Source: an uncultured Microbulbifer sp. (GTDB lineage Bacteria > Pseudomonadota > Gammaproteobacteria > Pseudomonadales > Cellvibrionaceae). Taken from it: DNA of 64,000 nt. The position numbers and the translations under genes were made by a program. This document shows, one piece after another, positions 1 through 64,000 of the stretch (positions are counted from its first letter, which is position 1; each line of letters opens with the position of its first letter). Under the pieces are notes generated by a model. That model saw only the letters and a program-made list of their open reading frames with translations, was not told the origin of the DNA and did not search any database. Where the stretch lies: NCBI RefSeq assembly GCF_947504145.1, contig NZ_CANNGQ010000004.1, positions 248,001 to 312,000 on the forward strand, read 5' to 3'.

Positions 1-388
1 GCAGTACCGGATTATCGCGGCGCTGGAAGGCAATTTTTTCCAGGTACAGCGGGAGTTCCAGTAGCGCACGCATGAGGAATTCGCGAGTTTCATCGCTGTT
101 TTCCACTTCGCCACTGGCCAGGGCGTGCACCAGCTGCTCCATCTCTTCGGCGAGCATGGCGGCGCCGGTCAGCTCTGCCATGTGCAGGCTACCGTGCACC
201 TGGTGGATCAGGTCGAGACAGCTTTTCAGCAGGCCGGAAGGATCACCGGCACTGTCTGCGAAAGAAGAGTCCGCAGAGGAAGAGTCCGAGGCAAAGGTTT
301 CCAGCTGCTGTCGCGCCTGCGCCAGCGTCTCGTTGATTTCGCCTATCAGCCAATCCAGGGCTACAAAATTGGGATTGTCGCGACTCAC
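1..388 (-). CDS. pilL: ChpA/PilL-type hybrid chemosensory kinase, N-terminal part (runs off window)
   Basis: Partial gene, 129 residues visible. I read a GTG start at 386-388 because the peptide then opens with SRDNPNFVALDWLIGEIN, which resembles the N-terminus of ChpA/PilL, and a CGAGGA ribosome-binding site lies upstream. The visible part is helical and carries an Hpt-like stretch (LIHQVHGSLHMAEL, about residues 65-78) with a candidate phospho-accepting histidine. In this family the protein phosphorylates PilG and PilH to control twitching motility and surface sensing. It follows pilJ by 138 bp in the same direction, the usual order pilG-pilH-pilI-pilJ-chpA. Kinase, CheW-like and receiver domains would lie to the left of the window, so the length cannot be judged. 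Confidence 0.8.
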   Translation of the reverse strand, partial: MSRDNPNFVALDWLIGEINETLAQARQQLETFASDSSSADSSFADSAGDPSGLLKSCLDLIHQVHGSLHMAELTGAAMLAEEMEQLVHALASGEVENSDETREFLMRALLELPLYLEKIAFQRRDNPVL

Positions 389-526
389 GCCAAGTCCTCG
401 GTAATTCAGGTTGCTCGCTGACAGGCGGCAGTCAACCGCGGACGCCACCCATCTGCTGCTTTACACCCCGGGGCCGCGAGCCCCGGCAGTGTCCGCATTG
501 TTGTCGTTATCAGTATCTGCGGAGGA

Positions 527-2704
527 TCAGGCCATGGCCCGCTCATCGCGCTCTTCTGCGGAGAGCGCCGCGAGACTGTCTTCTTCGGCGGCAACGCCTT
601 CAACGGTCTCTTCTTCCAGCATCGGGAACTCTTCGGAGAGTTCCGCCAGGTCGCCATCATACAGATCGCTCTCGCCTTCCACTTCGTCTGCGTTGGGCAG
701 TTTGAAGCCGGCAACGGAGTCGCGCAGGGCGGAGGCGGTCTGAGCCAGGTTACCAATGGACTGTGCCGTAGCCTGGGTACCGGCGGAAGTCTGCGAGGTA
801 ATTTCCTGAATCACGTTCATCGTGTTGGAGATGTGACCCGCGGACGACGCCTGCTGGCGCGCCGCGTTGGAGATGTTCTGAATCAAGGAGGCGAGGTTGG
901 TGGATACCGTTTCGATCTCCTCCAGGGCAACACCGGCGTCCTGCGCCAGGCGGGCACCGCGCACCACCTCGGTGGTGGTGGATTCCATCGAAACAACCGC
1001 TTCGTTGGTGTCCGACTGAATCGCTTTTACCAGGCCTTCAATCTGCTTGGTGGCCGCTGCGGAACGTTCTGCAAGGCGCTGAACCTCGTCCGCAACCACC
1101 GCGAAGCCTCGGCCTGCGTCACCGGCCATAGAGGCCTGGATCGCCGCGTTCAATGCCAGGATGTTGGTCTGGTCGGCAATGTCGTTAATCAGGCTTACGA
1201 TGTCGCCAATCTCCTGGGAAGATTCACCCAGTCGTTTGATTCGCTTGGACGTGTCCTGAATCTGCTCGCGGATGGTATCCATGCCCTTGATGGTGTTCTG
1301 TACCACCTTGGAGCCATTGCTCGCGATCTGTACCGAGCGCTCGGCTACCTGGGCCGATTCAGCGGCGTTGGCAGATACCTGGTCAATGGTTACGGCCATT
1401 TCGTTAACGGCCGCAGATGCACCAGCAATTTCCTGAGCCTGGTGCTCGGAGGCCTCGGCCAGGTGCAGGGCGGTCTGCTGGGTTTCCTGGGACAGGGAAG
1501 ATACTTCCTGTGCCGCGCCATTGATTCGGGAAACCAGAACCCGCAGCTGGTCAATGGTGTAGTTGATGGAGTCTGCGATCGCACCGGTGAAGGCCTCGGT
1601 TACCGTCGCGGTAGTGGTCAAGTCACCATCGGCGAGGTCGGCCAGCTCGTCCAGCAGCTGCATAATCGCCTGCTGGTTACGCTCGTTGGTTTCGGTCTCT
1701 TCTTTCAGGGTACGGCGGGTACCGGAGAAGGCGGTAACCATCATGCCGAAGATCAACAGTACAAACACACCGGCAATAATGGCGATGGTCTGGTTGTTCG
1801 GCTGACGCTCACCAGAGAGGCTTACGATTCGGTCGTTCAGGGTCGACAGGGCTTCCAGCAGCTGAGGCGAGGAAGCGGAGATGCCGTCCGCGGCCTGACG
1901 GGTGGCAAACAGAGCCGGGGTCGCCTCGAAGATCTCACGTACGGAGGAGCTCACGAATTCGAACAGCTCGGTAATTTCTTCCAGAGACTCGCGGGCCTCG
2001 GTGTCGGTTACGCGGGAGATACCCATCACCACGTCGCCGCCCTTCATGCCTTCAACCACTTTACCGAACAGGCTCGCATCGGTATTGAACTGGTCTGCAG
2101 CGGATTCCGCGTCGTCACCACCCTGCAGCATCTTGTCGATGTTCCGGCCGATACGCTCGGCGCGCCATACTTGCAGCTGGGCTTGCTCTACCTGGTTGGC
2201 CGGGGCGTTGTTGGCCAGCAGGATTTCCACAATGTTGTTGTGCTCTGCCTGCAGTTCCGGCAGCGAGTCGTTCAGGGTACTCGCCACGTCGTTCAGGAAG
2301 ATGATGGAATCTTTGTTGCCGAGAATGGTGTCGGCCTGCTCGCGCATCTGACGCCACACCTGGCCGTAGTTGGCCAGTTCGGCGTTCAGCGCACTTTTAC
2401 TGCCGCCGTCCATTCCCTGAAGCTCGTTCCAGGTAGCAGACATCTGGTTGATGGTGCGCTCGAGGTCCGCAAACGCCTGCTCGTCACCAGCGGTAGCAGC
2501 CGGTGCGTAAGACACCACCTGATAAGACAGTGCGCGCAGTTCCGCGACGTCTTCGAGGTATTCCTGGTCCCGATCGGCATGGCTCTGCACCAAGTAGATG
2601 CTGACGATCAGCCCCGCCAGTGTGGCGAGTACCAGCAAACCCATAAACAGCGCGGCAGGGTTACTGCGCAACGCGGAGAATGAACTCTGGGAGCCTGTTT
2701 TCAT
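527..2704 (-). CDS. pilJ: Type IV pilus methyl-accepting chemotaxis protein PilJ
   Basis: Membrane chemoreceptor of the Chp/Pil system, which senses surface contact and signals to the ChpA kinase. The 725-residue product has a first membrane helix near residues 16-40, a long helical periplasmic region, a second helix near residue 305, a HAMP-like linker and a signalling domain with the conserved tip region ([20 protein letters not shown], then [16 protein letters not shown]). The [13 protein letters not shown] variant of the tip is typical of PilJ. The ATG start has an AGGAG site 7 bases upstream. After the signalling domain there is an acidic tail of about 55 residues rich in E, D and L, which makes this protein somewhat longer than the usual PilJ of about 680 residues. 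It lies between pilI and chpA. Confidence 0.95.
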
Positions 2705-2959
2705 AATTTACTCCTGGCGGACCTGCGTGTACCTCAGGCCAATTCTTGTTATTACCACTTGTTTGAAGCCTTATGGCTTCACATCCCGTACTGCCCAACG
2801 AAGTGGGCACCCCCAACACAACCGGCTATTGCCGACTACGGTTTGTCCCAGCTGTGGAAAACCCCAGCTGTACAGGTTTGACGCACAGCGCGCGCCTCAC
2901 CTCAGTTGCCATCCAATGCGAATGGCACACCCGAATCCCCGGGTGTCAGAAAACAGAAA

Positions 2960-2982
2960 GCCGCGGCTCAGTGAGCTGCGGC
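2960..2982 (-). terminator. Stem-loop overlapping the end of pilI
   Basis: On the minus strand GCCGCAGCTCA pairs with the following TGAGC and CGCGGC segments, and a T-rich run (TTTCTGTTTTCTG) follows. The hairpin contains the pilI stop codon (2968-2970). It looks like an intrinsic terminator or attenuator between pilI and pilJ. No gene lies in the rest of 2705-2967. Confidence 0.55.
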
Positions 2983-3510
2983 ATCTGCAAACTGAAAATC
3001 ATTCAATAGAGCCTGCAGGTCAAACACCAGCCAGCGATCCTGCTGCAACTGGAACTGGCCGTTGACCATGGGTGCGAACGGCTCAACCAGATCGGAAGGC
3101 GGCAGCTTTCCATATTCCAGAGCCAAGTGTTGCATCCCGTGGAGTTCGTCGACGATCAGGCCGGCGTAAATCTTGTCATGTTCCAACACCAGCACACGGC
3201 GGCGCTGGCGAGGACTGGTGAGGTGGCCACCAAAAAAAGCGGCCATATCAAACAGCGGCAGCAGGCGGCCACGCACATTGGCCACCCCGCGCACCCAAGG
3301 TTGCGCCCCGGGAATGAAGGTGTACTGCGGGACCTCCAGCAGTTCCACCACCTCTTCCATGGCGGCAACAAAGCGGTGCCCCAGCAGGGAAAATCCGATG
3401 CCCGTCCAGTAAGGCTTGACCTCCTGACGGGCAGGCAGCCCCTGCGCCTGCGCTTTTGCGCGATTGGCGATATCAACCAGCGCAAGATAAGGGGTAAGAG
3501 ATGATTGCAC
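2968..3510 (-). CDS. pilI: CheW-like adaptor protein PilI
   Basis: Adaptor that couples the PilJ receptor to the ChpA kinase. The 180-residue product has a single CheW-like domain: the stretch ending in PGAQPWVRGVANVRGRLLPL (about residues 87-108) is the conserved core, followed by LVLEHDKIYAGLIVDEL. It starts with GTG at 3508-3510; the ribosome-binding site is poor and no closer ATG gives the full domain. It follows pilH by 18 bp, so the two are probably co-transcribed. A terminator-like hairpin covers its stop codon. Confidence 0.92.
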   Translation of the reverse strand: MQSSLTPYLALVDIANRAKAQAQGLPARQEVKPYWTGIGFSLLGHRFVAAMEEVVELLEVPQYTFIPGAQPWVRGVANVRGRLLPLFDMAAFFGGHLTSPRQRRRVLVLEHDKIYAGLIVDELHGMQHLALEYGKLPPSDLVEPFAPMVNGQFQLQQDRWLVFDLQALLNDFQFADAAAH

Positions 3511-3528
3511 GGAGAATCAACGTCGGCC

Positions 3529-3891
3529 TCAGGCCAACACCTCCTCGATAGTACCCAGCAACTTGCCCTCATCGACCGGCTTGGTCAGGTAGGCGCGCGC
3601 ACCCTGGCGCATGCCCCAGACACGGTCGGTGTCCTGGTCTTTGGTGGTGACGATTACCACGGGGATACCCGCAGTCTGGTCACCCTTGCTGAGCTGGCGG
3701 GTAGCCTGGAAACCATTCAGGCCCGGCATCACGATATCCATCAGGATGACATCGGGACGCTGCTCGCGCGCCACGTCCACACCGTTTTCGCCATTGGTGG
3801 CGGTGAGCACGGCATGACCATTCTTTTCCAGAATGGTGGTCAATTTGTGAGTTTCAGTTGGCGAGTCATCGACGATAAGCACTCTGGCCAT
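3529..3891 (-). CDS. pilH: Twitching motility response regulator PilH
   Basis: Single-domain CheY-like receiver of 120 residues. The acidic pair D8-D9 (VLIVDDS), phospho-acceptor D52 (VILMDIVMPG) and the lysine of YLTKPVDEG near residue 102 are all present. I place the start at 3891 (MARVLIVDD), the usual PilH N-terminus; the reading frame stays open to 3990 but the extra residues are arginine- and proline-rich and not family-like. In Pseudomonas PilH acts with PilG downstream of ChpA to balance pilus extension and retraction. It lies 18 bp upstream of pilI and 230 bp after pilG. Confidence 0.93.
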   Translation of the reverse strand: MARVLIVDDSPTETHKLTTILEKNGHAVLTATNGENGVDVAREQRPDVILMDIVMPGLNGFQATRQLSKGDQTAGIPVVIVTTKDQDTDRVWGMRQGARAYLTKPVDEGKLLGTIEEVLA

Positions 3892-4121
3892 CTTTTCCCC
3901 CGGGATAGTGTTTCCGTCCCGACCTTCGGTCACGGTCAGGCGGATTGTTGTTGGTACCGGCCGCACCGCCCCCCGGGCATGCGGCCACACGCTTTGTTAT
4001 ATGTTGCTGACTTTCGTGAAACTCGTGCACTTCAAGAACGCAGACCGATTCGGCGCCAGCCAGACGCCATAGTCTACGCCATTTTTGCCAAAGGTTTCAC
4101 GCCTTCAGCGAGATCCTTTTC

Positions 4122-4517
4122 TCAAGCGGCGTGATGCGGCTTGGCGTGTGCAGAAATTGCACCCAGCAATTCGCTCTTGCTGAACGGCTTGGTGAGATAT
4201 TGATCACAGCCCACAACACGGCCCTTGGCCTTGTCGAACAGGCCGTCCTTACTGGACAGCATCACCACCGGTGTACTGCGAAATTCACTGTTGTTCTTGA
4301 TCAGCGCACAGGTCTGATAGCCGTCGAGACGCGGCATCATAATGTCCACAAAAATGATATCCGGACGCGAATCGGCGATCTTGGCCAGTGCATCAAAGCC
4401 ATCAGTGGCGGTGACAACCGCGCAGCCAGCTTTCTGCAGCAGCGTTTCCGCGGTGCGACGAATGGTTTTACTGTCGTCAATCACCATCACGGTGAGACTT
4501 TCCCAGTTGAGCTCCAT
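4122..4517 (-). CDS. pilG: Twitching motility response regulator PilG
   Basis: CheY-like receiver of 131 residues with D14-D15, phospho-acceptor D58 (IIFVDIMMPRLDGYQ) and the conserved lysine in QYLTKPFSKSEL near residue 108. PilG is phosphorylated by ChpA and promotes pilus extension and cAMP signalling. It is the first gene of the chemosensory operon and is divergent from gshB, the same arrangement as in Pseudomonas. A 230-bp gap separates it from pilH, longer than usual, and may hold a second promoter; I see no gene in that gap. Confidence 0.93.
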   Translation of the reverse strand: MELNWESLTVMVIDDSKTIRRTAETLLQKAGCAVVTATDGFDALAKIADSRPDIIFVDIMMPRLDGYQTCALIKNNSEFRSTPVVMLSSKDGLFDKAKGRVVGCDQYLTKPFSKSELLGAISAHAKPHHAA

Positions 4518-4910
4518 AGTGTGTTCCCAAGTCCCCTTTACTTATTTTCGAGCGCCATTGGATATTGTTGTGTAACCGCGGCGGCGCCCTTATGTGCAAC
4601 CTCATTACGGGGTCCGATCGTCGCAGCCGCTGGTCACTCGCCAGCAGACGCAGATCAGGAGGAAACTTTTATCACAGATACCAGAGTGAATCTAGCGACG
4701 ACGGAAGCGGCCGTGCAGGGATGATCAGTTTGTGAGCGATGCCGCAATTCTGGCGCACCCGTCACGGCGAAACCGGGTTGCACGAAACACCCACTACTCT
4801 TACCTTACCGGCATATCTTTCCCGGATTGACGGTCGCGCTCGCCCGCTGCTCTACCCCGCAGGCGAAACACCTTCACCCCACCCCAGCTATTCAAAACAT
4901 GGAAACCGGT
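4518..4910. other. Divergent intergenic region between pilG and gshB
   Basis: About 390 bp with no convincing coding sequence on either strand. It must hold the promoters for the pilG operon (minus) and gshB (plus). I found no clear consensus hexamers, hairpin or repeat. Confidence 0.6.
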
Positions 4911-5867
4911 ATGAGCCACACGCTCGGCGTGGTCATGGACCCCATCGCCAACATCTCCTACAAAAAAGACACCTCTCTCGCCCTGTTACTTGCCGCCCAG
5001 CGCGCCGGGTTTGAACTGCATTATTTTCTGCAGTCAGATCTATACCTCGATGGCAGCACCCCCATGGGCAATGGCGCACGGCTTGAGGTGTTTGAAAACC
5101 CGCAGGACTGGTTTTCTCTCGGCGAGCGCAAACCCATGCACCTGGGTGATCTCGATGTAATACTGATGCGTGTGGACCCGCCCTTCGACAACGAATACAT
5201 CTACTCCACCTACATTCTCGAAGCGGCCGAGCGCGCCGGCACCCTGGTGGCCAACAAGCCGCAGTCGCTGCGCGACTGCAATGAAAAAATCTTCGCCACC
5301 CACTTCGCCGGCTGCTGCCCGCCACTGATCGTCAGCCGCGATATGGCGCAACTGCGCGCTTTCCACAGCGAACATACCAATGTGATCTTCAAGCCCCTCG
5401 ACGGCATGGGCGGCACTGGCATCTTTCATGTGAAGCCGGACGGCGGCAACATCGGCGCCATCCTGGAAACCCTCACCGACAATGGCAAACGTCAGATCAT
5501 GGGCCAGCGCTACCTCCCCGAGATCAAGGAGGGCGACAAGCGCATCCTGATGGTGGACGGAGAACCGGTGCCCTATTGCCTGGCCCGCATCCCCCAGGCC
5601 GGCGAGACCCGCGGCAACCTCGCCGCCGGTGGCCGCGGCGAGGCCCGCCCGCTGTCCGAGCGCGACCTGTGGATTGCCCGGCAGGTCGGCCCCACCCTCA
5701 GGGAAAAAGGCCTGCTGTTCGTCGGCCTGGATGTGATTGGTGACTACCTCACCGAAGTCAATGTCACCAGCCCCACCTGTGTACGCGAAATAGACACCGC
5801 CTACGGCACCGACATCGGCGGGCTATTGATGCGCTCGATCACAGACCGATTGGCGCAAAAAGGGTAA
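4911..5867 (+). CDS. gshB: Glutathione synthetase
   Basis: Cytoplasmic ATP-grasp enzyme that joins gamma-glutamylcysteine and glycine to make glutathione. I choose the ATG at 4911 (MSHTLGVVMDPIANISYKKD) because GshB proteins start this way; this gives 318 residues, the family's usual length. An in-frame ATG at 4899 is an alternative. Family signatures include DVILMRVDPPFDNEYIYSTY, the ATP-grasp stretch FKPLDGMGGTGIF and the C-terminal glycine-rich loop followed by GLDVIGDYLTEVNVTSPTC. It lies between pilG (divergent) and tonB, as in Pseudomonas. Confidence 0.96.
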   Translation: MSHTLGVVMDPIANISYKKDTSLALLLAAQRAGFELHYFLQSDLYLDGSTPMGNGARLEVFENPQDWFSLGERKPMHLGDLDVILMRVDPPFDNEYIYSTYILEAAERAGTLVANKPQSLRDCNEKIFATHFAGCCPPLIVSRDMAQLRAFHSEHTNVIFKPLDGMGGTGIFHVKPDGGNIGAILETLTDNGKRQIMGQRYLPEIKEGDKRILMVDGEPVPYCLARIPQAGETRGNLAAGGRGEARPLSERDLWIARQVGPTLREKGLLFVGLDVIGDYLTEVNVTSPTCVREIDTAYGTDIGGLLMRSITDRLAQKG

Positions 5868-5952
5868 ACTACCCGATTCCTGCCGGCACCCAGCGAGGGC
5901 GCCGGCGGTTACACGGCAGAAGTAACGGCAAGAAGTAAAGCAATAACACCCA

Positions 5953-6900
5953 ATGACCGCAGCAGCCAGCCATTCCCGCGCACAGGTCTCCACGCCAGCG
6001 CCGACCCCAATCAAGGCATCACCCGCCACCCAGGGTGACCGCTTTACCTTTGCCCTATTTCTGGCCTGCGCCCTGCACGCGCTGCTCATTTTTGGCGTGG
6101 CGTTTACCGCCCCTGAAGCCAAAGAGGCACCGCCCACCCTCGAGGTGACCTTGGCACAGCACCGCTCGATGGACGCTCCGGAAGACGCCGACTACCTGGC
6201 CCAGCACAACCAGCAGGCCAGCGGCACCGCGGAAACCCCAAAAGAACTCTCCACCGACCGCCAGGCGGAAATGGCCGACACCAGTATTCGCCAGGTCAAC
6301 CCGCTGCCCCAGCAACAGGCCGCACGCCCGGCAGATCAACTGCGCCAGCTGATCACCACCATCGGCGACAGCCCGCAGCAAGCACCGGAGCTGCCCGCGG
6401 AAGACAAGCGCTCGGAAGAAAAGCGCGGCGACGCACCTACAGATCTACCTCCCAGCAACCCGGAAATTGCCAGCCTGCAGGCGCGCCTCGACAAGATCCG
6501 CCAGACCATCGCCCAGCGCCCGCGGGTACGACGCCTCACCTCCGTGGCCACCAAAGCCTCCTCCGATGCCGCCTACCTGCACGACTGGCGCCAGAAAGTG
6601 GAAGCCATCGGCAACGACAATTTCCCCGAAGAGGCCCTGGCCCGCCAGATTACCGGCGACCTGCGCATGATGGTGCGGCTGCTGCCCACCGGCGCGGTGG
6701 AAGAAGTGGTGATTCTGGAATCCTCCGGCGAACGTGTTCTGGACGACGCTGCCCAGCAGATCGTGCGCCTGGCCGCACCCTTCGCCCCCTTCCCGGCGGA
6801 GATCCGCAAAGAGGCCGACCGCCTGGAGATCATCCGCACCTGGCGCTTTGAGATGACCGGCTTTTCTACTGCCGCCGACAAGCCACCCAGCCGCGGCTGA
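5953..6900 (+). CDS. tonB: Energy transducer TonB
   Basis: Inner-membrane protein that passes proton-motive energy to outer-membrane receptors. The 315-residue product has a short cytoplasmic start, one membrane helix at about residues 31-51 (FTFALFLACALHALLIFGVAF), a long Q/P/A/E-rich periplasmic linker, and a C-terminal TonB domain from about residue 220 (GDLRMMVRLLPTGAVEEVVI, later TWRFEM). The membrane helix has the histidine characteristic of TonB. No exbB or exbD is nearby, as for the TonB gene that follows gshB in Pseudomonas. Whether it serves the receptor at 47.9-50.1 kb cannot be told from the sequence. Confidence 0.88.
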   Translation: MTAAASHSRAQVSTPAPTPIKASPATQGDRFTFALFLACALHALLIFGVAFTAPEAKEAPPTLEVTLAQHRSMDAPEDADYLAQHNQQASGTAETPKELSTDRQAEMADTSIRQVNPLPQQQAARPADQLRQLITTIGDSPQQAPELPAEDKRSEEKRGDAPTDLPPSNPEIASLQARLDKIRQTIAQRPRVRRLTSVATKASSDAAYLHDWRQKVEAIGNDNFPEEALARQITGDLRMMVRLLPTGAVEEVVILESSGERVLDDAAQQIVRLAAPFAPFPAEIRKEADRLEIIRTWRFEMTGFSTAADKPPSRG

Positions 6901-6981
6901 ACACGCGCGACTCAGAACCACTAGACTTGATGTTTATCCGCGCATCTTTTTTGGCCATATAACACAAAGCACCCCGCGCCC

Positions 6982-7566
6982 ATGCAGCCATCCAGTATCG
7001 ACAGCGACCTCACCCACAACAGCCTGCGCGGCCAGTTTCTGATCGCCATGCCCGGCATGCAGGACCCGCGCTTTCACCAGTCCGTTGCCTTCATCTGTGA
7101 GCACGGCAGCGAAGGCACCATGGGCATCGTGATCAACGCGCCCAGCAATGTGACCTGGAAAGAGGTGTTCGGACAATTATCCCTGGACGACACCAGCCTG
7201 CGCGGCGACGAGCCGGTTCTGGTGGGTGGCCCGGTCGCTCAGGAACAAGGCTTTGTACTGCACGGGCGCGGCATGCAGTTCGCCTCCACCGCCGAAGTCT
7301 CCGACGACATCAGCCTGACCGCATCCAAAGACATCATCGAATCCCTTGCCTGCGGCCGCGGCCCCGACGACGTCCTGCTCGCCCTTGGCTACGCCGGCTG
7401 GGGGCCGGGGCAACTGGAGGAGGAAATCGCCGAGAACGCCTGGCTGACCCTGCCCGCCGAACCGGAAATCCTTTTCGCCACCCCCTGGGACAAGCGCTGG
7501 CAGACCGCCGCAGCCCGCCACGGCATCGACCTGACGGGGATAGGCACCCAATCCGGCCACGCATAA
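6982..7566 (+). CDS. yqgE: YqgE/AlgH family protein (DUF179)
   Basis: Small cytoplasmic protein of 194 residues. The signature near the start, GQFLIAMPGMQDPRFHQSV followed by ICEHGSEGTMGIVIN, identifies the YqgE/AlgH family. AlgH was linked to alginate gene control in Pseudomonas, but no biochemical activity is established for the family. Its stop codon shares a base with the start of ruvX (TAATG), so the two genes are translationally coupled, as in many gammaproteobacteria. Confidence 0.92.
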   Translation: MQPSSIDSDLTHNSLRGQFLIAMPGMQDPRFHQSVAFICEHGSEGTMGIVINAPSNVTWKEVFGQLSLDDTSLRGDEPVLVGGPVAQEQGFVLHGRGMQFASTAEVSDDISLTASKDIIESLACGRGPDDVLLALGYAGWGPGQLEEEIAENAWLTLPAEPEILFATPWDKRWQTAAARHGIDLTGIGTQSGHA

Positions 7567-7991
7567 TGAAGACCATCACTGCCCTCGCCTTCGACTTCGG
7601 CACCCGCTCCATCGGTCTCGCCTATGGCCAGAGCCTCACCGGGAGCGCCCGCGAACTGGAGCCACTGCCCGCCAAAGACGGCAAACCCGACTGGGATCGG
7701 GTGCAGCGCATCGTCAAAGAGTGGCAACCGCAAGTGCTGCTGGTGGGACTGCCGCTCAATATGGACGGCAGCGAAAGCGAGTTCGGCGCAAGAGCACGCA
7801 AATTCGGTCAGCGCCTGCACGGGCGCCTGGGGCTGCCAGTGGAATACGCCGACGAGCGCCTCAGCACCCGTGCCGCCAAAGATGAAGCCCGCGAGCGCGG
7901 CCACCGGGGGGACTACGCCAACCAACCGGTAGACTCCATTGCCGCGCGCATCTTTCTCGAAGACTGGCTGCGCCAGCAGGCCGACCGCTAG
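7566..7991 (+). CDS. ruvX: Holliday junction resolvase-like RNase RuvX (YqgF)
   Basis: RNase H-fold protein of 141 residues with the family motifs ALAFDFGTRSIGLAYG (acidic residue D10), GLPLNMDGSESE and the third acidic motif DERLSTRAAK. In E. coli YqgF is implicated in processing of 16S rRNA precursor ends; a role in junction resolution has also been proposed. It overlaps the yqgE stop codon by one base. In Pseudomonas pyrR follows at this place; here hemC follows instead. Confidence 0.93.
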   Translation: MKTITALAFDFGTRSIGLAYGQSLTGSARELEPLPAKDGKPDWDRVQRIVKEWQPQVLLVGLPLNMDGSESEFGARARKFGQRLHGRLGLPVEYADERLSTRAAKDEARERGHRGDYANQPVDSIAARIFLEDWLRQQADR

Positions 7992-8060
7992 CGGCCGCCC
8001 CAACCGCGCATCAAACTGGTAGACTTGCGCGCAAATTTCCAACAGATCCGATTGCCGCGC

Positions 8061-9005
8061 ATGTCCGACTCCCTATCCGCCCCCAACAACACCGTCCGCA
8101 TCGCTACCCGTGAAAGTGCCCTCGCCCTGTGGCAGGCCAACTACGTCAAGCAACAGCTGGAACTGCACCACCCGGACCTCAACGTGGAACTGCTGCCGCT
8201 GACCAGCCGCGGCGACCAGCTGCTGGACATCCCGCTGAGCAAAGTCGGCGGCAAGGGCCTGTTCGTGAAAGAGCTGGAAAAAGCCATGCTGGAAGGCCGC
8301 GCGGATATCGCCGTGCACTCCATGAAAGACGTACCGATGGAATTCCCGGAAGGCCTGCACTTGCCGGTGATCTGCGAGCGCGAAGACCCCCGCGACGCTT
8401 TTGTGAGCAATCACTACCGCTCCCTCGACGACCTGCCCAAAGGCGCCGTGGTGGGCACCTCCAGTCTGCGCCGCCAGTGTCAGGTACTCGCCCTGCGCCC
8501 GGATCTGGAAGTGAAATTCCTGCGCGGCAACGTCAATACTCGCCTCGCCAAACTGGACGCCGGTAATTACGACGCCATCATCCTCGCCGCCGCCGGCCTG
8601 CTGCGCCTGGAAATGCGCGACCGCATCGCCGCCTTTATCGAGCCGGAAGTGCTACTGCCCGCCGGTGGCCAGGGCGCCGTGGGCATCGAGTGCCGTCGCG
8701 ACCCGGCGCTGGAAGCACTCCTCGCCCCCCTGCATCACATCGACACCAGCCACCACCTGATCGCCGAACGCGCCATGGTGCGCCGCCTCAACGGCAGCTG
8801 CCAGGTGCCTATCGGTTGCTACGCCATCTTCGATGAAAGCGACAGCAGCAGACTGTATGTCCGCGGCCTGGTGGGCAGCCCCGACGGTATCACCATGCTC
8901 AGCGATGCCGTACACGGCGATGTGGCCGATGCCGAAGCCCTTGGCACCCGCCTCGCCGAACAACTGCTCGAAGCCGGCGCCGACAAAATCCTCGCCGCCA
9001 TCTGA
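8061..9005 (+). CDS. hemC: Hydroxymethylbilane synthase (porphobilinogen deaminase)
   Basis: Assembles four porphobilinogen units into hydroxymethylbilane in haem synthesis. I choose the ATG at 8061 ([19 protein letters not shown]); the frame is open from a TTG at 8025, but the shorter form matches the family. The 314-residue product has the N-terminal [11 protein letters not shown], the substrate-binding stretch [18 protein letters not shown], the catalytic region VHSMKDVP, and C247 in [11 protein letters not shown], which carries the dipyrromethane cofactor. hemD follows after 18 bp. Confidence 0.96.
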
Positions 9006-9023
9006 CTCGGGTTATCCACACCT

Positions 9024-9842
9024 ATGGCCACCGCGAACATGGACCTCAGCGGAATACGCATCCTGATCACCCGCCCCGCTCACCAGAGCGGCGGCTGGCG
9101 CGACCTGCTGGTAGCCGAAGGGGCGCTTGCAGACACCATCCCGCTACTGGATATCGAACCTATTGATCAGGGCGATCGCGCCCAGGCCATCAAGAGCCTG
9201 ATTCTGGATTTCGATCAGTTCGACCACGCCATTTTTGTCTCGCAGAATGCAGTTCAACACGGCTTCGACTGGCTGGATAACTACTGGCCACAATTGCCCC
9301 AGGGCCCGCGCTACTACGCCATCGGCGCCGCCACCGCGCGCGCTCTCCGGGCGCGGGGCGCGGTACCCGAGGCTGGCAATACCGGCGAAGAGGGTGAAAC
9401 GGGCAAGAGCACCATGGATTCCGAAGCCCTGCTGGCCCTGCCATCGCTTCTGCAGCCACAAGGTGAGCGCGTCATCCTGTTCCGCGGACAGGGCGGCCGC
9501 CCACTCATCGGCAGCGCACTTGAGGAGCGCGGCGCCCGAGTGGACTACTGCGAACTCTACCAGCGCACCCTGCCAGGCGATGCCACCGAACAAGTGCGCA
9601 CCTACGGGCATACCCCCGATGCCATCACCGTGCACAGCGGTGAAACCCTCGACAACCTGCACCGGGTGATCGAAACCAGCGCGCGCGACTCTCTGCGCCA
9701 CGCCGTTTTAATCTGCCCCAGCGAACGCGTCGCCAGCCACGCACGCGCACTGGGCTTCCCCCGTGTACACGCGGCCGTCAATGCCGGCGACGGCGCCATG
9801 CTGGCAGCACTGAAAGACGCACTGGCCGCCGACCATTCCTGA
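9024..9842 (+). CDS. hemD: Uroporphyrinogen-III synthase
   Basis: Closes hydroxymethylbilane to uroporphyrinogen III. The family diverges strongly, but the 272-residue product starts with the typical GIRILITRPAHQSGGWRDLL and has the mid-protein IFVSQNAVQHG and VILFRGQGGRPLIG stretches followed by YCELYQRTLPG. Position directly after hemC and before hemX supports the call. It is in the same operon as hemC. Confidence 0.92.
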   Translation: MATANMDLSGIRILITRPAHQSGGWRDLLVAEGALADTIPLLDIEPIDQGDRAQAIKSLILDFDQFDHAIFVSQNAVQHGFDWLDNYWPQLPQGPRYYAIGAATARALRARGAVPEAGNTGEEGETGKSTMDSEALLALPSLLQPQGERVILFRGQGGRPLIGSALEERGARVDYCELYQRTLPGDATEQVRTYGHTPDAITVHSGETLDNLHRVIETSARDSLRHAVLICPSERVASHARALGFPRVHAAVNAGDGAMLAALKDALAADHS

Positions 9843-9911
9843 ATACACGCCATTGTCGGTAAAAAATTTCATTTCCGCGCCAGAGTCCGTATAAAGAACC
9901 GCTTCAGTCGC

Positions 9912-9917
9912 TATAAT
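9912..9917 (+). promoter_or_regulatory. Possible -10 box upstream of hemX
   Basis: A perfect TATAAT lies in the 201-bp gap between hemD and hemX, about 130 bp before the hemX start. No good -35 hexamer is visible at the right spacing, so this is weak support for an internal promoter. Confidence 0.25.
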
Positions 9918-10043
9918 TTGGCGACAAAATTTCTTCCAGCGTTTGCGGCAATCCGTCCCGCTTCACTGCACAACCGGCTGCGCAACCGTTAGAAACTCAG
10001 GTGCCACGCGCACCTCTGGCATCCACTCTGAGCAAGCGAGTCC

Positions 10044-11600
10044 ATGAGCGATAAAAAAGCCCCGCCGTCCTCTACTCCGGAAAACAGTGGCGACAAGAAA
10101 GCCACGGACAAAGATCTGCCCAAGGATGTGCCAGTAGTGACTCGCAAAGCCGAGACCAAGAGCAATTTTGCCAAGGCGGCAAAAGGCACCTCCCAGACCA
10201 GAGGAAAAACCGACGGCAAATCCACTGCGGGAGCCGGCAATAAACCGCCGCGCGCGCGCACCGCAAAAAAAGGCCGCGGGTGGACCTGGTTCTGGCTTTT
10301 GTTACTGGCACTGATCGCCGCCGCCGTGGCCGCCTGGTATCTGGTGCCCGGCGTCCGTCAGGAAGTAGGCCAACACTTGCAGGCGTTACCGGTCGTCGGC
10401 AAACACTTTGCCAGTGATTCCCGCAGCGCCACTAGCCCCACACCGTCTCAGCAAAACACCGCAACCAGCACCAATACGGCAAGCGATTCAGACAGCGCAC
10501 CGTCCAGCAGCGCTACAGTGGATGCCGACACCGGCTCTGCAGCCACCACACAGCAGCAACCGCCACAACCCGAGCAGCCGATGCTGCAGCCTGAAGAGTC
10601 GCGCCCGACCCCGCCACCCTCCGCCACATCACCCTCCTCGCCGGAGTTACCAGCGAATACGTCACCGGTACCGCCACAGGACCAGAGCGCGCAACTGATC
10701 GGCGAATTGCGCCAGCAGCTTACCCAGCAGAACCAGCAGCTGTCCGCGCAGAGCCAGACCATCCAGCAGTTGCAGCAGCAGCTGGCCGGCCTGCAGCGCA
10801 ATGTCACCGCCCAGGGTGCGCGCCTCAGTCAACTGGGGAACGCCAGTCGGGAAGACTGGCAACTGGCGGAGGCAGACTACCTGCTGCGCCTGGCCAACCA
10901 GCGCCTCATGCTCGAACAGGACAGCCGCGCCGCGCTGGGCCTGCTAAACGAAGTGGATACCATCGTGCGCCAGGTGGACCTGCCCGACCTGTACGGTGTG
11001 CGCCAGCAACTGGCGCGGGATATTACTGCGCTCAAACTGGTGGAGAATGTCGATCGCGAGGGACTTTACCTGCGCCTGCGCGCGCTGGAAGAGCAGATGG
11101 TCAAACTGAATATCCAACCCCAGTTCGACCTCGCCAAACGGGATGCCGCAGCAGCTCAGACCCAAGCCGACAATAAAGCAGTGGGCGAGGACCATGTCCG
11201 CTCCAGCTGGGACAACTTCCTCAACTTCCTCAAAGGCTCCGTACGTATTCGCGATGGCGAAGTGGACCCGGTACTGCTGTCTCCGCAGAGCGAAACGCGA
11301 TTCCGCCAGAGCCTGCGCCTAAACATGGAACAGGCTGAGCTGGCGGTACTGCGCGCCGACGACACAGTGTTCAAGGACGCACTCAACCACGCGCGACAAT
11401 TGCTGCTCGATTACGGGGTGGACAACCCCCAGCGCGCAGTGATCCTGCGCGAGCTGGAAGAGCTCAGTCAGGAAACCATCAAAACCGACCTGCCGAACCT
11501 GAGTGCCTCACAGACTGCCCTGCGCAACTACATCAACAGAATGCACAAAGTATCCTCGGGGCAATCCGCCGACAGCGGTAACGGAGGCAGCTACCAGTGA
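10044..11600 (+). CDS. hemX: HemX-like membrane protein (uroporphyrinogen-III C-methyltransferase-like)
   Basis: Inner-membrane protein of 518 residues. A charged lysine-rich cytoplasmic N-terminus (about 1-78) is followed by one membrane helix (about 80-101), a low-complexity S/T/P/Q linker to about residue 220, a glutamine-rich coiled coil (LRQQLTQQNQQLSAQSQTIQ) and the conserved HemX domain (WQLAEADYLLRLANQRLMLE onward). Annotated methyltransferase activity of HemX is not supported by any SAM-binding motif here, and its function is unknown. It overlaps hemY by 4 bp. Confidence 0.9.
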   Translation: MSDKKAPPSSTPENSGDKKATDKDLPKDVPVVTRKAETKSNFAKAAKGTSQTRGKTDGKSTAGAGNKPPRARTAKKGRGWTWFWLLLLALIAAAVAAWYLVPGVRQEVGQHLQALPVVGKHFASDSRSATSPTPSQQNTATSTNTASDSDSAPSSSATVDADTGSAATTQQQPPQPEQPMLQPEESRPTPPPSATSPSSPELPANTSPVPPQDQSAQLIGELRQQLTQQNQQLSAQSQTIQQLQQQLAGLQRNVTAQGARLSQLGNASREDWQLAEADYLLRLANQRLMLEQDSRAALGLLNEVDTIVRQVDLPDLYGVRQQLARDITALKLVENVDREGLYLRLRALEEQMVKLNIQPQFDLAKRDAAAAQTQADNKAVGEDHVRSSWDNFLNFLKGSVRIRDGEVDPVLLSPQSETRFRQSLRLNMEQAELAVLRADDTVFKDALNHARQLLLDYGVDNPQRAVILRELEELSQETIKTDLPNLSASQTALRNYINRMHKVSSGQSADSGNGGSYQ

Positions 11601-12850
11601 AACGCTTCCTTTTTTTCGCGCTGGTACTACTGCTCGGTGGCGCACTTCTCGCAGAAGCCATGCGCTCCTATCCCGGCTATGTGCTACTGACTATCGGTGG
11701 CGACGCCGGCAAACGTATCGAGATGAATCTGTGGGTCGCGGTAGGCGGGCTGGTACTGGGCGTTCTCGCCCTGTTCCTCGCCATCTGGCTGCTGCGCAGC
11801 CTCGCTCGCGCCATTGAGGGCAGCGTCAGCCGTATCCGCTTTGGTCGCAGTCGTATGGCGCGTCGTCGTCTCACCAACGGCCTGGTGGAATACATGGAAG
11901 GCAACTGGGCACGTGCCCGCCGCCTTCTGCTGAAAAGCGCCGCACGCTCCGACGCACCCATCATCAATTACCTGGCCGCCGCGCGCAGCGCATTTGAGCT
12001 GGGCTACCGCGACGAAGCCAACGAACTACTCGCCAAAGCCGAAGCCACCGGCGACGACACCCAGCTCGCCGTCGCCATCAGCCAGGCCCGCATGCAATTA
12101 CTCGACAAGCACTACGAGCAGTGCATTGCCAGTCTGCAACGCGCCATGCAGGAAGAACCCAACCATCCGGCGCTACTGCAGTTATTGCGCCAGGCCTATT
12201 ACCACATCGGCGAGTGGAACGGCCTCAGGGAATTGCTGCCACGGCTGGAAAAACACGGCACCATGCCCGAATCCCAGCTTCAGCAACTGGAGCTCGAGGT
12301 CTACCAGAACCTGCTGCGCGAAGCCGCAAATCGCAAAGATAAAGAAAAACTCCGTGAGATCTGGCAAAGCCTCAACGGCCGCTGGCAGCGCAATATCGAA
12401 CTGCGCAATCTCTATGGGGAAATGCTGCATAAGATAGGTGACGACGTAGAAGCAGAAAAGCATCTGCGCTGGATTCTGAACCGGGAATGGCGTGGGGATA
12501 CCGTACGCCTCTACGGCCACCTCACCGAGGCCGACGCCAACCAGCAACTGTCGGTAGCCGACGGCTGGCAAAAGGAGTACGGAGAGAACGCCGACCTCCT
12601 CACCTGCCTCGGCCGCCTGTGCCTGCGCAACGAAATCTGGGGCAAGGCGCGGCAGTATTTTGAGAAAAGCCTGCTGCTGCGTTCTGACCCGGTTACCTCT
12701 GCAGAGCTTGCCCGCTTACTGTTTGCCCTGGGAGAGAAAGAACAGGCCGCACGCCTCTACGAACAGGGCCTGCTGCAGGCCGTATCCAATCTGCCGAAGC
12801 TACCCCTGCCCGATCAGAGCACCGGCATGCTCAGCACCAAAGCGTCCTGA
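11597..12850 (+). CDS. hemY: HemY family TPR membrane protein
   Basis: Membrane-anchored protein of 417 residues with two N-terminal helices (about 3-20 and 40-62), then a HemY_N region (RIRFGRSRMARRRLTNGLVE) and helical TPR-like repeats to the end (for example EEPNHPALLQLLRQAYYHIG). It is not the protoporphyrinogen oxidase also called HemY in Gram-positive bacteria. Its role in late haem synthesis is inferred from its constant position at the end of hemCDX. The start overlaps the hemX stop. Confidence 0.92.
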   Translation: MKRFLFFALVLLLGGALLAEAMRSYPGYVLLTIGGDAGKRIEMNLWVAVGGLVLGVLALFLAIWLLRSLARAIEGSVSRIRFGRSRMARRRLTNGLVEYMEGNWARARRLLLKSAARSDAPIINYLAAARSAFELGYRDEANELLAKAEATGDDTQLAVAISQARMQLLDKHYEQCIASLQRAMQEEPNHPALLQLLRQAYYHIGEWNGLRELLPRLEKHGTMPESQLQQLELEVYQNLLREAANRKDKEKLREIWQSLNGRWQRNIELRNLYGEMLHKIGDDVEAEKHLRWILNREWRGDTVRLYGHLTEADANQQLSVADGWQKEYGENADLLTCLGRLCLRNEIWGKARQYFEKSLLLRSDPVTSAELARLLFALGEKEQAARLYEQGLLQAVSNLPKLPLPDQSTGMLSTKAS

Positions 12851-12893
12851 ACCCACACCCAGGAGATCAGAAAAATACTCTCCGCCCGGGCTC

Positions 12894-12963
12894 CCGGCTG
12901 GCAAGCACTAGCAGGAACCTGAAAGGCAAGGCCCAAGGCTTGCCGGCCAAATCAACCAGCCGG
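12894..12963. terminator. Dyad-rich region between convergent hemY and the small membrane gene
   Basis: CCGGCTGG at 12894-12901 and CCAGCCGG at 12956-12963 form an inverted repeat, and a second one (GGCAAG / CTTGCC) lies inside it. No T-run is obvious. It probably ends transcription from both sides. Confidence 0.35.
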
Positions 12964-12988
12964 CACACCGGGCCTAGCGGCTACAACT

Positions 12989-13165
12989 TCAGCCGGCCCG
13001 ACCACCTGGGCCGAGGAAAAACCACGCAACAACACCGATGATCGGAAAGACCAAAACAATCAACACCCACACCAGCTTTTTAAGACCGCTCGCCGAACTC
13101 TGCACGATCTTGATGATGGCGTAGATATCTACAATAAGAATCAGTAAGCCAAGCAAACCTTCCAT
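12989..13165 (-). CDS. Small PLDc_N-type membrane protein, 58 residues
   Basis: Short gene found by reading the minus strand: MEGLLGLLILIVDIYAIIKI, then KKLVWVLIVLVFPIIGVVAW, ending FFLGPGGRAG. It has two membrane helices separated by a short basic loop, and the PxxG(x)xxWFFLG pattern of the phospholipase D nuclease N-terminal (PLDc_N) family, which also occurs as free-standing small proteins. An AAGGAG ribosome-binding site lies 6-7 bases before the ATG. Function unknown. It lies between hemY and the cassette region, with no attC site next to it. Confidence 0.75.
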   Translation of the reverse strand: MEGLLGLLILIVDIYAIIKIVQSSASGLKKLVWVLIVLVFPIIGVVAWFFLGPGGRAG

Positions 13166-13222
13166 AAATCACTCCTTTTGAGCGCCCTATAAGACAAGCA
13201 GTGAGTATAGGTGGAGCGCTAT

Positions 13223-13624
13223 TCACTCCACCCGTTGCCAGACCTCATATTCAACCCGAACATCATCCTCCCAGCGGGAATTGCGCCAAACGCCCTCATC
13301 AATTTCCGCCACAAATGTAAAACGCGCCCCGGGCTTCTCACCGAATGAGTTAAACGTTAATTCCTCAACGTATTGCCCCCCAGAAAAAGTGTAGGTACCC
13401 GATCCAGATGCCCAAAAAGCATCCGCCTTCATCGAAGTAAAACTGAAGTAAGAGCCGGAAATAATCTTCAATGACTTGAGGCCGAGCGATTCATAGGCAA
13501 TCATCTCACCATGCTCATTACGGTATTCCCCAGCCACCAGCTCCCACACACCTTCAACATCGGACGCCATGGCATCCATCGACAAAATAGCGCTAAACAA
13601 TAAAAACACAAAAAATTTTTTCAT
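13223..13624 (-). CDS. Secreted hypothetical protein, lipocalin-like beta protein
   Basis: 133 residues with a clear signal peptide (MKKFFVFLLFSAILSMDAMA, cut near residue 20). The mature part opens with VEGVWELVAGEYRNEHGE and is dominated by predicted beta strands (GSGTYTFSGGQYVEELTF), recalling small lipocalin-like or DUF4488-type proteins; I cannot assign a family with certainty. It is AT-richer than the hem genes and lies at the distal end of the cassette island, but no attC follows it. Confidence 0.6.
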   Translation of the reverse strand: MKKFFVFLLFSAILSMDAMASDVEGVWELVAGEYRNEHGEMIAYESLGLKSLKIISGSYFSFTSMKADAFWASGSGTYTFSGGQYVEELTFNSFGEKPGARFTFVAEIDEGVWRNSRWEDDVRVEYEVWQRVE

Positions 13625-13785
13625 TTACATAACCCGACATCAAATACAGACATAGCTTCCACCGCCCGATAGAGCGAGGCACCGACAATACAAATCGCTT
13701 CTGGTTGACTTTTTCGTTCCTGACTGACTCTTCCATTTTGGAAGTGGAAGGATCTACTCGCGCATGCCGAATGCACCATAAAAAA

Positions 13786-14067
13786 TCAATTCGTTTCAAA
13801 GATTTGGTAATAACGCTCCGCTCCGCTGGAAACCTGCCCCCATTTAGAGCCCCTCACTCTATCCTGATGCTCGTTAAAGGTTTCCCGGCTCGAAAATTCT
13901 TCATACACATTAAACCGATTATTATTCACCGCATCTTGCTCTACAATGAATCTCAGACAGCCGCTCTCTTTTCTTGTGAGATTGATATGAATAGGTAACT
14001 CATTTAGAACTGCTTCAAGATCAAGCTCGGAAACCAGTAAATACCCCTCTAAAATTACTTTGCTCAA
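13786..14067 (-). CDS. Antibiotic biosynthesis monooxygenase (ABM)-fold protein
   Basis: Small ferredoxin-like protein. I prefer a TTG start at 14065-14067 (SKVILEGYLLVSELDLEAVL), 93 residues, because it has an AAAAGGAA site 8 bases upstream and matches the beginning of the ABM domain; the frame continues to an ATG at 14109. The stretch ESGCLRFIVEQDAVNNNRF, then YEEFSSRETFNEHQDR, is the ABM signature. Members include quinol and haem-degrading monooxygenases and many uncharacterised proteins, so the substrate is unknown. It sits at the distal end of the integron-like island. Confidence 0.7.
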   Translation of the reverse strand: MSKVILEGYLLVSELDLEAVLNELPIHINLTRKESGCLRFIVEQDAVNNNRFNVYEEFSSRETFNEHQDRVRGSKWGQVSSGAERYYQIFETN

Positions 14068-14158
14068 TATTCGATTCCTTTTCGGTAAATCGCTCACCCG
14101 GCAGGCCATCTCGCGAAAAGCGATAGAATACGGCCAACTTCAAGAACACTGTTATAAG

Positions 14159-14701
14159 TCAGAACCTGATTCCCGCATTGAGATTAAATAACAGGACACG
14201 GGCTACCGTTTCACCAGGACTACCGACAAATTGAAATTTCACTTCAGGTCCCAGTGTAATATTATTTCTGAAAATCAATCCGCCTTTAAAAGATGCCTCA
14301 GCCATAGACCGAATTTTATTTTTTTCAATGCCGAATTCAGCTGCCCCAACTCCAGCTGTGCAACCTAAATATGCATTTAGGTCATCATCTATAGTGTACT
14401 CTTGGACAAAGCTAACCCCAGCCGATATTGATTTATAATCATGGACACTCTCAATTTGAGAACTCCCGTCCGGATCAAGCAAGGTAATATCAACGTAATA
14501 TGGCTTGGAGAAAGGCACCCAGCGCAGGCCTTTCGCAGCGTTAGAATCGAGGCTTAACTTCGAATATCGGTTGCCGTTGACTTCGTACTCATCCGCATCA
14601 GCTTTAACCGTAGCCGATGGAGCGTATGAGATGATCAATTCATTCGCAGAACAAGTAACTGCGGCGAATAATATTAGAGGTAAAAGATGAATTGCTTTCA
14701 C
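14159..14701 (-). CDS. Secreted outer-membrane-like hypothetical protein
   Basis: 180 residues if started at the GTG at 14699-14701, which gives a signal peptide (KAIHLLPLILFAAVTCSA). The frame stays open upstream to 14785, but that part lies inside an attC site and encodes a non-family-like leader, so I reject the longer start. The product is rich in short beta strands and ends in GIRF with a terminal phenylalanine, as outer-membrane barrel proteins do. Family unknown. It is the cassette gene immediately beyond attC-H; no clear attC follows it, only a weak TTATAAC. Confidence 0.6.
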   Translation of the reverse strand: MKAIHLLPLILFAAVTCSANELIISYAPSATVKADADEYEVNGNRYSKLSLDSNAAKGLRWVPFSKPYYVDITLLDPDGSSQIESVHDYKSISAGVSFVQEYTIDDDLNAYLGCTAGVGAAEFGIEKNKIRSMAEASFKGGLIFRNNITLGPEVKFQFVGSPGETVARVLLFNLNAGIRF

Positions 14702-14713
14702 TATTTTACCCGT

Positions 14714-14831
14714 ATAACGCCCAGCGCAGGCGCAGCCAGCGCGGAGCGCATTTTGTGTTAATGTTTGAACGCCAGCGGGTAACATAAAAGGTGCGTAGCG
14801 TTGGCTGTCGCTCTGCCGCTGATTGTTAGCA
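14714..14831 (-). repeat. attC-H, family I
   Basis: About 118 bp. In the minus direction it begins GCTAACAATCAGCGG and ends GCTGGGCGTTATAC. The arms CAGCGGCAGAGCGACAGCC and GGCTGCGCCTGCGCTG pair imperfectly. It shares its sequence with attC-D and attC-E. It follows the lipoprotein cassette gene (stop at 14843). Confidence 0.8.
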
Positions 14832-14842
14832 CCTTTGACGAG

Positions 14843-15550
14843 CTAAGGGGCCAAATAATTTGTGATAGTAATACTTTGAATATCAACCAAATCTGAAGAA
14901 CCATCATAGTCACGGAGATTATCATTCAGCTCCCCAAGTTGATCAGTAAACTCATTCAGCTGTGGGTAGTAATCGCTTGATAAAACAGTTTCTTTATCGC
15001 GCCCAGAAAAAAGAACCGCCTCTACATTTGTTAAGACGTTGCCGCGCACCAAATTATCATATGTACTCTTAGTGAAACTTCCATGATAAAGCATAGTCAA
15101 CTGTAAATACCCGTCCACATTGGTGAACTCATACGAAAGATCGCGTCCTTCAATAGTGCAACACCAACCTACAGCATCCCCATAGCTATACGTAAAGGAG
15201 TACTCTGTTTGGCCGCAAATTTCAGAGTCGTTTACACTCCGACAGCCCGTACTATAAACGAGCGCAAAGTCCTGCCCCATAACATCACCACTTCCATCTG
15301 TAGCCACCACAACTTTTATTCGGATATTGTGGGCGTCTTCTCGTGACACGTTATTTGCAAATCGCACAACGACCTCAAATGAAGGGGGGTCACTTGAAAG
15401 TATTTCGGAGGAGGTAAAGCTTTCTACTTCAGGGAGCTTATCTACTGGATCAGGACCGTTATTGTCGTTACTGCTGTTGCCGCCGCCACATGCGAACAGT
15501 AGACCCGCAATAGAAGCGAGAGTGATCAAATGTAGAATTTTACTAATCAT
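14843..15550 (-). CDS. Hypothetical lipoprotein in gene cassette
   Basis: 235 residues with a lipoprotein signal (SIAGLLFACGGG; acylated cysteine about residue 21) followed by a glycine, serine and asparagine-rich linker. The rest shows no family I recognise; it contains several cysteines (CRSVNDSEICGQTE and GWCCTIEG) that could form disulfides, consistent with export. The attC-H site lies just past its stop codon. The product is probably anchored in the outer membrane or periplasm. Confidence 0.65.
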   Translation of the reverse strand: MISKILHLITLASIAGLLFACGGGNSSNDNNGPDPVDKLPEVESFTSSEILSSDPPSFEVVVRFANNVSREDAHNIRIKVVVATDGSGDVMGQDFALVYSTGCRSVNDSEICGQTEYSFTYSYGDAVGWCCTIEGRDLSYEFTNVDGYLQLTMLYHGSFTKSTYDNLVRGNVLTNVEAVLFSGRDKETVLSSDYYPQLNEFTDQLGELNDNLRDYDGSSDLVDIQSITITNYLAP

Positions 15551-15597
15551 ATATTACATCTACGTTTTGGCTAATATATTTGGGGCAAAACTAAGTG

Positions 15598-15711
15598 CTA
15601 ACGCCGCGATCAGCCGCGGCTAACCTTGCGCACTAATGGTAGCGAAGCGACTGCACGTAAAGTGCGTAAAGTGCGTAAAGTTAGGCGTCGGCCTGCAGCG
15701 CATTGTTAACC
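15598..15711 (-). repeat. attC-G, family II
   Basis: About 114 bp. Minus direction: starts TTAACAATGCGCTGCAGGCC and ends CGCGGCGTTAGCAC; the arms are imperfectly complementary. The TAA of the upstream gene (15706-15708) is part of the left core. It contains a short tandem duplication (AAGTGCGT twice). Same family as attC-C. Confidence 0.8.
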
Positions 15712-16278
15712 ATTGCCCAGGCACTGTCGAAGAACAAAAAATGTTTCTTCGTCAATTGGCCGTTCCGAACGGTATACTCGATCTACCAGCTTCACAAAGT
15801 ATACTCTTTGCAAATGTGGCCATTTTTCCAGAATTTTTGATGTGGCCGTAACGCTAGAAACCCCTTTCTTTTTGAGCGTATTTAAATTGTAAAGTGCAGA
15901 ATCGTAATAACTGCATGTATAAATTTTTTCCGAGTATTCAAGGCCAACTTTATCAAGGCAATTTGAAAGCATTATGGATTTAGCATGAACATGATTATTA
16001 ATCGTTTCCGACTCTAAAGTATTTACGAGCTCATCCCTAAGATCATTGCGAAATTCAATATCAGCTTTATGCTGCCGCAACTTTTCCAACTCTCCAGTTC
16101 TTTCGAACACGGTTGAGAATATGTACTCTTGGTATTTTGAATTTATATAACATTGCCACGCTCTATCACTGGGATCCCGTTCAAGCGCTGCACTATAGAA
16201 ACCCTCGAGCCTATCGTATGAATGCGCGTTTACCACTGTAAAAATAGTAGATAGAAATGCAATTATTTTCAGTTTCAT
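15706..16278 (-). CDS. Secreted hypothetical protein in gene cassette
   Basis: 190 residues with a signal peptide (MKLKIIAFLSTIFTVVNAHS). The mature protein is mainly helical and charged, with four cysteines (WQCYINS, LSNCLDK, YTCSYY and RQCLG near the end) compatible with two disulfides. No family recognised. Its TAA stop forms part of the attC-G left core, the usual compact cassette layout. Confidence 0.6.
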   Translation of the reverse strand: MKLKIIAFLSTIFTVVNAHSYDRLEGFYSAALERDPSDRAWQCYINSKYQEYIFSTVFERTGELEKLRQHKADIEFRNDLRDELVNTLESETINNHVHAKSIMLSNCLDKVGLEYSEKIYTCSYYDSALYNLNTLKKKGVSSVTATSKILEKWPHLQRVYFVKLVDRVYRSERPIDEETFFVLRQCLGNG

Positions 16279-16291
16279 TACTTACCTATGG

Positions 16292-16323
16292 TTAACGCCT
16301 TCCCCTGCAGCACCTTGTTACGT
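16292..16323 (-). repeat. attC-F, truncated site
   Basis: Only about 32 bp: in the minus direction CGTAACAAGGTGC followed closely by GGAAGGCGTTAACC. Both outer core elements are present but the paired arms and loop of a normal attC (over 100 bp here) are gone. I read it as an internally deleted attC between the DUF3592-like gene and the next cassette. Confidence 0.6.
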
Positions 16324-16345
16324 TTGGGGTTCCTATTTTGATCGA

Positions 16346-16816
16346 TTAACGGGCCAATACCGAAGTTAAAAACCATCCGTAGCCAAATACCGCAATGCTA
16401 TAAATGATGAACAGTACCGGTATCACCACGGCGGACAGCCTACTAAAACGCTCCATCTCGATGTATGCATCTTTAGGGGATCCCGGAATCACGCGTACTT
16501 TCAGCTTTTCGCCTTCTTTATACCGACTCAGTAGATCATGCTCGATATTATTATCTTTAAACAGCTGAGGCGAACGAAGTAATGGTGTGTCAGAGCGGTA
16601 CTTCGCTCCACTGTATTCATACTCAAACTCAATCTGAGCCTCGTATACTCTCTGCCCTTCAGTATTCGTAAAATTTTTCAGCTTTGATGTGGTAATTTTT
16701 GCATCAACTAAAGGTAACGAGTTCCATCTCTTATTTACTCGTGAATAGACAAAGGTTTGAGCAAAACCCAAGCCAAAAATTACAACTAACCCAATGTACT
16801 TCAAAATTCCAAACAT
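16346..16816 (-). CDS. DUF3592-like membrane protein in gene cassette
   Basis: 156 residues: an N-terminal membrane helix (LKYIGLVVIFGLGFAQTFVY), a central extracytoplasmic beta domain with YEAQIEFEYEYSGAKYRSD and the conserved-looking YKEGEKLKVRVIPGSPKDAY, then a C-terminal helix (VVIPVLFIIYSIAVFGYGWF). This arrangement and the G-x-x-v-x-v-y-y-n-P-x-x-P-x-x-A pattern match DUF3592 proteins, of unknown function. Its attC is the truncated attC-F. Confidence 0.7.
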   Translation of the reverse strand: MFGILKYIGLVVIFGLGFAQTFVYSRVNKRWNSLPLVDAKITTSKLKNFTNTEGQRVYEAQIEFEYEYSGAKYRSDTPLLRSPQLFKDNNIEHDLLSRYKEGEKLKVRVIPGSPKDAYIEMERFSRLSAVVIPVLFIIYSIAVFGYGWFLTSVLAR

Positions 16817-16837
16817 CGTATTTTCTCACTAGGAAAC

Positions 16838-16963
16838 GTAACGCCCAGCGCAGGCGCAGCCAGCGCGGAGCGCATTTTGTGTTAATGTTTGAGCGACAGC
16901 GAGTAACATAAAAGATGCGTAGCGTTGGCTGTCGCTCTGTCGCTCTGTCGCTGATTGTTATGT
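16838..16963 (-). repeat. attC-E, family I
   Basis: About 126 bp. Minus direction: starts CATAACAATCAGCGACAGAG and ends GCTGGGCGTTACG. Nearly the same as attC-H and attC-D, with a short duplicated TCGCTCTG unit in one arm. Confidence 0.8.
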
Positions 16964-16968
16964 GGGAC

Positions 16969-17436
16969 TTACTCGTGGTACTTCCGGATTACTGCGACCT
17001 TGCCCTGATCCATTTCCAAGATTTCCATCATGGTTTGACTATACTCGACTTTTTGATTGCTTTGAGGATGGATACCCTTTGCCTGATCCTTGTACCTTAG
17101 GGCAATTGCCGAGTCATTGAATATAAAAACTTCAAGAAGTTCAGCGCTATATTCCGTATGAGAACCCAGATAGAAGATCATACCCTTGCGCATGGACTCT
17201 TTACCCCCAGGCTTGCGAGTACCATCTGTTTCCCAAGGTAAATGGGTATGACCTATATCATCGGTTAGGAGCTTAAGATAGCTTTCCAGATCTTCATTGG
17301 TAGCATCGGGAGATTGTGTGGCCACCATTTTTTCAAAATAGTTGTGCGCGAAAGCCTTCAGATCTTTTCCTGTATCAGAGGCATAGAGTTGACTAGAAAT
17401 CAATAATAGAATTACAGCCAATAATACTCTTTTCAT
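16969..17436 (-). CDS. Secreted SnoaL/NTF2-fold-like protein in gene cassette
   Basis: 155 residues with a signal peptide (KRVLLAVILLLISSQLYAS). The mature part follows the NTF2/SnoaL-like pattern: helices first (LKAFAHNYFEKMVATQS, then LESYLKLLTDDIGHTHLPWE), then strands (EVFIFNDSAIALRYKDQAKG and EILEMDQGKVAVIRKYHE). Such proteins often bind small ligands, but catalytic residues cannot be assigned. It is followed by attC-E. Confidence 0.65.
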   Translation of the reverse strand: MKRVLLAVILLLISSQLYASDTGKDLKAFAHNYFEKMVATQSPDATNEDLESYLKLLTDDIGHTHLPWETDGTRKPGGKESMRKGMIFYLGSHTEYSAELLEVFIFNDSAIALRYKDQAKGIHPQSNQKVEYSQTMMEILEMDQGKVAVIRKYHE

Positions 17437-17462
17437 TTAGAACTCCGCTTCTCGATCTTCAC

Positions 17463-17587
17463 ATAACGCCCAGCGCAGGCGCAGCCAGCGCGGAGCACTT
17501 TTTGTGTTAATGTTTGAGCGCCAGCGAGTAACACAAAAGGTGCGTAGCGTTGGCTGTCGCTCTGCCGCTTATTGTCTTATTGTTAAG
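17463..17587 (-). repeat. attC-D, family I
   Basis: About 125 bp. Minus direction: starts CTTAACAATAAGACAATAAG and ends GCTGGGCGTTATG. It shares arms with attC-E and attC-H; the left side has a short ACAATA duplication. The upstream gene's TAA (17583-17585) lies in the left core. Confidence 0.8.
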
Positions 17588-18224
17588 CACTTGGATCACT
17601 GATATTCGACCAGGCATCGTGTGGGATTATGTCGATACCTAGATCATCATAGACCTCGGTAGGGCGCCAGCTACGATGTTTTTTATTTAAAAGATCATCT
17701 TCCTCTCGCGTAATCCAAACCACCCGGTAATACTTTATAAGTATGTGATAGTAGGTTTCCTTGTCGATAGGATCATGCTGATGGAATACATCTCTAAAGA
17801 ATGAAATTGGCGTCCAATGCTCATACCTTAGATTTTTGAATACTTCTCTTGTACTTTTATCCTTCACTTCGAAGGGTAATTTCCCAGTTATATCCTCGTA
17901 GCTTTCTTTCTTCTCCAAGAGATCCAATGCTTTTTTTGAGATAAACGGAAAATCTTTCCACGGCCATTCACGAACCACTTCGTTACCGACAAATGCAAGG
18001 AAACGATCTCCATATAAGTCCTTATTGTTACAATATATTTTGTGAAGAAGCTCGAGAACTTCAGCAAGATGGAGCATTCTTTTTTGGATATTAGCAACAA
18101 CTTGCGACTCTGAAATTTCTCCTTCACTCGAAGAATCACAGGAAGGTCGCTTGCTCATTTTGAGCATCTTGGTGCCACTTTTTTCCCACTGATTTCTTAC
18201 TAAGATGGCTTTATCTTCACTCAT
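17583..18224 (-). CDS. Hypothetical cytoplasmic protein in gene cassette
   Basis: 213 residues, no signal peptide or membrane helix. It starts with a serine-rich charged region (about 1-40) followed by a helical part (VVANIQKRMLHLAEVLELLH) and an aromatic-rich C-terminal half (NLRYEHWTPISFFRDVFHQH, then YYHILIKYYRVVWITREEDD). I do not recognise a family. It is AT-rich relative to the flanking chromosome. It is the only clearly cytoplasmic cassette product apart from the GFA-type protein. Its stop codon overlaps the attC-D core. Confidence 0.6.
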   Translation of the reverse strand: MSEDKAILVRNQWEKSGTKMLKMSKRPSCDSSSEGEISESQVVANIQKRMLHLAEVLELLHKIYCNNKDLYGDRFLAFVGNEVVREWPWKDFPFISKKALDLLEKKESYEDITGKLPFEVKDKSTREVFKNLRYEHWTPISFFRDVFHQHDPIDKETYYHILIKYYRVVWITREEDDLLNKKHRSWRPTEVYDDLGIDIIPHDAWSNISDPSA

Positions 18225-18243
18225 ACTACTTACCTGAATGTGC

Positions 18244-18357
18244 TTAACGCCGCGATCAGCCGCGGCTTACTTTGTGTGCTTTTTGCACGAAAATAGGAGC
18301 GCAGCGACCGTGCGAAAAGTGCACAAAGTAAGACGTCGGCTGCATTGCATTGTTAGA
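18244..18357 (-). repeat. attC-C, family II
   Basis: About 114 bp and the clearest site. Minus direction: left core CTCTAAC overlaps the stop codon of the upstream gene; right core GTTAAGC fits GTTRRRY exactly. Between them CAGCCGACGTCTTACTTTGT pairs with ACAAAGTAAGCCGCGGCTG, and GTGCACTTTTCGCAC with GTGCAAAAAGCAC, leaving a small loop. Confidence 0.85.
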
Positions 18358-18838
18358 GCTGCCCCTCAAGGTCTTGCTTAATGATACTTAAACTCACCGA
18401 ACTACTAAGCGGTGTTGTATTGATGCTTAAAGTAGCTCCGCTTTTTAGCTTCCAAGCAATTCTTGGATACTCGCCTTTATTCTCTGAAACACTAACAATC
18501 TCTCCTTCAGGCTCCAAGTATCTTTGATACTTTTGAAAGCTGAAAGATGCAGACTCTGAATCTGGATATTTCAGATTAAGAAGTTGGCTCGTTACAATCG
18601 AGTTAATGCAGGAATACATAATTAATACAGGATATCCATCATGGACTCCGTTAAAAGCCAGCGTATCTCCTTTTCTAAGATTCACAATAATTGATTTATC
18701 AATCTCTTTGGAGCCCAGAGAGCGCTCCACTTCTTTGACGTATGAACACTTATCTCCCAGGTCAATCCCGCGAATTTTCTCCGCGTAAGCGTGACCGGAT
18801 AGCGTAAAGAGAATAAATAAAGTAGTTGCGACTTTCAT
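18353..18838 (-). CDS. Secreted hypothetical protein in gene cassette
   Basis: 161 residues with a signal peptide (KVATTLFILFTLSGHAYAEK). The mature part begins IRGIDLGDKCSYVKEVERSL, contains a second cysteine in LIMYSCINS, and is otherwise beta-rich. Pattern is that of small periplasmic proteins with one disulfide; no family recognised. Its TAA stop is the first part of the attC-C left core. Confidence 0.6.
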   Translation of the reverse strand: MKVATTLFILFTLSGHAYAEKIRGIDLGDKCSYVKEVERSLGSKEIDKSIIVNLRKGDTLAFNGVHDGYPVLIMYSCINSIVTSQLLNLKYPDSESASFSFQKYQRYLEPEGEIVSVSENKGEYPRIAWKLKSGATLSINTTPLSSSVSLSIIKQDLEGQL

Positions 18839-18843
18839 AGCTC

Positions 18844-18982
18844 TAACGCCGCGAGCAGCGGCAGCTTACTTTGGGCGCTTTATGCGCAAAAATGGGAGCG
18901 AAGCGACCTGCGCATAAAGTGCACAAAGTAAGCTGTCCGGTGGAGGCCCGCAGGGCCGGAACGAACTGCCTCGCTTTGTTAA
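18844..18982 (-). repeat. attC-B, family III
   Basis: About 139 bp. Minus direction: starts TTTTAACAAAGCGAGGC and ends GCTCGCGGCGTTAGAG. It shares the GCAGCTTAC / GTAAGCTG arms with attC-A and has an extra GC-rich segment near the left core (a CGGCCCTGCGGGCC hairpin). Confidence 0.78.
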
Positions 18983-19404
18983 AACTTCCCTGGCAGCGCC
19001 GGAAACTCCGGGCTACCCTGGATGCCATCAACCCAAGTACATCTATCTTCACAAAAAATTCTATCATCTGGCGTAATGTGTACATCTTCATTGAGACTTC
19101 CGGCCGGTACGACTAAAAATGTACCTAACCGGTTTACATATGGCACGCTAGAACCACATACTTTACAAAACTGTTTTGCCCAGCTTTTAGCGGACTCCAG
19201 CTCGAAGCGCTGGATTAGCTCTTTTCCCGAACGCCAAGAAATATTTTCGGGTTGGGTAAAAATGCTCGAAGCATGGGCAGAACCTGTAGCGTGCCTACAT
19301 CTAGAACAATAACAGATATGAAATGAAGAGATTTCTCCATCTATTTCATATTTGACGGCTCCACATAAACATTGACCTGAAGCCTTCTCAAATTTTCGAC
19401 TCAT
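18979..19404 (-). CDS. GFA-family (glutathione-dependent formaldehyde-activating-like) protein in gene cassette
   Basis: 141 residues. Zinc-binding cysteines follow the GFA/CENP-V pattern: GQCLCGAVKYEIDG (about 10-23), CYCSRCRHATGSAHASS (about 32-48) and FCKVCGSSVPYV (about 79-90). Family members bind zinc and many are annotated as glutathione-dependent enzymes, but few have a proven reaction; substrate here is unknown. The ATG start gives the usual family length. GFA genes are common cargo of chromosomal integrons. It is followed by attC-B. Confidence 0.85.
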   Translation of the reverse strand: MSRKFEKASGQCLCGAVKYEIDGEISSFHICYCSRCRHATGSAHASSIFTQPENISWRSGKELIQRFELESAKSWAKQFCKVCGSSVPYVNRLGTFLVVPAGSLNEDVHITPDDRIFCEDRCTWVDGIQGSPEFPALPGKF

Positions 19405-19423
19405 TTTCTGGCCTCATTAGTTT

Positions 19424-19564
19424 TAACGCCGCCGGCAGGGGCAGCTTACCTTGTGCGCGTTTTGCGCAAAAATGGGAGCGCAGCGACCTGCGCAAAACGT
19501 GCACGAGGTAAGCTGTCCCGCGGAGGGCCGAAGGCCCGTAGCAAATTGCCCGGCCTTGTTATGC
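19424..19564 (-). repeat. attC-A, family III
   Basis: About 141 bp. Minus direction: starts GCATAACAAGGCCGGGC and ends GCCGGCGGCGTTAAAAC. Arms GGACAGCTTACC and GGTAAGCTGCC pair, with CGTGCACG-type inner arms and a GGGCCTTCGGCCC hairpin on the left. Confidence 0.78.
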
Positions 19565-19565
19565 A

Positions 19566-19889
19566 TTACTCGGCACGGACTTTGCCGATTACCTCGGCAC
19601 TACTTATCTCAAGACACAAGCCGCCAGCATAAAGGCAACCATCTTTCACAAAAGGTTGTGAACCGTAAGTATCTTGGCCAATTTTTTCTATAGCCTCAGA
19701 TAACGGAACACCAACTAAATTTTTATTAGCAACGATAATCGCTTGATCCAGCATCTTTTGAGACGTGTCATCACTTGCGGCCTGGTACGTCAAGGTAATC
19801 CCGTGATCCAATTTTGCGAATGCATATGCAACAAACCAACCGATATTACTCAAAACCAACAGCATTATGAGCGCTGTATTCTTCTTCAA
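19566..19889 (-). CDS. Exported or membrane-anchored hypothetical protein, first visible cassette
   Basis: 107 residues starting with TTG at 19887-19889, which has an AGGAG site 10 bases upstream. An N-terminal hydrophobic segment (ALIMLLVLSNIGWFVAYAFA) acts as a signal or anchor; the remainder is a small globular region with two cysteines (KDGCLYAGGLCLEISS). No family recognised. It is the cassette nearest the expected head of the array; a GTTATGC just upstream (about 19906-19912, minus) may be the boundary of the preceding recombination site. Confidence 0.6.
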   Translation of the reverse strand: MKKNTALIMLLVLSNIGWFVAYAFAKLDHGITLTYQAASDDTSQKMLDQAIIVANKNLVGVPLSEAIEKIGQDTYGSQPFVKDGCLYAGGLCLEISSAEVIGKVRAE

Positions 19890-19934
19890 TGACTCTCAAC
19901 TCCTAGAGATGCATAACAGTTTTATTCAAAAGCC

Positions 19935-20038
19935 CCAGATCTAGGCAGACTGCCTAGATCTGGAAGGACATTTCCAGTATTAGGCAAAATGCCTATATCT
20001 GGATATATGGGTGGAGCCTAAATTTCCACATCTAGGCA
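19935..20038. repeat. Cluster of 13-bp dyad repeats at the array head
   Basis: A perfect 14-bp inverted repeat with a one-base spacer (CCAGATCTAGGCAG at 19935-19948, CTGCCTAGATCTGG at 19950-19963) is followed by an imperfect copy (19974-20002; CCAG and TAGGCA pair, three centre mismatches, AAA loop) and a half copy (CCACATCTAGGCA, 20026-20038). The half copy encodes the last residues of the gene at 20018-20404. They could be recombinase sites, protein-binding sites or transcript-end hairpins. Confidence 0.75.
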
Positions 20039-20404
20039 TTGCTCAACAAGTCCTTCGACGATCCTGTGTCCCAGGTTCGCGCTTTCCGCCAGCCTTCTAT
20101 TCGCCGCCCATGCCTGGGCTGATTGGCTCCACCGACCGCCGATACGACGAACTTCGTTGCGTAAATGTGTTTCTTCGAATCCGATTTTCAACGCCACCCA
20201 TTTTTTGTCCGGCGTGTGCCGAGGGAGAGCTCTCTCTTGCCTTTTATAGGCATCGCGCGCGGATACGATGATTTCTACCGTGGTGTAGACGGTTTTTTTG
20301 CAGGGCGACCTTCTGTAGCGAACGGCACAGAGCTGCTGTCCGTACTTTTCGGAGTACCGCTTGGTGCCGTCATCTCCGGGTTTAAAGGTTTTTATAACGT
20401 CCAT
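20018..20404 (-). CDS. Unrecognised small basic protein next to dyad repeats
   Basis: 128 residues. It starts MDVIKTFKPGDDGTKRYSEK, has a basic strand-rich N-terminal half (LCAVRYRRSPCKKTVYTTVE) and a C-terminal half with the pattern WVALKIGFEETHLRNEVRRI followed by GGRWSQSAQAWAANRRLA. I recall similar small proteins in other proteobacteria, often in accessory regions, but know no function. The basic composition suggests nucleic-acid binding (inference). It lies between ubiD (40 bp away) and the cassette array, where an integron integrase would be expected, and its last codons fall in a 13-bp repeat. No attC follows it. Confidence 0.65.
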   Translation of the reverse strand: MDVIKTFKPGDDGTKRYSEKYGQQLCAVRYRRSPCKKTVYTTVEIIVSARDAYKRQERALPRHTPDKKWVALKIGFEETHLRNEVRRIGGRWSQSAQAWAANRRLAESANLGHRIVEGLVEQCLDVEI

Positions 20405-20443
20405 GTTTCCTCCGCTGTCCTAGCATCTATCCATGTTGTTTTT

Positions 20444-21907
20444 TTAAAGCCCGAGTTTGTCCCAGATCTCATCCACTTTTTGCGTTACTTCTGGATCTTT
20501 TACAATCGGGCGCCCCCATTCCCGTGCTGTTTCCCCTTCCCATTTATTGGTGGCATCAAATCCAATTTTTGATCCCAGGCCGGAGACCGGTGAGGCGAAG
20601 TCGAGGTAGTCGATTGGGGTGTTTTCCACCATGACAGTGTCCCGCGCCGGGTCCATTCTTGTGGTCATGGCCCAGATCACATCATTCCAGTCCCTCGCGT
20701 TGACGTCATCGTCGGTAACAATCACGAACTTGGTGTACATGAATTGGCGCAGAAAGGACCACACGCCCATCATTACGCGCTTCGCATGACCCGGGTATTG
20801 CTTCTTCATGGTGACAACGGCCAGGCGATAGGAGCAGCCCTCGGGTGGCAGATAGAAATCGACGATTTCTGGAAACTGCTTGCGCAGAATCGGTACGAAG
20901 ACTTCGTTCAACGCTTCACCCAACACGGCGGGCTCATCGGGTGGGCGGCCGGTATAGGTGCTGTGGTAGATGGGATCTTTACGGTGGGTGATTTTTTCTA
21001 CGGTGAATACCGGAAAGCTGTCGACTTCGTTGTAATAGCCGGTGTGGTCGCCATATGGGCCCTCGTCCGCCATATCTTCCGGGTAGATGTATCCTTCCAG
21101 CACGTATTCAGCGCTGGCAGGCACTTGCAGGTTGCTGAGCCTGGCTTCTGCCACTTCGGTTTTGCCGCCGCGCAATAGACCTGCGAAGGCGTACTCAGAT
21201 AGCGTATCGGGAACTGGGGTTACTGCGCCAAGAATGGTCGCGGGGTCGGCGCCGAGTGCCACAGCAATGGGGAAGGGCTCCCCCGGGAATTGCTGTTGCC
21301 AGTCGCGGAAATCCAGAGCGCCGCCGCGGTGGGACAGCCAGCGCATAATCAGGCGGTTTTTACCGATAAGCTGCATGCGGTAAATGCCGAGGTTCTGACG
21401 TTTCTTTTCCGGGCCGCGAGTGATGACCAGCGGCCAGGTGACCAGAGGTGCGGCATCGCCCGGCCAGCAGGTCTGAATCGGCAGGGCTGTGAGATCGACG
21501 TCTTCGGCGCTGATTTCATACTGCTGACAATCGGCCTTGCTCACCACCTTCGGGCCCATGTTCATGACCTGTTTAAAGATGGGCAGCTTGTCCCAGGCGT
21601 CGCGGATACCCTCTGGCGGCTGCGGTTCTTTCAGGAATGCGAGCAGTTCGCCCACTTCCCGCAGTTCGCTGACGGATTCGCGCCCCATACCCAAAGCGAC
21701 ACGTTCGGGGGTACCAAACAGGTTGGCGAGTACCGGTGTGTCGTAGCCCACGGGGTTTTCAAACAGCAGTGCGGGGCCACCGGCGCGCAATACGCGGTCG
21801 GCAATTTCTGTCATTTCCAGGTAGGGGCTGACGGGGTGTTTGATGCGTTTCAGGAGGCCGCGCTTTTCCAGTAATCGGATGAAGTCGCGCAGGTCTTTGT
21901 ATTTCAT
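20444..21907 (-). CDS. ubiD: 4-hydroxy-3-polyprenylbenzoate decarboxylase UbiD
   Basis: Decarboxylase of ubiquinone synthesis that uses prenylated FMN made by UbiX. The 487-residue product starts [20 protein letters not shown], the standard UbiD N-terminus, and has the conserved stretches [40 protein letters not shown] and [20 protein letters not shown] and DPARDTVM near the C-terminus. Length is normal. It marks the chromosomal right edge of the cassette island. Confidence 0.96.
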
Positions 21908-22018
21908 GTTTTACCGGTCGACGAGAAATTCGAACGCCAGTGTAAAACAGTCGGGAAAAAAAAGGGAATTGGCACCGTACCAGGCGGTATGGCGAAATGC
22001 GGGGAGAGAGTTTTGAAC

Positions 22019-22040
22019 AGCCCGCAGAATACTGCGGGCT
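22019..22040 (-). terminator. Stem-loop downstream of the RRM gene
   Basis: AGCCCGCAG (22019-22027), loop AATA, CTGCGGGCT (22032-22040): a perfect 9-bp stem 28 bp past the RRM gene's stop. The T-run after it on the minus strand is weak. Confidence 0.6.
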
Positions 22041-22068
22041 GCCGAGCTTCTAGACGCTAATGCGTGTC

Positions 22069-22338
22069 TTAGAAGCGAGGACGACGCGGACGGTCTTCGC
22101 GCGGCTTGGCTTCGTTAACACGGATGTTACGGCCAGACAGCGGCTGATCATTCATTTCTTCGATAGCCTTACGCGCTTCGTCGTCGTTCGGCATTTCTAC
22201 GAAACCAAAACCTTTAGAACGGCCAGTTTCCCGGTCAGTGATTACAGTAGCCCGGGAGATTTCACCGAATGCACCAAAAGCTTCGTGCAGTTCGTCAGAG
22301 GTTACGCCGTAGGCCAGATTTCCGATATAGATATTCAC
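22069..22338 (-). CDS. RRM-domain RNA-binding protein
   Basis: 89 residues, one RNA-recognition motif with RNP2 (IYIGNL, residues 3-8) and RNP1 (KGFGFVEM, about 43-50) plus a basic RG/RP tail (KPREDRPRRPRF). It starts with GTG at 22336-22338. Small single-RRM proteins like this are often cold-induced RNA chaperones in cyanobacteria and proteobacteria. The leader upstream can fold into two nested hairpins (listed separately), which may control its translation. The gene is alone between ubiD and rho. Confidence 0.9.
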   Translation of the reverse strand: MNIYIGNLAYGVTSDELHEAFGAFGEISRATVITDRETGRSKGFGFVEMPNDDEARKAIEEMNDQPLSGRNIRVNEAKPREDRPRRPRF

Positions 22339-22366
22339 AAAAAAGTCTCACTAGAGTCAGTGGGCT

Positions 22367-22437
22367 GTCGAGCAATTCACAAATGGTAACCAGCTCCACC
22401 GAGTTCACCATTTGAGATTGGTCCAGAATCGCTCGAC
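22367..22437 (-). promoter_or_regulatory. Nested inverted repeats in the leader of the RRM gene
   Basis: GTCGAGC (22367-22373) pairs with GCTCGAC (22431-22437), and inside it CAAATGGT (22380-22387) pairs with ACCATTTG (22407-22414). The structure lies 30-100 bases upstream of the GTG start. It could be a 5' UTR switch, a terminator-like attenuator or an operator; the sequence alone does not decide. Confidence 0.5.
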
Positions 22438-22590
22438 TTCCCAGCCGCGCGAGACCAATTCGGGTAGTGCTGAAATACTGTTCAACACAACAATGTTGGC
22501 CTTTATATGCCTATCGCAATGCCTTTTCAACTGAATTCGGCGTAATTTCACGCCTGTTTTATCGCATTGCAAAAATTGTCCGTTCCATGG

Positions 22591-22622
22591 AAAAAAGGCC
22601 TGCAGATTGCGCAGGCCTTTAT
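22591..22622 (-). terminator. Intrinsic terminator of rho
   Basis: On the minus strand AAAGGCCTGC, loop, GCAGGCCTTTTTT: a GC-rich stem followed directly by T6, 12 bp after the rho stop codon. Confidence 0.88.
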
Positions 22623-22634
22623 TCTGTATCGGAA

Positions 22635-23894
22635 TTATTTCCGTTTCATGGACAGGAAGAACTCGTCGTTGGTCTTGAAGTCCTTCAGCTTGTCGATCAG
22701 GAATTCAGTGGCGGCCAGGTCTTCCATATCGTGCAGCAATTTGCGCAGGATCCACACCCGCTGCAGCTCGCCTTCCGGCATCAGCAGCTCTTCGCGGCGG
22801 GTACCTGAGCGGCGCACGTTGATGGCCGGGTAAACGCGCTTCTCGGCGATCTTGCGGTCCAGCTGCAGCTCCATGTTACCGGTGCCTTTGAACTCTTCGA
22901 AAATCACTTCATCCATCTTCGAGCCGGTGTCTACCAGCGCGGTGGCGATGATGGACAGGCTGCCGCCTTCTTCGATATTCCGAGCGGCACCAAAGAAGCG
23001 CTTGGGACGCTCCAGGGCGTGCGCATCCACACCGCCAGTGAGGACTTTACCGGAGCTGGGCACAGTAGTGTTGTACGCACGTGCCAGGCGGGTAATGGAG
23101 TCCAGCAGAATCACTACGTCTTTCTTGTGCTCGACCAGGCGCTTGGCCTTTTCGATCACCATCTCAGCCACCTGCACGTGACGGGCCGGCGGCTCGTCGA
23201 AGGTGGAGGCAACCACTTCACCGCGCACGGAGCGCTGCATCTCGGTAACTTCTTCCGGGCGCTCATCGATCAACAGTACGATCAGGTGGCACTCTGGATT
23301 GTTACGGGTGATGGCCTGGGCGATGTTCTGCAGCATGATGGTCTTGCCCGCTTTAGGCGGTGCAACAATCAGGCCACGCTGACCTTTGCCGATGGGTGCG
23401 ACCAGGTCGATGATACGACCGATCAGGTCTTCAGAAGAGCCGTTGCCGCACTCGAGCCCAAGACGATCGTTGGGGAACAGCGGCGTGAGGTTTTCAAACA
23501 GAATCTTGCTGCGCGCATTTTCCGGCTTGTCGAAGTTGATCTCGCTGACCTTCAGCAGTGCGAAGTAGCGTTCACCTTCTTTGGGGGGACGGATTTTGCC
23601 GGAAATGGAGTCGCCGGTGCGGAGGTTGAAGCGGCGGATCTGACTGGGAGAAACATAGATATCATCGGGGCCTGCGAGGTAGGAAGAGTCGGCAGACCGC
23701 AAAAAGCCGAACCCGTCCTGAAGAATTTCCAACACCCCCTCGCCGTAGATGTCTTCACCGCTTTTGGCGTGGCGCTTGAGGATATTGAAAATGATGTCCT
23801 GTTTGCGCGAGCGGGCGAGGTTTTCGAGCCCCATGCCCTTGGCAATTTCAATCAGCTCTTCAATAGGTTTGGTTTTTAATTCAGAAAGGTTCAT
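22635..23894 (-). CDS. rho: Transcription termination factor Rho
   Basis: Hexameric RNA-dependent ATPase, 419 residues, the usual length. It has the N-terminal Rho_N region ([20 protein letters not shown]), the RNA-binding cold-shock fold ([20 protein letters not shown]), Walker A ([11 protein letters not shown], about 178-188), Walker B ([16 protein letters not shown]) and the Q-loop/C-terminal conserved part ([20 protein letters not shown]). It is followed by a strong intrinsic terminator. The leader upstream is long and trxA lies beyond it, the same trxA-rho order as in E. coli. Confidence 0.98.
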
Positions 23895-24200
23895 ACCAAT
23901 TGCTTTATTTAGGTTTCTTCTGTCATTTGGCGCGGACGCACCGGAAGTGTTTGCGGGGGGATTTGAAAGTTCGATGTTGATAATGCCCGTATCGACTGGT
24001 CGACGGATTAGCTGCCCGCACGCTACTCACTTAAATACAATTTGAACACAGATGACCACTCACATTGGCACACAGGTCTTGGCAGAGGTGCCGGAAGGGG
24101 ATCGCTCAAATTGAGGAGTTTGCGCCGGAGAGGCTGTGACGACAGCGGGGTTGGCGACTTGGCTCAGGTCTGTACTGAACAGTTACTTTGATTACTAGGC

Positions 24201-24228
24201 AGTATAACGGCAGTTCGGCATCCTGCAA
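24201..24228 (-). promoter_or_regulatory. Candidate promoter of rho
   Basis: Minus strand TTGCAG (24223-24228), 16-bp spacer, TATACT (24201-24206), about 300 bp before the rho start. The 23895-24279 interval contains no gene I can support. A long untranslated leader is known for rho in E. coli, where Rho limits its own transcription. Confidence 0.4.
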
Positions 24229-24279
24229 GGTCTATTTCTCGGGCAATCGAGCCCTTACCCGGCAGCGACCAAAACGATA

Positions 24280-24312
24280 CGGGGTGCCCTGCGATTGGCA
24301 GGCAGCACCCCG
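24280..24312 (-). terminator. Terminator-like hairpin after trxA
   Basis: CGGGGTGC (24280-24287) pairs with GCACCCCG (24305-24312), with an inner CCTGC/GCAGG stem; a short T-rich stretch follows on the minus strand. It lies 10 bp past the trxA stop. Confidence 0.65.
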
Positions 24313-24322
24313 CTCAGGCAGA

Positions 24323-24649
24323 TCAGATCTGGCTGTCGATAAACTCGGTCAGCTGTGCGCGGGACAGAGCACCCACTTTGGTGCCTTCCACGTTACCGCC
24401 TTTGAACAGCAGCAGGGTGGGAATACCACGCACGTTGTACTTGGCCGCAGCTTCCTTGTTGGCATCTACGTCGACTTTGACGATTTTCAGCTGATCGCCG
24501 TAGTGGCCGGACAGGTCTTCCAGGACCGGGGCGATCATCTTGCAGGGACCGCACCATTGGGCCCAGAAGTCTACCAGTACCGGGCCATCGGCTTTGAGTA
24601 CTTCGGCTTCAAATTCTGCGTCGGTGACGTTGACGATGTTCGCGCTCAT
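24323..24649 (-). CDS. trxA: Thioredoxin
   Basis: 108-residue thiol-disulfide reductant with active site W32-C33-G34-P35-C36 ([12 protein letters not shown]) and the cis-proline region [12 protein letters not shown]. Length and motifs match TrxA of E. coli. It keeps cytoplasmic proteins reduced and supplies electrons to ribonucleotide reductase and other enzymes. A hairpin terminator follows; rho lies downstream on the same strand with its own leader. Confidence 0.97.
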
Positions 24650-24843
24650 AGTGCTTTCCTGTGGTTCTGTTTCTTAAGGCCTAACGGCTGCGCCGGCAGA
24701 CATGAAGCGGCCGCGCCGGCAAACATGATAAGTACGGCCAGCAAGCCCCGCAAGGCAAATGGTCTCGCCACCATTGACGATTCGTCGCAATAGCGGGCGT
24801 TTGGGGCTATATGTGGGCGCCAGTCGCCTTTTCAAGGGCTGGA

Positions 24844-26118
24844 TCAGTCTTCGCGCAGGAAGCGCTGAAGAATCTCGTCCACATAGTCATAACCAAATTC
24901 TGTGGCGCCAATCTTTGGCCCCAATGGCGCCACCAGCTCCATCGTCTGCAGGCGGGCCCACTCTCCCTTGATGGCCGACAGGGGAAGCCCGGTATAGGCG
25001 GAAAAACTCGCCACAGGCACACCAGAAGACAGGCGCAGGGTGTTCATCAGAAACTCCAGCGGCCGCTCCTCCACGGCCACATCGGTGGTTTTCGGCAACG
25101 GGAACACCTGCCCGCCCTCCCCAATGGCACAACCCAGTGCAAGGTAATCCCGCGGGGTGCGCGTGCGCTGAGTGCGAATGATGCGTCCGCTTTCCGGCAG
25201 GGTGAACTTACCGTGGGCGCCCGCACCGATGCCGATGTAATCGGCAAACGACCAGTAATTGAGATTGTGGCGGGAAGCGAGGCCCTCGCGCGCGTAGGCG
25301 GATACCTCGTAACGCCCGTAGCCCTCCCCAGCCAGATAGGCGCGGCCGGCCCGCTGGATTGCCGCTATCTGCTCGGAACCGGGGGTCACCGGGGGCGCGG
25401 AGTAAAAGGCGGTATTGGGCTCGATGGTGAGCTGATACCAGGAGATATGCTCCGCCTCAAGCTCGACCGCCCGCTTGAGGTCCCGCAGTGCATCCACCTC
25501 GCCCTGCCCCGGCAGGCCGTGCATCAGGTCGATATTGATATTGTCGAAGCCCGCTGCTCGCGCCTGGGTAGCCGCCGTCTCCGCTTCCGGGCCCGAGTGG
25601 ATACGGCCAAGATTTTGCAGTTGCAGCGGGTCAAAGCTCTGCACACCGATGGACAGGCGATTAACCCCGGCCGCGTGATAGCCAGCAAATTTCGCCTGCT
25701 CGAAGGTGCCCGGATTGGCCTCGAGGGTGATTTCGATATCCGGTGTAAAGCCCACCAGGGATTCCGCCAGATTCAGAATCCGCTCAATGGCCAGGGGCGA
25801 AAACAGGCTGGGCGTGCCACCACCAAAAAAGATGGACCCCAGCGTGCGACCCTGCACCCAGGCCAGCTGGCTGCGCAGATCCCGCTCCAGCTGATCGACA
25901 TATTCGGCTTCGGGCAGATGGCTTGCCGCCGGCACGCTGTTTGCGCCGTGGCGAATATCCACATGCGCACCCGTGGCGACTTCGTGAGCGCCGGCAGCTA
26001 CTTGGTGAGAATTAAAATCGCAATATGGACATTTGCGCACACACCAGGGGATATGCACATACAGGCTCAGCGGCGGCAGCGCGAGAGGGGGAGTAGAGGG
26101 AAGAATTTCTGGGCTCAA
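24844..26118 (-). CDS. hemW: HemW family radical-SAM protein
   Basis: 424 residues. The radical-SAM cluster cysteines are C26, C30 and C33 (WCVRKCPYCDFNSH). Downstream are the SAM-binding FFGGGTPSLF and NRLSIGVQSFDPLQLQNLGR and the C-terminal HemN_C-like region. Gene position next to rdgB and lack of the longer HemN N-terminus favour HemW, a haem chaperone, over coproporphyrinogen dehydrogenase. After the cysteine motif there is an insertion of about 18 residues with a repeated GAH-containing unit that I do not see in typical HemW. It lies 10 bp after rdgB, same strand. Confidence 0.92.
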   Translation of the reverse strand: MSPEILPSTPPLALPPLSLYVHIPWCVRKCPYCDFNSHQVAAGAHEVATGAHVDIRHGANSVPAASHLPEAEYVDQLERDLRSQLAWVQGRTLGSIFFGGGTPSLFSPLAIERILNLAESLVGFTPDIEITLEANPGTFEQAKFAGYHAAGVNRLSIGVQSFDPLQLQNLGRIHSGPEAETAATQARAAGFDNINIDLMHGLPGQGEVDALRDLKRAVELEAEHISWYQLTIEPNTAFYSAPPVTPGSEQIAAIQRAGRAYLAGEGYGRYEVSAYAREGLASRHNLNYWSFADYIGIGAGAHGKFTLPESGRIIRTQRTRTPRDYLALGCAIGEGGQVFPLPKTTDVAVEERPLEFLMNTLRLSSGVPVASFSAYTGLPLSAIKGEWARLQTMELVAPLGPKIGATEFGYDYVDEILQRFLRED

Positions 26119-26128
26119 CGTATTCGAC

Positions 26129-26773
26129 TCAAATCAGCTTTTTGCCCGTATTGGCATGGCGCAAATTGTCGGGCACCACCATTTCTTCATGCCACAACTG
26201 CTCGAACTTTTTTACCGCCTGGGCACGGTGGCTCAACCGGTTTTTCACCTCCCGAGGCAGCTGCGCCGAGGAGAGCTTTTCCGAGGGCACGTAAAACAGG
26301 GGGTCATAACCAAACCCCTGATCGCCAGCAGCCCGGCTAAGAATCTGCCCGGGCCAGTACGCGGTGCACACCAGCGGCACCGGGTCGTCTGCGCTGCGGA
26401 CAAAAGCCAATGCACAATGAAAGGCGGCGGTGCGCTTTTCCGTGGGTACATCCTCCAGCGATTCCAACAGCTTGCGGTTATTGTCCTCATCGCTGGCGCC
26501 CACACCGGCAAAGCGTGCGGAGTAAATTCCCGGAGCGCCATCGAGCGCGTCCACTGCCAAGCCAGAATCGTCTGCCAGCGCCGGCAAGCCACTGACACGG
26601 CTGGCGTGCCGCGCCTTGATTAGAGCATTCTCAATAAAGCTGAGGCCGGTTTCCTCCGCTTCCTGTTCCAGAAAGTCCGATTGCGGCAATACGGCAATCT
26701 GCCAGCCGGAAAACAGCTGTGAGAATTCCTTGAGCTTGCCGGCATTGCCGCTGGCGAGGACGATTTTATCCAT
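26129..26773 (-). CDS. rdgB: XTP/dITP diphosphatase (non-canonical purine NTP pyrophosphatase)
   Basis: Removes deaminated purine nucleotides (XTP, dITP) from the nucleotide pool. The 214-residue product has the substrate-binding [12 protein letters not shown] at the start, [20 protein letters not shown] followed by [20 protein letters not shown], and [13 protein letters not shown] near the C-terminus, all family signatures. It is followed at 10 bp by hemW, the same pair as in many gammaproteobacteria. Confidence 0.96.
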
Positions 26774-26812
26774 GGGGTTTTCGGCTCCGCTTTTCAGGTT
26801 CCATAAACAGAA

Positions 26813-26837
26813 ACAGCGGGCTCATTCGGCCCGCTGT
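26813..26837 (-). terminator. Terminator after the DUF4426 gene
   Basis: ACAGCGGGC and GCCCGCTGT form a perfect 9-bp stem with a 7-base loop; on the minus strand TTTCTGTTT follows. It separates DUF4426 from rdgB. Confidence 0.75.
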
Positions 26838-26858
26838 AGCACAATACTGCTGAGAAAA

Positions 26859-27308
26859 TCAGTTCTTGTGCAGCTGCCGGCGGAAGGTGAGCTGCTGGGT
26901 ACTGCCATCGGGCAGAACCAGATCAATATTGAAGGTGAGGTTTTCTTCATCGTTAAAACGGAAGGGCGCCAGATAATAGACCGCTTTGTTGTCACGCACT
27001 TCCTGGAAGTCCAGGTTCCGCGACTGCTGGATCAGGTTGGTGGCGTTGCCAGACACACCGGCGCTCACGCCCTCGGTGCCGTCTTTTTTACTCACGGAAA
27101 TATTTACAAAGGCGCGGTCCGCCGCGCGCACCAGATTATAGTGGCGGGCAATTTCCGGAGAAATAAAATCGCTGTTGAACACCGAGTACGTCACTCGGTA
27201 GTCACCAAAATTCTGATGATTCTCAATGGTCTTCGCACCCTGTGCGGCCGCCGCGGCCGCCCACAACAGCAGGGCCACAGAGATAAATGCTGCAAACAGA
27301 CGTTTCAC
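26859..27308 (-). CDS. DUF4426 family exported protein
   Basis: 149 residues with a signal peptide (KRLFAAFISVALLLWAAAAA). The mature beta-rich part contains FGDYRVTYSVFNSDFISPEI and PFRFNDEENLTFNIDLVLPD followed by LTFRRQLHKN. DUF4426 genes commonly sit between metW and rdgB in Pseudomonas and relatives; function is unknown. It ends in a hairpin terminator, so metX-metW-DUF4426 may be one transcript with an 86-bp gap after metW. Confidence 0.85.
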   Translation of the reverse strand: MKRLFAAFISVALLLWAAAAAAQGAKTIENHQNFGDYRVTYSVFNSDFISPEIARHYNLVRAADRAFVNISVSKKDGTEGVSAGVSGNATNLIQQSRNLDFQEVRDNKAVYYLAPFRFNDEENLTFNIDLVLPDGSTQQLTFRRQLHKN

Positions 27309-27394
27309 GGCGTCCTCCTTTGTATTCTTTAACAGTGTCCTGCTATCGCCCCTCCACTGAAGGTGGCGCGCTTAACAACAATCTACTCTTTATA

Positions 27395-27988
27395 TTAGCG
27401 AGTCAGATGGTAAATCGCCGTTTCTCCGAAAAGATTCGGCAAAAAATCCTTCAAAACTCCGGATACCGGGGATTCCGAGACTACCTGCCGGTGCAAAATC
27501 TGCCAGCTGTGCTCGCGACAGAGCACCTCAAAATCCTTGAAAGTACAAAAGTGAATATTGGGCGTGTTGTACCATTCAAAAGGCAATAAGTCGGATACCG
27601 GCATACGCCCCGAGACCGCCAGGTGCCAGCGCGCCTTCCACTGACCGAAGTTGGGAAAGGTGATGATGCACTCGCGCCCGACGCGCAGCATTTCCTCTAC
27701 CACCAGGTGCGGGAAGCGCAGGGTCTGCAGAGCCTGGGTCATCACCACCGTATCAAAACTCTGGTCGGCGAAATTCTTTAGGCCGTTGTCCAGGTTCTGC
27801 TCGACTACGCTCACTCCGCGCTCAATACATTTCTGGATCTGGCCCGGGTCAATTTCGAGACCGTAGCCACCGACCTTTTTTTCTTTCTCCAGCCGCGCCA
27901 GCAAAGCGCCGTCGCCACAACCGAGATCCAACACCCGCGTTTCGGGCGCGATCCAGTTGTGAATAATATCGAGGTCCTTGCGCATCAT
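27395..27988 (-). CDS. metW: Methionine biosynthesis protein MetW
   Basis: 197-residue methyltransferase-fold protein with the SAM motif [19 protein letters not shown] (about 20-38) and the conserved [20 protein letters not shown] followed by [20 protein letters not shown]. MetW is needed with MetX for homoserine acylation in several proteobacteria, where it stimulates the acyltransferase. Its start overlaps the metX stop by 4 bp, so the two are translationally coupled. Confidence 0.95.
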
Positions 27989-29232
27989 GACGACACCTCG
28001 CTGTTCTTTCCATCGCTCATTTCGTTACGTTGCTCGGCATCTTGCTCGCCCGCCACATTATTCATGTAGGCCGCAAAAAGATTTTCGTAACGCGGGTTGG
28101 GCAGCAGGAATGCATCGTGACCCATGGGCGACGCCACTTCGGCGTAGCTCACCGGAATATTGGCGTGCATCAGCGCGTCGGCAATTTCCCGGGAGCGATC
28201 CGGCGCAAAGCGCCAGTCAGAAGTGAACGATACCAACAAAAACTTGCAGCGGGCGTGGGAGAAGGCCTTTACCGGGTCATCGTCGTATTCTCGCGCAAGA
28301 TCGAAATAGTCCAGCGCGCGAGTCATCAGGATATAGGTATTCGGGTCAAAACTGCTGGAAAAGGTGTCCCCCTGGTAGCGCAGGTAACTCTGCACCTGGA
28401 ATTCCACCAGTTCCTCCACGCCCTGCTGAAAAGTACCGGAGCGCAATTCGCGGCCAAATTTTTTGCCGAGGCCATCGTCCGAGAGATAGGTGATATGCCC
28501 GATCATCCGCGCTACCGCAAGGCCGTGACGAGGCAGCGTTTCCGCCTCCAGATAACGTCCGTCGCGAAAATCCGGATCGGAAGTAATCGCCTGCCGGGCG
28601 GTTTCATTGAATGCGATATTCTGCGCGGACAGCTTCATGGCCGAGGCGATCACCACACAGTGGCGCAGGCGGTCGGGATATTCCAGTGCCCAGCGCATGG
28701 CCTGCATACCACCGAGACTGCCACCCACCACGGCAGCCCACTGCCCGATGCTGAGATGATCTGCCAGCTGCGCCTGGCTGTGTACCCAGTCCCGCGCGCG
28801 CAGGGGCGGGAAATCCGGGCCCCAGGGTTTGCCGGTCTCGGGATTGATGGAAGTGGGGCCGGTTGAACCGTGGCAGCCACCCAGATTGTTCAGGGAGACC
28901 ACGAAGAATTTGTTGGTATCGATGGGTTTGCCCGGGCCGATATAGTGATCCCACCAGCCGGGGCGCTTGTCGTTTTCGCTGTGGAAACCTGCCGCGTGAT
29001 GGTGCCCGGAGAGCGCGTGGCAGATGAGTACGCCGTTGCTTTTATCGGCATTGAGAGTGCCGTAGGTTTCATACACCAGGGTGTATTCGTCCAGCACACG
29101 ACCGCAGGCCAGCTTGAAGGGGCCGGGAAAGGTATGGCTTTGCGGCTCGACGATGCCGACAGAATTGGCGGGCAGCCCTGCCGACTTTCCTGAATTGGGA
29201 GTGTGCGCTTCCGTGGTCAAAATCTTTCGCAT
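27985..29232 (-). CDS. metX: Homoserine O-acyltransferase (probably succinyltransferase) MetX
   Basis: Alpha/beta-hydrolase-fold enzyme that activates homoserine in methionine synthesis. Signatures: the substrate stretch [12 protein letters not shown], nucleophile serine in [20 protein letters not shown], and the catalytic His in [11 protein letters not shown] near the C-terminus. At 415 residues it is longer than the usual 380, with a short N-terminal extension and a charged tail. MetX proteins paired with MetW in Pseudomonas use succinyl-CoA, so I favour succinyltransferase (inference). metW follows with a 4-bp overlap. Confidence 0.93.
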
Positions 29233-29328
29233 GTGGTTGCTGGGCGGGGCGCCAGTTTACGAAAGGTGGGGGCGGGAGTACACCTGTAGCGTCAGTGGTG
29301 TTTCACCGCCCCATCACTTCGCATCTTC

Positions 29329-31296
29329 TCAGGAAGTCGCTGGAGCCTTTAATGGCGTGACGTTATTGGCAACCGGCGCCGGCGGAATCGGCTGGGGTGC
29401 AGCCTGGGTCTGTTTGAGCAGGTCTTCCAGCCCACCCAGCGCATTGTGGTTCCGCACCAGCTCTTCTTCCAGCGCACGCAGGTCGGTGCGTTTGCTCTGG
29501 GTTTTCTGCTTCAACTCCGTGAGCTTGATCAGGTGGCGGTTGAGCAAGTGCTTCTGGTACTGCACGTGCTGACGCAACGGCTCCAGCACGCTGTCGAGCC
29601 AACCGTCCACAGCAGAGATCATCTGGCTGTACATGCGCCCCACCTCATTTGCCAGAGTCGCCACAAAGCGCTCGGTCAAGCGATTCCGGCGGGCCAATAG
29701 CAGCTGGGGTGAACGGCGCAGCTGTGCGGCCTGACGGTGCAGACCGCGCAGGGCCGCGCGGAAGCCGGCGATATCGAAGTGTTGTTCAGCGGAAATGATG
29801 TTGTTCAGGGTGGAGCGGTCATAAACCGCGTCGACCAGGCGATTGGCCTGATCCACTTCGCGCTCGAGATTGCTGAGCTGGTGCTCAACACCACCCATAA
29901 ATCCATCGATGGCACGGGCCAGCCCCAGGGGAGACCAGCGCTCATTGAGTGCATAACGCGTTTCATCAATCAGTTGCTGCAACTGCTGGCTGGAAACCGG
30001 GGCGAGCAACGAGGCGCGCTGACGGGCGAGCATGCGCTGACTGGATTTCAGGGTCAGCAGTTCCTGATGACAGAATTTGTGCTGCTCCTTGGCGGTGGCG
30101 TGCAGCTGCTTCAGTTCTTCGATCTGCTCCGGGCTGGTGGCGCCGTGACGCTTCAGGTGCTCCAGGGTGGCGCGGCCGCTGTTCAGGCGGCGCTTCAGCA
30201 GGTCGCGGGTGTCGGCCATCAGGGTCAGCGCCTGATGCAGGGAGCGGTGGTTGGCGACCTTGTCGCGATGCTCCATCAGACGCTGCACCAGCAGTTTTTC
30301 AAATTCGCCGAAGCAGCTCTGCTGCAGCAGTACCGGGTCGCGCTCGGCGCGGGCCAGCAGGGCTTTTTTCGCGGACACGCCCACCACATTTTCCTGCGGC
30401 AGATCCAGCAACTTGCTCACCTCTGCACGCATCTTGCGCAGCATCTGGTCGGCGTCTTCGTCAGGGTCGTCCCACAAAACGTCGATCTTGTTCAGCAGTG
30501 CCATGACGGAGGTGCCGCGGTGCTCTTTCAGCGGCACCAGGTGGGTTTCCCACATGTTCAGGTCAGTGCCGCTGACGCCGGCGTCCGCAGAAAGCAGGAA
30601 GGCCACGGCCTGGGCACTGGGCAGGGTGGAGAGGGTTAACTCGGGCTCGTTGCCCAGAGCATTCAGCCCGGGCGTATCGATAATGCGCAGCCCCTGAGCG
30701 AGCAGCGGATGCGGCAGCGAGATCAGTGCGTAGCGCCAGGCCGGGATCTGCACCAGATTGCCATTGCCATCGAGATGACGGCGGTCGAAGCCGTAGCGGG
30801 CGGCCTCCTCCGGGGTCACGGCCTTACTGGCGGCCACTTTCATCAATGCGTTGCGGGTTGCTTCGGCATCGTCCGGATCAAAATCAAAGTTCACCCACTT
30901 CTGCGGGATGCGGCGGAAGCTTTCCAGGCTGGTGTTGGTCGCCAGAGTCTCGATGGGCAGCAGGCGTACCGAGGCCTGGGCACTGCCGTCACTGAAGATC
31001 TCGGTGGGGCACATGGTGGTGCGGCCCGGGCGCGACGGCAACAGGCGCTTGCCGTAGGTATGTGACAGCAGTGCGTTGATCAACTCGGTTTTGCCGCGGG
31101 AGAACTCGCCTACCAGCGCCACCGTGAACTGGTCTTCCACCAGCAACTGACGCGCCTGCTGTACCACCTGGCGGGCGCCGGCGGAGTTGGGAAAATGCTC
31201 TTCCAGCCATCCGTTAAAGTAATTTAACTGGCCATCGAGCCCCTTTTTCCAACGGTCATAATCGGCGATATGCTGGCGCAAGGTCACATCTTCCAT
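29329..31296 (-). CDS. Dynamin-like GTPase
   Basis: 655-residue large GTPase. The G1 loop GEFSRGKTELINALL (about 63-77), a switch region with PGRTTMCPTEIFSDGS, G3 IIDTPGLNAL, and G4 NKIDVLWDD are intact. The C-terminal two thirds are long helices with coiled-coil character (EHLKRHGATSPEQIEELKQL; LTELKQKTQSKRTDLRALEE), as in bacterial dynamins, and the tail is proline/alanine rich. Bacterial dynamin-like proteins remodel or protect membranes; the role here is unknown. It stands alone between metX and yggT. Confidence 0.85.
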   Translation of the reverse strand: MEDVTLRQHIADYDRWKKGLDGQLNYFNGWLEEHFPNSAGARQVVQQARQLLVEDQFTVALVGEFSRGKTELINALLSHTYGKRLLPSRPGRTTMCPTEIFSDGSAQASVRLLPIETLATNTSLESFRRIPQKWVNFDFDPDDAEATRNALMKVAASKAVTPEEAARYGFDRRHLDGNGNLVQIPAWRYALISLPHPLLAQGLRIIDTPGLNALGNEPELTLSTLPSAQAVAFLLSADAGVSGTDLNMWETHLVPLKEHRGTSVMALLNKIDVLWDDPDEDADQMLRKMRAEVSKLLDLPQENVVGVSAKKALLARAERDPVLLQQSCFGEFEKLLVQRLMEHRDKVANHRSLHQALTLMADTRDLLKRRLNSGRATLEHLKRHGATSPEQIEELKQLHATAKEQHKFCHQELLTLKSSQRMLARQRASLLAPVSSQQLQQLIDETRYALNERWSPLGLARAIDGFMGGVEHQLSNLEREVDQANRLVDAVYDRSTLNNIISAEQHFDIAGFRAALRGLHRQAAQLRRSPQLLLARRNRLTERFVATLANEVGRMYSQMISAVDGWLDSVLEPLRQHVQYQKHLLNRHLIKLTELKQKTQSKRTDLRALEEELVRNHNALGGLEDLLKQTQAAPQPIPPAPVANNVTPLKAPATS

Positions 31297-31477
31297 GTTT
31301 AGGTGTTCTTATTGTTACTGCTGGCTAGAAAGTAACCGCCCTGATAGCTGTACTGACACTGCGGGCACAGAGTTACTTACGGATTTGCCGCCCATTTTCC
31401 TGCATGCAGCCGGCAATATAAAGCCCGCACATCAGGTTTCGCGAACTGGGTAGAGCCTGGAATGGCGATTGGGGAGG

Positions 31478-31525
31478 AGCTGACAGCTAAGTCAGCTTTG
31501 GAGCCGGCCATGCCGGCCCCAAAGC
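31478..31525 (-). terminator. Hairpins downstream of yggT
   Basis: GCTTTGG (31495-31501), CCGGC and their complements ending CCAAAGC (31519-31525) form a long stem; a second hairpin AGCTGAC/GTCAGCT (31478-31497) overlaps it. They lie within the 250-bp gap between yggT and the GTPase gene, where I see no gene. Confidence 0.55.
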
Positions 31526-31548
31526 CAATAAGATCAAGCCGGTAAGAA

Positions 31549-32157
31549 TCAGAAGGGGATATGCCAGAACAGGTTGTATACCAGCTGAGGCATATGAACG
31601 CTTTGCGCAAAGCCGACCAGCAACTTGTCGGCCACAGTAAGCAGGATAAATACAAAGATCGGGCTGATATCGATCACCCCCAGCGGCGGGATTATTTTGC
31701 GCACTGGGGCGTAAACCGGCTCTAGCACCTGGCGCAGCAGCATCAGTGCGGGGTGCGAGCTCTGCGGCGCAACCCAGCTCACCACAATGGAAACCAGCAT
31801 CCCCACAAACAGGATCGCGATCAGCGTCATCAACACGCCGAGCAGGGACCAAAGCAGCGCACTCAAGGGGTTCAACATACCTGCGCCGGCGAGAAAGCCC
31901 GCGCCCATGATCATTACCCACCCCACCAGCAGGGCGAGCAGCAGTGAAGCCATGTCGATACCGAACAGCCCAGGCACAATCTTGCGCAGCGGGCGCAGAA
32001 AGGGGTTGGTCACCTTGACGATGCCCTGGGAGATCGGATTATAGAAATCCGCCCGACCCACCTGCAGCATAAAGCGCAGCAGCACCGCGAACAGGAACAG
32101 AATCCCGATGGTGGCGAGTAAAAAAACGCCAATATTACTGAAGGTGTTGACCATCAA
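31549..32157 (-). CDS. yggT: YggT family membrane protein
   Basis: 202-residue integral membrane protein with two YggT repeats, each a pair of hydrophobic helices around a conserved NPxxxxxxxx(P)LRKxxP motif: FYNPISQGIVKVTNPFLRPL in the first half and HPALMLLRQVLEPVYAPVRK in the second. YggT proteins are linked to osmotic stress and, in some bacteria, to division-protein positioning. It is 8 bp downstream of proC. Confidence 0.94.
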   Translation of the reverse strand: MMVNTFSNIGVFLLATIGILFLFAVLLRFMLQVGRADFYNPISQGIVKVTNPFLRPLRKIVPGLFGIDMASLLLALLVGWVMIMGAGFLAGAGMLNPLSALLWSLLGVLMTLIAILFVGMLVSIVVSWVAPQSSHPALMLLRQVLEPVYAPVRKIIPPLGVIDISPIFVFILLTVADKLLVGFAQSVHMPQLVYNLFWHIPF

Positions 32158-32165
32158 AAGTCCTT

Positions 32166-32993
32166 TTATTTATCGAGTTCGTTAGCCATTTCTGCGGCAC
32201 GCGCAGCGCAATCGTTCATAGCCTGCTCCACCAGTTGCGGCAGGCCACCCTCCTGAAAGCATTTGATTGCCCGCTCGGTGGTGCCATTGGGAGACATGAC
32301 ATTGCGCTTGAGCTGCGCCACATCTACATCCGCGGCCACCGCAAGTTTCGCCGCGCCCAGTGCGGTTTGCAAGGTTAGTCGCTCGGCGTCTGCGCGATTC
32401 ATGCCGGCCTTCTCCGCCGCGTCAATCATGGATTCCATAAACTGAAAATAGTAGGCGGGGCCGGAACCGGACACCGCGATCACCTGATCGATCCCGGATT
32501 CCTGCTCGACCCACTGGGCGATGCCCACCGCATCCGCCATCTGTGTGGCCACGGACTTGTGTTCACCGGTAACGCCGTCGCCCGCATACAGGCCGGTAAC
32601 GCCGGTGCCTACCAGCGCGGGCGTATTCGGCATCGCACGCACAATCGGCACCCCCGCCCCCAGCCACCGCTGATAGGCCGCGAGCGGGATTCCAGCGGCC
32701 AGGGTAATCACCAGGGGTTTGCGGGCGCTCACTTCCGTGGCAATGGTCTCACACAGCGCTTTCATCACTTGCGGCTTGACCGACAGCACGATCACATCCG
32801 CATCCCGGATTGCCACAAGGTTGTCGGTACTGCCGTGCACACCAGTGCGATCACAAAACGCCTTAAGCTTCTGTTCGTCGCGGCCCGTGGCGACAATCTT
32901 GTCGGCGGGATAACCACTGGCCACCATTCCGCCAATCACCGCGCCCGCCATATTGCCGGCGCCGCCGATAAAGACCATTTTTTGATCAGACAT
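32166..32993 (-). CDS. proC: Pyrroline-5-carboxylate reductase
   Basis: Last enzyme of proline synthesis; reduces pyrroline-5-carboxylate with NAD(P)H. The 275-residue product has the nucleotide-binding start MVFIGGAGNMAGAVIGGMV, IVRAMPNTPALVGTGVTGLY and the C-terminal signature NVMSPNGTTERAIKCFQEGG. It lies in the usual yggS-proC-yggT series, 17 bp after yggS. Confidence 0.96.
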   Translation of the reverse strand: MSDQKMVFIGGAGNMAGAVIGGMVASGYPADKIVATGRDEQKLKAFCDRTGVHGSTDNLVAIRDADVIVLSVKPQVMKALCETIATEVSARKPLVITLAAGIPLAAYQRWLGAGVPIVRAMPNTPALVGTGVTGLYAGDGVTGEHKSVATQMADAVGIAQWVEQESGIDQVIAVSGSGPAYYFQFMESMIDAAEKAGMNRADAERLTLQTALGAAKLAVAADVDVAQLKRNVMSPNGTTERAIKCFQEGGLPQLVEQAMNDCAARAAEMANELDK

Positions 32994-33010
32994 TGCTTCC
33001 TCCGAAACTG

Positions 33011-33706
33011 TTATTTGCGCGCACCGAAGATATCGGTCCCTATCCGGACGATGGTCGAGCCACTGAAAATCGCCGCTTCCATATCCCCGGACATGCCCAT
33101 CGACAGAGTATCCAGCGGCTGATCCGGCAGCTGGTCCTTGAGCGCCTCCAGCAATCCAGCCAGCTGTTTAAATGGTGTGCGCTGGTCCTCCGCTGCCCCG
33201 CGGGGTGCCGGAATTGCCATCAACCCGCGCAGCCGCAGGTTCGGCAGCGTCGCCACTTTGGCCGCCAGTGCCGGGAGCGCCTCCGGGCTGACGCCAGACT
33301 TGCTGTCCTCACCATCGATATTCACCTGCAAACACACATTCAGCGGGGCCATACCCTCCGGGCGCTGCTCGGAAAGGCGCCGTGCAATTTTTAACCGCTC
33401 CAGAGAGTGCATCCAGTGAAAATGCTCCGCCACATCGCGTGTCTTGTTGGACTGCAGGGGGCCGATGAAGTGCCAGGTGATATCGCAGTCACTCAGCGCT
33501 TCCTGCTTATCCAACGCCTCCTGCAGATAATTCTCGCCAAAGTGGCGCTGCCCCACATCATAGGCCGCCCGCAGGTCTTGCGCCGGGCGGGTTTTGGACA
33601 CTGCCAGCAGGGTGACCGCATCGGACTGCCGGTCACAACTACGGCAGGCTGTGACGATCCGCTCAGCGACAGAATTGAGGTTTTCGGGGATAGACCCTTT
33701 GCGCAT
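33011..33706 (-). CDS. yggS: YggS family pyridoxal phosphate homeostasis protein
   Basis: 231-residue PLP-binding protein with an alanine-racemase-like barrel fold. The PLP lysine is in LLAVSKTRPAQDLRAAYDVG, and HFGENYLQEALDK, WHFIGPLQSNKTRDVAEHF and SMGMSGDMEAAIFSGSTIVR are family signatures. It helps maintain free PLP and amino acid balance. It is divergent from pilT and upstream of proC, as in Pseudomonas. Confidence 0.95.
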   Translation of the reverse strand: MRKGSIPENLNSVAERIVTACRSCDRQSDAVTLLAVSKTRPAQDLRAAYDVGQRHFGENYLQEALDKQEALSDCDITWHFIGPLQSNKTRDVAEHFHWMHSLERLKIARRLSEQRPEGMAPLNVCLQVNIDGEDSKSGVSPEALPALAAKVATLPNLRLRGLMAIPAPRGAAEDQRTPFKQLAGLLEALKDQLPDQPLDTLSMGMSGDMEAAIFSGSTIVRIGTDIFGARK

Positions 33707-33801
33707 ATACTGGGACCCAACTTTTGCTCGGCGGGCATTCTATGCGCTCATTGCCGCCGCGTCATATATGAGAAGAATCGAGAAGAATAAAGGTTAGCAG
33801 T

Positions 33802-34836
33802 ATGGACATTACAGAACTCCTCGCCTTCAGCGCCAAGCAGAACGCCTCGGACTTGCACCTCTCCGCTGGCCTGCCCCCGATGATCCGGGTGGACGGCGAC
33901 GTGCGCCGTATCAACCTGCCGCCCATGGAGCATAAACAGGTACACGGCCTGATCTACGAGATCATGAACGATAAGCAGCGCAAGGACTACGAAGAGTTCC
34001 TCGAGACCGACTTCTCCTTTGAAGTGCCCGGTGTGGCCCGCTTCCGTGTAAACGCGTTCAACCACAACCGCGGTGCCGGCGCCGTATTCCGGACCATTCC
34101 CTCCAAGGTACTGACCATGGAAGACCTGGGGATGGGCCAGGTGTTCAAACAGATCTCCGATACCCCGCGCGGCCTGGTACTGGTCACCGGCCCCACCGGC
34201 TCTGGTAAATCCACCTCGCTGGCAGCGATGATCGACTACATCAACGACAACAAGTACGAGCACATCCTCACCGTGGAGGACCCGATCGAATTCGTACACG
34301 AATCCAAGAAGTGCCTGGTCAACCAGCGGGAAGTCCACCGCGACACCCACGGCTTCGCCGAAGCCCTGCGCTCCGCGCTGCGGGAAGACCCGGATATCAT
34401 CCTCGTGGGTGAGATGCGGGACCTCGAGACCATCCGCCTGGCACTCACCGCCGCGGAAACCGGCCACCTCGTATTCGGCACCCTGCACACTACCTCCGCC
34501 GCCAAAACCATCGACCGTGTTGTCGACGTGTTCCCGGCGCAGGAAAAAGCCATGGTGCGCTCCATGCTCTCGGAATCCCTGCAAGCGGTCATCTCCCAGA
34601 CCCTGCTCAAGCGCAACGGCGGCGGCCGTGTCGCTGCCCACGAAATCATGCGCGGCACCCCCGCTATCCGTAACCTCATCCGCGAAGACAAAATCGCCCA
34701 GATGTACTCCGCCATCCAGACCGGCGCCAACGTGGGCATGCAGACTATGGATCAGTGCCTGGAAGAGCTGGTCGAGAAGCGCATCATCAGCCGCGAAGTC
34801 GCGCGCGAAAAAGCGAAAATGCCGGAGAATTTCTAA
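33802..34836 (+). CDS. pilT: Type IV pilus retraction ATPase PilT
   Basis: Hexameric motor that disassembles the pilus fibre; required for twitching motility. The 344-residue product starts MDITELLAFSAKQNASDLHL and carries Walker A (GPTGSGKSTSLAAM, about 133-146), Walker B (IILVGEMRDLET), the His box (TGHLVFGTLHTTSA) and the PilT-specific AIRNLIRE motif (about 288-295) needed for retraction. pilU follows with one base between stop and start. It works together with the PilG/PilH/PilI/PilJ system at the left of the window. Confidence 0.98.
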   Translation: MDITELLAFSAKQNASDLHLSAGLPPMIRVDGDVRRINLPPMEHKQVHGLIYEIMNDKQRKDYEEFLETDFSFEVPGVARFRVNAFNHNRGAGAVFRTIPSKVLTMEDLGMGQVFKQISDTPRGLVLVTGPTGSGKSTSLAAMIDYINDNKYEHILTVEDPIEFVHESKKCLVNQREVHRDTHGFAEALRSALREDPDIILVGEMRDLETIRLALTAAETGHLVFGTLHTTSAAKTIDRVVDVFPAQEKAMVRSMLSESLQAVISQTLLKRNGGGRVAAHEIMRGTPAIRNLIREDKIAQMYSAIQTGANVGMQTMDQCLEELVEKRIISREVAREKAKMPENF

Positions 34837-34837
34837 G

Positions 34838-35983
34838 ATGGAAATCGAACGACTGTTACAGCTGGTTCAGGAAAAAGGCGCGTCCGACCTGTTCATCACC
34901 GCCGGCGTACCCGCCTCGATCAAGCTGCACGGCAAAATCGTCCCCGTCAGCACCTCTCCGCTGACCCCGGAAAAAGCCCGGGAAATGGTCGTCGGCATCA
35001 TGAACGACCGGCAGAAAAAAGAGTTCGCAGAGACCAAAGAACTCAACTTCGCCATCTCGCTGCGCAACGTCGGCCGCTTCCGGGTATCCGCCTTCTTCCA
35101 GCGCAACCTCGTCGGCATGGTGCTGCGTCGCATCGAAACCAAAATCCCGACGATTGACGGCCTCGGGCTACCCGAGCAGCTCAAAGAGCTGGCGATGACC
35201 AAGCGCGGCCTGATCATTTTTGTGGGCGCCACCGGTACCGGTAAATCCACATCCCTCGCTTCGATGATCGGCCACCGCAACGAAAACTCGAAGGGCCACA
35301 TCATCTCCATCGAAGACCCGATCGAATTTATCCACCAACACCGCGGCTGTATCGTCACCCAGCGGGAAGTAGGCCTGGATACCGACTCCTTCGAAACCGC
35401 CCTGAAAAACACCCTGCGTCAGGCGCCGGACGTGATCCTGATTGGTGAGGTGCGTTCGCGGGAAACCATGGACCACGCCATCGCCTTCGCCGAGACCGGC
35501 CACCTTTGTCTGTGTACCCTGCACGCCAACAACGCCAACCAGGCGTTGGACCGGATCATTCACTTCTTCCCGGCGGATCGTCACCAGCAGTTGTGGATGG
35601 ACCTGTCCCTGAACCTGCAGGCCATGGTCGCCCAGCAGCTGGTGCCGACGCCGGATGGCGACGGCCGCCGCGCGTGTCTCGAGATCATGATCAACACCCC
35701 GCTGATGTCAGACCTGATCCGCAAAGGCGAGGTGCACAAAATGAAGGAGCTGATGAAGCGCTCCATTGAGCAGGGTATGCAGACCTTCGACCAGGCCCTG
35801 TACGAACTCTACGACCGCGGCGAAATCACCTACGAAGACGCCCTCGCCCACGCGGATTCCGCGAATGACCTGCGCCTGATGATCAAGCTCAAGTCGGAAT
35901 CCGACGCAGAGTACCTCAACAGCGCCGCCGACGAACTGAGCCTCGCCAGCGATACTGACAACAGCGGCCCGCAGATTTATTAA
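34838..35983 (+). CDS. pilU: Type IV pilus retraction ATPase PilU
   Basis: PilT paralogue, 381 residues. I start it at the ATG at 34838 (MEIERLLQLVQEKGASDLFI), directly after the pilT stop; the frame runs open upstream inside pilT but that is a shadow. Walker A GATGTGKSTSLASM, Walker B VILIGEVRSRETMD, His box ETGHLCLCTLHANNANQALD. PilU supports PilT under load and cannot retract pili alone in most species. The C-terminal acidic tail is typical of PilU. A hairpin at 35994-36017 may end the transcript. Confidence 0.96.
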   Translation: MEIERLLQLVQEKGASDLFITAGVPASIKLHGKIVPVSTSPLTPEKAREMVVGIMNDRQKKEFAETKELNFAISLRNVGRFRVSAFFQRNLVGMVLRRIETKIPTIDGLGLPEQLKELAMTKRGLIIFVGATGTGKSTSLASMIGHRNENSKGHIISIEDPIEFIHQHRGCIVTQREVGLDTDSFETALKNTLRQAPDVILIGEVRSRETMDHAIAFAETGHLCLCTLHANNANQALDRIIHFFPADRHQQLWMDLSLNLQAMVAQQLVPTPDGDGRRACLEIMINTPLMSDLIRKGEVHKMKELMKRSIEQGMQTFDQALYELYDRGEITYEDALAHADSANDLRLMIKLKSESDAEYLNSAADELSLASDTDNSGPQIY

Positions 35984-35993
35984 TCCCCCCACT

Positions 35994-36017
35994 GGAGCCT
36001 GCCGGCTGGCGGGCTCC
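35994..36017 (+). terminator. Hairpin after pilU
   Basis: GGAGCC (35994-35999) and GGCTCC (36012-36017) pair, with an inner GCC/GGC pairing. No T-run follows, so factor-independent termination is doubtful. Confidence 0.4.
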
Positions 36018-36043
36018 AACAGCGGTCACCCTCCCATCAGGAA

Positions 36044-36796
36044 ATGCCTTTGCGACCTATTGCTTTGATCACTGGCGGCAGTCGCGGTATTGGTGCCGCC
36101 ACAGCACTTTTGCTCGCAGAACAGGGTTACGATCTCTGCATCAGCTACCGCGAAAGACCCGCCGAGGCGGGTAAGATCGTTGAGGCATGTGAAGCCTTGG
36201 GAGTAAAAGCGATCGCGTTGCAGGCCGACATTTCGCGTGAAGAAGACGTCGAACGACTTTTCAGAGAGCTCGACAACCGCTTGGGCCGGCTGAACGCACT
36301 CGTCAATAATGCAGGCATGCTGATGCAGCAAACCCGCGTAGAAAACCTTTCCGCCAAACGCATCAACAAAATCCTGCAAACCAACGTCACTGGCACCCTG
36401 CTCTGCTGTCGCGAAGCCATCAAACGTATGTCCATCGCGCGCGATGGAAATGGCGGTGCCATCGTCAATGTGTCTTCCGGTGCAGCCCGCAGCGGCTCGC
36501 CCAACGAGTACGTGGATTACGCAGCCAGCAAGGGCGCGGTCGATTCGTTGACTATCGGGCTCAGCAAGGAGGTCGCGCGGGAAGGCATCCGGGTAAACGC
36601 TGTGCGTCCAGGGTTGATTCACACGGGAATGCACGCAGATGGCGGCGAGCCCCATCGAGTTGATCGTCTAAAATCCGCAATCCCTCTCGGGCGCGGCGGT
36701 CATGATCGAGAGGTCGCGGAAGCGATTGCTTGGCTGATCAGTGACAAGGCCTCTTTTTCCACAGGCACTTTTATCGATGTGACCGGTGGACTCTAA
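36044..36796 (+). CDS. Short-chain dehydrogenase/reductase
   Basis: 250-residue NAD(P)-dependent oxidoreductase with the glycine motif TGGSRGIGAATALLL (about 10-24), NNAGML, the catalytic serine in IVNVSSGAARSGSP, and YxxxK in VDYAASKGAVDSL. Closest in style to 3-oxoacyl-ACP reductase/glucose dehydrogenase-like SDRs; the substrate is unknown. It is the first of three plus-strand genes (SDR, LysE-like, amidohydrolase) lying between pilU and the aromatic degradation operon; the next gene starts 15 bp after its stop. Confidence 0.9.
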   Translation: MPLRPIALITGGSRGIGAATALLLAEQGYDLCISYRERPAEAGKIVEACEALGVKAIALQADISREEDVERLFRELDNRLGRLNALVNNAGMLMQQTRVENLSAKRINKILQTNVTGTLLCCREAIKRMSIARDGNGGAIVNVSSGAARSGSPNEYVDYAASKGAVDSLTIGLSKEVAREGIRVNAVRPGLIHTGMHADGGEPHRVDRLKSAIPLGRGGHDREVAEAIAWLISDKASFSTGTFIDVTGGL

Positions 36797-36811
36797 GATG
36801 GAAGTATCCCC

Positions 36812-37429
36812 GTGACACTAATCAGCACTTTCGCACTATTCGGAGCCATGGTCGTTCTGGCGGCTATTCCCGGCCCGGGAATTTTTGCGGTGATGGCGCG
36901 ATCGGCCAGTGGCGGCATGGCACATGGTGTGGCGACATCGATCGGCATCGTTTTCGGTGATTATATTTTTATCGCGCTGTGCCTGTCTGGCCTCGCCTAT
37001 GTCGCGGATATGATGGGCAGCGTGTTTGTGTGGATTAAGTATCTCGGTGCCGCCTATTTACTTTGGCTGGGTATCAGCCTGTTGCGCACACGGGCAGTTA
37101 CCGCACAGGTGGCCCCCACATCCACCAAATCACTGACGTCCAGTGTACTGATCGGGCTGACTATTACGCTCGGAAACCCCAAAGCAATTCTGTTCTATGT
37201 CAGCTTTTTTCCCGCTTTTCTGCCACTGGCGGAAATCACACTCACCGATATGCTGATCATTTTCGCCATCACCACGGTCAGCGTGGTTGGTGTAATGCTG
37301 ATTTACGCCTGGATTACGGTTCACGCGCAATCTCGCCTGCAGCATCGCACAGGCAATCAAGTTTTGAGTAAGGTCGGCGGTGCTCTACTGGTGGCCAGCG
37401 GCCTCTGGATGGCGATGCGCGGAATGTGA
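36812..37429 (+). CDS. LysE/RhtB family amino acid exporter
   Basis: 205-residue inner-membrane protein with about six helices. The family signature PGPGIFAVMARSASGGMAHG is at residues 20-39 and the LGNPKAILFYVSFFPAF motif near residue 120. It starts with GTG at 36812. Such transporters export amino acids or related compounds. Position before a catabolic operon could mean export of an amino-acid-like intermediate, but that is inference. Its stop overlaps a possible start of the next gene. Confidence 0.9.
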   Translation: MTLISTFALFGAMVVLAAIPGPGIFAVMARSASGGMAHGVATSIGIVFGDYIFIALCLSGLAYVADMMGSVFVWIKYLGAAYLLWLGISLLRTRAVTAQVAPTSTKSLTSSVLIGLTITLGNPKAILFYVSFFPAFLPLAEITLTDMLIIFAITTVSVVGVMLIYAWITVHAQSRLQHRTGNQVLSKVGGALLVASGLWMAMRGM

Positions 37430-37446
37430 GCGCGAGAGTTTTTACT

Positions 37447-39162
37447 ATGACGCTTTATTCACGACCACTCTTTCTCGCCTCCCTTTGCGCGCTACTTGCC
37501 GCCTGTGATTCCGAAAGACATGCAGCGCCGCTCCACGCCGCGCGTATTTTTATAAACGGCACCATCCTGACGCTAGACAGTGCAAATACCACCGCGAATA
37601 CACTCGCGATTTCCGACGGAAAAATTCTGGCAGTAGGCAGCGACGCCGAAGCGCTTGCTGACGATGACACCGAAGTGGTCGATCTCAATGGCAAAACCCT
37701 GTTGCCGGGCTTCGTCGCCGTCCACGAACACCCGGCAATCAGCGCGGTATTCCGCAACTTCCTCGATATGAGCGGCTTTACTCATGACAGTGCCAGCGAG
37801 GCGTGGCGGGCATTGGAGACAGAGGTGGCCGGAACTCCGGCCAACGACTGGATCTATGCCAAGGGACTCGATCCGATTTTACTGGAGGGACTGGATACTC
37901 CGACCCGCGACCAGCTCGATCAGATAGCGCCAGGCAATCCACTGTTCATTCTCGCCCAGAGCATGCATACCGCCTGGGTAAATTCCGCGGCGCTTGCCGC
38001 CATGGACATCAATGAGAATTCGCCGGTACCCGGCGAAGGCTCCTATTACGGGCGGGATGAAAATGGGCGCCTGAATGGCATGCTGGTGGAAAAGGCCGCG
38101 CTGGAGCCGTTTATCGCGCCCCACAAAAACCCATTGAAAGTAGCTGCCGCTTACGAAGCCGAGCTCGATGACCTGCGCAGTGCGGGATATACCACGGTGG
38201 CATCACTGGGGTTCAATGTGCCGGCGTGGCTGGCCAAGTGGGCTTCCAGCGATAATTTCCAACCGCGTATTCGTCAGTTTTTTTATTACCGCGGTGAAAA
38301 CCTCGACAAGCTGAACGGTAATCCAGAAACCGGCAGTGATTATTTCAGGATACTGGGCGCAAAGTTCTGGTACGACGGCTCGCCCTATAGCGGCAGCATG
38401 GTAGTGGAAGAGCCCTACGCCGAGAGCGCACTCAGCGAACAACTGGGCATTGCCCACGACAGCCACGGTGAGCCGGTTATCAGCGCGGAAGAATTTCAGG
38501 CGCAACTGCACGATTTCAACGGGCGCGGCTGGCAAACCGCTACCCATGTCCAGGGCGATCGCGCGGCGCAGGAATTTCTGCAAATCCTGCAACAGGAATT
38601 TGATTCCCTACCCGAGGCAGAACAACAGGCATTTATCCACAGGCGCCATCGGCTTGAACACGGGCTGATGCTGAACGGGACTGTGTTAGCTCCACTGGCC
38701 AAACTGGGCGTCACACCCAGTTTCCATATCAATCACCTTTACTACTACGGTGACGCACTGAAAGATCAGCTGATCGGGCCGGAGCGAGCAAAAAAATTAC
38801 TGCCAGTGCGCACCGCATTTTCCCTGGATATGCACCCGACACTTCATGCGGACAGCCCGATGTTCCCGGCTGAACCTTTCAGCCTTATGCAGACCGCCAT
38901 CACTCGCGTATCGCGGTCCGGCACCGTGCTCGGCAACAATGAAGCTATCACACCGCTTCAAGCCCTGCGCGCCATGACCATCAATGGCGCCCGGCAGCTA
39001 GGCATGGAGAATAAAATAGGTAGCCTGGAAGTTGGGAAATGGGCTGACTTTGTGATTGTCGATCGCAACCCTCTTGATACCGCGACAGAATACTGGCGCG
39101 AAATAAACGTTCTAGGGACCTACATCGCGGGTAAAACACAATCACACCGTTTTGATCGGTAA
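37447..39162 (+). CDS. YtcJ-like amidohydrolase lipoprotein
   Basis: 571 residues from the ATG at 37447, chosen because it gives a lipoprotein signal (LYSRPLFLASLCALLAAC, cysteine near residue 20); a GTG at 37426 overlaps the LysE stop. The body is an Amidohydrolase_3 enzyme: ILTLDSANTTANTLAISDGK, LPGFVAVHEHPAI (metal-binding HxH), THVQGDRAAQEFL, RLEHGLMLN, and DMHPTLHADSPMFPAEPF near the C-terminus. Relatives include N-substituted formamide deformylase. It is exported and probably faces the periplasm. It converges with the nbaD-like gene (1 bp between the stops). Confidence 0.85.
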   Translation: MTLYSRPLFLASLCALLAACDSERHAAPLHAARIFINGTILTLDSANTTANTLAISDGKILAVGSDAEALADDDTEVVDLNGKTLLPGFVAVHEHPAISAVFRNFLDMSGFTHDSASEAWRALETEVAGTPANDWIYAKGLDPILLEGLDTPTRDQLDQIAPGNPLFILAQSMHTAWVNSAALAAMDINENSPVPGEGSYYGRDENGRLNGMLVEKAALEPFIAPHKNPLKVAAAYEAELDDLRSAGYTTVASLGFNVPAWLAKWASSDNFQPRIRQFFYYRGENLDKLNGNPETGSDYFRILGAKFWYDGSPYSGSMVVEEPYAESALSEQLGIAHDSHGEPVISAEEFQAQLHDFNGRGWQTATHVQGDRAAQEFLQILQQEFDSLPEAEQQAFIHRRHRLEHGLMLNGTVLAPLAKLGVTPSFHINHLYYYGDALKDQLIGPERAKKLLPVRTAFSLDMHPTLHADSPMFPAEPFSLMQTAITRVSRSGTVLGNNEAITPLQALRAMTINGARQLGMENKIGSLEVGKWADFVIVDRNPLDTATEYWREINVLGTYIAGKTQSHRFDR

Positions 39163-39163
39163 T

Positions 39164-40192
39164 TCAAGCCAACATCGCCTCACTCTTCGATGAAACCGCC
39201 TCCAGATCAAAAAAGCGCATGGCATTTTCGCCGAGGATGCCGCGCTTGGCGCGACTGGAAAATCCCGGCTGGCTGCGCACCAGTTCACCCACAGTCTGCT
39301 CTCCCAGAGGGAAGGGATAATCCGAACCCAGCAGCACTCGCTCCTCCCCCATGGTTTTCACCAGTAACGCCAGCGCATCGTGGCTGAATACCGCGGAATC
39401 CACATAAAAACGATCGGTATAGGACGAGGGCAGATTCGGGCAGTCCTGGCGCACGATATCCCGATGGCGCCAGGCGTTGTCGACCCGGCCCAGCTGAAAC
39501 GCAAAACTGCCACCACCGTGGGCGAAGCAGATTTTCAGGTCGCGGGAAATGCGCTCGAAGGCACCGGACAGGATCAGCGACAAAATCGACAGCTGAGTTT
39601 CTGCGGGCATGGCCACCAGCCACTGCAACATGTACTTGGGCATGCGCTCGCGCCCGAGCATATCCCAGGGGTGCACCAGCACCGGGATTTTTTCCCCGGC
39701 GCAATGCTGGAGGAAAGTCACCAGGCCCTCGTCGTCGAGATTTTTTTCTTCCACGTGATTGCCGATCTGCACGCCCACATGGCCATTGTTGAATGCGCGG
39801 CTGGCTTCCGCACAAGCCGCATCGATATCCTGTAGCGGTACCTGGCACAGGGTTTTCAGGCGCGCGGGATCTTGTGCACAGATTTCCAGGGCCAGGTCAT
39901 TGAACAGCTGTGCATTCTGTATCGCGTGTTGCAATGGCCGCTGGTAACCGAACAGCAGGGGCGTTGCACACATGATCTGGATATCCACACCGTCGCGGTC
40001 CATATCTTCCAGGCGCCTGGCGGAATTCCAGCAGGCTTCCTGCACTGGACGAAACTCTTTGTCTCCCAGCATCAGCATGGCGCGGCCGGCGCCGTCGTGG
40101 CGCATCCACGGCCAGTCGGCGCCACCTATTTTTTGCGACAGATCCGGCCAGGTCTCCGGCAGGAAGTGAGTGTGCATATCAACGACGGTCAT
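39164..40192 (-). CDS. nbaD: 2-amino-3-carboxymuconate-6-semialdehyde decarboxylase
   Basis: Zinc-dependent decarboxylase (ACMSD) that converts aminocarboxymuconate semialdehyde to 2-aminomuconate semialdehyde. 342 residues; metal ligands are in VDMHTHFLPE (HxH), LVHPWDMLG, CFAHGGGSFAFQLGRVDNAW and LLGSDYPFPLGE. The substrate-side motif with MCATPLLFGYQ matches the ACMSD family. It is the last gene of the eight-gene operon, after a 103-bp gap that holds a hairpin. The last 25 residues are variable. Confidence 0.93.
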   Translation of the reverse strand: MTVVDMHTHFLPETWPDLSQKIGGADWPWMRHDGAGRAMLMLGDKEFRPVQEACWNSARRLEDMDRDGVDIQIMCATPLLFGYQRPLQHAIQNAQLFNDLALEICAQDPARLKTLCQVPLQDIDAACAEASRAFNNGHVGVQIGNHVEEKNLDDEGLVTFLQHCAGEKIPVLVHPWDMLGRERMPKYMLQWLVAMPAETQLSILSLILSGAFERISRDLKICFAHGGGSFAFQLGRVDNAWRHRDIVRQDCPNLPSSYTDRFYVDSAVFSHDALALLVKTMGEERVLLGSDYPFPLGEQTVGELVRSQPGFSSRAKRGILGENAMRFFDLEAVSSKSEAMLA

Positions 40193-40276
40193 ATCATCCC
40201 CTCATCTTTGGGCCGCAGGAAGCCGCGGCGCACTTTCGGTGCACCGGAAAATCCAGCATTTTTTATTTATTGTGTG

Positions 40277-40293
40277 CGGAGCCAGCGGCTCCG
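40277..40293 (-). terminator. Hairpin between the nbaC- and nbaD-like genes
   Basis: CGGAGCC and GGCTCCG with a 3-base loop, directly after the nbaC stop; an AT-rich run (CACAATAAATAAAAAATG) follows on the minus strand. It could attenuate nbaD or stabilise the upstream message. Confidence 0.5.
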
Positions 40294-40295
40294 GG

Positions 40296-41314
<1,019 letters not shown>

Positions 41315-41379
41315 ATTCGTACCCGATTTTATTGTTGCAGGCTGGTTTTACCGTGAATGGTTTGATTGACGCGTCGGGC

Positions 41380-42225
41380 TTACGCCGCAGTTGCGGCCGC
41401 GCGTGAATCCCGCACACGGAATTCCACATCTCCCAGGGCCTCGCACTGCAGGCGAATATAATTGCCGGCAGTCAGTGGTCGCGCGGCGGTAGCGGCGCCG
41501 GCGAGCACTGTCCAACCGGCTTTCAATACCCGGCCCCGCTCCGAGGCCAGCCGCGCCGCCGCCACCAGTGAGCGCCAGGGGTTGCCGAGAATCGCGGCAC
41601 TGGAGCCGAACTCCACCGCGGCACCGTCCATTTCCAGTACCATACCCAAGTTATCCAGTTGCGTCAGATCCCGCCGCCACTGGCCAACCACAAACCCCGA
41701 GGAGGAGCAGTTGTCGGCAATCACATCGTGCAGGGAAAAGCGAAAGTCGCGGTAGCGTGAGTCGATGATTTCCAGTGCCGGCGCCACCGCTTCCACCGCG
41801 TCCATGGCCTCGGTGAACGACACCGGCCCGCACAGGTCTTTTTTCAGCAGGAAGGCAATTTCCGGTTCCACCCGCGGGTGAATAAAGTTTGCCAGATCCA
41901 GCGTACCGCCCTCTTCGATTTGCATGCCGCTGGTGAGCGGGCCCCAGATCATTTCGTTCACGCCCATCTGCTGCATCTTGGCGCGGCTGGTAAATCCCAT
42001 TTTGATGCCCAGCTGATGCTCACCGCGCGCGAAGCGACGCGCTACGGAGGCGTCCTGTACCTGATAGGCGCCGTCGAGAGACAAAGTAACACCTTGGGTG
42101 GACAGCTGGGTCATCGCGCTGGCCGTATGGGCGGCCTGATCCAGGCGTTGGGCGACCATATCCAAAGTGTCGATATCCCCCGCGCTTTTTTCTGTGTGTT
42201 GTGTGTGTGTCTGTACTGTCATCAC
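41380..42225 (-). CDS. nbaG: 4-oxalocrotonate decarboxylase
   Basis: 281-residue member of the hydratase/decarboxylase family. The motif [20 protein letters not shown] holds the metal-binding glutamates, followed by [20 protein letters not shown] and the C-terminal [20 protein letters not shown]. The similar 264-residue protein in the same operon is the hydratase; I assign this one as decarboxylase from its position (between aldolase and deaminase genes, the nba order) and its DmpH-like motifs. Its start overlaps the aldolase stop by 4 bp. Confidence 0.85.
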
Positions 42226-43292
42226 TGTACTCCGCTTGTCGTGGCAGTCGCGTTCAGCAGGTCCAGCGCCACGTCGACGATCATGTCTTCCTGACCACCG
42301 ACCATTTTGCGCCGCCCCAGCTCCAGTAAAATTTCCCGGGTATCCAGCCCGTAGCGCGCCGCGGCGACTTCCGCGTGGCGCAGGAAGCTGGAATAGACCC
42401 CGGCGTAACCCAGCGACAATGTCTCCCGATCCACCTGTACCGGGCGGTCCTGCAGCGGGCGCACCAGGTCATCGGCGGCATCCATCAGTTGCAGCACATC
42501 ACTGCCATGGCGGAAACCGATGCGGTTGGCCGCGGCAATAAACACTTCCAGCGGCGCATTGCCGGCGCCTGCGCCCATGCCGGCGAGGGATGCATCCACC
42601 CGGCGCACCCCCTGCTCCACCGCGGCGACGGAGTTCGCCACACCCAGGGACAGGTTGTGATGGGCGTGAATACCGATTTCGGTTTCCGGTCGCAGTTGTT
42701 CACGCAGGGCGCGCACCCGCGCACTGACATCGCGCATATTCATTGCGCCGCCGGAGTCCACTACGTACACACAGCCGGCGCCGTAGGACTCCATCAGCCG
42801 CGCCTGCTCGGCGAGACCCTGCGGGCTGTTCATATGCGACATCATCAGAAAGCCGATGGTGTCCATGCCCAGTGCGCGGGCGTATTCGATATGCTGGCGG
42901 GAGATATCCGCCTCGGTGCAATGGGTGGCCACACGCACGGAGCGCACGCCCGCGTCCCAGGCCCAGTGCAGGTCTTCCTTGGTGGCGATGCCGGGCAGAA
43001 TCAGTGTGGTGAGCACCGCGTTTTCAATCACTTCTGCGGCCGCGGCGATCCACTCGCGATCGCTGTGGGCACCAAACCCGTAATTGAAACTGGAGCCGTT
43101 GAGGCCATCACCGTGGGCCACCTCGATGGCATCGACACCGGCGCGGTCGAGGGCGCGGGCGATCTGCTGTACCTGTGCAGTGCTGTACTGGTGGCGGATC
43201 GCATGCATGCCGTCGCGCAGGGTGACGTCCTGAATATACAGCTGAGGCTGCAGGTCCCGATCGTTCTGATTGCTGTTCACTGTGCTTGTCAT
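42222..43292 (-). CDS. nbaI: 4-hydroxy-2-oxovalerate aldolase
   Basis: 356-residue DmpG/BphI-type aldolase that cleaves 4-hydroxy-2-oxovalerate to pyruvate and acetaldehyde. The N-terminal [20 protein letters not shown] contains the catalytic Arg/Asp/His set, [20 protein letters not shown] holds the metal-binding His pair, and [17 protein letters not shown] follows. In the family it forms a complex with the acylating acetaldehyde dehydrogenase, encoded 7 bp upstream here. Confidence 0.96.
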
Positions 43293-43299
43293 ATTCGCC

Positions 43300-44295
43300 T
43301 CACACCGGTTGCGGCTGCAGGGATTGTGTCGCCACCCCGTGCAGTGCCATCTGTTCCGCCGTGGCCAGCGCCGCGGATGTCATGATGTCGAGATTGCCCG
43401 CGTAGGCCGGCAGATAGTGGGCAGCGCCCTCCACCTGCAAAAACACCGTGGTTTTCAGACCACTCACGGCACCCAGCCCGGGAATATTGACCGGCGCCTC
43501 CGCAGGAATTTCTTCGAACTGCACCGCCTGCTTGAGGCGGTAGCCGGGTACATAGGTGCTCACCCGCGCGACCATATCTTCCACCGCAGCAGCAATCTTT
43601 TCGCGCTCGCCGGATTCGCTCAGCACCAGCACCGTATCGCGCATCAACATGGGCGGCTCTGCCGGATTGAGAATGATGATCGCCTTGCCGCGGCGCGCGC
43701 CACCCAGTTGCTCAATGGCCCGCGAGGTAGTCTCGGTAAATTCATCGATATTCGCGCGGGTACCCTGGCCCGCAGAACGCGAGGAAATGGACGCGACGAT
43801 TTCCGCATAGTGCACCGGTACCTGGCTGGCGATTGCCGCCACCACCGGAATGGTCGCCTGGCCGCCGCAGGTCACCATATTCACATTGGGGGCCTGCAGG
43901 TTTTCCTGCATATTCACCACCGGCACGGTATAGGGGCCGACGGCCGCGGGGGTAAGGTCGACCACCCGTTTGCCGTGGGCCGTGAGTATTTCGTTGTGTT
44001 TTTTGTGCGCGCCGGCGGAAGTGGCATCGAACACGATTTTTACACGGGAAAATTCCGGCATGTTTACCAGCCCGTCGATGCCGTCACTGGTGGTGGCAAC
44101 ACCGAGGCGGCGGGCGCGGGCGAGACCATCGGAGTCCGGGTCGATACCCACCAACGCGGCCATCTCCAGCACCTGTGAAGTGCGCAATATCTTGATCATC
44201 AGATCGGTGCCGATATTGCCGGAGCCGATAATGGCGACGGCTATCCGCGTGCCGGGTTCGATGTTTTCTCGGTCGGTATTTGCTGAGGCATTCAT
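43300..44295 (-). CDS. nbaJ: Acetaldehyde dehydrogenase (acylating)
   Basis: Oxidises acetaldehyde to acetyl-CoA and channels it from the aldolase. I start it at the ATG at 44295 ([20 protein letters not shown]), 331 residues, because an AGGGGAATAAC site precedes it and the open frame upstream to 44517 overlaps the previous gene. The NAD-binding [20 protein letters not shown] and the catalytic cysteine in [17 protein letters not shown] are clear. Usual family length is about 310. Confidence 0.95.
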
Positions 44296-44324
44296 GTTAT
44301 TCCCCTTTTTACTACCGCGGGCCA

Positions 44325-45119
44325 TCAGGCCGCGGCGAAGCCCACACTGACGCTGCCGAGGCCGGATACTCGCGCCTCGAAACGGTCGCCGGGGTTGACG
44401 TTGACCATGGGCCCCAGTGCGCCGGTTAACAGTACGTCGCCGGCCAGCAGCGGTTCCCCCAGTTTGACCAGGGTGCGCGCCAGCCAGGCGGCAGCACTCA
44501 GCGGGTGGCCGAGGCACGCGCGACCCACACCGGTGGACACCGGCTCACCGGCCCGGCGCAAGGTCATGCCACACAGGGAAAGATCCAGGCCGTCGAGTTT
44601 TTTCGGCGAGTTACCCAGCACATACAGGCCCGACGATGCGTTATCCGCAATGGTATCGACGATGCTGATATCCCAGTTCTGTACCCGGCTGCCCACCACT
44701 TCGATCGCCGGCAGCACAAAGGCCGTCGCGCGAATCAGATCGGTCACCGTGGGCATTTCCATGTCCAGATCGCGCTCCAGTACCAGCGCCACTTCCACTT
44801 CTACTTTGGGTTGCAGTACCGCATTTAGCGGAATCTCACCGGAATCCGCTACGCACATATCCGCAAACAACACGCCGAAATCCGGCTGATTCACGCCCAG
44901 TTGCTGTTGCACCACTGGCGACGTCAGACCGATCTTGTAGCCGCATACCCGGCGGCCACTGTCGCGTCCGTGCTGGGCGTTGATCGCCTGTACCTTGTAG
45001 GCCATTTCGATATCGCCGTCTGGCAACAGGCTGCGCACCGGTGCGCAGGGTTTGCCGCTGGCAGCGGCTTGGCGCAGCTGTTTTGCCACGATTTCGATTT
45101 TGTCGGTCTTCAACATCAT
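44325..45119 (-). CDS. nbaH: 2-oxopent-4-enoate (2-hydroxypenta-2,4-dienoate) hydratase
   Basis: 264-residue hydratase of the MhpD/DmpE family that adds water to 2-hydroxypentadienoate to give 4-hydroxy-2-oxovalerate. Signatures are [20 protein letters not shown] and FGVLFADM near the middle, [20 protein letters not shown] (metal-binding glutamates) and [20 protein letters not shown], then [15 protein letters not shown] near the end. It lies between the semialdehyde dehydrogenase and nbaJ, the order known from nba clusters. Confidence 0.9.
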
Positions 45120-45147
45120 GTCCGATCTCCCAATCCGATCCTCTGAA

Positions 45148-46626
45148 TTACAACTTGATACAGATATTCATCGGTTCTGAATAAAAGCTCAGTGAGTGGG
45201 CGCCGCCCTCGCGGCCGATGCCCGACAGCTTTACGCCGCCAAACGGCGTGCGCAGATCGCGCAGGTACCAGGTGTTGACCCAGGCAATCCCCACATCCAT
45301 GACGCCGGCCACCCGGTGCGCGCGCTGCAGGTTGTCGGTCCACACGGTGGCGGCGAGACCGTAGTCAGTATTATTCGCGAGTTGAATTGCCTCTTCTTCG
45401 CTGTCAAACGGTGCGATGTGGCACACCGGGCCGAAGACTTCCTTGCGCACTATGTCGGCCGTTTCCGGCAAGCCGGTGAAAATCGTCGGTTGCACAAACG
45501 CGCCGCTATCACGGGTATCGTTAAACTTTGGAATATCGCCACCGGTGATCACCTCGGCGCCGTCGGCGCGGGCACTGGAAAAAAACGACAGCACCTTGTC
45601 GCGGTGCTTGTGGGAAATCAGCGGCCCCATGTCCGTGTCCGCATCTTGCGGCCAGCCAATGTTCAGTGCCTCGGCTTTCTGTTTCAGTGCGGCCACAAAC
45701 TGCGGAAATATTTTGCGCTCAACGTACACCCGTTCGGTACACAGGCACACCTGGCCGCCATTGGTAAATACCGAGCGCGCGGTGCCCTCAACCGCTGCGT
45801 CAAAATCGCAGTCGGCAAAGATCAGCGCCGCGTTTTTGCCACCCAGTTCAAAGGAAATGGGTTTCACTCCGTCGGCGGCGGCGCGCATGATCGCCGAGCC
45901 GGTTTTGGATTCGCCGGTAAAGGTGATGGCATCCACACCGCTGTGGCTGGTAATCCACTCGCCGGTGCAGCCGGGTCCGAAGCCGTGTACCAGGTTGAAG
46001 GCACCCGCCGGCACACCGGCATCGCGCATCACCTCCGCGAGCAAGGTGGCAGTGGCCGGCGTTTCTTCCGAGGGCTTGGCAATCACCGCGTTACCCGCGG
46101 CCATGGCCGGGGCCAGCTTCCAGGTCAGCAGGAGCAGTGGCAGGTTCCAGGGGGCGATCACCGCCACCACGCCCAGGGGTTTGTCTACCGCGTAGTTGAG
46201 CGCACCGCGCCCGTCGTCGGTGGCGGTGTGAAAACACTCGGTGGCGCGGGACTTCTGCAAATCGGCAAAGATGCGGAAATTGGCTGCACCGCGGGGGATA
46301 TCGATGCTGCTCGCCTGCTGCAGGGATTTGCCGGTATCGGCCATTTCCGCCGCGACAAACTCATCAAAACGCGCCTCGATGCCATCGGCGACCCGGTGCA
46401 GGACGACCGCGCGCTGAGCAGCAGACATAGTGCCCCAATCGCCTTGCAGCGCCTGGCGCGCGGCGTCGACCGCGCCGTCCACGTCACTGCGGCTGGCGCG
46501 GCATACGCGATTGATTTCGCTGCCATCCACCGGGTTGATGTTGGCAAAGGTGTGCTCGCTATCGCGGAAGGCACCGCCGATAAAATTGCGCAGCCGTCCG
46601 CCGGCATGTGGTATGGCCTGGGTCAT
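45148..46626 (-). CDS. nbaE: 2-aminomuconic 6-semialdehyde dehydrogenase
   Basis: 492-residue aldehyde dehydrogenase, first gene of the operon. I place the start at the ATG at 46626 ([20 protein letters not shown]), which has AGAGGGGG upstream; a GTG at 46644 is in frame. Motifs: NAD-binding [20 protein letters not shown], catalytic glutamate in [13 protein letters not shown] and catalytic cysteine in [18 protein letters not shown]. The AmnC/NbaE/HMSDH-type assignment rests on operon context and the [10 protein letters not shown] stretch. It is divergent from the LysR gene. Confidence 0.92.
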
Positions 46627-46715
46627 CGCTACCCCCTCTGACACTGATCCCGCTGCCGGTCCGGGCGTCTGCCGGTGGCTGCAATTTGTTATTCGATGGG
46701 ACCACTTTACGAGGG

Positions 46716-46751
46716 CCAGACATAATAGAAAAATAATGTTTTTGTGTCTGG
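46716..46751. promoter_or_regulatory. Inverted repeat in the nbaE-lysR intergenic region
   Basis: CCAGACA (46716-46722) and TGTCTGG (46745-46751) form a perfect dyad around an AT-rich 22-bp core. It lies between the divergent nba operon and its probable LysR regulator, so it is a good candidate operator. Confidence 0.5.
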
Positions 46752-46839
46752 ATATATAAAAAACGATATAGTAAATTTTTACCCGACTTCACCGTTGGCG
46801 ACACCGTCGTCCTCCGAAAACAAAGAGGCCCAGCCCACC

Positions 46840-47781
46840 ATGACGCCGGAAAAATTCGAACGCACACTGATGGCGCGGCTCAAATTCAGACACCTGAAGT
46901 TGCTGGTGACGGTCAACGAGCAGCGCAATATTTTCAAGGCCGCACAGGCACTGAACATGGCCCAGCCCGCGGCCACTAAAACCATCCGCGAGCTGGAAAA
47001 AGATCTGGAAGTAGAGCTATTTGAACGCTCCTCCCGCGGTGTTACCCCCACCCTGTATGGCGACATCCTGATCCGTCACGCCAAATTGATTCTGGCCCAG
47101 GTAAAAGGTGCCAGCGAAGAGCTCGCCTCCCTGCACGGCGGGCTCGTGGGCCGCGTAACTGTGGGCACCCTGCTCGCCGCCAGCGCCACTCTGCTGCCCA
47201 TCGCCATCGCCCGTCTGAAAAAAGAGTGCCCGAACGTCTCCATCCATATTCTGGAGCGCACCTTTGACAGCCTGTCTTCTGGTTTGCGTATCGGCGATAT
47301 TGATTTTGTCGTCGGCCGGCTTCCCCGCGGAGCACAGGGAGACGGGTTAAACAGTGAGGTGCTGTATCACGAGCCGGTGGTCTTCGCCGCGCGCAACGGC
47401 CATCCGCTGTCGAAGAATAAGAAAATTACCCTGCAGGACCTGCTGGACTACGAGTGGATACTGCCACCGCAAACCACCCACCTGCGTCAGGAAGTGGACG
47501 AGGCACTGCGCGAGGCCGGCATCGAATCACCGGTGCGCGCGGTGGAGTCGGTATCCATTCTCGCCAACCGCACCCTGCTGGAAGAAACCGACATGATTTC
47601 GGTGATGCCGGACCAGGTGGTGCGTTTCTATGAAAAAGACGGACTGCTGCAGCGACTGCCGGTAACCCTGAATATCAGCCCGGGGCCGATCGGCATCAGC
47701 CTGTGCGAGGGGCGCACCCTGTCGCCGGCGGCAAATTACCTGCTGGACAAACTGCGCGAGGTGGCCGCTGAACATGATTGA
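46840..47781 (+). CDS. LysR family transcriptional regulator
   Basis: 313 residues from the ATG at 46840 (MTPEKFERTLMARLKFRHLK); a TTG further upstream (46744) is open but unlikely. The winged helix-turn-helix is at about residues 12-70 (LLVTVNEQRNIFKAAQALNM, then AQPAATKTIRELEKDLEVEL), followed by a LysR substrate domain (VGRVTVGTLLAASATLLPIA onward). It resembles the GbpR/PcaQ-like group of aromatic pathway regulators. Divergent placement from nbaE makes it the likely regulator of the operon, with a pathway intermediate as inducer (inference). Confidence 0.9.
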   Translation: MTPEKFERTLMARLKFRHLKLLVTVNEQRNIFKAAQALNMAQPAATKTIRELEKDLEVELFERSSRGVTPTLYGDILIRHAKLILAQVKGASEELASLHGGLVGRVTVGTLLAASATLLPIAIARLKKECPNVSIHILERTFDSLSSGLRIGDIDFVVGRLPRGAQGDGLNSEVLYHEPVVFAARNGHPLSKNKKITLQDLLDYEWILPPQTTHLRQEVDEALREAGIESPVRAVESVSILANRTLLEETDMISVMPDQVVRFYEKDGLLQRLPVTLNISPGPIGISLCEGRTLSPAANYLLDKLREVAAEHD

Positions 47782-47803
47782 AATCGAATTGGTGAAAGAA
47801 AAG

Positions 47804-47822
47804 AGGCGGTCAGTGACCGCCT
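47804..47822. terminator. Bidirectional terminator between lysR and the TonB receptor gene
   Basis: AGGCGGTCA and TGACCGCCT form a perfect stem with a single base between; T-rich sequence follows on both strands. The two flanking genes converge here. Confidence 0.75.
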
Positions 47823-47869
47823 AAAACTTTCTTCAAGTTAAGAGAACAGACAAACAATAATTTTTACCA

Positions 47870-50089
47870 TCAGAAGTGCCAGGCCCCAGTAACGCCCACG
47901 GTGCGCGGCGCCTGATAGCCCGCAAACACGGTGCCAAAAATTTCCGACACCGAGGCCACATTCAGTTCATCAGTGAGATTCTTTCCCCACAGCTTCGCGT
48001 CCCAACGCCCGTCCGCACTGAACAGCGCAATACTGCCATCCAGCGTGTATTGCGCATCGACATGGGTGAGCGGGTTGTTATCGTTGTCGAAGAAGAACTC
48101 ATCCTGCCAGCGGTAATCCAGTCGCGCATTCAGTTCACCGATATTCGCCAGATCCCAGGCGTAAACCGCGCTCAGGTTATAGCTGTGCTCCGGTGAGCGC
48201 GCGGTCTTGTTGCCCTTGAGGTTTTCACCATCGATATCCAGATTGGAGGTGAACTCGGAATCCAGGTAGCCGTAGCTGCCGGACAGGGTCAGCGCCTCCA
48301 GCGGCATATACACGAATTCCAGCTCCAGGCCGCGTGCACGGGCGTCGGCATTGGCGATCTGATAACTGGGGGGCGCATTGCCCTCGCGCACCAGCTGCTG
48401 GATCTGCTGATCGTCGTACAGGGCAACAAACAGCGCGCCGTTTAACTGCAGGCGGTTGTCGAGCCAGCGGGACTTGATGCCCAGTTCGTGGTTATCGGCA
48501 AACTCTTCATCAAAGCCAATGGCCACGTCCGCCGGTGACAGCGCATTTTCACCGTTCCAGCCACCACTCTTATAGCCCTCGGAATAGGTGCCATACAGTA
48601 ATACGTCTTCGGCCGGGCGGTAATTCACCGTGGCCATTTTGGTGACCGCACCGAAGCTATCCTCGGCGCTGCCCGCATTGGTTTCCACGTTACCCGGGTT
48701 CTGCCAGGGGTCCTGGAAGGGTTCGCCATTTAGTGGGATACCCCAGTGGGAAGCGGAAAAATCTTTTTCGTCCTGGCTCCAGCGCAGGCCACCGGTGAGA
48801 CTCCACTGGTCATTGAAGTCGTAGGTTACCTGTGAGAAGGCTGCGGTGCTCACATTGTCGCTGGCGGAACGGTTGCCGTCTTCCCCTTCCATCACCCAGT
48901 ACCACTCGGGGAAATAGAACACGAAATCCGCCAGTTCATTGCGCTCGATGGATTCCTGTAAATAGTAGAGTCCGGCCACCCAGTTGAGCTTGTCGCTGCT
49001 ACCGGACAGGCGCAGCTCTTGGGAGAACTGATCGTTGACCTCGTGCTTGGTTTGCACGTAGTAATCGTCCGGGTTTTCAAATTCGGATTTGGAAAAATCG
49101 TAGAAGGTGCCCGCGGAGTTTTCCTTGAAGTAGGAATCGTTTTCCCGGTAGGCGGTGAGCGAGGTAAGCGTCAGGTTATCCCCCTGCCATTCCACCCGCA
49201 GGGAAGCACCCTTGCCATCGCCCTTCTCGACACCGTCCTCGTTGTTGGGACCCTTGCGCGGGTCGTCATTCTGGAAGGGCGCATTCCACTCGGAGACGAT
49301 GCTCATATGGCGCCAGCGCGCGGTGGATTCACTGCGGTACTGGTCGAGGCTCAGCAGTGCGTTGACGCTATCGCTCAGATCCCAACTCAGCTGTGCGCGA
49401 ATGGAGCTGTTATCCAGGGTTTCAATATCGTTTCCGGTATAGGTATTTTCCGCGTAGCCATCGCGCTTGCGGCCGCTGACGGAGACGCGCGCCGCTAGGT
49501 TGTCACTCAGGCCGCCGGTAACGTACCCGCGCAGCTCGGTCTGGCCGTAGGTGCCGAGGGTGGTTTCCGCCAGGGCGGAAAATTCCTGCTGTGGACGCGC
49601 GGTGACGTAGCTGATGGCCCCACCCACTACGTTCTTGCCGTAAAGCGTGCCCTGAGGGCCGCGCAGGATTTCCACCCGCTGCAGGTCAAACAAATCTGCG
49701 GTCACACCGGCGCCGCGGGAAATATACACCTCGTCTACGAACACACCGATGGCACCGGCGGCGCCGGCACTTTCAATATCGGTACCGATGCCGCGCATAA
49801 AAATATCCGGCTCGGAATTGCTGAACATATTGATCTGGAAACCGGGTACACGGCCGGCCATATCCTCGATGGACTGGACACCTTTTTCGCGCATATCGTC
49901 CGCACCCATGGCGGAGACCGCCACCGGGATGTCCTGCAGGGATTCTTCCCGTTTCCGTGCGGTTACCGTAACTTCCTCAATGCCGTAGCTCTGCGGATTT
50001 TCCGCCTGCGCAAAGACTGTCGGCGCCAGACTGCCGCTGACTGCAGCCATTGCCAGTGCAAGCGGTCGGATAGATAGAACTTCCTTCAT
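47870..50089 (-). CDS. TonB-dependent outer membrane receptor
   Basis: 739 residues from the ATG at 50089 (MKEVLSIRPLALAMAAVSGS), which gives a signal peptide cleaved near AQA and the TonB box-like EEVTVTARKREESL; the frame is open to 50188 but the earlier start lacks a signal. Plug domain with VPGFQINMFSNSEPDIFMRG and EILRGPQGTLYGKNVVGGAI, then a 22-strand-type barrel ending GAWHF with a C-terminal phenylalanine. It likely imports a small substrate, possibly a tryptophan catabolite given its neighbours; the sequence does not show whether it is an iron-siderophore receptor. It has its own promoter region because a terminator lies just upstream. Confidence 0.93.
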   Translation of the reverse strand: MKEVLSIRPLALAMAAVSGSLAPTVFAQAENPQSYGIEEVTVTARKREESLQDIPVAVSAMGADDMREKGVQSIEDMAGRVPGFQINMFSNSEPDIFMRGIGTDIESAGAAGAIGVFVDEVYISRGAGVTADLFDLQRVEILRGPQGTLYGKNVVGGAISYVTARPQQEFSALAETTLGTYGQTELRGYVTGGLSDNLAARVSVSGRKRDGYAENTYTGNDIETLDNSSIRAQLSWDLSDSVNALLSLDQYRSESTARWRHMSIVSEWNAPFQNDDPRKGPNNEDGVEKGDGKGASLRVEWQGDNLTLTSLTAYRENDSYFKENSAGTFYDFSKSEFENPDDYYVQTKHEVNDQFSQELRLSGSSDKLNWVAGLYYLQESIERNELADFVFYFPEWYWVMEGEDGNRSASDNVSTAAFSQVTYDFNDQWSLTGGLRWSQDEKDFSASHWGIPLNGEPFQDPWQNPGNVETNAGSAEDSFGAVTKMATVNYRPAEDVLLYGTYSEGYKSGGWNGENALSPADVAIGFDEEFADNHELGIKSRWLDNRLQLNGALFVALYDDQQIQQLVREGNAPPSYQIANADARARGLELEFVYMPLEALTLSGSYGYLDSEFTSNLDIDGENLKGNKTARSPEHSYNLSAVYAWDLANIGELNARLDYRWQDEFFFDNDNNPLTHVDAQYTLDGSIALFSADGRWDAKLWGKNLTDELNVASVSEIFGTVFAGYQAPRTVGVTGAWHF

Positions 50090-50317
50090 GGAGATTGCCC
50101 TCGTCGGGTTTATTTTTATCTCTTGGGGCCCTAACTCCTGGCCCGAAACTATCGGTCGCAACGGTTGAGTCGCAACTGATGTTTTCACCTTAGGGCAGGC
50201 TTCTATCCGATAAAAATAATATTTTCCGGTCTTATTATTGTTTTATTGTTATAGCTGAATTTTCTGCGAAATCTCACGCATTCATTTCCAGCTACAATTT
50301 GCCTTGAGAAAAACACG

Positions 50318-50341
50318 AAAGCCGCTGGCAACAGCGGCTTT
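50318..50341 (-). terminator. Terminator after the NSS transporter gene
   Basis: AAAGCCGCTG and CAGCGGCTTT form a perfect 10-bp stem with a 4-base loop; on the minus strand CGTGTTTTT follows. It lies 6 bp after the stop of the transporter gene and separates it from the TonB receptor gene. Confidence 0.82.
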
Positions 50342-50346
50342 TCAAT

Positions 50347-51771
50347 TCAGGAAGAGATGGCAACCACAAATACTGCCAATAATCCGATCGGTGTCACATA
50401 GCGCAATAGGAAGTGCCAGTAGCGGAACCCGGCCTCACTGTGCTTTTCGTCGCCGGAAAATTCATCCCGGGTCAACCACACCGGCAGACGCCAGCCAACA
50501 AACAACGCAACGAGCACGGCACACAGGGGCATGATCAGGTTCGAAACAAAATAATCGAACAGATCGAAGAAAGTTTTTCCTTCCAGAGCGGGAATAAACC
50601 CGAGGGGATGGAAATCAGCCAGCCCATTGAACGAAAGCACCGACAGGACTCCCAGCCCCCAGCTCAATCCGCCTGAGACCAGCGCGGCCTTGGCACGGGT
50701 GATCTTCAGCTTTTCCCCAAGCCAGGCCACCGAGCACTCCATCATCGAAACCGCCGAGGTCAGTGCGGCAAAAAACAGCAGCAGGAAAAACAGGCCTCCG
50801 ACCAGTGCGCCTGCCGGCATCTGCCCGAACGCCTGAGGCAATGCCATAAATACCAGCCCTGGGCCTCCGCTCGGGCTCATACCACTGGCAAAAATAATCG
50901 GGAATATCGCCATACCGGCGAGCAGTGCCACAGCGGTATCCGCACTGACGATGGCCACCGACGAGCGGGGAATGGAAGCCTTGCGATTCAGGTAGGAGCC
51001 GTAAGCCATCAGGTTGGTAATGCCAACCCCGATAGAGAAAAACGCCTGCCCGATCGCATCCATCACCACCTGGCTGTTGAGCTTGGAAAAGTCCACGGTA
51101 AACAGAAATGTCCAGGCACTGCGGAAATCTCCGGTAACACCGGCGTAGATCACCATACCCAGTAACATCAGAAACAACAGCGGCATCAACAGCCGCACCA
51201 GTTTTTCAATACCGCCGGAAACACCCCGGGCGGATACCGACACGGTCAGCAACAGAAACGCACTGGCCCAGGCAAACAGTTCCCAGGCATTGGCATTGAG
51301 CCCATCAAAGGTGGCGGCAATGCCTGTAGCATCCAGCCCATGCAGGCTGCCACTGGCGGACTTGGCGACGTAACTCAGGGTCCAACCGCCCACCACGATA
51401 TAGAAGGAAAAAATCAAAATCGCCGCGACAACACCGGCAAGGCCCATCCAGCGCCAGCGACTGGAAACCCCCGCCTCTTTCGCGACCCGAGCGATGGCAT
51501 TGGGTGGACTCAACTGTCCGCGCCTGCCCACCAACAGTTCGGCAATCAAAACCGGCAGTACGATGGAAAAGGTGGCCACAAGATACACAAACACAAAGGC
51601 ACCACCGCCGCCGCTACCGGCCGCGTAGGGGAAGCGCCAGATATTCGCCAACCCTACGGCGGACCCCACAGCGGCGAGCAGAAAGCCCATGCGTGAGCCC
51701 CACTGGTCTCTGCCTGCCGTTTGCCCGGTGGAAACCGCAGCGGTGTTACTTGCCGTCGAAGTGATGGACAT
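50347..51771 (-). CDS. Sodium-dependent transporter of the NSS (SNF) family
   Basis: 474-residue inner-membrane symporter with about 12 helices. The first helix carries the NSS sodium and substrate site SAVGLANIWRFPYAAGSGGG. Bacterial members move amino acids such as tryptophan, tyrosine or leucine with sodium. It lies 73 bp after the kynureninase gene on the same strand, so kynurenine, tryptophan or a related aromatic amino acid is a plausible substrate (inference). A strong terminator follows. Confidence 0.92.
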   Translation of the reverse strand: MSITSTASNTAAVSTGQTAGRDQWGSRMGFLLAAVGSAVGLANIWRFPYAAGSGGGGAFVFVYLVATFSIVLPVLIAELLVGRRGQLSPPNAIARVAKEAGVSSRWRWMGLAGVVAAILIFSFYIVVGGWTLSYVAKSASGSLHGLDATGIAATFDGLNANAWELFAWASAFLLLTVSVSARGVSGGIEKLVRLLMPLLFLMLLGMVIYAGVTGDFRSAWTFLFTVDFSKLNSQVVMDAIGQAFFSIGVGITNLMAYGSYLNRKASIPRSSVAIVSADTAVALLAGMAIFPIIFASGMSPSGGPGLVFMALPQAFGQMPAGALVGGLFFLLLFFAALTSAVSMMECSVAWLGEKLKITRAKAALVSGGLSWGLGVLSVLSFNGLADFHPLGFIPALEGKTFFDLFDYFVSNLIMPLCAVLVALFVGWRLPVWLTRDEFSGDEKHSEAGFRYWHFLLRYVTPIGLLAVFVVAISS

Positions 51772-51844
51772 GGGCTCGTACTCTTTGCGTTATTGTTGTA
51801 TTTATTTTTCTGCGTATCGGGTTACGTTCGGGTTACCGGGCGCA

Positions 51845-53125
51845 TCAGGTCACCGCATGGCGCTGCTGATACACCGGGTTCTGCCAGAGCTCGTCGCGCA
51901 TGATATGGCGCAGGGCCTGCACGGTATTCCACACGTCGAGGTAGCTGACGTAGAGCGCACTGAAACCAAAACGCATCACGTCCGGCGCACGAAAATCGCC
52001 AACAATATTGCGCGCAATCAGCGCCTGCATGATGGCGTAGCCTTCAGGGTGCGCGACCGCCACCTGGCTGCCGCGGCGACTGGCATCCCGCGGGCTGATG
52101 ACCTCAAAACCAAACTCTGCACACTGCTCGTCCAGCAAGCGGATAAACAGGTCGCCGAGGGCGCGGGATTTTTGCTGCACCTGTTGCAGATCGGCGCGGG
52201 TGGCAATATCCAGACCGACCTCACACAGGCCAAGGCTGACAATCGGCTGGGTGCCGCTCAGCATCTGGCGAATGTCCGCAGCCGGGCGGTAATCCCGCTC
52301 AAACGCAAAGGGTGCGGCGTGACCCCACCAGCCGGTAAGCGGCTGCTGCGTTTGCCCCTGATGGCGCTTGGCAGCAAAAATAAAACCGGGGCTACCAGGG
52401 CCGCAGTTCAGGTATTTGTAAGTGCAGCCCACCGCAAAATCCGCTGCGCAATCGTTCAGCGCCACCGGCATGGCACCGGCACTGTGGCACAGATCCCAGA
52501 TGGCAAGCGCGCCACAGTTGTGCGCCTTCTCGGTAATTGCCTGCATATCCAGTACCCGGCCGGATTTGTAATGCACCTGGGTCAGGCACACCACGGCCAC
52601 CCGCTCGTCGATAGCGCGGGCGATTTCCTCTTCTTCGGCAAAGACTATTTCGTGCTTGCTACCGAGCAGTTCCACCAGCCCCTGGGCGGTGTAGTTGTCC
52701 GTGGGAAAGTTGCTGCCTTCCATCACAATCCGCGTTTTCTCCGGCGCGCGCTCAGCCTGTAGTTTCAGCGCCGCGGCCAGCACCTTGAACAGGTTGATGC
52801 CGGTGGAGTCGGTCAACACCACTTCGCCGGCGTCGGCGCCGATCAGGGGCGCCAGGCGGTCTCCCAGGGTCTCCGCCATCTGGAACCAGCCGTGGGTATT
52901 CCAGCTGCGAATCAGATCCTTTCCCCATTGATCGATCACGGTGTTGCGCGCCTGGGCCAGCGCGCGGGCCGGCATGGCGCCGAGGGAATTGCCATTCAGG
53001 TAGATGGTATCTTCCGGCAATTCAAATTCCGCGCGAAAGTGGCGCAGGGGATCCCGCGCATCCATTTGCTCGCAATCGGCAAATGTTATTTCTGTAGTGA
53101 TGTTCTGTGCGGTTGCAACAGTCAT
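51845..53125 (-). CDS. kynU: Kynureninase
   Basis: PLP enzyme that splits kynurenine to anthranilate, or 3-hydroxykynurenine to 3-hydroxyanthranilate, plus alanine. I start it at the ATG at 53125 (MTVATAQNITTEITFADCEQ), 426 residues, close to family length; the open frame to 53362 overlaps the next gene. IYLNGNSLGAMPARALAQA, IWDLCHSAGAMPVALNDCAA and the PLP lysine in FAVGCTYKYLNCGPGSPGFI are clear signatures. It is 13 bp after the LVIVD gene and probably feeds the nba operon with 3-hydroxyanthranilate. Confidence 0.96.
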   Translation of the reverse strand: MTVATAQNITTEITFADCEQMDARDPLRHFRAEFELPEDTIYLNGNSLGAMPARALAQARNTVIDQWGKDLIRSWNTHGWFQMAETLGDRLAPLIGADAGEVVLTDSTGINLFKVLAAALKLQAERAPEKTRIVMEGSNFPTDNYTAQGLVELLGSKHEIVFAEEEEIARAIDERVAVVCLTQVHYKSGRVLDMQAITEKAHNCGALAIWDLCHSAGAMPVALNDCAADFAVGCTYKYLNCGPGSPGFIFAAKRHQGQTQQPLTGWWGHAAPFAFERDYRPAADIRQMLSGTQPIVSLGLCEVGLDIATRADLQQVQQKSRALGDLFIRLLDEQCAEFGFEVISPRDASRRGSQVAVAHPEGYAIMQALIARNIVGDFRAPDVMRFGFSALYVSYLDVWNTVQALRHIMRDELWQNPVYQQRHAVT

Positions 53126-53138
53126 TTCATGTACCTCG

Positions 53139-54917
53139 TTAATCCCGTGGCGGCCAGGGTTTTTCCGGTGCGGCAAAGCTCGGTTCGCCCAGTACCGGGC
53201 TCGAGAGCGCATAGAAACCGTGGTTGGTGAACAGCCAGAAAATATTGCGATCGTATTCCACATACACGCTGTGGGAGAGATTGCCGCGGGCATAGCTCGC
53301 CACGCGCTCGGTATTAAACGGCGGCACAAAGTAGGCAACGATTTCCGGATTTTCCACATCACTCACGTCAAAAATCTGCAGACCGGCGTTGTAAAAGTTG
53401 AACGGCAGAATACCGTCGCGGGGCTCCCCGGGCTGGGTGTAATAGCCGGTACGCTTTGGCCCAAAACTGCCGCGGCGCTGACAGAAATCACTAAACGGTG
53501 CGTTTTCCGGCGCGGGCGGGCGCGGCAGCACGCCGATTTTTTTCGGTGCGGTAGGATCACTCACGTCAATCATGTGCACGTCTTTGTAGGGTTCCCAGCA
53601 ATCCTCATTCAGCGGATAGCCACTGAAGTAAACAATGCCGGTTTTCTCCACCTGGGAGACATCGATAAAGTCGCCCTCGGTGCCGGCCACACTGGGCTCG
53701 AAATTGAGGTGGCTGACGATTTTCATCTGTGCGGGATCGGAAATATCCACCACGTAAAAGCCCAACCCGCCCATGGCGGCGTAGCCGTATTTGCCGCCCT
53801 CTTCCGGCGGTGTGGGGATAAACAGGGACATACGCGCACCCATCCAGGAAGTGCGGTTACCGGCACGGGGGTTTTGCTTGTACGCCGCTTCGTGTTCCGG
53901 GTCGAACGCAATCTGCCCCGGCACCGTCAACTGCTGCAGGAATTTCGGATTCGATGGATCGGACATATCCCAGGACTGGTAGCCCGCGGAATACAGGTCG
54001 TTGGGGTATTCCGTCAGCGCATAGCTGGCATCCGGCGCCGCCGCCACAAACATAAAGTCACCGCCAAAATAGGCCGGCAGGTCGCGCACGCCGGAACCCT
54101 GCTGCTGGCCGATGGGGGCGTCGGGATTGTTGATACCGGTGGTGCGCTCGGCAATCAGCTTCCAGTCTTCCGGCATGGGGCCGTTCATCTCGTAGACCTT
54201 AAAGCCTTTTAGGTGATTGGCGTTGCGAATGGCGGCGACCTTGTCCGGCTGGCGGCGCTTGTCTTTCAGCAGGCCGAAACGGCGGATCTCATAGCCCTGC
54301 ACCATGATGTATTTGCCCAACTCGCTGTTCCACTGGATGCTGGCAGCACCGAACATCTCCCCCTCTTCCATGGGGTTCTGCGCTTTTTCATCCGGGCCAT
54401 TGGCACCCCAGGTGTGGCCGCGGGTCAGCAGCAGCTGTACGTCTTTGGGGTTGGTAATATCGAAGATTTTGAGATCCCGACGCACGTACTGATACAGGTA
54501 GCGGCGGCCATCGAAGTCGACGATGTTCTGCCAGGTGTGGAAGGGCTCGACGGTGATGGGATAGTACGCCTCGACCTTCATATTCTTGATGTACTGATTG
54601 GTATCCCAGTAATCGAGAATGCCATCGAAGGGTTTGCGGTCGTGGGAATCGCGCGTGGCGACGGGATGGGTGAAGACACCGGTCTGGGTGTCCAACCCGT
54701 AGTCTGCAGGGGAGGGATCCGGCGGGGTGCGATCGGGGTTCAGGCCGTTAAGCCGTGCCACCCATTTATCATCGATGGCCAGCGGTGCGTCGTGACCACT
54801 GTGGCCGTCATCACTTCCGGTTTCTTTAGACTCCGCGCAACCGATGCCAGACAACGCCAGGCCACCAGCCACAATCAGCCAGCTCAGGTTGCGCGCACTG
54901 CGCGTGAATTTCGCCAT
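53139..54917 (-). CDS. LVIVD-repeat lipoprotein
   Basis: 592 residues with a lipoprotein signal (LIVAGGLALSGIGCAESKET; cysteine about residue 27). The body is made of beta-propeller-like repeats of the LVIVD type, each with a VxDISDPxxP pattern, for example KIFDITNPKDVQLLLTRGHT, FYVVDISDPAQMKIVSHLNF, VHMIDVSDPTAPKKIGVLPR and LQIFDVSDVENPEIVAYFVP. Such proteins are exported and of unknown function. Being 13 bp upstream of kynU, it is probably co-transcribed with it and might bind or process the substrate outside the cytoplasm (inference). Confidence 0.85.
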   Translation of the reverse strand: MAKFTRSARNLSWLIVAGGLALSGIGCAESKETGSDDGHSGHDAPLAIDDKWVARLNGLNPDRTPPDPSPADYGLDTQTGVFTHPVATRDSHDRKPFDGILDYWDTNQYIKNMKVEAYYPITVEPFHTWQNIVDFDGRRYLYQYVRRDLKIFDITNPKDVQLLLTRGHTWGANGPDEKAQNPMEEGEMFGAASIQWNSELGKYIMVQGYEIRRFGLLKDKRRQPDKVAAIRNANHLKGFKVYEMNGPMPEDWKLIAERTTGINNPDAPIGQQQGSGVRDLPAYFGGDFMFVAAAPDASYALTEYPNDLYSAGYQSWDMSDPSNPKFLQQLTVPGQIAFDPEHEAAYKQNPRAGNRTSWMGARMSLFIPTPPEEGGKYGYAAMGGLGFYVVDISDPAQMKIVSHLNFEPSVAGTEGDFIDVSQVEKTGIVYFSGYPLNEDCWEPYKDVHMIDVSDPTAPKKIGVLPRPPAPENAPFSDFCQRRGSFGPKRTGYYTQPGEPRDGILPFNFYNAGLQIFDVSDVENPEIVAYFVPPFNTERVASYARGNLSHSVYVEYDRNIFWLFTNHGFYALSSPVLGEPSFAAPEKPWPPRD

Positions 54918-55076
54918 AGTCGGTACCCGTTATTTTTCTACCAGCCTTTATTCGTTGGTTTCAGGGTCTTCCCGACCCCTGATGACCATCGATTGTAAGC
55001 ACCTCAGGCATAGCCTAAAAATAACTTAACAGGGTCAAGCTATAACAAAATCCTTATATTGCTTATGTGCGAATTC

Positions 55077-55844
55077 TTAAACGGTTTCCACCTGCTGTAA
55101 CAGGGATTTTACCCGGGATAGCAGCCGGCGGCTCACCTCTGGTGCTGCCGTCACCCCGCGCAAATGTATGTAGTGGCGGCCGGAACCGTTGCGCACCAGC
55201 GCGGTGATGTATTCGCGGGCCACAATCGCGCTGCGATGAACCCGCACAAAGCGTTCACCGAACTCCGCCTCCAGTTCTTTCAGGGATTCATCCAGCACCG
55301 TCTCACCCCCACTGTGGTGGGCGATGACGTATTTGTCTTCGGCGATAAAGCAGCGGATATCATCCACATCAATCAGCTGTACACCGCGGCGGCTCACCGC
55401 TTTGATCTGGCGGCGGCCGCTGCTGGCGGTTGGACTGTTTGATTCGGTTTGCAGTAGTTGCGGTTTGCTCAGTCTTCGCGCCTGGGCAATCGCCTGTGCC
55501 AGTTGTTCCACATTGACGGGCTTGAGCAGGTAACCCGATGGAGCAACCGCAAAGGCAGGGAGCGCAAACTCGTCGTGGGCGGTGCAGAATATGATCGCAG
55601 GCGGGTTGGGTCGGTTGGTGATTTGGGTGGCGAGTTGGAGCCCGTTTTCTCCGGGCATTTCGATATCCAGTAACAGCAGGTCCGGGTCGAGTGAATCCAG
55701 CTGTTGTAACGCGCTTTCCCCATCGGCAGCTTCTCCCAGCAGTTGGCAACCATCAATAGACTGCAACTGTCGGGCCAATCTGGCCCGCGCCAGTGGTTCG
55801 TCATCGACGATCAACACCCCCAGTGGGCGTTCGGCAGCACTCAT
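55077..55844 (-). CDS. algR: AlgR-type LytTR response regulator
   Basis: 255 residues: receiver domain with VLIVDDEPLARARLARQLQS and phospho-acceptor Asp in LLLLDIEMPGENGLQLA, then a C-terminal LytTR DNA-binding domain (IKAVSRRGVQLIDVDDIRCF; FVRVHRSAIVAREYITALVR). AlgR of Pseudomonas controls alginate, twitching and virulence genes, including fimU-pilin operons. The start overlaps the sensor gene stop by 4 bp. I use the symbol because the partner and argH neighbour match the Pseudomonas order. Confidence 0.88.
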   Translation of the reverse strand: MSAAERPLGVLIVDDEPLARARLARQLQSIDGCQLLGEAADGESALQQLDSLDPDLLLLDIEMPGENGLQLATQITNRPNPPAIIFCTAHDEFALPAFAVAPSGYLLKPVNVEQLAQAIAQARRLSKPQLLQTESNSPTASSGRRQIKAVSRRGVQLIDVDDIRCFIAEDKYVIAHHSGGETVLDESLKELEAEFGERFVRVHRSAIVAREYITALVRNGSGRHYIHLRGVTAAPEVSRRLLSRVKSLLQQVETV

Positions 55845-57127
55845 TGGGCCACCTCTGTTTTTACGGCGTTTTTTACCGCGGCAACTGGGGTTGCTACTGG
55901 CTCAGTTGTTCTGGTTTGCGCATGGGCGCTCATGGGTAGCCGCAATTCCACACGGTACTCGTTACCGTGTTGCTCCGCGGTAAAACGGAAGCGGTCACCG
56001 TAGAACGCGCTGAGACGCTGGCGAATATTTTCCATCGCCATACCATGGCCCGTATGAACACGGTCCACATGGGCATTGCGGTACTCGTCTGTCTCAGGGT
56101 TTGCTGCAGAATCTTTAACAGGGTTATGAATCGACAATAGCAGTTCACGCGCGCTGCCGCCAATGACATTTTGACGACGTTTTAATTTATTTTGCGCTGG
56201 GACTTCGCGAATCGAAATTTCAATTTTGCCACCGGCACGCAACCGGGCTACGCCGTGCAGTACGGCATTTTCCAGCAGCGGTTGCAGTAGCATCGAAGGC
56301 AGTTGCGCCTGCGCGGGAAACTCGTCCAGATGCCACACTTGTTGCAACCGATCCCCGAGACGCAGAGATTCAATTTCCATATAACGTTTTGCCAGCGCAA
56401 CTTCCTGCTCCAGCGGCACCATTTTCGAGTCCGCCAGTGATGCGCGAAACAAAGCCGACAGATCTTCTACCAGTTTTTCCGCACGCTCGGCGTCCACCGC
56501 AATCAGGCTGGCGAGACTGTTCATGCTGTTAAAAAGAAAATGTGGGCGAATGCGCGATTGTAATGCCTCGATCCGCGCACCCAGCTCCGCCTGCTGCTGG
56601 TTGTGCAACTGCTGCTGCACATAGGCGTAGCGCAGCACTACCCCTGCACAGATGGCACCTACCAGCAGATTCGCCAACAGCGCCCAGTAGTCGATGGCGG
56701 TGCCCGCCATATCCGCCGCCCACCAGTGCTGGGCAGACAGTACCGTCGCCAGCACCGCCAGTACCGTGGCAAAACTCAGCGCCGCCGCGATTTTGTGGGA
56801 GAGTCGCGCGAGAAAGGGGCGCAGGCGGCACAGGAGAGCGGCGGACGGCAGGATCACCCACTGCACCGTGAGCGACACCAGTCCCAGGCGCTGCCAGTTG
56901 AAGGGGTTCAAACCATCGGTAGCGAGTACCAGCACCAGCGCCAGCAGCTCCCCCATAAGAACCAGGGCGGCCACGCCAGTCACGCTACACAGGTCGGGGA
57001 GGAAAGGTGCGGGAGTGATGTCGCCGGCACTATCGGGCAGGCGCGCAGAATCTTTGCCATCGGGGGCAATTTCGCGAATTTGCTGCGCTATAATGCCCGC
57101 CGCTTGCGCGGGCCGGGAAGATGTCAT
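55841..57127 (-). CDS. algZ: AlgZ/FimS-type sensor histidine kinase (LytS-like)
   Basis: 428-residue membrane sensor with about four N-terminal helices (VTGVAALVLMGELLALVLVL through LLANLLVGAICAGVVLRYAY), then the His_kinase domain with the conserved histidine in LQSRIRPHFLFNSMNSLASL, and an ATP-binding region (PSMLLQPLLENAVLHGVARL, GHGMAMENIRQRLSAFYGD). It is coupled to algR by a 4-bp overlap and is divergent from argH, as in Pseudomonas. The N-terminal charged extension is unusual in length. Ligand unknown. Confidence 0.87.
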   Translation of the reverse strand: MTSSRPAQAAGIIAQQIREIAPDGKDSARLPDSAGDITPAPFLPDLCSVTGVAALVLMGELLALVLVLATDGLNPFNWQRLGLVSLTVQWVILPSAALLCRLRPFLARLSHKIAAALSFATVLAVLATVLSAQHWWAADMAGTAIDYWALLANLLVGAICAGVVLRYAYVQQQLHNQQQAELGARIEALQSRIRPHFLFNSMNSLASLIAVDAERAEKLVEDLSALFRASLADSKMVPLEQEVALAKRYMEIESLRLGDRLQQVWHLDEFPAQAQLPSMLLQPLLENAVLHGVARLRAGGKIEISIREVPAQNKLKRRQNVIGGSARELLLSIHNPVKDSAANPETDEYRNAHVDRVHTGHGMAMENIRQRLSAFYGDRFRFTAEQHGNEYRVELRLPMSAHAQTRTTEPVATPVAAVKNAVKTEVAQ

Positions 57128-57266
57128 ACCACGTTATCTTTATTCTCGAGACATAGCCCGGATACCTTGATGTCCGGAGATAGTGCTTGGCATCAAAAGA
57201 TACCGCCATCCCCGGTCCAGTTCCAGCGACAAACATGACCCGTTTCCCATTCAGACCCGAGGCAGC

Positions 57267-58688
57267 ATGAGCAACGACAACTCCTCCACCGATAATGCAC
57301 AAAATCCCGCCGCAAAACTCTGGGGCGGCCGCTTCAGCGAAGCCACCGATGCGTTCGTGGAGCGCTTTACCGCCTCGGTCATGTTCGACCAGCGTATGGC
57401 GCTGGAGGACATCCAGGGCTCACTGGCCCACGCACAGATGCTGTCGGAAGTGGGTGTACTGACGGGTGACGAGTTCAGCCAGATAGAGGGCGGACTCAAG
57501 GATATCGCCGAAGAGATCCAAGCCGGGGAATTCCCCTGGTCTGTAGCGCTGGAAGACGTGCACATGAATATCGAGGCGCGCCTGACCGATCGCATCGGCG
57601 CCACCGGCAAGAAGCTGCACACCGGCCGCTCGCGCAACGACCAGGTCGCTACCGACATCCGCCTGTGGCTGCGCAACCGTATCGACCTGATTGCCGGTGA
57701 GCTGACTCGCCTGCAGACCGGCCTGGTGGACCTGGCAGAGCAACAAGCCGATACGATCATGCCCGGCTTTACCCACCTGCAGAGCGCCCAGCCGGTCACC
57801 TTCGGCCATCACCTGCTGGCCTGGAACGAGATGCTGACCCGGGATTACGAGCGCCTGATGGACTGCCGCAAACGCGTCAACCGCTCCCCGCTGGGTGCCG
57901 CGGCGCTGGCTGGCACCAGCTACCCGATCAATCGCGCGCGCACCGCCGAGCTGCTGGGCTTTGACGCCCCCACCGAGAATTCCCTGGATTCCGTGAGCGA
58001 CCGCGATTTCGCCATCGAATTCTGCGCCTTCTCCGCGCTGCTGCTGACCCATCTCAGCCGCGCCAGTGAGGAGCTGGTACTGTGGACCTCCAGCCAGTTC
58101 GACTTTATTGACCTGCCAGACCGTTTCTGCACCGGCTCCTCAATCATGCCACAGAAGAAAAACCCGGACGTGCCGGAGCTGGTGCGCGGCAAGACCGGTC
58201 GCGTCAACGGCCACCTGATCGCCCTGCTGACCCTGATGAAGAGCCAGCCGCTGGCCTACAACAAGGACAACCAGGAAGACAAAGAACCGCTTTACGACGC
58301 CGCCGACACCGTACTCGACTGCCTGCGCGCCTTCGCCGATATGGCCCCGGCGCTGAAGCCGAAGAAAGAAAACATGCTCGCCGCTGCCGGCAAAGGATTC
58401 TCCACCGCCACCGACCTCGCCGATTACCTGGTGCGCAAAGGCGTGGCCTTCCGCGATGCCCACGAAATTGTCGGCCAGTCCGTGGCGTTCGCGATTGAAA
58501 AGGATTGCGACCTGTCCGATCTGAGCCTGGAAGAATTACAGAAATTTTCCGATGTGATTGGCGACGATGTGTTCGATGTGCTCACCCTGGAAGGCTCCGT
58601 CGCCGCCCGCGATCATATTGGCGGTACCGCGCCGAATCAGGTGCGCGCCGCCAGTGCGCGTGCGCGCACGTTGATCGAAGCCCGATAG
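57267..58688 (+). CDS. argH: Argininosuccinate lyase
   Basis: Last step of arginine synthesis: splits argininosuccinate to arginine and fumarate. I choose the ATG at 57267 ([20 protein letters not shown]), 473 residues, which leads into [20 protein letters not shown], the family's usual N-terminus. [20 protein letters not shown] and the active-site loop signature [20 protein letters not shown] are intact. Upstream frame to 57183 is open but not needed. A strong terminator follows the stop. Confidence 0.97.
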
Positions 58689-58695
58689 ACGCTGC

Positions 58696-58728
58696 TGTCA
58701 GCGGGCCGCAGAGCCCGCTGACATTTTT
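58696..58728 (+). terminator. Intrinsic terminator of argH
   Basis: TGTCAGCGGG and CCCGCTGACA form a perfect 10-bp stem followed by TTTTT. Confidence 0.88.
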
Positions 58729-58736
58729 CGGCCACA

Positions 58737-58943
58737 TCAGGTTTCCTTGGAATCAGCATCCTTGTCCTGAACCTCAGTCACCACCTTTTGTACCAGCTTC
58801 ACCCGCCCGGACTGCACCAGCGCATCCCGCAATACATATTCGATCTGCGCGTTCACACTGCGCAGGTCGTCGTCCGCCCAGCGTTGCATTGCGGCCAGTA
58901 CCTGCTCGTTGATACGCAGGGGGAACGCTTTCTTTTTTGCCAT
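58737..58943 (-). CDS. Arc-family ribbon-helix-helix DNA-binding protein
   Basis: 68 residues beginning AKKKAFPLRINEQVLAAMQR, then WADDDLRSVNAQIEYVLRDA, the pattern of Arc-type ribbon-helix-helix repressors with a DNA-contacting strand PLRIN and two helices. It follows the SPFH gene by 15 bp in the same direction, so the two are likely one operon, a pairing I have seen in other proteobacteria. It may regulate its own operon (inference). Its 3' end faces the argH terminator. Confidence 0.82.
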   Translation of the reverse strand: MAKKKAFPLRINEQVLAAMQRWADDDLRSVNAQIEYVLRDALVQSGRVKLVQKVVTEVQDKDADSKET

Positions 58944-58958
58944 GTTGATTAAAACAAA

Positions 58959-59828
58959 TCAGTAAAGACTGCCACTGTTGATGACGGGTTGTGCCTGCTG
59001 CTCGCCGCAGATGACAACCATCAGGTTGTTCACCATATTCGCCTTGCGCTCTTCATCCAACTCCAGCTGGTGAGAATCTGCCAGCGTCGAAATGGCATCG
59101 GTCACCATTTCCACCGCACCCTGCACAATCAGCTTGCGTGCAGCGAGTACTGCACCGGCCTGCTGTTTGCGCAACATCGCCTGAGCGATTTCCGGTGCGT
59201 ACGCCAGGTGGCTGATGCGCGCTTCAATCACCTGAATACCCGCACGCCCCAGGCGCTCCTGCACTTGATCGCGTATTTTTTCCGCGATGCTTACCGGGTC
59301 CCCGCGCAGGGAGATGGCCTCGTCGCTGTGGTTGTCGTAGGGATATTCGTTGGCCACGTTGCGCAGTGCCGCCTCACTCTGGATGGTGACAAAGCTCTCG
59401 TAGTCGTCCACTTCGAAATAGGCTTCCGCAGAATCCACCACTCTCCATACCACCACCGTGGCGATCTCGACCGGGTTGCCATTGGCGTCATTCACCTTCA
59501 GCTTGCCACTCTCGAAATTGCGCACCCGCAGGGAAATAGGCGTGCGCTTGAAAATCAGCGGGTTGGTCCAGCGCAAGCCAGTGGTGTGTTCTGTGCCTAC
59601 ATACTTGCCGAACAGCTGCAGAATTTTTCCCTGATTCGGGGCCACCATAAACAGCCCGTGCCAACAGAAAGCGACGATGAATATCGCTACCCCGCACCCC
59701 GCCGCGGCGCCAAATTGCTGCGCTTTCAGGCTCCACACCAGCATTGCGATGGTCAGCAATTGCAGTGCCAGCAGCACAACCAGCATGGCGTATCCACTCA
59801 CCGTAAAGGCGCGTTTTTCCTTGATCAT
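58959..59828 (-). CDS. SPFH/band 7 membrane protein
   Basis: 289 residues from the ATG at 59828 (MIKEKRAFTVSGYAMLVVLL), chosen because a GGAGGAG site lies 5 bases upstream; an upstream in-frame start at 59846 lacks one. Two N-terminal membrane helices are followed by the band 7 domain (VAPNQGKILQLFGKYVGTEH; VRNFESGKLKVNDANGNPVE; KIRDQVQERLGRAGIQVIEA) and a C-terminal helical part with LRKQQAGAVLAARKLIVQGA. SPFH proteins organise membrane complexes or proteolysis, but the partner is unknown. Confidence 0.9.
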   Translation of the reverse strand: MIKEKRAFTVSGYAMLVVLLALQLLTIAMLVWSLKAQQFGAAAGCGVAIFIVAFCWHGLFMVAPNQGKILQLFGKYVGTEHTTGLRWTNPLIFKRTPISLRVRNFESGKLKVNDANGNPVEIATVVVWRVVDSAEAYFEVDDYESFVTIQSEAALRNVANEYPYDNHSDEAISLRGDPVSIAEKIRDQVQERLGRAGIQVIEARISHLAYAPEIAQAMLRKQQAGAVLAARKLIVQGAVEMVTDAISTLADSHQLELDEERKANMVNNLMVVICGEQQAQPVINSGSLY

Positions 59829-59985
59829 CAGAACTCCTCCTCCCACACCAATAATGACATCAATTTGATATCAAATTAGCACCATACTCGCTGGTTGCCA
59901 ATGGTTTTTGAGACACGGAGCTACGCAGCTGGTCACGAGACCATCTGCAGCGCGAAAAAGCAGGGAGAGCTGGGAGGGATAACCC

Positions 59986-60017
59986 TGTAGGAATCTGCCT
60001 GCAGGCAGGCTCCTACA
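59986..60017. repeat. REP-like palindrome
   Basis: TGTAGGA (59986-59992) and TCCTACA (60011-60017) flank a CTGCCTGCAGGCAG-type centre, giving a nearly perfect 32-bp palindrome. Shape and the GTAGGA/TCCTAC ends match REP elements of pseudomonads. It lies after cyaY and could end its transcript. Confidence 0.7.
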
Positions 60018-60044
60018 AAGGTACTGGAATCCGAGGTAGCGGGA

Positions 60045-60389
60045 TTAAAAGTCGAGAGTAACCGGGGCGCCCTGCTGCTCGGTCAGTACCCGGTCCAGCA
60101 AGGTCGGCAGATCTTCGCCAGTGGTGGTGCATTTCCAGCCGACTTTGTTTCCGGAATCGTCAAAGCTCAGGTGATAGCCGCCAGAACGGGCAGCCACCCA
60201 CAGCTCCTGCACAGCGCTCTGGCGCGACAGAATCACCTGGGTACCCTTGTCTTCCAGAGTAATCGTCAACACTGCATCCGCGCGCTCGTAATCCATATCC
60301 ACCTCGCAGTTGTCGAGGGCGTCCTCGATGGCGATCAGCGTTTCTTCGATGGCGGCGTTGTAGGCGGTTTGAGAGGCGGCCTGGGTCAT
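60045..60389 (-). CDS. cyaY: Frataxin-like iron donor CyaY
   Basis: 114-residue iron-binding protein that regulates Fe-S cluster assembly. An acidic first helix (EETLIAIEDALDNCEVDMDY) is followed by strands DAVLTITLEDKGTQVILSRQ and the conserved QELWVAARSGGYHLSFDD. It is divergent from lppL/lysA, the arrangement in Pseudomonas. Confidence 0.95.
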   Translation of the reverse strand: MTQAASQTAYNAAIEETLIAIEDALDNCEVDMDYERADAVLTITLEDKGTQVILSRQSAVQELWVAARSGGYHLSFDDSGNKVGWKCTTTGEDLPTLLDRVLTEQQGAPVTLDF

Positions 60390-60489
60390 ATTCTGGTTTC
60401 GTCTGTTACTGTGTTGCTAAAAGGCTCGGGTCGCTATACTAGCAGGCTTTTCCAGTCTTCTCGTACCGCACTTTGCGGCAGGAAAACCG

Positions 60490-60744
60490 ATGCGCAACCC
60501 AACGACTTCCCTGGCCTGGTCCGCTGCCCTGTCAATCGCCCTCACCGGCGCTCTGGCCGGCTGCGGTCAAAAAGGTCCGCTGTATCTGCCACAGGATCCG
60601 GCCGCTCCGGCACCCTCCAGCAGCAGTTCTGCACCCCGCACGCCCACCGCCCCGCAACCGGGTGCGACCACCGAGCCGCACAGCAACAGCGACGAGAAGA
60701 ATTCATCACAGCAACACACGGAAGCAGAAGCAGTCTCCAAATGA
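60490..60744 (+). CDS. lppL: LppL-like small lipoprotein
   Basis: 84 residues: a lipoprotein signal ending LAGCGQKGPLYLP with acylated cysteine near residue 25, then a low-complexity tail of P, S, T and A. The CGQKGPLYLP motif after the lipobox is diagnostic for the LptM/YifL family, which assists assembly of the LPS export translocon LptD in E. coli. Its TGA overlaps the lysA ATG (ATGA), so translation is coupled. Confidence 0.88.
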   Translation: MRNPTTSLAWSAALSIALTGALAGCGQKGPLYLPQDPAAPAPSSSSSAPRTPTAPQPGATTEPHSNSDEKNSSQQHTEAEAVSK

Positions 60745-61994
60745 ACGATTTCCACTACCAGCAGGGAAGCCTGTGGGCCGAGGGCGTGAACCTCGAGCAG
60801 ATTGCCAAACAGTTCGGCACCCCCACTTATGTGTACAGCCGGGCACACTTTGAACGTCAGTACCAAGCCTATGCGGATGCACTGGGGGATCACCCCGGCC
60901 TGATCTGTTACGCCATTAAAGCCAACAGCAATCTGGGCATTCTGTCTGTGTTGGCACAACTGGGCGCGGGCTTTGATATTGTCTCTGCCGGTGAACTGGA
61001 GCGGGTGTTACTTGCGGGCGGCGATCCCGCCAAAGTGGTTTTCTCTGGCGTGGGTAAAACCGCAGAGGAAATGCGGCGTGCGCTGGAAGTCGGAGTGCAC
61101 TGCTTCAACGTCGAATCCGAGTCCGAGCTGGATCGGCTGGAAGCCGTCGCGGCGGAGATCGGCACAGTGGCCCCGGTCTCCCTGCGGGTAAACCCGGACG
61201 TGGACGCCAATACCCATCCGTATATTTCGACCGGGCTCAAGGAAAACAAATTTGGGATCGCCATCGAGCGCGCCCCCGAGGTGTATCACAAAATTGCCGC
61301 GTCCAATCACCTCGACGCGGTAGGCGTGGACTGCCATATCGGCTCTCAGCTGACCGAGATCAATCCGTTCCTCGATGCACTGGACCGACTGCTGGCGCTG
61401 ATCGATCAGCTCGCCGAAGATGGCACCACGTTGAAACATCTAGATCTGGGCGGCGGCCTGGGCGTGCGCTACCGCGGTGAAGAGCCCCCCGAGGTGAGTG
61501 ACTATTTGGGTGCGGTAAAGGAAAAGCTGGCCGGGCGCGAGTTGGCGCTGGTGCTGGAGCCGGGCCGCTCGATTTCCGCCAACGGCGGCGCACTGCTGAC
61601 CCGCGTGGAATATCTGAAGCGCACCGAAGAGCATAACTTTGCCATCGTTGACGCAGCCATGAATGACAACCTGCGCCCGGCGTTGTACCAGGCGTGGCAG
61701 GATATCGTTGCCGTCACTCCATCCAATGGCACCACCGAGAGCTGGGATATCGTCGGCCCCGTCTGCGAAACCGGTGACTTCCTCGGCAAGCACCGCCCAC
61801 TGGTACTCGAACAGGGCCAATTGCTGGCGATGCTGTCTGCCGGCGCGTATGGTTTTACCATGAGCTCCAACTACAACTCGCGTACCCGCGCGGCGGAAGT
61901 GCTGGTGGACGGCGACAAAACCTATCTCGTACGCGAACGGGAAAGCCTCGCAGACCTGGTGCGCGGCGAATCCACCGTGCCCGCGAACGATTAA
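60741..61994 (+). CDS. lysA: Diaminopimelate decarboxylase
   Basis: PLP enzyme that makes lysine from meso-diaminopimelate. 417 residues from the ATG at 60741 (MNDFHYQQGSLWAEGVNLEQ), overlapping the lppL stop. YVYSRAHFERQYQAYADAL, the PLP lysine in LICYAIKANSNLGILSVLAQ, GVDCHIGSQLTEINPFLDAL and the glycine-rich DLGGGLGVRY are family motifs, as is VGPVCETGDFLGKHRPLVLE. dapF follows after 12 bp. Confidence 0.97.
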   Translation: MNDFHYQQGSLWAEGVNLEQIAKQFGTPTYVYSRAHFERQYQAYADALGDHPGLICYAIKANSNLGILSVLAQLGAGFDIVSAGELERVLLAGGDPAKVVFSGVGKTAEEMRRALEVGVHCFNVESESELDRLEAVAAEIGTVAPVSLRVNPDVDANTHPYISTGLKENKFGIAIERAPEVYHKIAASNHLDAVGVDCHIGSQLTEINPFLDALDRLLALIDQLAEDGTTLKHLDLGGGLGVRYRGEEPPEVSDYLGAVKEKLAGRELALVLEPGRSISANGGALLTRVEYLKRTEEHNFAIVDAAMNDNLRPALYQAWQDIVAVTPSNGTTESWDIVGPVCETGDFLGKHRPLVLEQGQLLAMLSAGAYGFTMSSNYNSRTRAAEVLVDGDKTYLVRERESLADLVRGESTVPAND

Positions 61995-62006
61995 CGGAAC
62001 CGACTC

Positions 62007-62837
62007 ATGCGGCTTAAATTCACCAAAATGCACGGCCTCGGCAACGACTTTGTCATGGTCGATGGCATCACCCAACGGGTGAAGCTGTCGCCGGAAAAAG
62101 TCCGCCAGATCGCCGATCGCCACACCGGTATCGGCTGCGACCAGCTGTTGCTGGTAGAAGCGCCGCGCAACCCGGACCTGGATTTCCGCTACCGCATCTA
62201 CAATGCCGACGGCAGCGAAGTGGAAAACTGCGGTAACGGCGCGCGCTGTTTCGCCCGCTTCGTGCGCGAGCGCCGCCTGACCAGCAAGGAAAAAATCCTG
62301 GTGGAAACCGCCGCTGGCACCCTGGCGCTGAATGTCCAGGGCGCGGACCAGGTCAGCGTGGAGATGGGCGCACCGGTGCTGGAGCCCGCACAGATTCCGT
62401 TTGAAGCAGATATTCAAGCGGAGACTTATCCGCTGGTGGTCGACGGGGAAACCTACAACATTGGCGCCGTATCCATGGGCAATCCCCACGCAGTCCTGCT
62501 GGTGGAAGATGTCTTCAACGCGCCCGTCGACAGCCTCGGCCCGGCAATCGAATGCCACCCGCGCTTCCCCGCCAAGGTGAATGTGGGCTTTTTGCAGATT
62601 GAAGACCGCGGCAAAGCCCGTTTGCGGGTGTGGGAACGGGGCGTGGGCGAGACCCGCGCCTGCGGTACCGGCGCCTGTGCCGCCATGGTTTCCGCGCGCC
62701 TGCGCGGGCTGGTGGACGAGGAACTGCAGATCACCCTGCCCGGAGGCACCCTGACAATCCACTGGCCGGGGCCCGGAGAGCCGGTTACCATGACTGGATC
62801 CGCCACCGCGGTATATCACGGACAGATAGCACTCTGA
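62007..62837 (+). CDS. dapF: Diaminopimelate epimerase
   Basis: Converts LL- to meso-diaminopimelate for lysine and peptidoglycan. 276 residues, with the two catalytic cysteines in [16 protein letters not shown] and [13 protein letters not shown]. The N-terminal [18 protein letters not shown] is standard. It is cotranscribed with lysA and the DUF484 gene. Confidence 0.97.
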
Positions 62838-62868
62838 GCACCAATTCTGGAAGCAGCCGAAAAGAACA

Positions 62869-63630
62869 ATGACCGATCACAGCGACGCCCCCCTGCTCGA
62901 TAGCAACGTCGAGGCCAACCTGGACCGACAGGAAGCCGCCGACAGCGAAAACCAGCGCAACAAGAAACTACTGTCGCGACAGGTGGCCCGCTACCTGGTC
63001 CAGAACCCCAATTTTTTTGCCGACAACATGGAGCTGCTGGAAAGCATCCAGCTGCCCCGCGAATCTGGCAAGACCGTGTCGCTGATGACACACCAGACCA
63101 ACCTGCTACGCGAGCGCAATATCGAGATGCGTCAGCGGCTCGACCAGCTGCTGCAGAATGCGCGTGAAAACGACCAGCTGTTTATGCACAGCCGCCGTCT
63201 GGTGCTGGCGCTGCTGGAAGCGCGCACCGTTGCCGAAGCCGGCGCGGCGCTGCTGAAAAGCTTCAAAGACGATTTCAACGTAGATGTCACCGCACTGACT
63301 CTGTTCGGTCCCCTGCCCGGCTCGGGCAAACACCTGGGCGACGTGCGCAGCAGCGCCCGCACCAGCGCCGAGACCGCCATCGGCTCCATCCTGCGCAATG
63401 GGCGCACCGTTTGTGGCACCCTGCGCCCCACGGAAACCGCATACCTGTTCGGCAAAGACGCAGACAAGGTCGCCTCCGCCGCGGTGGTACCACTGGCCGG
63501 CCAGCTGGGTATCCTTGCGGTCGGCTCCAGCGATCCCAACCACTACCGCTCCAGCCTCGGCACCCTGTTCCTGTCCTATATCGGTGAAATCCTCGAGCGG
63601 CTGTTGCCCGACCTGCTGGCGCGGAGCTGA
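62869..63630 (+). CDS. DUF484 family protein
   Basis: 253 residues: a charged N-terminus, then SRQVARYLVQNPNFFADNME and LMTHQTNLLRERNIEMRQRL, the DUF484 signature, with a coiled-coil stretch and a GAF-like C-terminal half (VDVTALTLFGPLPGSGKHLG; AAVVPLAGQLGILAVGSSDP). Genes of this family almost always lie between dapF and xerC; function unknown. It is 31 bp after dapF and 5 bp before xerC. Confidence 0.93.
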   Translation: MTDHSDAPLLDSNVEANLDRQEAADSENQRNKKLLSRQVARYLVQNPNFFADNMELLESIQLPRESGKTVSLMTHQTNLLRERNIEMRQRLDQLLQNARENDQLFMHSRRLVLALLEARTVAEAGAALLKSFKDDFNVDVTALTLFGPLPGSGKHLGDVRSSARTSAETAIGSILRNGRTVCGTLRPTETAYLFGKDADKVASAAVVPLAGQLGILAVGSSDPNHYRSSLGTLFLSYIGEILERLLPDLLARS

Positions 63631-63635
63631 GCCCC

Positions 63636-64000
63636 GTGCAGCTTGCCGCAGCAACGGATGCCTTCCTGCTGCACCTGCAGCAGAAACACCTCTCTCCGCA
63701 CACCCTCGCCGCCTATCGTCGCGATCTCGACAAGCTGCAGCTCCTGGCAGATGGGGAGCAGCTGACAGATCTGCAGCGGCTCGACGAAATGCGCCTGCGC
63801 AGCTGGCTAGCCCAGCTGCACCGCGGCGGCCTCTCCCCCAAAAGCCTGCAACGCTGGCTCTCCGCCGTGCGCACTCTGCTGCGCTTCTGCGTGCGCGAGG
63901 GATGGCTGAAAGCCAATGTGGCGGAGGGGCTGCGCGCCCCAAAAGCCGCCAAAACCCTGCCCAGGCTGCTGGATGTGGATGCCGCGGCACAATATGTGGA
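63636..64000 (+). CDS. xerC: Tyrosine recombinase XerC, N-terminal part (runs off window)
   Basis: Partial gene, about 121 residues. I read the GTG at 63636-63638, 5 bp after the DUF484 stop; the peptide then contains HLSPHTLAAYRRDLDKLQLL and SWLAQLHRGGLSPKSLQRWL, then LSAVRTLLRFCVREGW, the SAM-like N-terminal DNA-binding domain of XerC. The catalytic domain lies past the window edge. XerC acts with XerD at dif to resolve chromosome dimers; dapF-DUF484-xerC is the usual order. Confidence 0.9.
   Translation, partial: MQLAAATDAFLLHLQQKHLSPHTLAAYRRDLDKLQLLADGEQLTDLQRLDEMRLRSWLAQLHRGGLSPKSLQRWLSAVRTLLRFCVREGWLKANVAEGLRAPKAAKTLPRLLDVDAAAQYV

Follow-up and report, generated by a model that had tools for sequence, protein, structure and literature searches.

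An array of integron cassettes stands between hemY and ubiD in a Microbulbifer genome, and no intI was detected in the 64-kb stretch of DNA analysed here (the window). The first-pass annotation had offered two readings, a cluster of attC sites lacking an integrase or part of a split chromosomal integron. As far as sequence comparison can tell, the locus is probably (roughly 0.7) the recombination half of a split chromosomal integron: an orphan attI platform served by an IntI acting in trans.

The cassette array and its ends

The array occupies window positions 19916-14150 of the minus strand and consists of nine cassettes and eight attC-type sites in a single orientation, seven of them full (110-138 bp) and one shortened (Table 1). 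The last cassette closes with a ninth R'' that is not accompanied by a proper R'. The complementarity between a cassette start and the R'' of the same cassette extended over runs of 9, 9, 9, 9, 8, 9, 9, 8 and 6 (cassettes 1-9), run lengths that include four bases shared by construction; the runs in 72 mismatched pairings averaged 4.2 and never exceeded 6. Eight of the nine cassette ends are therefore clear, the ninth run only equalling the best wrong pairing. A model of our own (R1, not that of IntegronFinder), made from seven sites of the window and 15 of the intI-linked array described below, scored the seven full sites at 67-123 bits, partly by construction. A profile of the full sites found no further match in the 64 kb, and an Rfam scan of the window returned no match. 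These data confirmed that the one-way array seen at first pass is real and supported the polarity assigned to it. With eight attC sites and no intI nearby, the locus qualifies as a CALIN, for which at least two such sites suffice.

Table 1. Window coordinates of the array and its flanks, from ubiD to hemY
Feature	Position	Strand	Content	Remarks
ubiD	20444..21907	-	ORF	conserved flank, leading side of array; matched in 47/48 Microbulbifer genomes
small gene	20018..20404	-	128 aa	same direction as array; beside ubiD; dN/dS 0.04-0.15 in nine pairs of relatives
iteron leader	19935..20010	-	palindromic A/T-rich repeats, family motif RTGNCNANATNTNGNCAY	includes palindrome 19935-19963
attI core	19917..19928	-	TGAATAAAACTG	identical to core beside intI (L009 6751-6762)
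cassette 1	19427..19916	-	ORF 19566-19889; attC, R'' from 19561	Imm58-like, below cut-off
cassette 2	18847..19426	-	GFA-family gene 18979-19404; attC, R'' from 18981	also in C8 intI array
cassette 3	18248..18846	-	ORF 18353-18838; attC, R'' from 18355	
cassette 4	17467..18247	-	ORF 17583-18224; attC, R'' from 17585	
cassette 5	16842..17466	-	ORF 16969-17436; attC, R'' from 16960	
cassette 6	16296..16841	-	DUF3592 gene 16346-16816; attC, R'' from 16320	attC truncated to 28 bp, 16320-16293
cassette 7	15602..16295	-	ORF 15706-16278; attC, R'' from 15708	
cassette 8	14718..15601	-	ORF 14843-15550; attC, R'' from 14828	
cassette 9	14150..14717	-	ORF 14159-14701	degenerate terminal site, R'' only, at 14154
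hemY	11597..12850	+		flank, trailing side of array

The array head and the integrase on another contig

In agreement with the first-pass claim that an integrase is missing locally, the only IntI of the genome over the cut-off (G000:C8:41465-42406, 411.9 bits, no stops) was found on another contig, C8. This intI, in the same genome and not in cis, is intact and has an array of its own, the attC types of which are related to those of the window array. The two arrays have a GFA cassette in common (97.6% over 572 bp), and the junction TGAATAAAACTG|TTATGCATC at the intI-linked attI on C8 is also that of the window array. The option of a split chromosomal integron is thus supported.

The array head reads TGAATAAAACTG|TTA and has the same core as the intI-linked attI, identical over 12 bases. 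Together with a break in similarity at G|TT (see below), this identity marks the head as a probable attI, in which the crossover would fall between 19917 (G) and 19916 (T). Ahead of the core lie palindromic iterons and then a conserved small gene beside ubiD. Compared by eye, this leader resembles the intI-linked attI in the 12-base core only, and the platform leaders lack the roughly 250-bp module found around the groEL-linked attI. The first-pass interpretation therefore stood for the array, its polarity and the split option, and had missed the attI core, the iteron leader and the small gene, all on the side where it expected the integrase.

The iteron motif matched 75 times in 22 leaders, the same from which it had been derived, versus 0.3 in shuffles. 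With at most one mismatch it occurred twice in the whole 64 kb, both times at the window leader, which is among the least regular, having one motif match at two mismatches. The motif was also present in leaders outside the set used to make it, L162 and L163 (G017) and L179 (G000), where each core has iterons next to it without a small gene in the vicinity; the iterons there show the motif variant of the small-gene locus of their own genome. Even without a small gene, the iterons at these sites are 14-17 bases from G|TT, as at the linked loci worked out, and so seem to belong to the site itself.

The locus in other Microbulbifer genomes

Among 46 comparable genomes, the hemY-ubiD interval contained attC sites in 22 of the 23 with the small gene there and in one of the 23 without it (counts entered by hand in a Fisher test which, like the permutation and pairwise counts below, ignores relatedness). 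Some genomes speak against the platform reading: in G047 the small gene was present and nhmmer detected no attC; G026 has attC sites and an attI-like core beside ubiD and no small gene; G025 has kept platform and array and has no IntI over the cut-off. In G000, G007 and G017 the head could be read for 17 arrays, every one of which begins at an attI-like core; ten of these arrays have no intI and no small gene in their neighbourhood. Given these ten arrays and G026, the small gene is not required in cis.

These comparisons also bear on the view that the cassettes entered behind ubiD at a secondary (attG) site that arose by chance, the attI likeness being a coincidence. Insertion at attG sites is a described process, reportedly in work by Loot et al. 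in 2024, and would be recognised by a head that is not attI-like; here, however, the core agrees in all 12 bases with the attI core of this genome, 21 other loci are arranged alike, the readable heads are uniformly attI-like, and five orphan sites have the module of about 250 bp in common with the intI attI. This makes an attG origin highly improbable.

The sequence on the two sides of G|TT behaves differently. In G001 and G002 the small gene and the leader are each 93% identical and the first 95 bases beyond the leader 51%; over the 231 pairs of 22 loci the values were 62% for the leader and 51% after G|TT, and the best 22 of the 231 pairs ranged from 48 to 59% after G|TT. Since the sequence beyond G|TT differs in the best-conserved pairs, the site has probably been used since their split. 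In 15 of 23 genomes the last eight bases of the platform core equalled those of an intI attI of the same genome (8.2 genomes on average in permutations, p 0.001), the eight failures, which speak against the reading, including undetermined intI sites counted as misses. Relatives were also not expected, on the first-pass reading, to carry the same genes in the same order, and this was borne out: apart from the window copy, eight of the nine cassette genes had no match at E 1e-10 in the fetched loci. For the GFA gene, a further match lies in the hemY-side array of G005 (81%, L109/L016), with weak ones in L080 (44%) and L154 (40%).

Integrase loss or translocation is the paradigm for CALINs in the accessible text of PMC9024848 and PMC11389934, and a complete integron might accordingly once have stood at ubiD, the array being what remained after deletion of intI. 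Some relatives do retain intI fragments or copies with stops elsewhere in the genome. However, no intI over the cut-off was found in the 35 hemY-ubiD intervals that were readable whole by coordinates (both genes close, one contig), and in place of an intI-linked leader there are iterons and a gene under purifying selection, followed by sequence that differs in the best-conserved pairs. We consider such a remnant unlikely. In-cis deletion of an intact intI is disfavoured by the lack of intI at the locus in those 35 genomes and by a leader different in kind.

The small protein and the proposed mechanism

The small protein had no match in Pfam, NCBIfam or PHROG, and the PDB searched by sequence gave nothing convincing (best E 0.25). 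Among 21 family members Pfam matches were weak, DUF5710 being the commonest (8/21, best E 0.0024), and NCBIfam matches weak and isolated. AlphaFold2 models reached mean pLDDT values of 50 and 62, too weak beyond about the first 45 residues for a reliable fold. Plasmid and phage collections contained no relative at E 1e-5, nor did two distant homologs find any in plasmids at E 1e-3; three relatives in viral contigs matched residues 2-48 only. In a sample of the class, IntI over the cut-off was present in 11 of 12 other genomes with a homolog versus 126 of 356 without (p 1.2e-4). Genome surveys found the protein in two of four genomes around G090 and in five of 20 around G172, whose own copy is, by eye, directly followed by a transposase-like gene. 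Of 12 loci in other genera, only some had a cassette start matching a downstream attC: four in each of two runs and five combined, and shuffles in one of these runs gave 0-5 per 100.

According to the mechanism that we propose, IntI from the groEL-side locus would act in trans on the hemY-ubiD platform: cassettes would enter at G|TT, behind the iteron leader, and leave by excision through attC. The small protein could perhaps bind the phased iterons. Because the platform leaders are, by eye, without the module of the groEL-linked attI, we think that its likeliest role, at about even odds, is to aid the positioning or admission of IntI here. The main alternative, control of cassette transcription, is possible and less probable: gene and iterons would form an autoregulated promoter module, which would stand in for Pc in cassette expression and have no role in recombination, IntI using the core alone. 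In its favour, the gene reads in the direction of the array, the iterons adjoin it, and the inverted repeat 19965-19933 scores as terminator-like. On the other hand, iterons also occur beside the cores at L162, L163 and L179, and no sigma-70-like promoter was matched within 19850-20600.

A distant array with its own docking site and companion gene suggests that one enzyme may serve several docking sites around the chromosome. Whether this extends to multi-site integrons, in which one or two integrase genes would serve dispersed orphan attI sites, seems to us evenly balanced; one class would be a new kind of attI (phased iterons, core and a dedicated small DNA-binding protein), with the same platform in several other gammaproteobacterial families.

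The locus shares with CALINs (PMC9024848) at least two attC sites in a single orientation with intI not nearby. Their definition, in the text accessible, includes no attI; the present array is headed by an attI-like site, accompanied by iterons and a dedicated gene. It has the attI core, the attC array and the mostly unknown cassette genes of a sedentary chromosomal integron, but its integrase is not in cis and its leader is of another kind. Compared by description only, the recurrent CALIN loci of Xanthomonas (secF, lamG and others; PMC12444791) are likewise distant from intI at conserved chromosomal positions, and in Saccharophagus degradans an integron repeat occurs at five satellite sites of one genome (PMC2386152); the accessible descriptions mention no attI or leader gene in the former and no attI or leader in the latter. 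A literature search that included PMC2386152, PMC9024848, PMC11389934, PMC12444791, PMC9892861 and PMC12901181 in their accessible parts, most subscription papers being outside its scope, found no mention of an attI heading integrase-less arrays.

In the portions available, CALINs are said to be mobilised in trans (PMC11389934, PMC12444791), attI is described as poorly known outside class 1, and 2,961 CALINs are set against 2,760 complete integrons and proposed to be degraded integrons (PMC9024848). If many CALINs were headed by an orphan attI, they would serve as working ports in a cassette system that spans the genome, and the integron would no longer be one locus as a unit. As a possible accessory factor of an integron att site, the small protein with its iterons is a concrete candidate that can be tested.

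The cassette array and its head

The integron cassette array reported between hemY and ubiD by the first-pass annotation proved to be real, and it consists of nine consecutive gene cassettes. The attC site starting at 16320 is reduced to 28 bp. The ninth cassette closes with an R'' that has no good R' as partner. When the bases following the inferred crossover (G|TT) of each cassette were compared with its own R'', complementary runs of 9, 9, 9, 9, 8, 9, 9, 8 and 6 bases were observed, four bases matching by construction, versus a mean of 4.2 and a maximum of 6 in the 72 mismatched pairings. This end-complement test was clear for eight cassettes and weak for the ninth, and such complementarity of cassette starts to their own R'' is the mark of units that were once circular. 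A profile of the array's attC sites revealed no further site in the 64-kb window.

Features of the hemY-ubiD interval in the window
Feature	Position	Strand
Small gene (128 codons)	20018-20404	
Iteron motif matches (≤1 mismatch)	19989; 20022	
Cassette array	19916-14150	minus
attC 1	start 19561	minus
attC 2	start 18981	minus
attC 3	start 18355	minus
attC 4	start 17585	minus
attC 5	start 16960	minus
attC 6	start 16320	minus
attC 7	start 15708	minus
attC 8	start 14828	minus
hemY-side region	12989-14109	
ABM gene	13786-14109	
Second small hemY-side gene	13223-13624	
PLDc_N-like small gene	12989-13165	

The search for an integrase in the rest of the genome (G000) found a single IntI over the cut-off, intact and encoded on contig C8, with a cassette array behind its gene; the adjoining gene appears groEL-like by reading of the locus. 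The first window cassette is preceded by the junction TGAATAAAACTG|TTATGCATC, 21 bases of which are identical to the intI-side junction; 12 of the identical bases are on the left side of the crossover, and the remainder belongs to first cassettes that share this end. Left of this 12-base core the two loci diverge, the window side carrying palindromic repeats and the small gene, and then ubiD. Both arrays have attC types in common and share a cassette with a GFA gene (97.6% over 572 bp), which was matched also in the hemY-side array of G005 (81%) and weakly in loci L080 and L154. The other eight window cassette genes gave no match at E 1e-10 in the fetched loci, save the window copy L127. A second, diverged IntI with a different attI core, 42-46% identical to the groEL-side IntI, was observed in G017 and G007 (loci L167 and L172).

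At the opposite end, the two small genes adjoining hemY occupy the same position in some relatives and seem to represent the ancestral flank. Nothing matching the ABM gene was found among the fetched loci.

Distribution of the putative platform in Microbulbifer

The closest named HemY match was that of Microbulbifer elongatus SaN0-4 (96%), and 25 of the 27 loci found with HemY were labelled Microbulbifer. IntI over the cut-off was present in 42 of 48 genomes of the genus. Thirty-five genomes carry hemY and ubiD close together on a single contig. Their hemY-ubiD intervals were 1.8 to 30.6 kb long, and by coordinate comparison none contained an over-cut-off IntI. The small protein was detected in 25 of the 48 genomes, uninterrupted in 23, with an internal stop in G014 and broken in G041. 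Reading split assemblies to contig ends (ubiD side only in G034, G038 and G039) and excluding G019, where ubiD gave no match, and G040, where hemY and ubiD are widely separated, the small gene lay in the interval or its fetched parts in 23 genomes, 22 of which also had attC there (nhmmer E 1e-4); the exception, G047, gave a weak match to R1, an attC model from window and intI-linked sites. Among genomes lacking the small gene in the interval, attC was found in 1 of 23 (G026), where the ubiD-side core GATACAAATG|TTA stands without that gene. In every fetched interval that has attC, the sites were confined to one strand and oriented away from ubiD. In G018 and G041 the small gene occupies another location, again with core and attC downstream; for G018, core and attC were not linked by the end-complement test.

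Repeats and a core-like CCAAATAAAGCTG|TTA follow ubiD in G022 without small gene or attC, which may mark a site that is empty or has decayed. In the close relative G011 (HemY 96%), the leader region looks decayed by eye, with other sequence where the array would stand.

Leader, predicted crossover and small protein

Twenty-two loci were compared in three parts, the small gene, the leader (gene stop to G) and the sequence after G|TT. G001 and G002 were 93% identical in the gene and 93% in the leader, then 51% after G|TT; for G025 and G028 the values were 88, 89 and 48%. After G|TT the mean identity over all 231 pairs was 51%. Similarity stops at the predicted crossover, the pattern expected if different cassettes had been inserted repeatedly at a single attI.

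The iteron motif RTGNCNANATNTNGNCAY, derived from the very leaders scored, occurred 75 times (≤2 mismatches) in the 22 leaders versus 0.3 in 30 mononucleotide shuffles, with a spacing often of 18-21 bp and, in the loci worked out, the last copy 13-17 bases upstream of G|TT. The window leader ranks with the most irregular ones and has a single match at ≤2 mismatches; at ≤1 mismatch the 64 kb held two, both at this leader, the second inside the end of the small gene. For this gene, nine of ten pairs gave dN/dS values of 0.04-0.15, and the remaining pair was saturated. Its product had no Pfam or NCBIfam assignment, DUF5710 being a weak hint. By eye, iteron variants vary with small-protein type, and sites without a small gene nearby (L162 and L163 in G017, L179 in G000) carry the variant of their own genome. 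Viral contigs (L159-L161) encode short proteins whose similarity to the small protein is confined to roughly its first 45 residues.

The last eight core bases of the platform equaled those of the genome's own intI attI in 15 of 23 genomes, versus 8.2 with shuffled labels (p 0.001); labels were entered by hand, kinship was ignored, unread intI sites were scored as misses, and G025, which has no IntI, and G020, whose core was not read, were excluded.

Sites elsewhere in the genome and beyond the genus

The R1 search of G000, G007 and G017 yielded many attC clusters among the 150 of 368 matches listed; as scoring was also capped, their number is a lower bound. Among these, 17 array heads were readable (eight in G017, five in G007 and four in G000), and all 17 started with an attI-like core, which the end-complement test, independent of the core, also indicated in 11 of 13 newly fetched heads. 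In the other two, L170 and L172, the first attC detected was that of a later cassette. By coordinates, intI adjoins four heads and the small gene three, and the other ten have neither beside them; a further five G000 clusters begin at the end of a contig. A module of about 250 columns in the intI attI recurs at five of these ten heads (L164, L166, L169, L171 and L174), with 50-81% identity by block; at the far edge of the module, identity falls from 81 to 36%. These five heads lack intI and represent orphan copies (about 250 bp) of the intI-type attI module in front of arrays at other chromosomal positions. By eye, several orphan heads lie shortly downstream of terminator-like hairpins.

A distant homolog of the small protein was found in 12 genomes besides G000 among 369 of the class, about seven of the matches being near full length without stops. 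IntI exceeded the cut-off in 11 of these 12 versus 126 of 356 genomes without the homolog (p 1.2e-4; 4.8e-5 including G000), on a separate contig or >170 kb away, although contig breaks in drafts could mask adjacency. Several homologs are followed by A/T-rich repeats, by a core (for example CTGTTAGGC) and by attC-like sites. A matching cassette start was recovered in 4 of 12 loci in each of two runs (L147, L149, L152 and L154; then L149, L152, L153 and L154, the second run giving no upstream match and 0-5 matches per 100 shuffles), the R' of L152 being doubtful. The fit in L148 and the partial likeness in L155 were judged by eye, no matching start was found in L151, L156, L157 and L158, and the L150 sequence stops 159 bases downstream.

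The first-pass annotation had left the choice between a cluster of attC sites lacking integrase and a split chromosomal integron. We favor the latter, in the sharper form of a split integron whose window array is headed by an orphan attI platform. The distant IntI would serve this platform in trans, and the small protein, judging from sequence, would bind the iterons of its leader.
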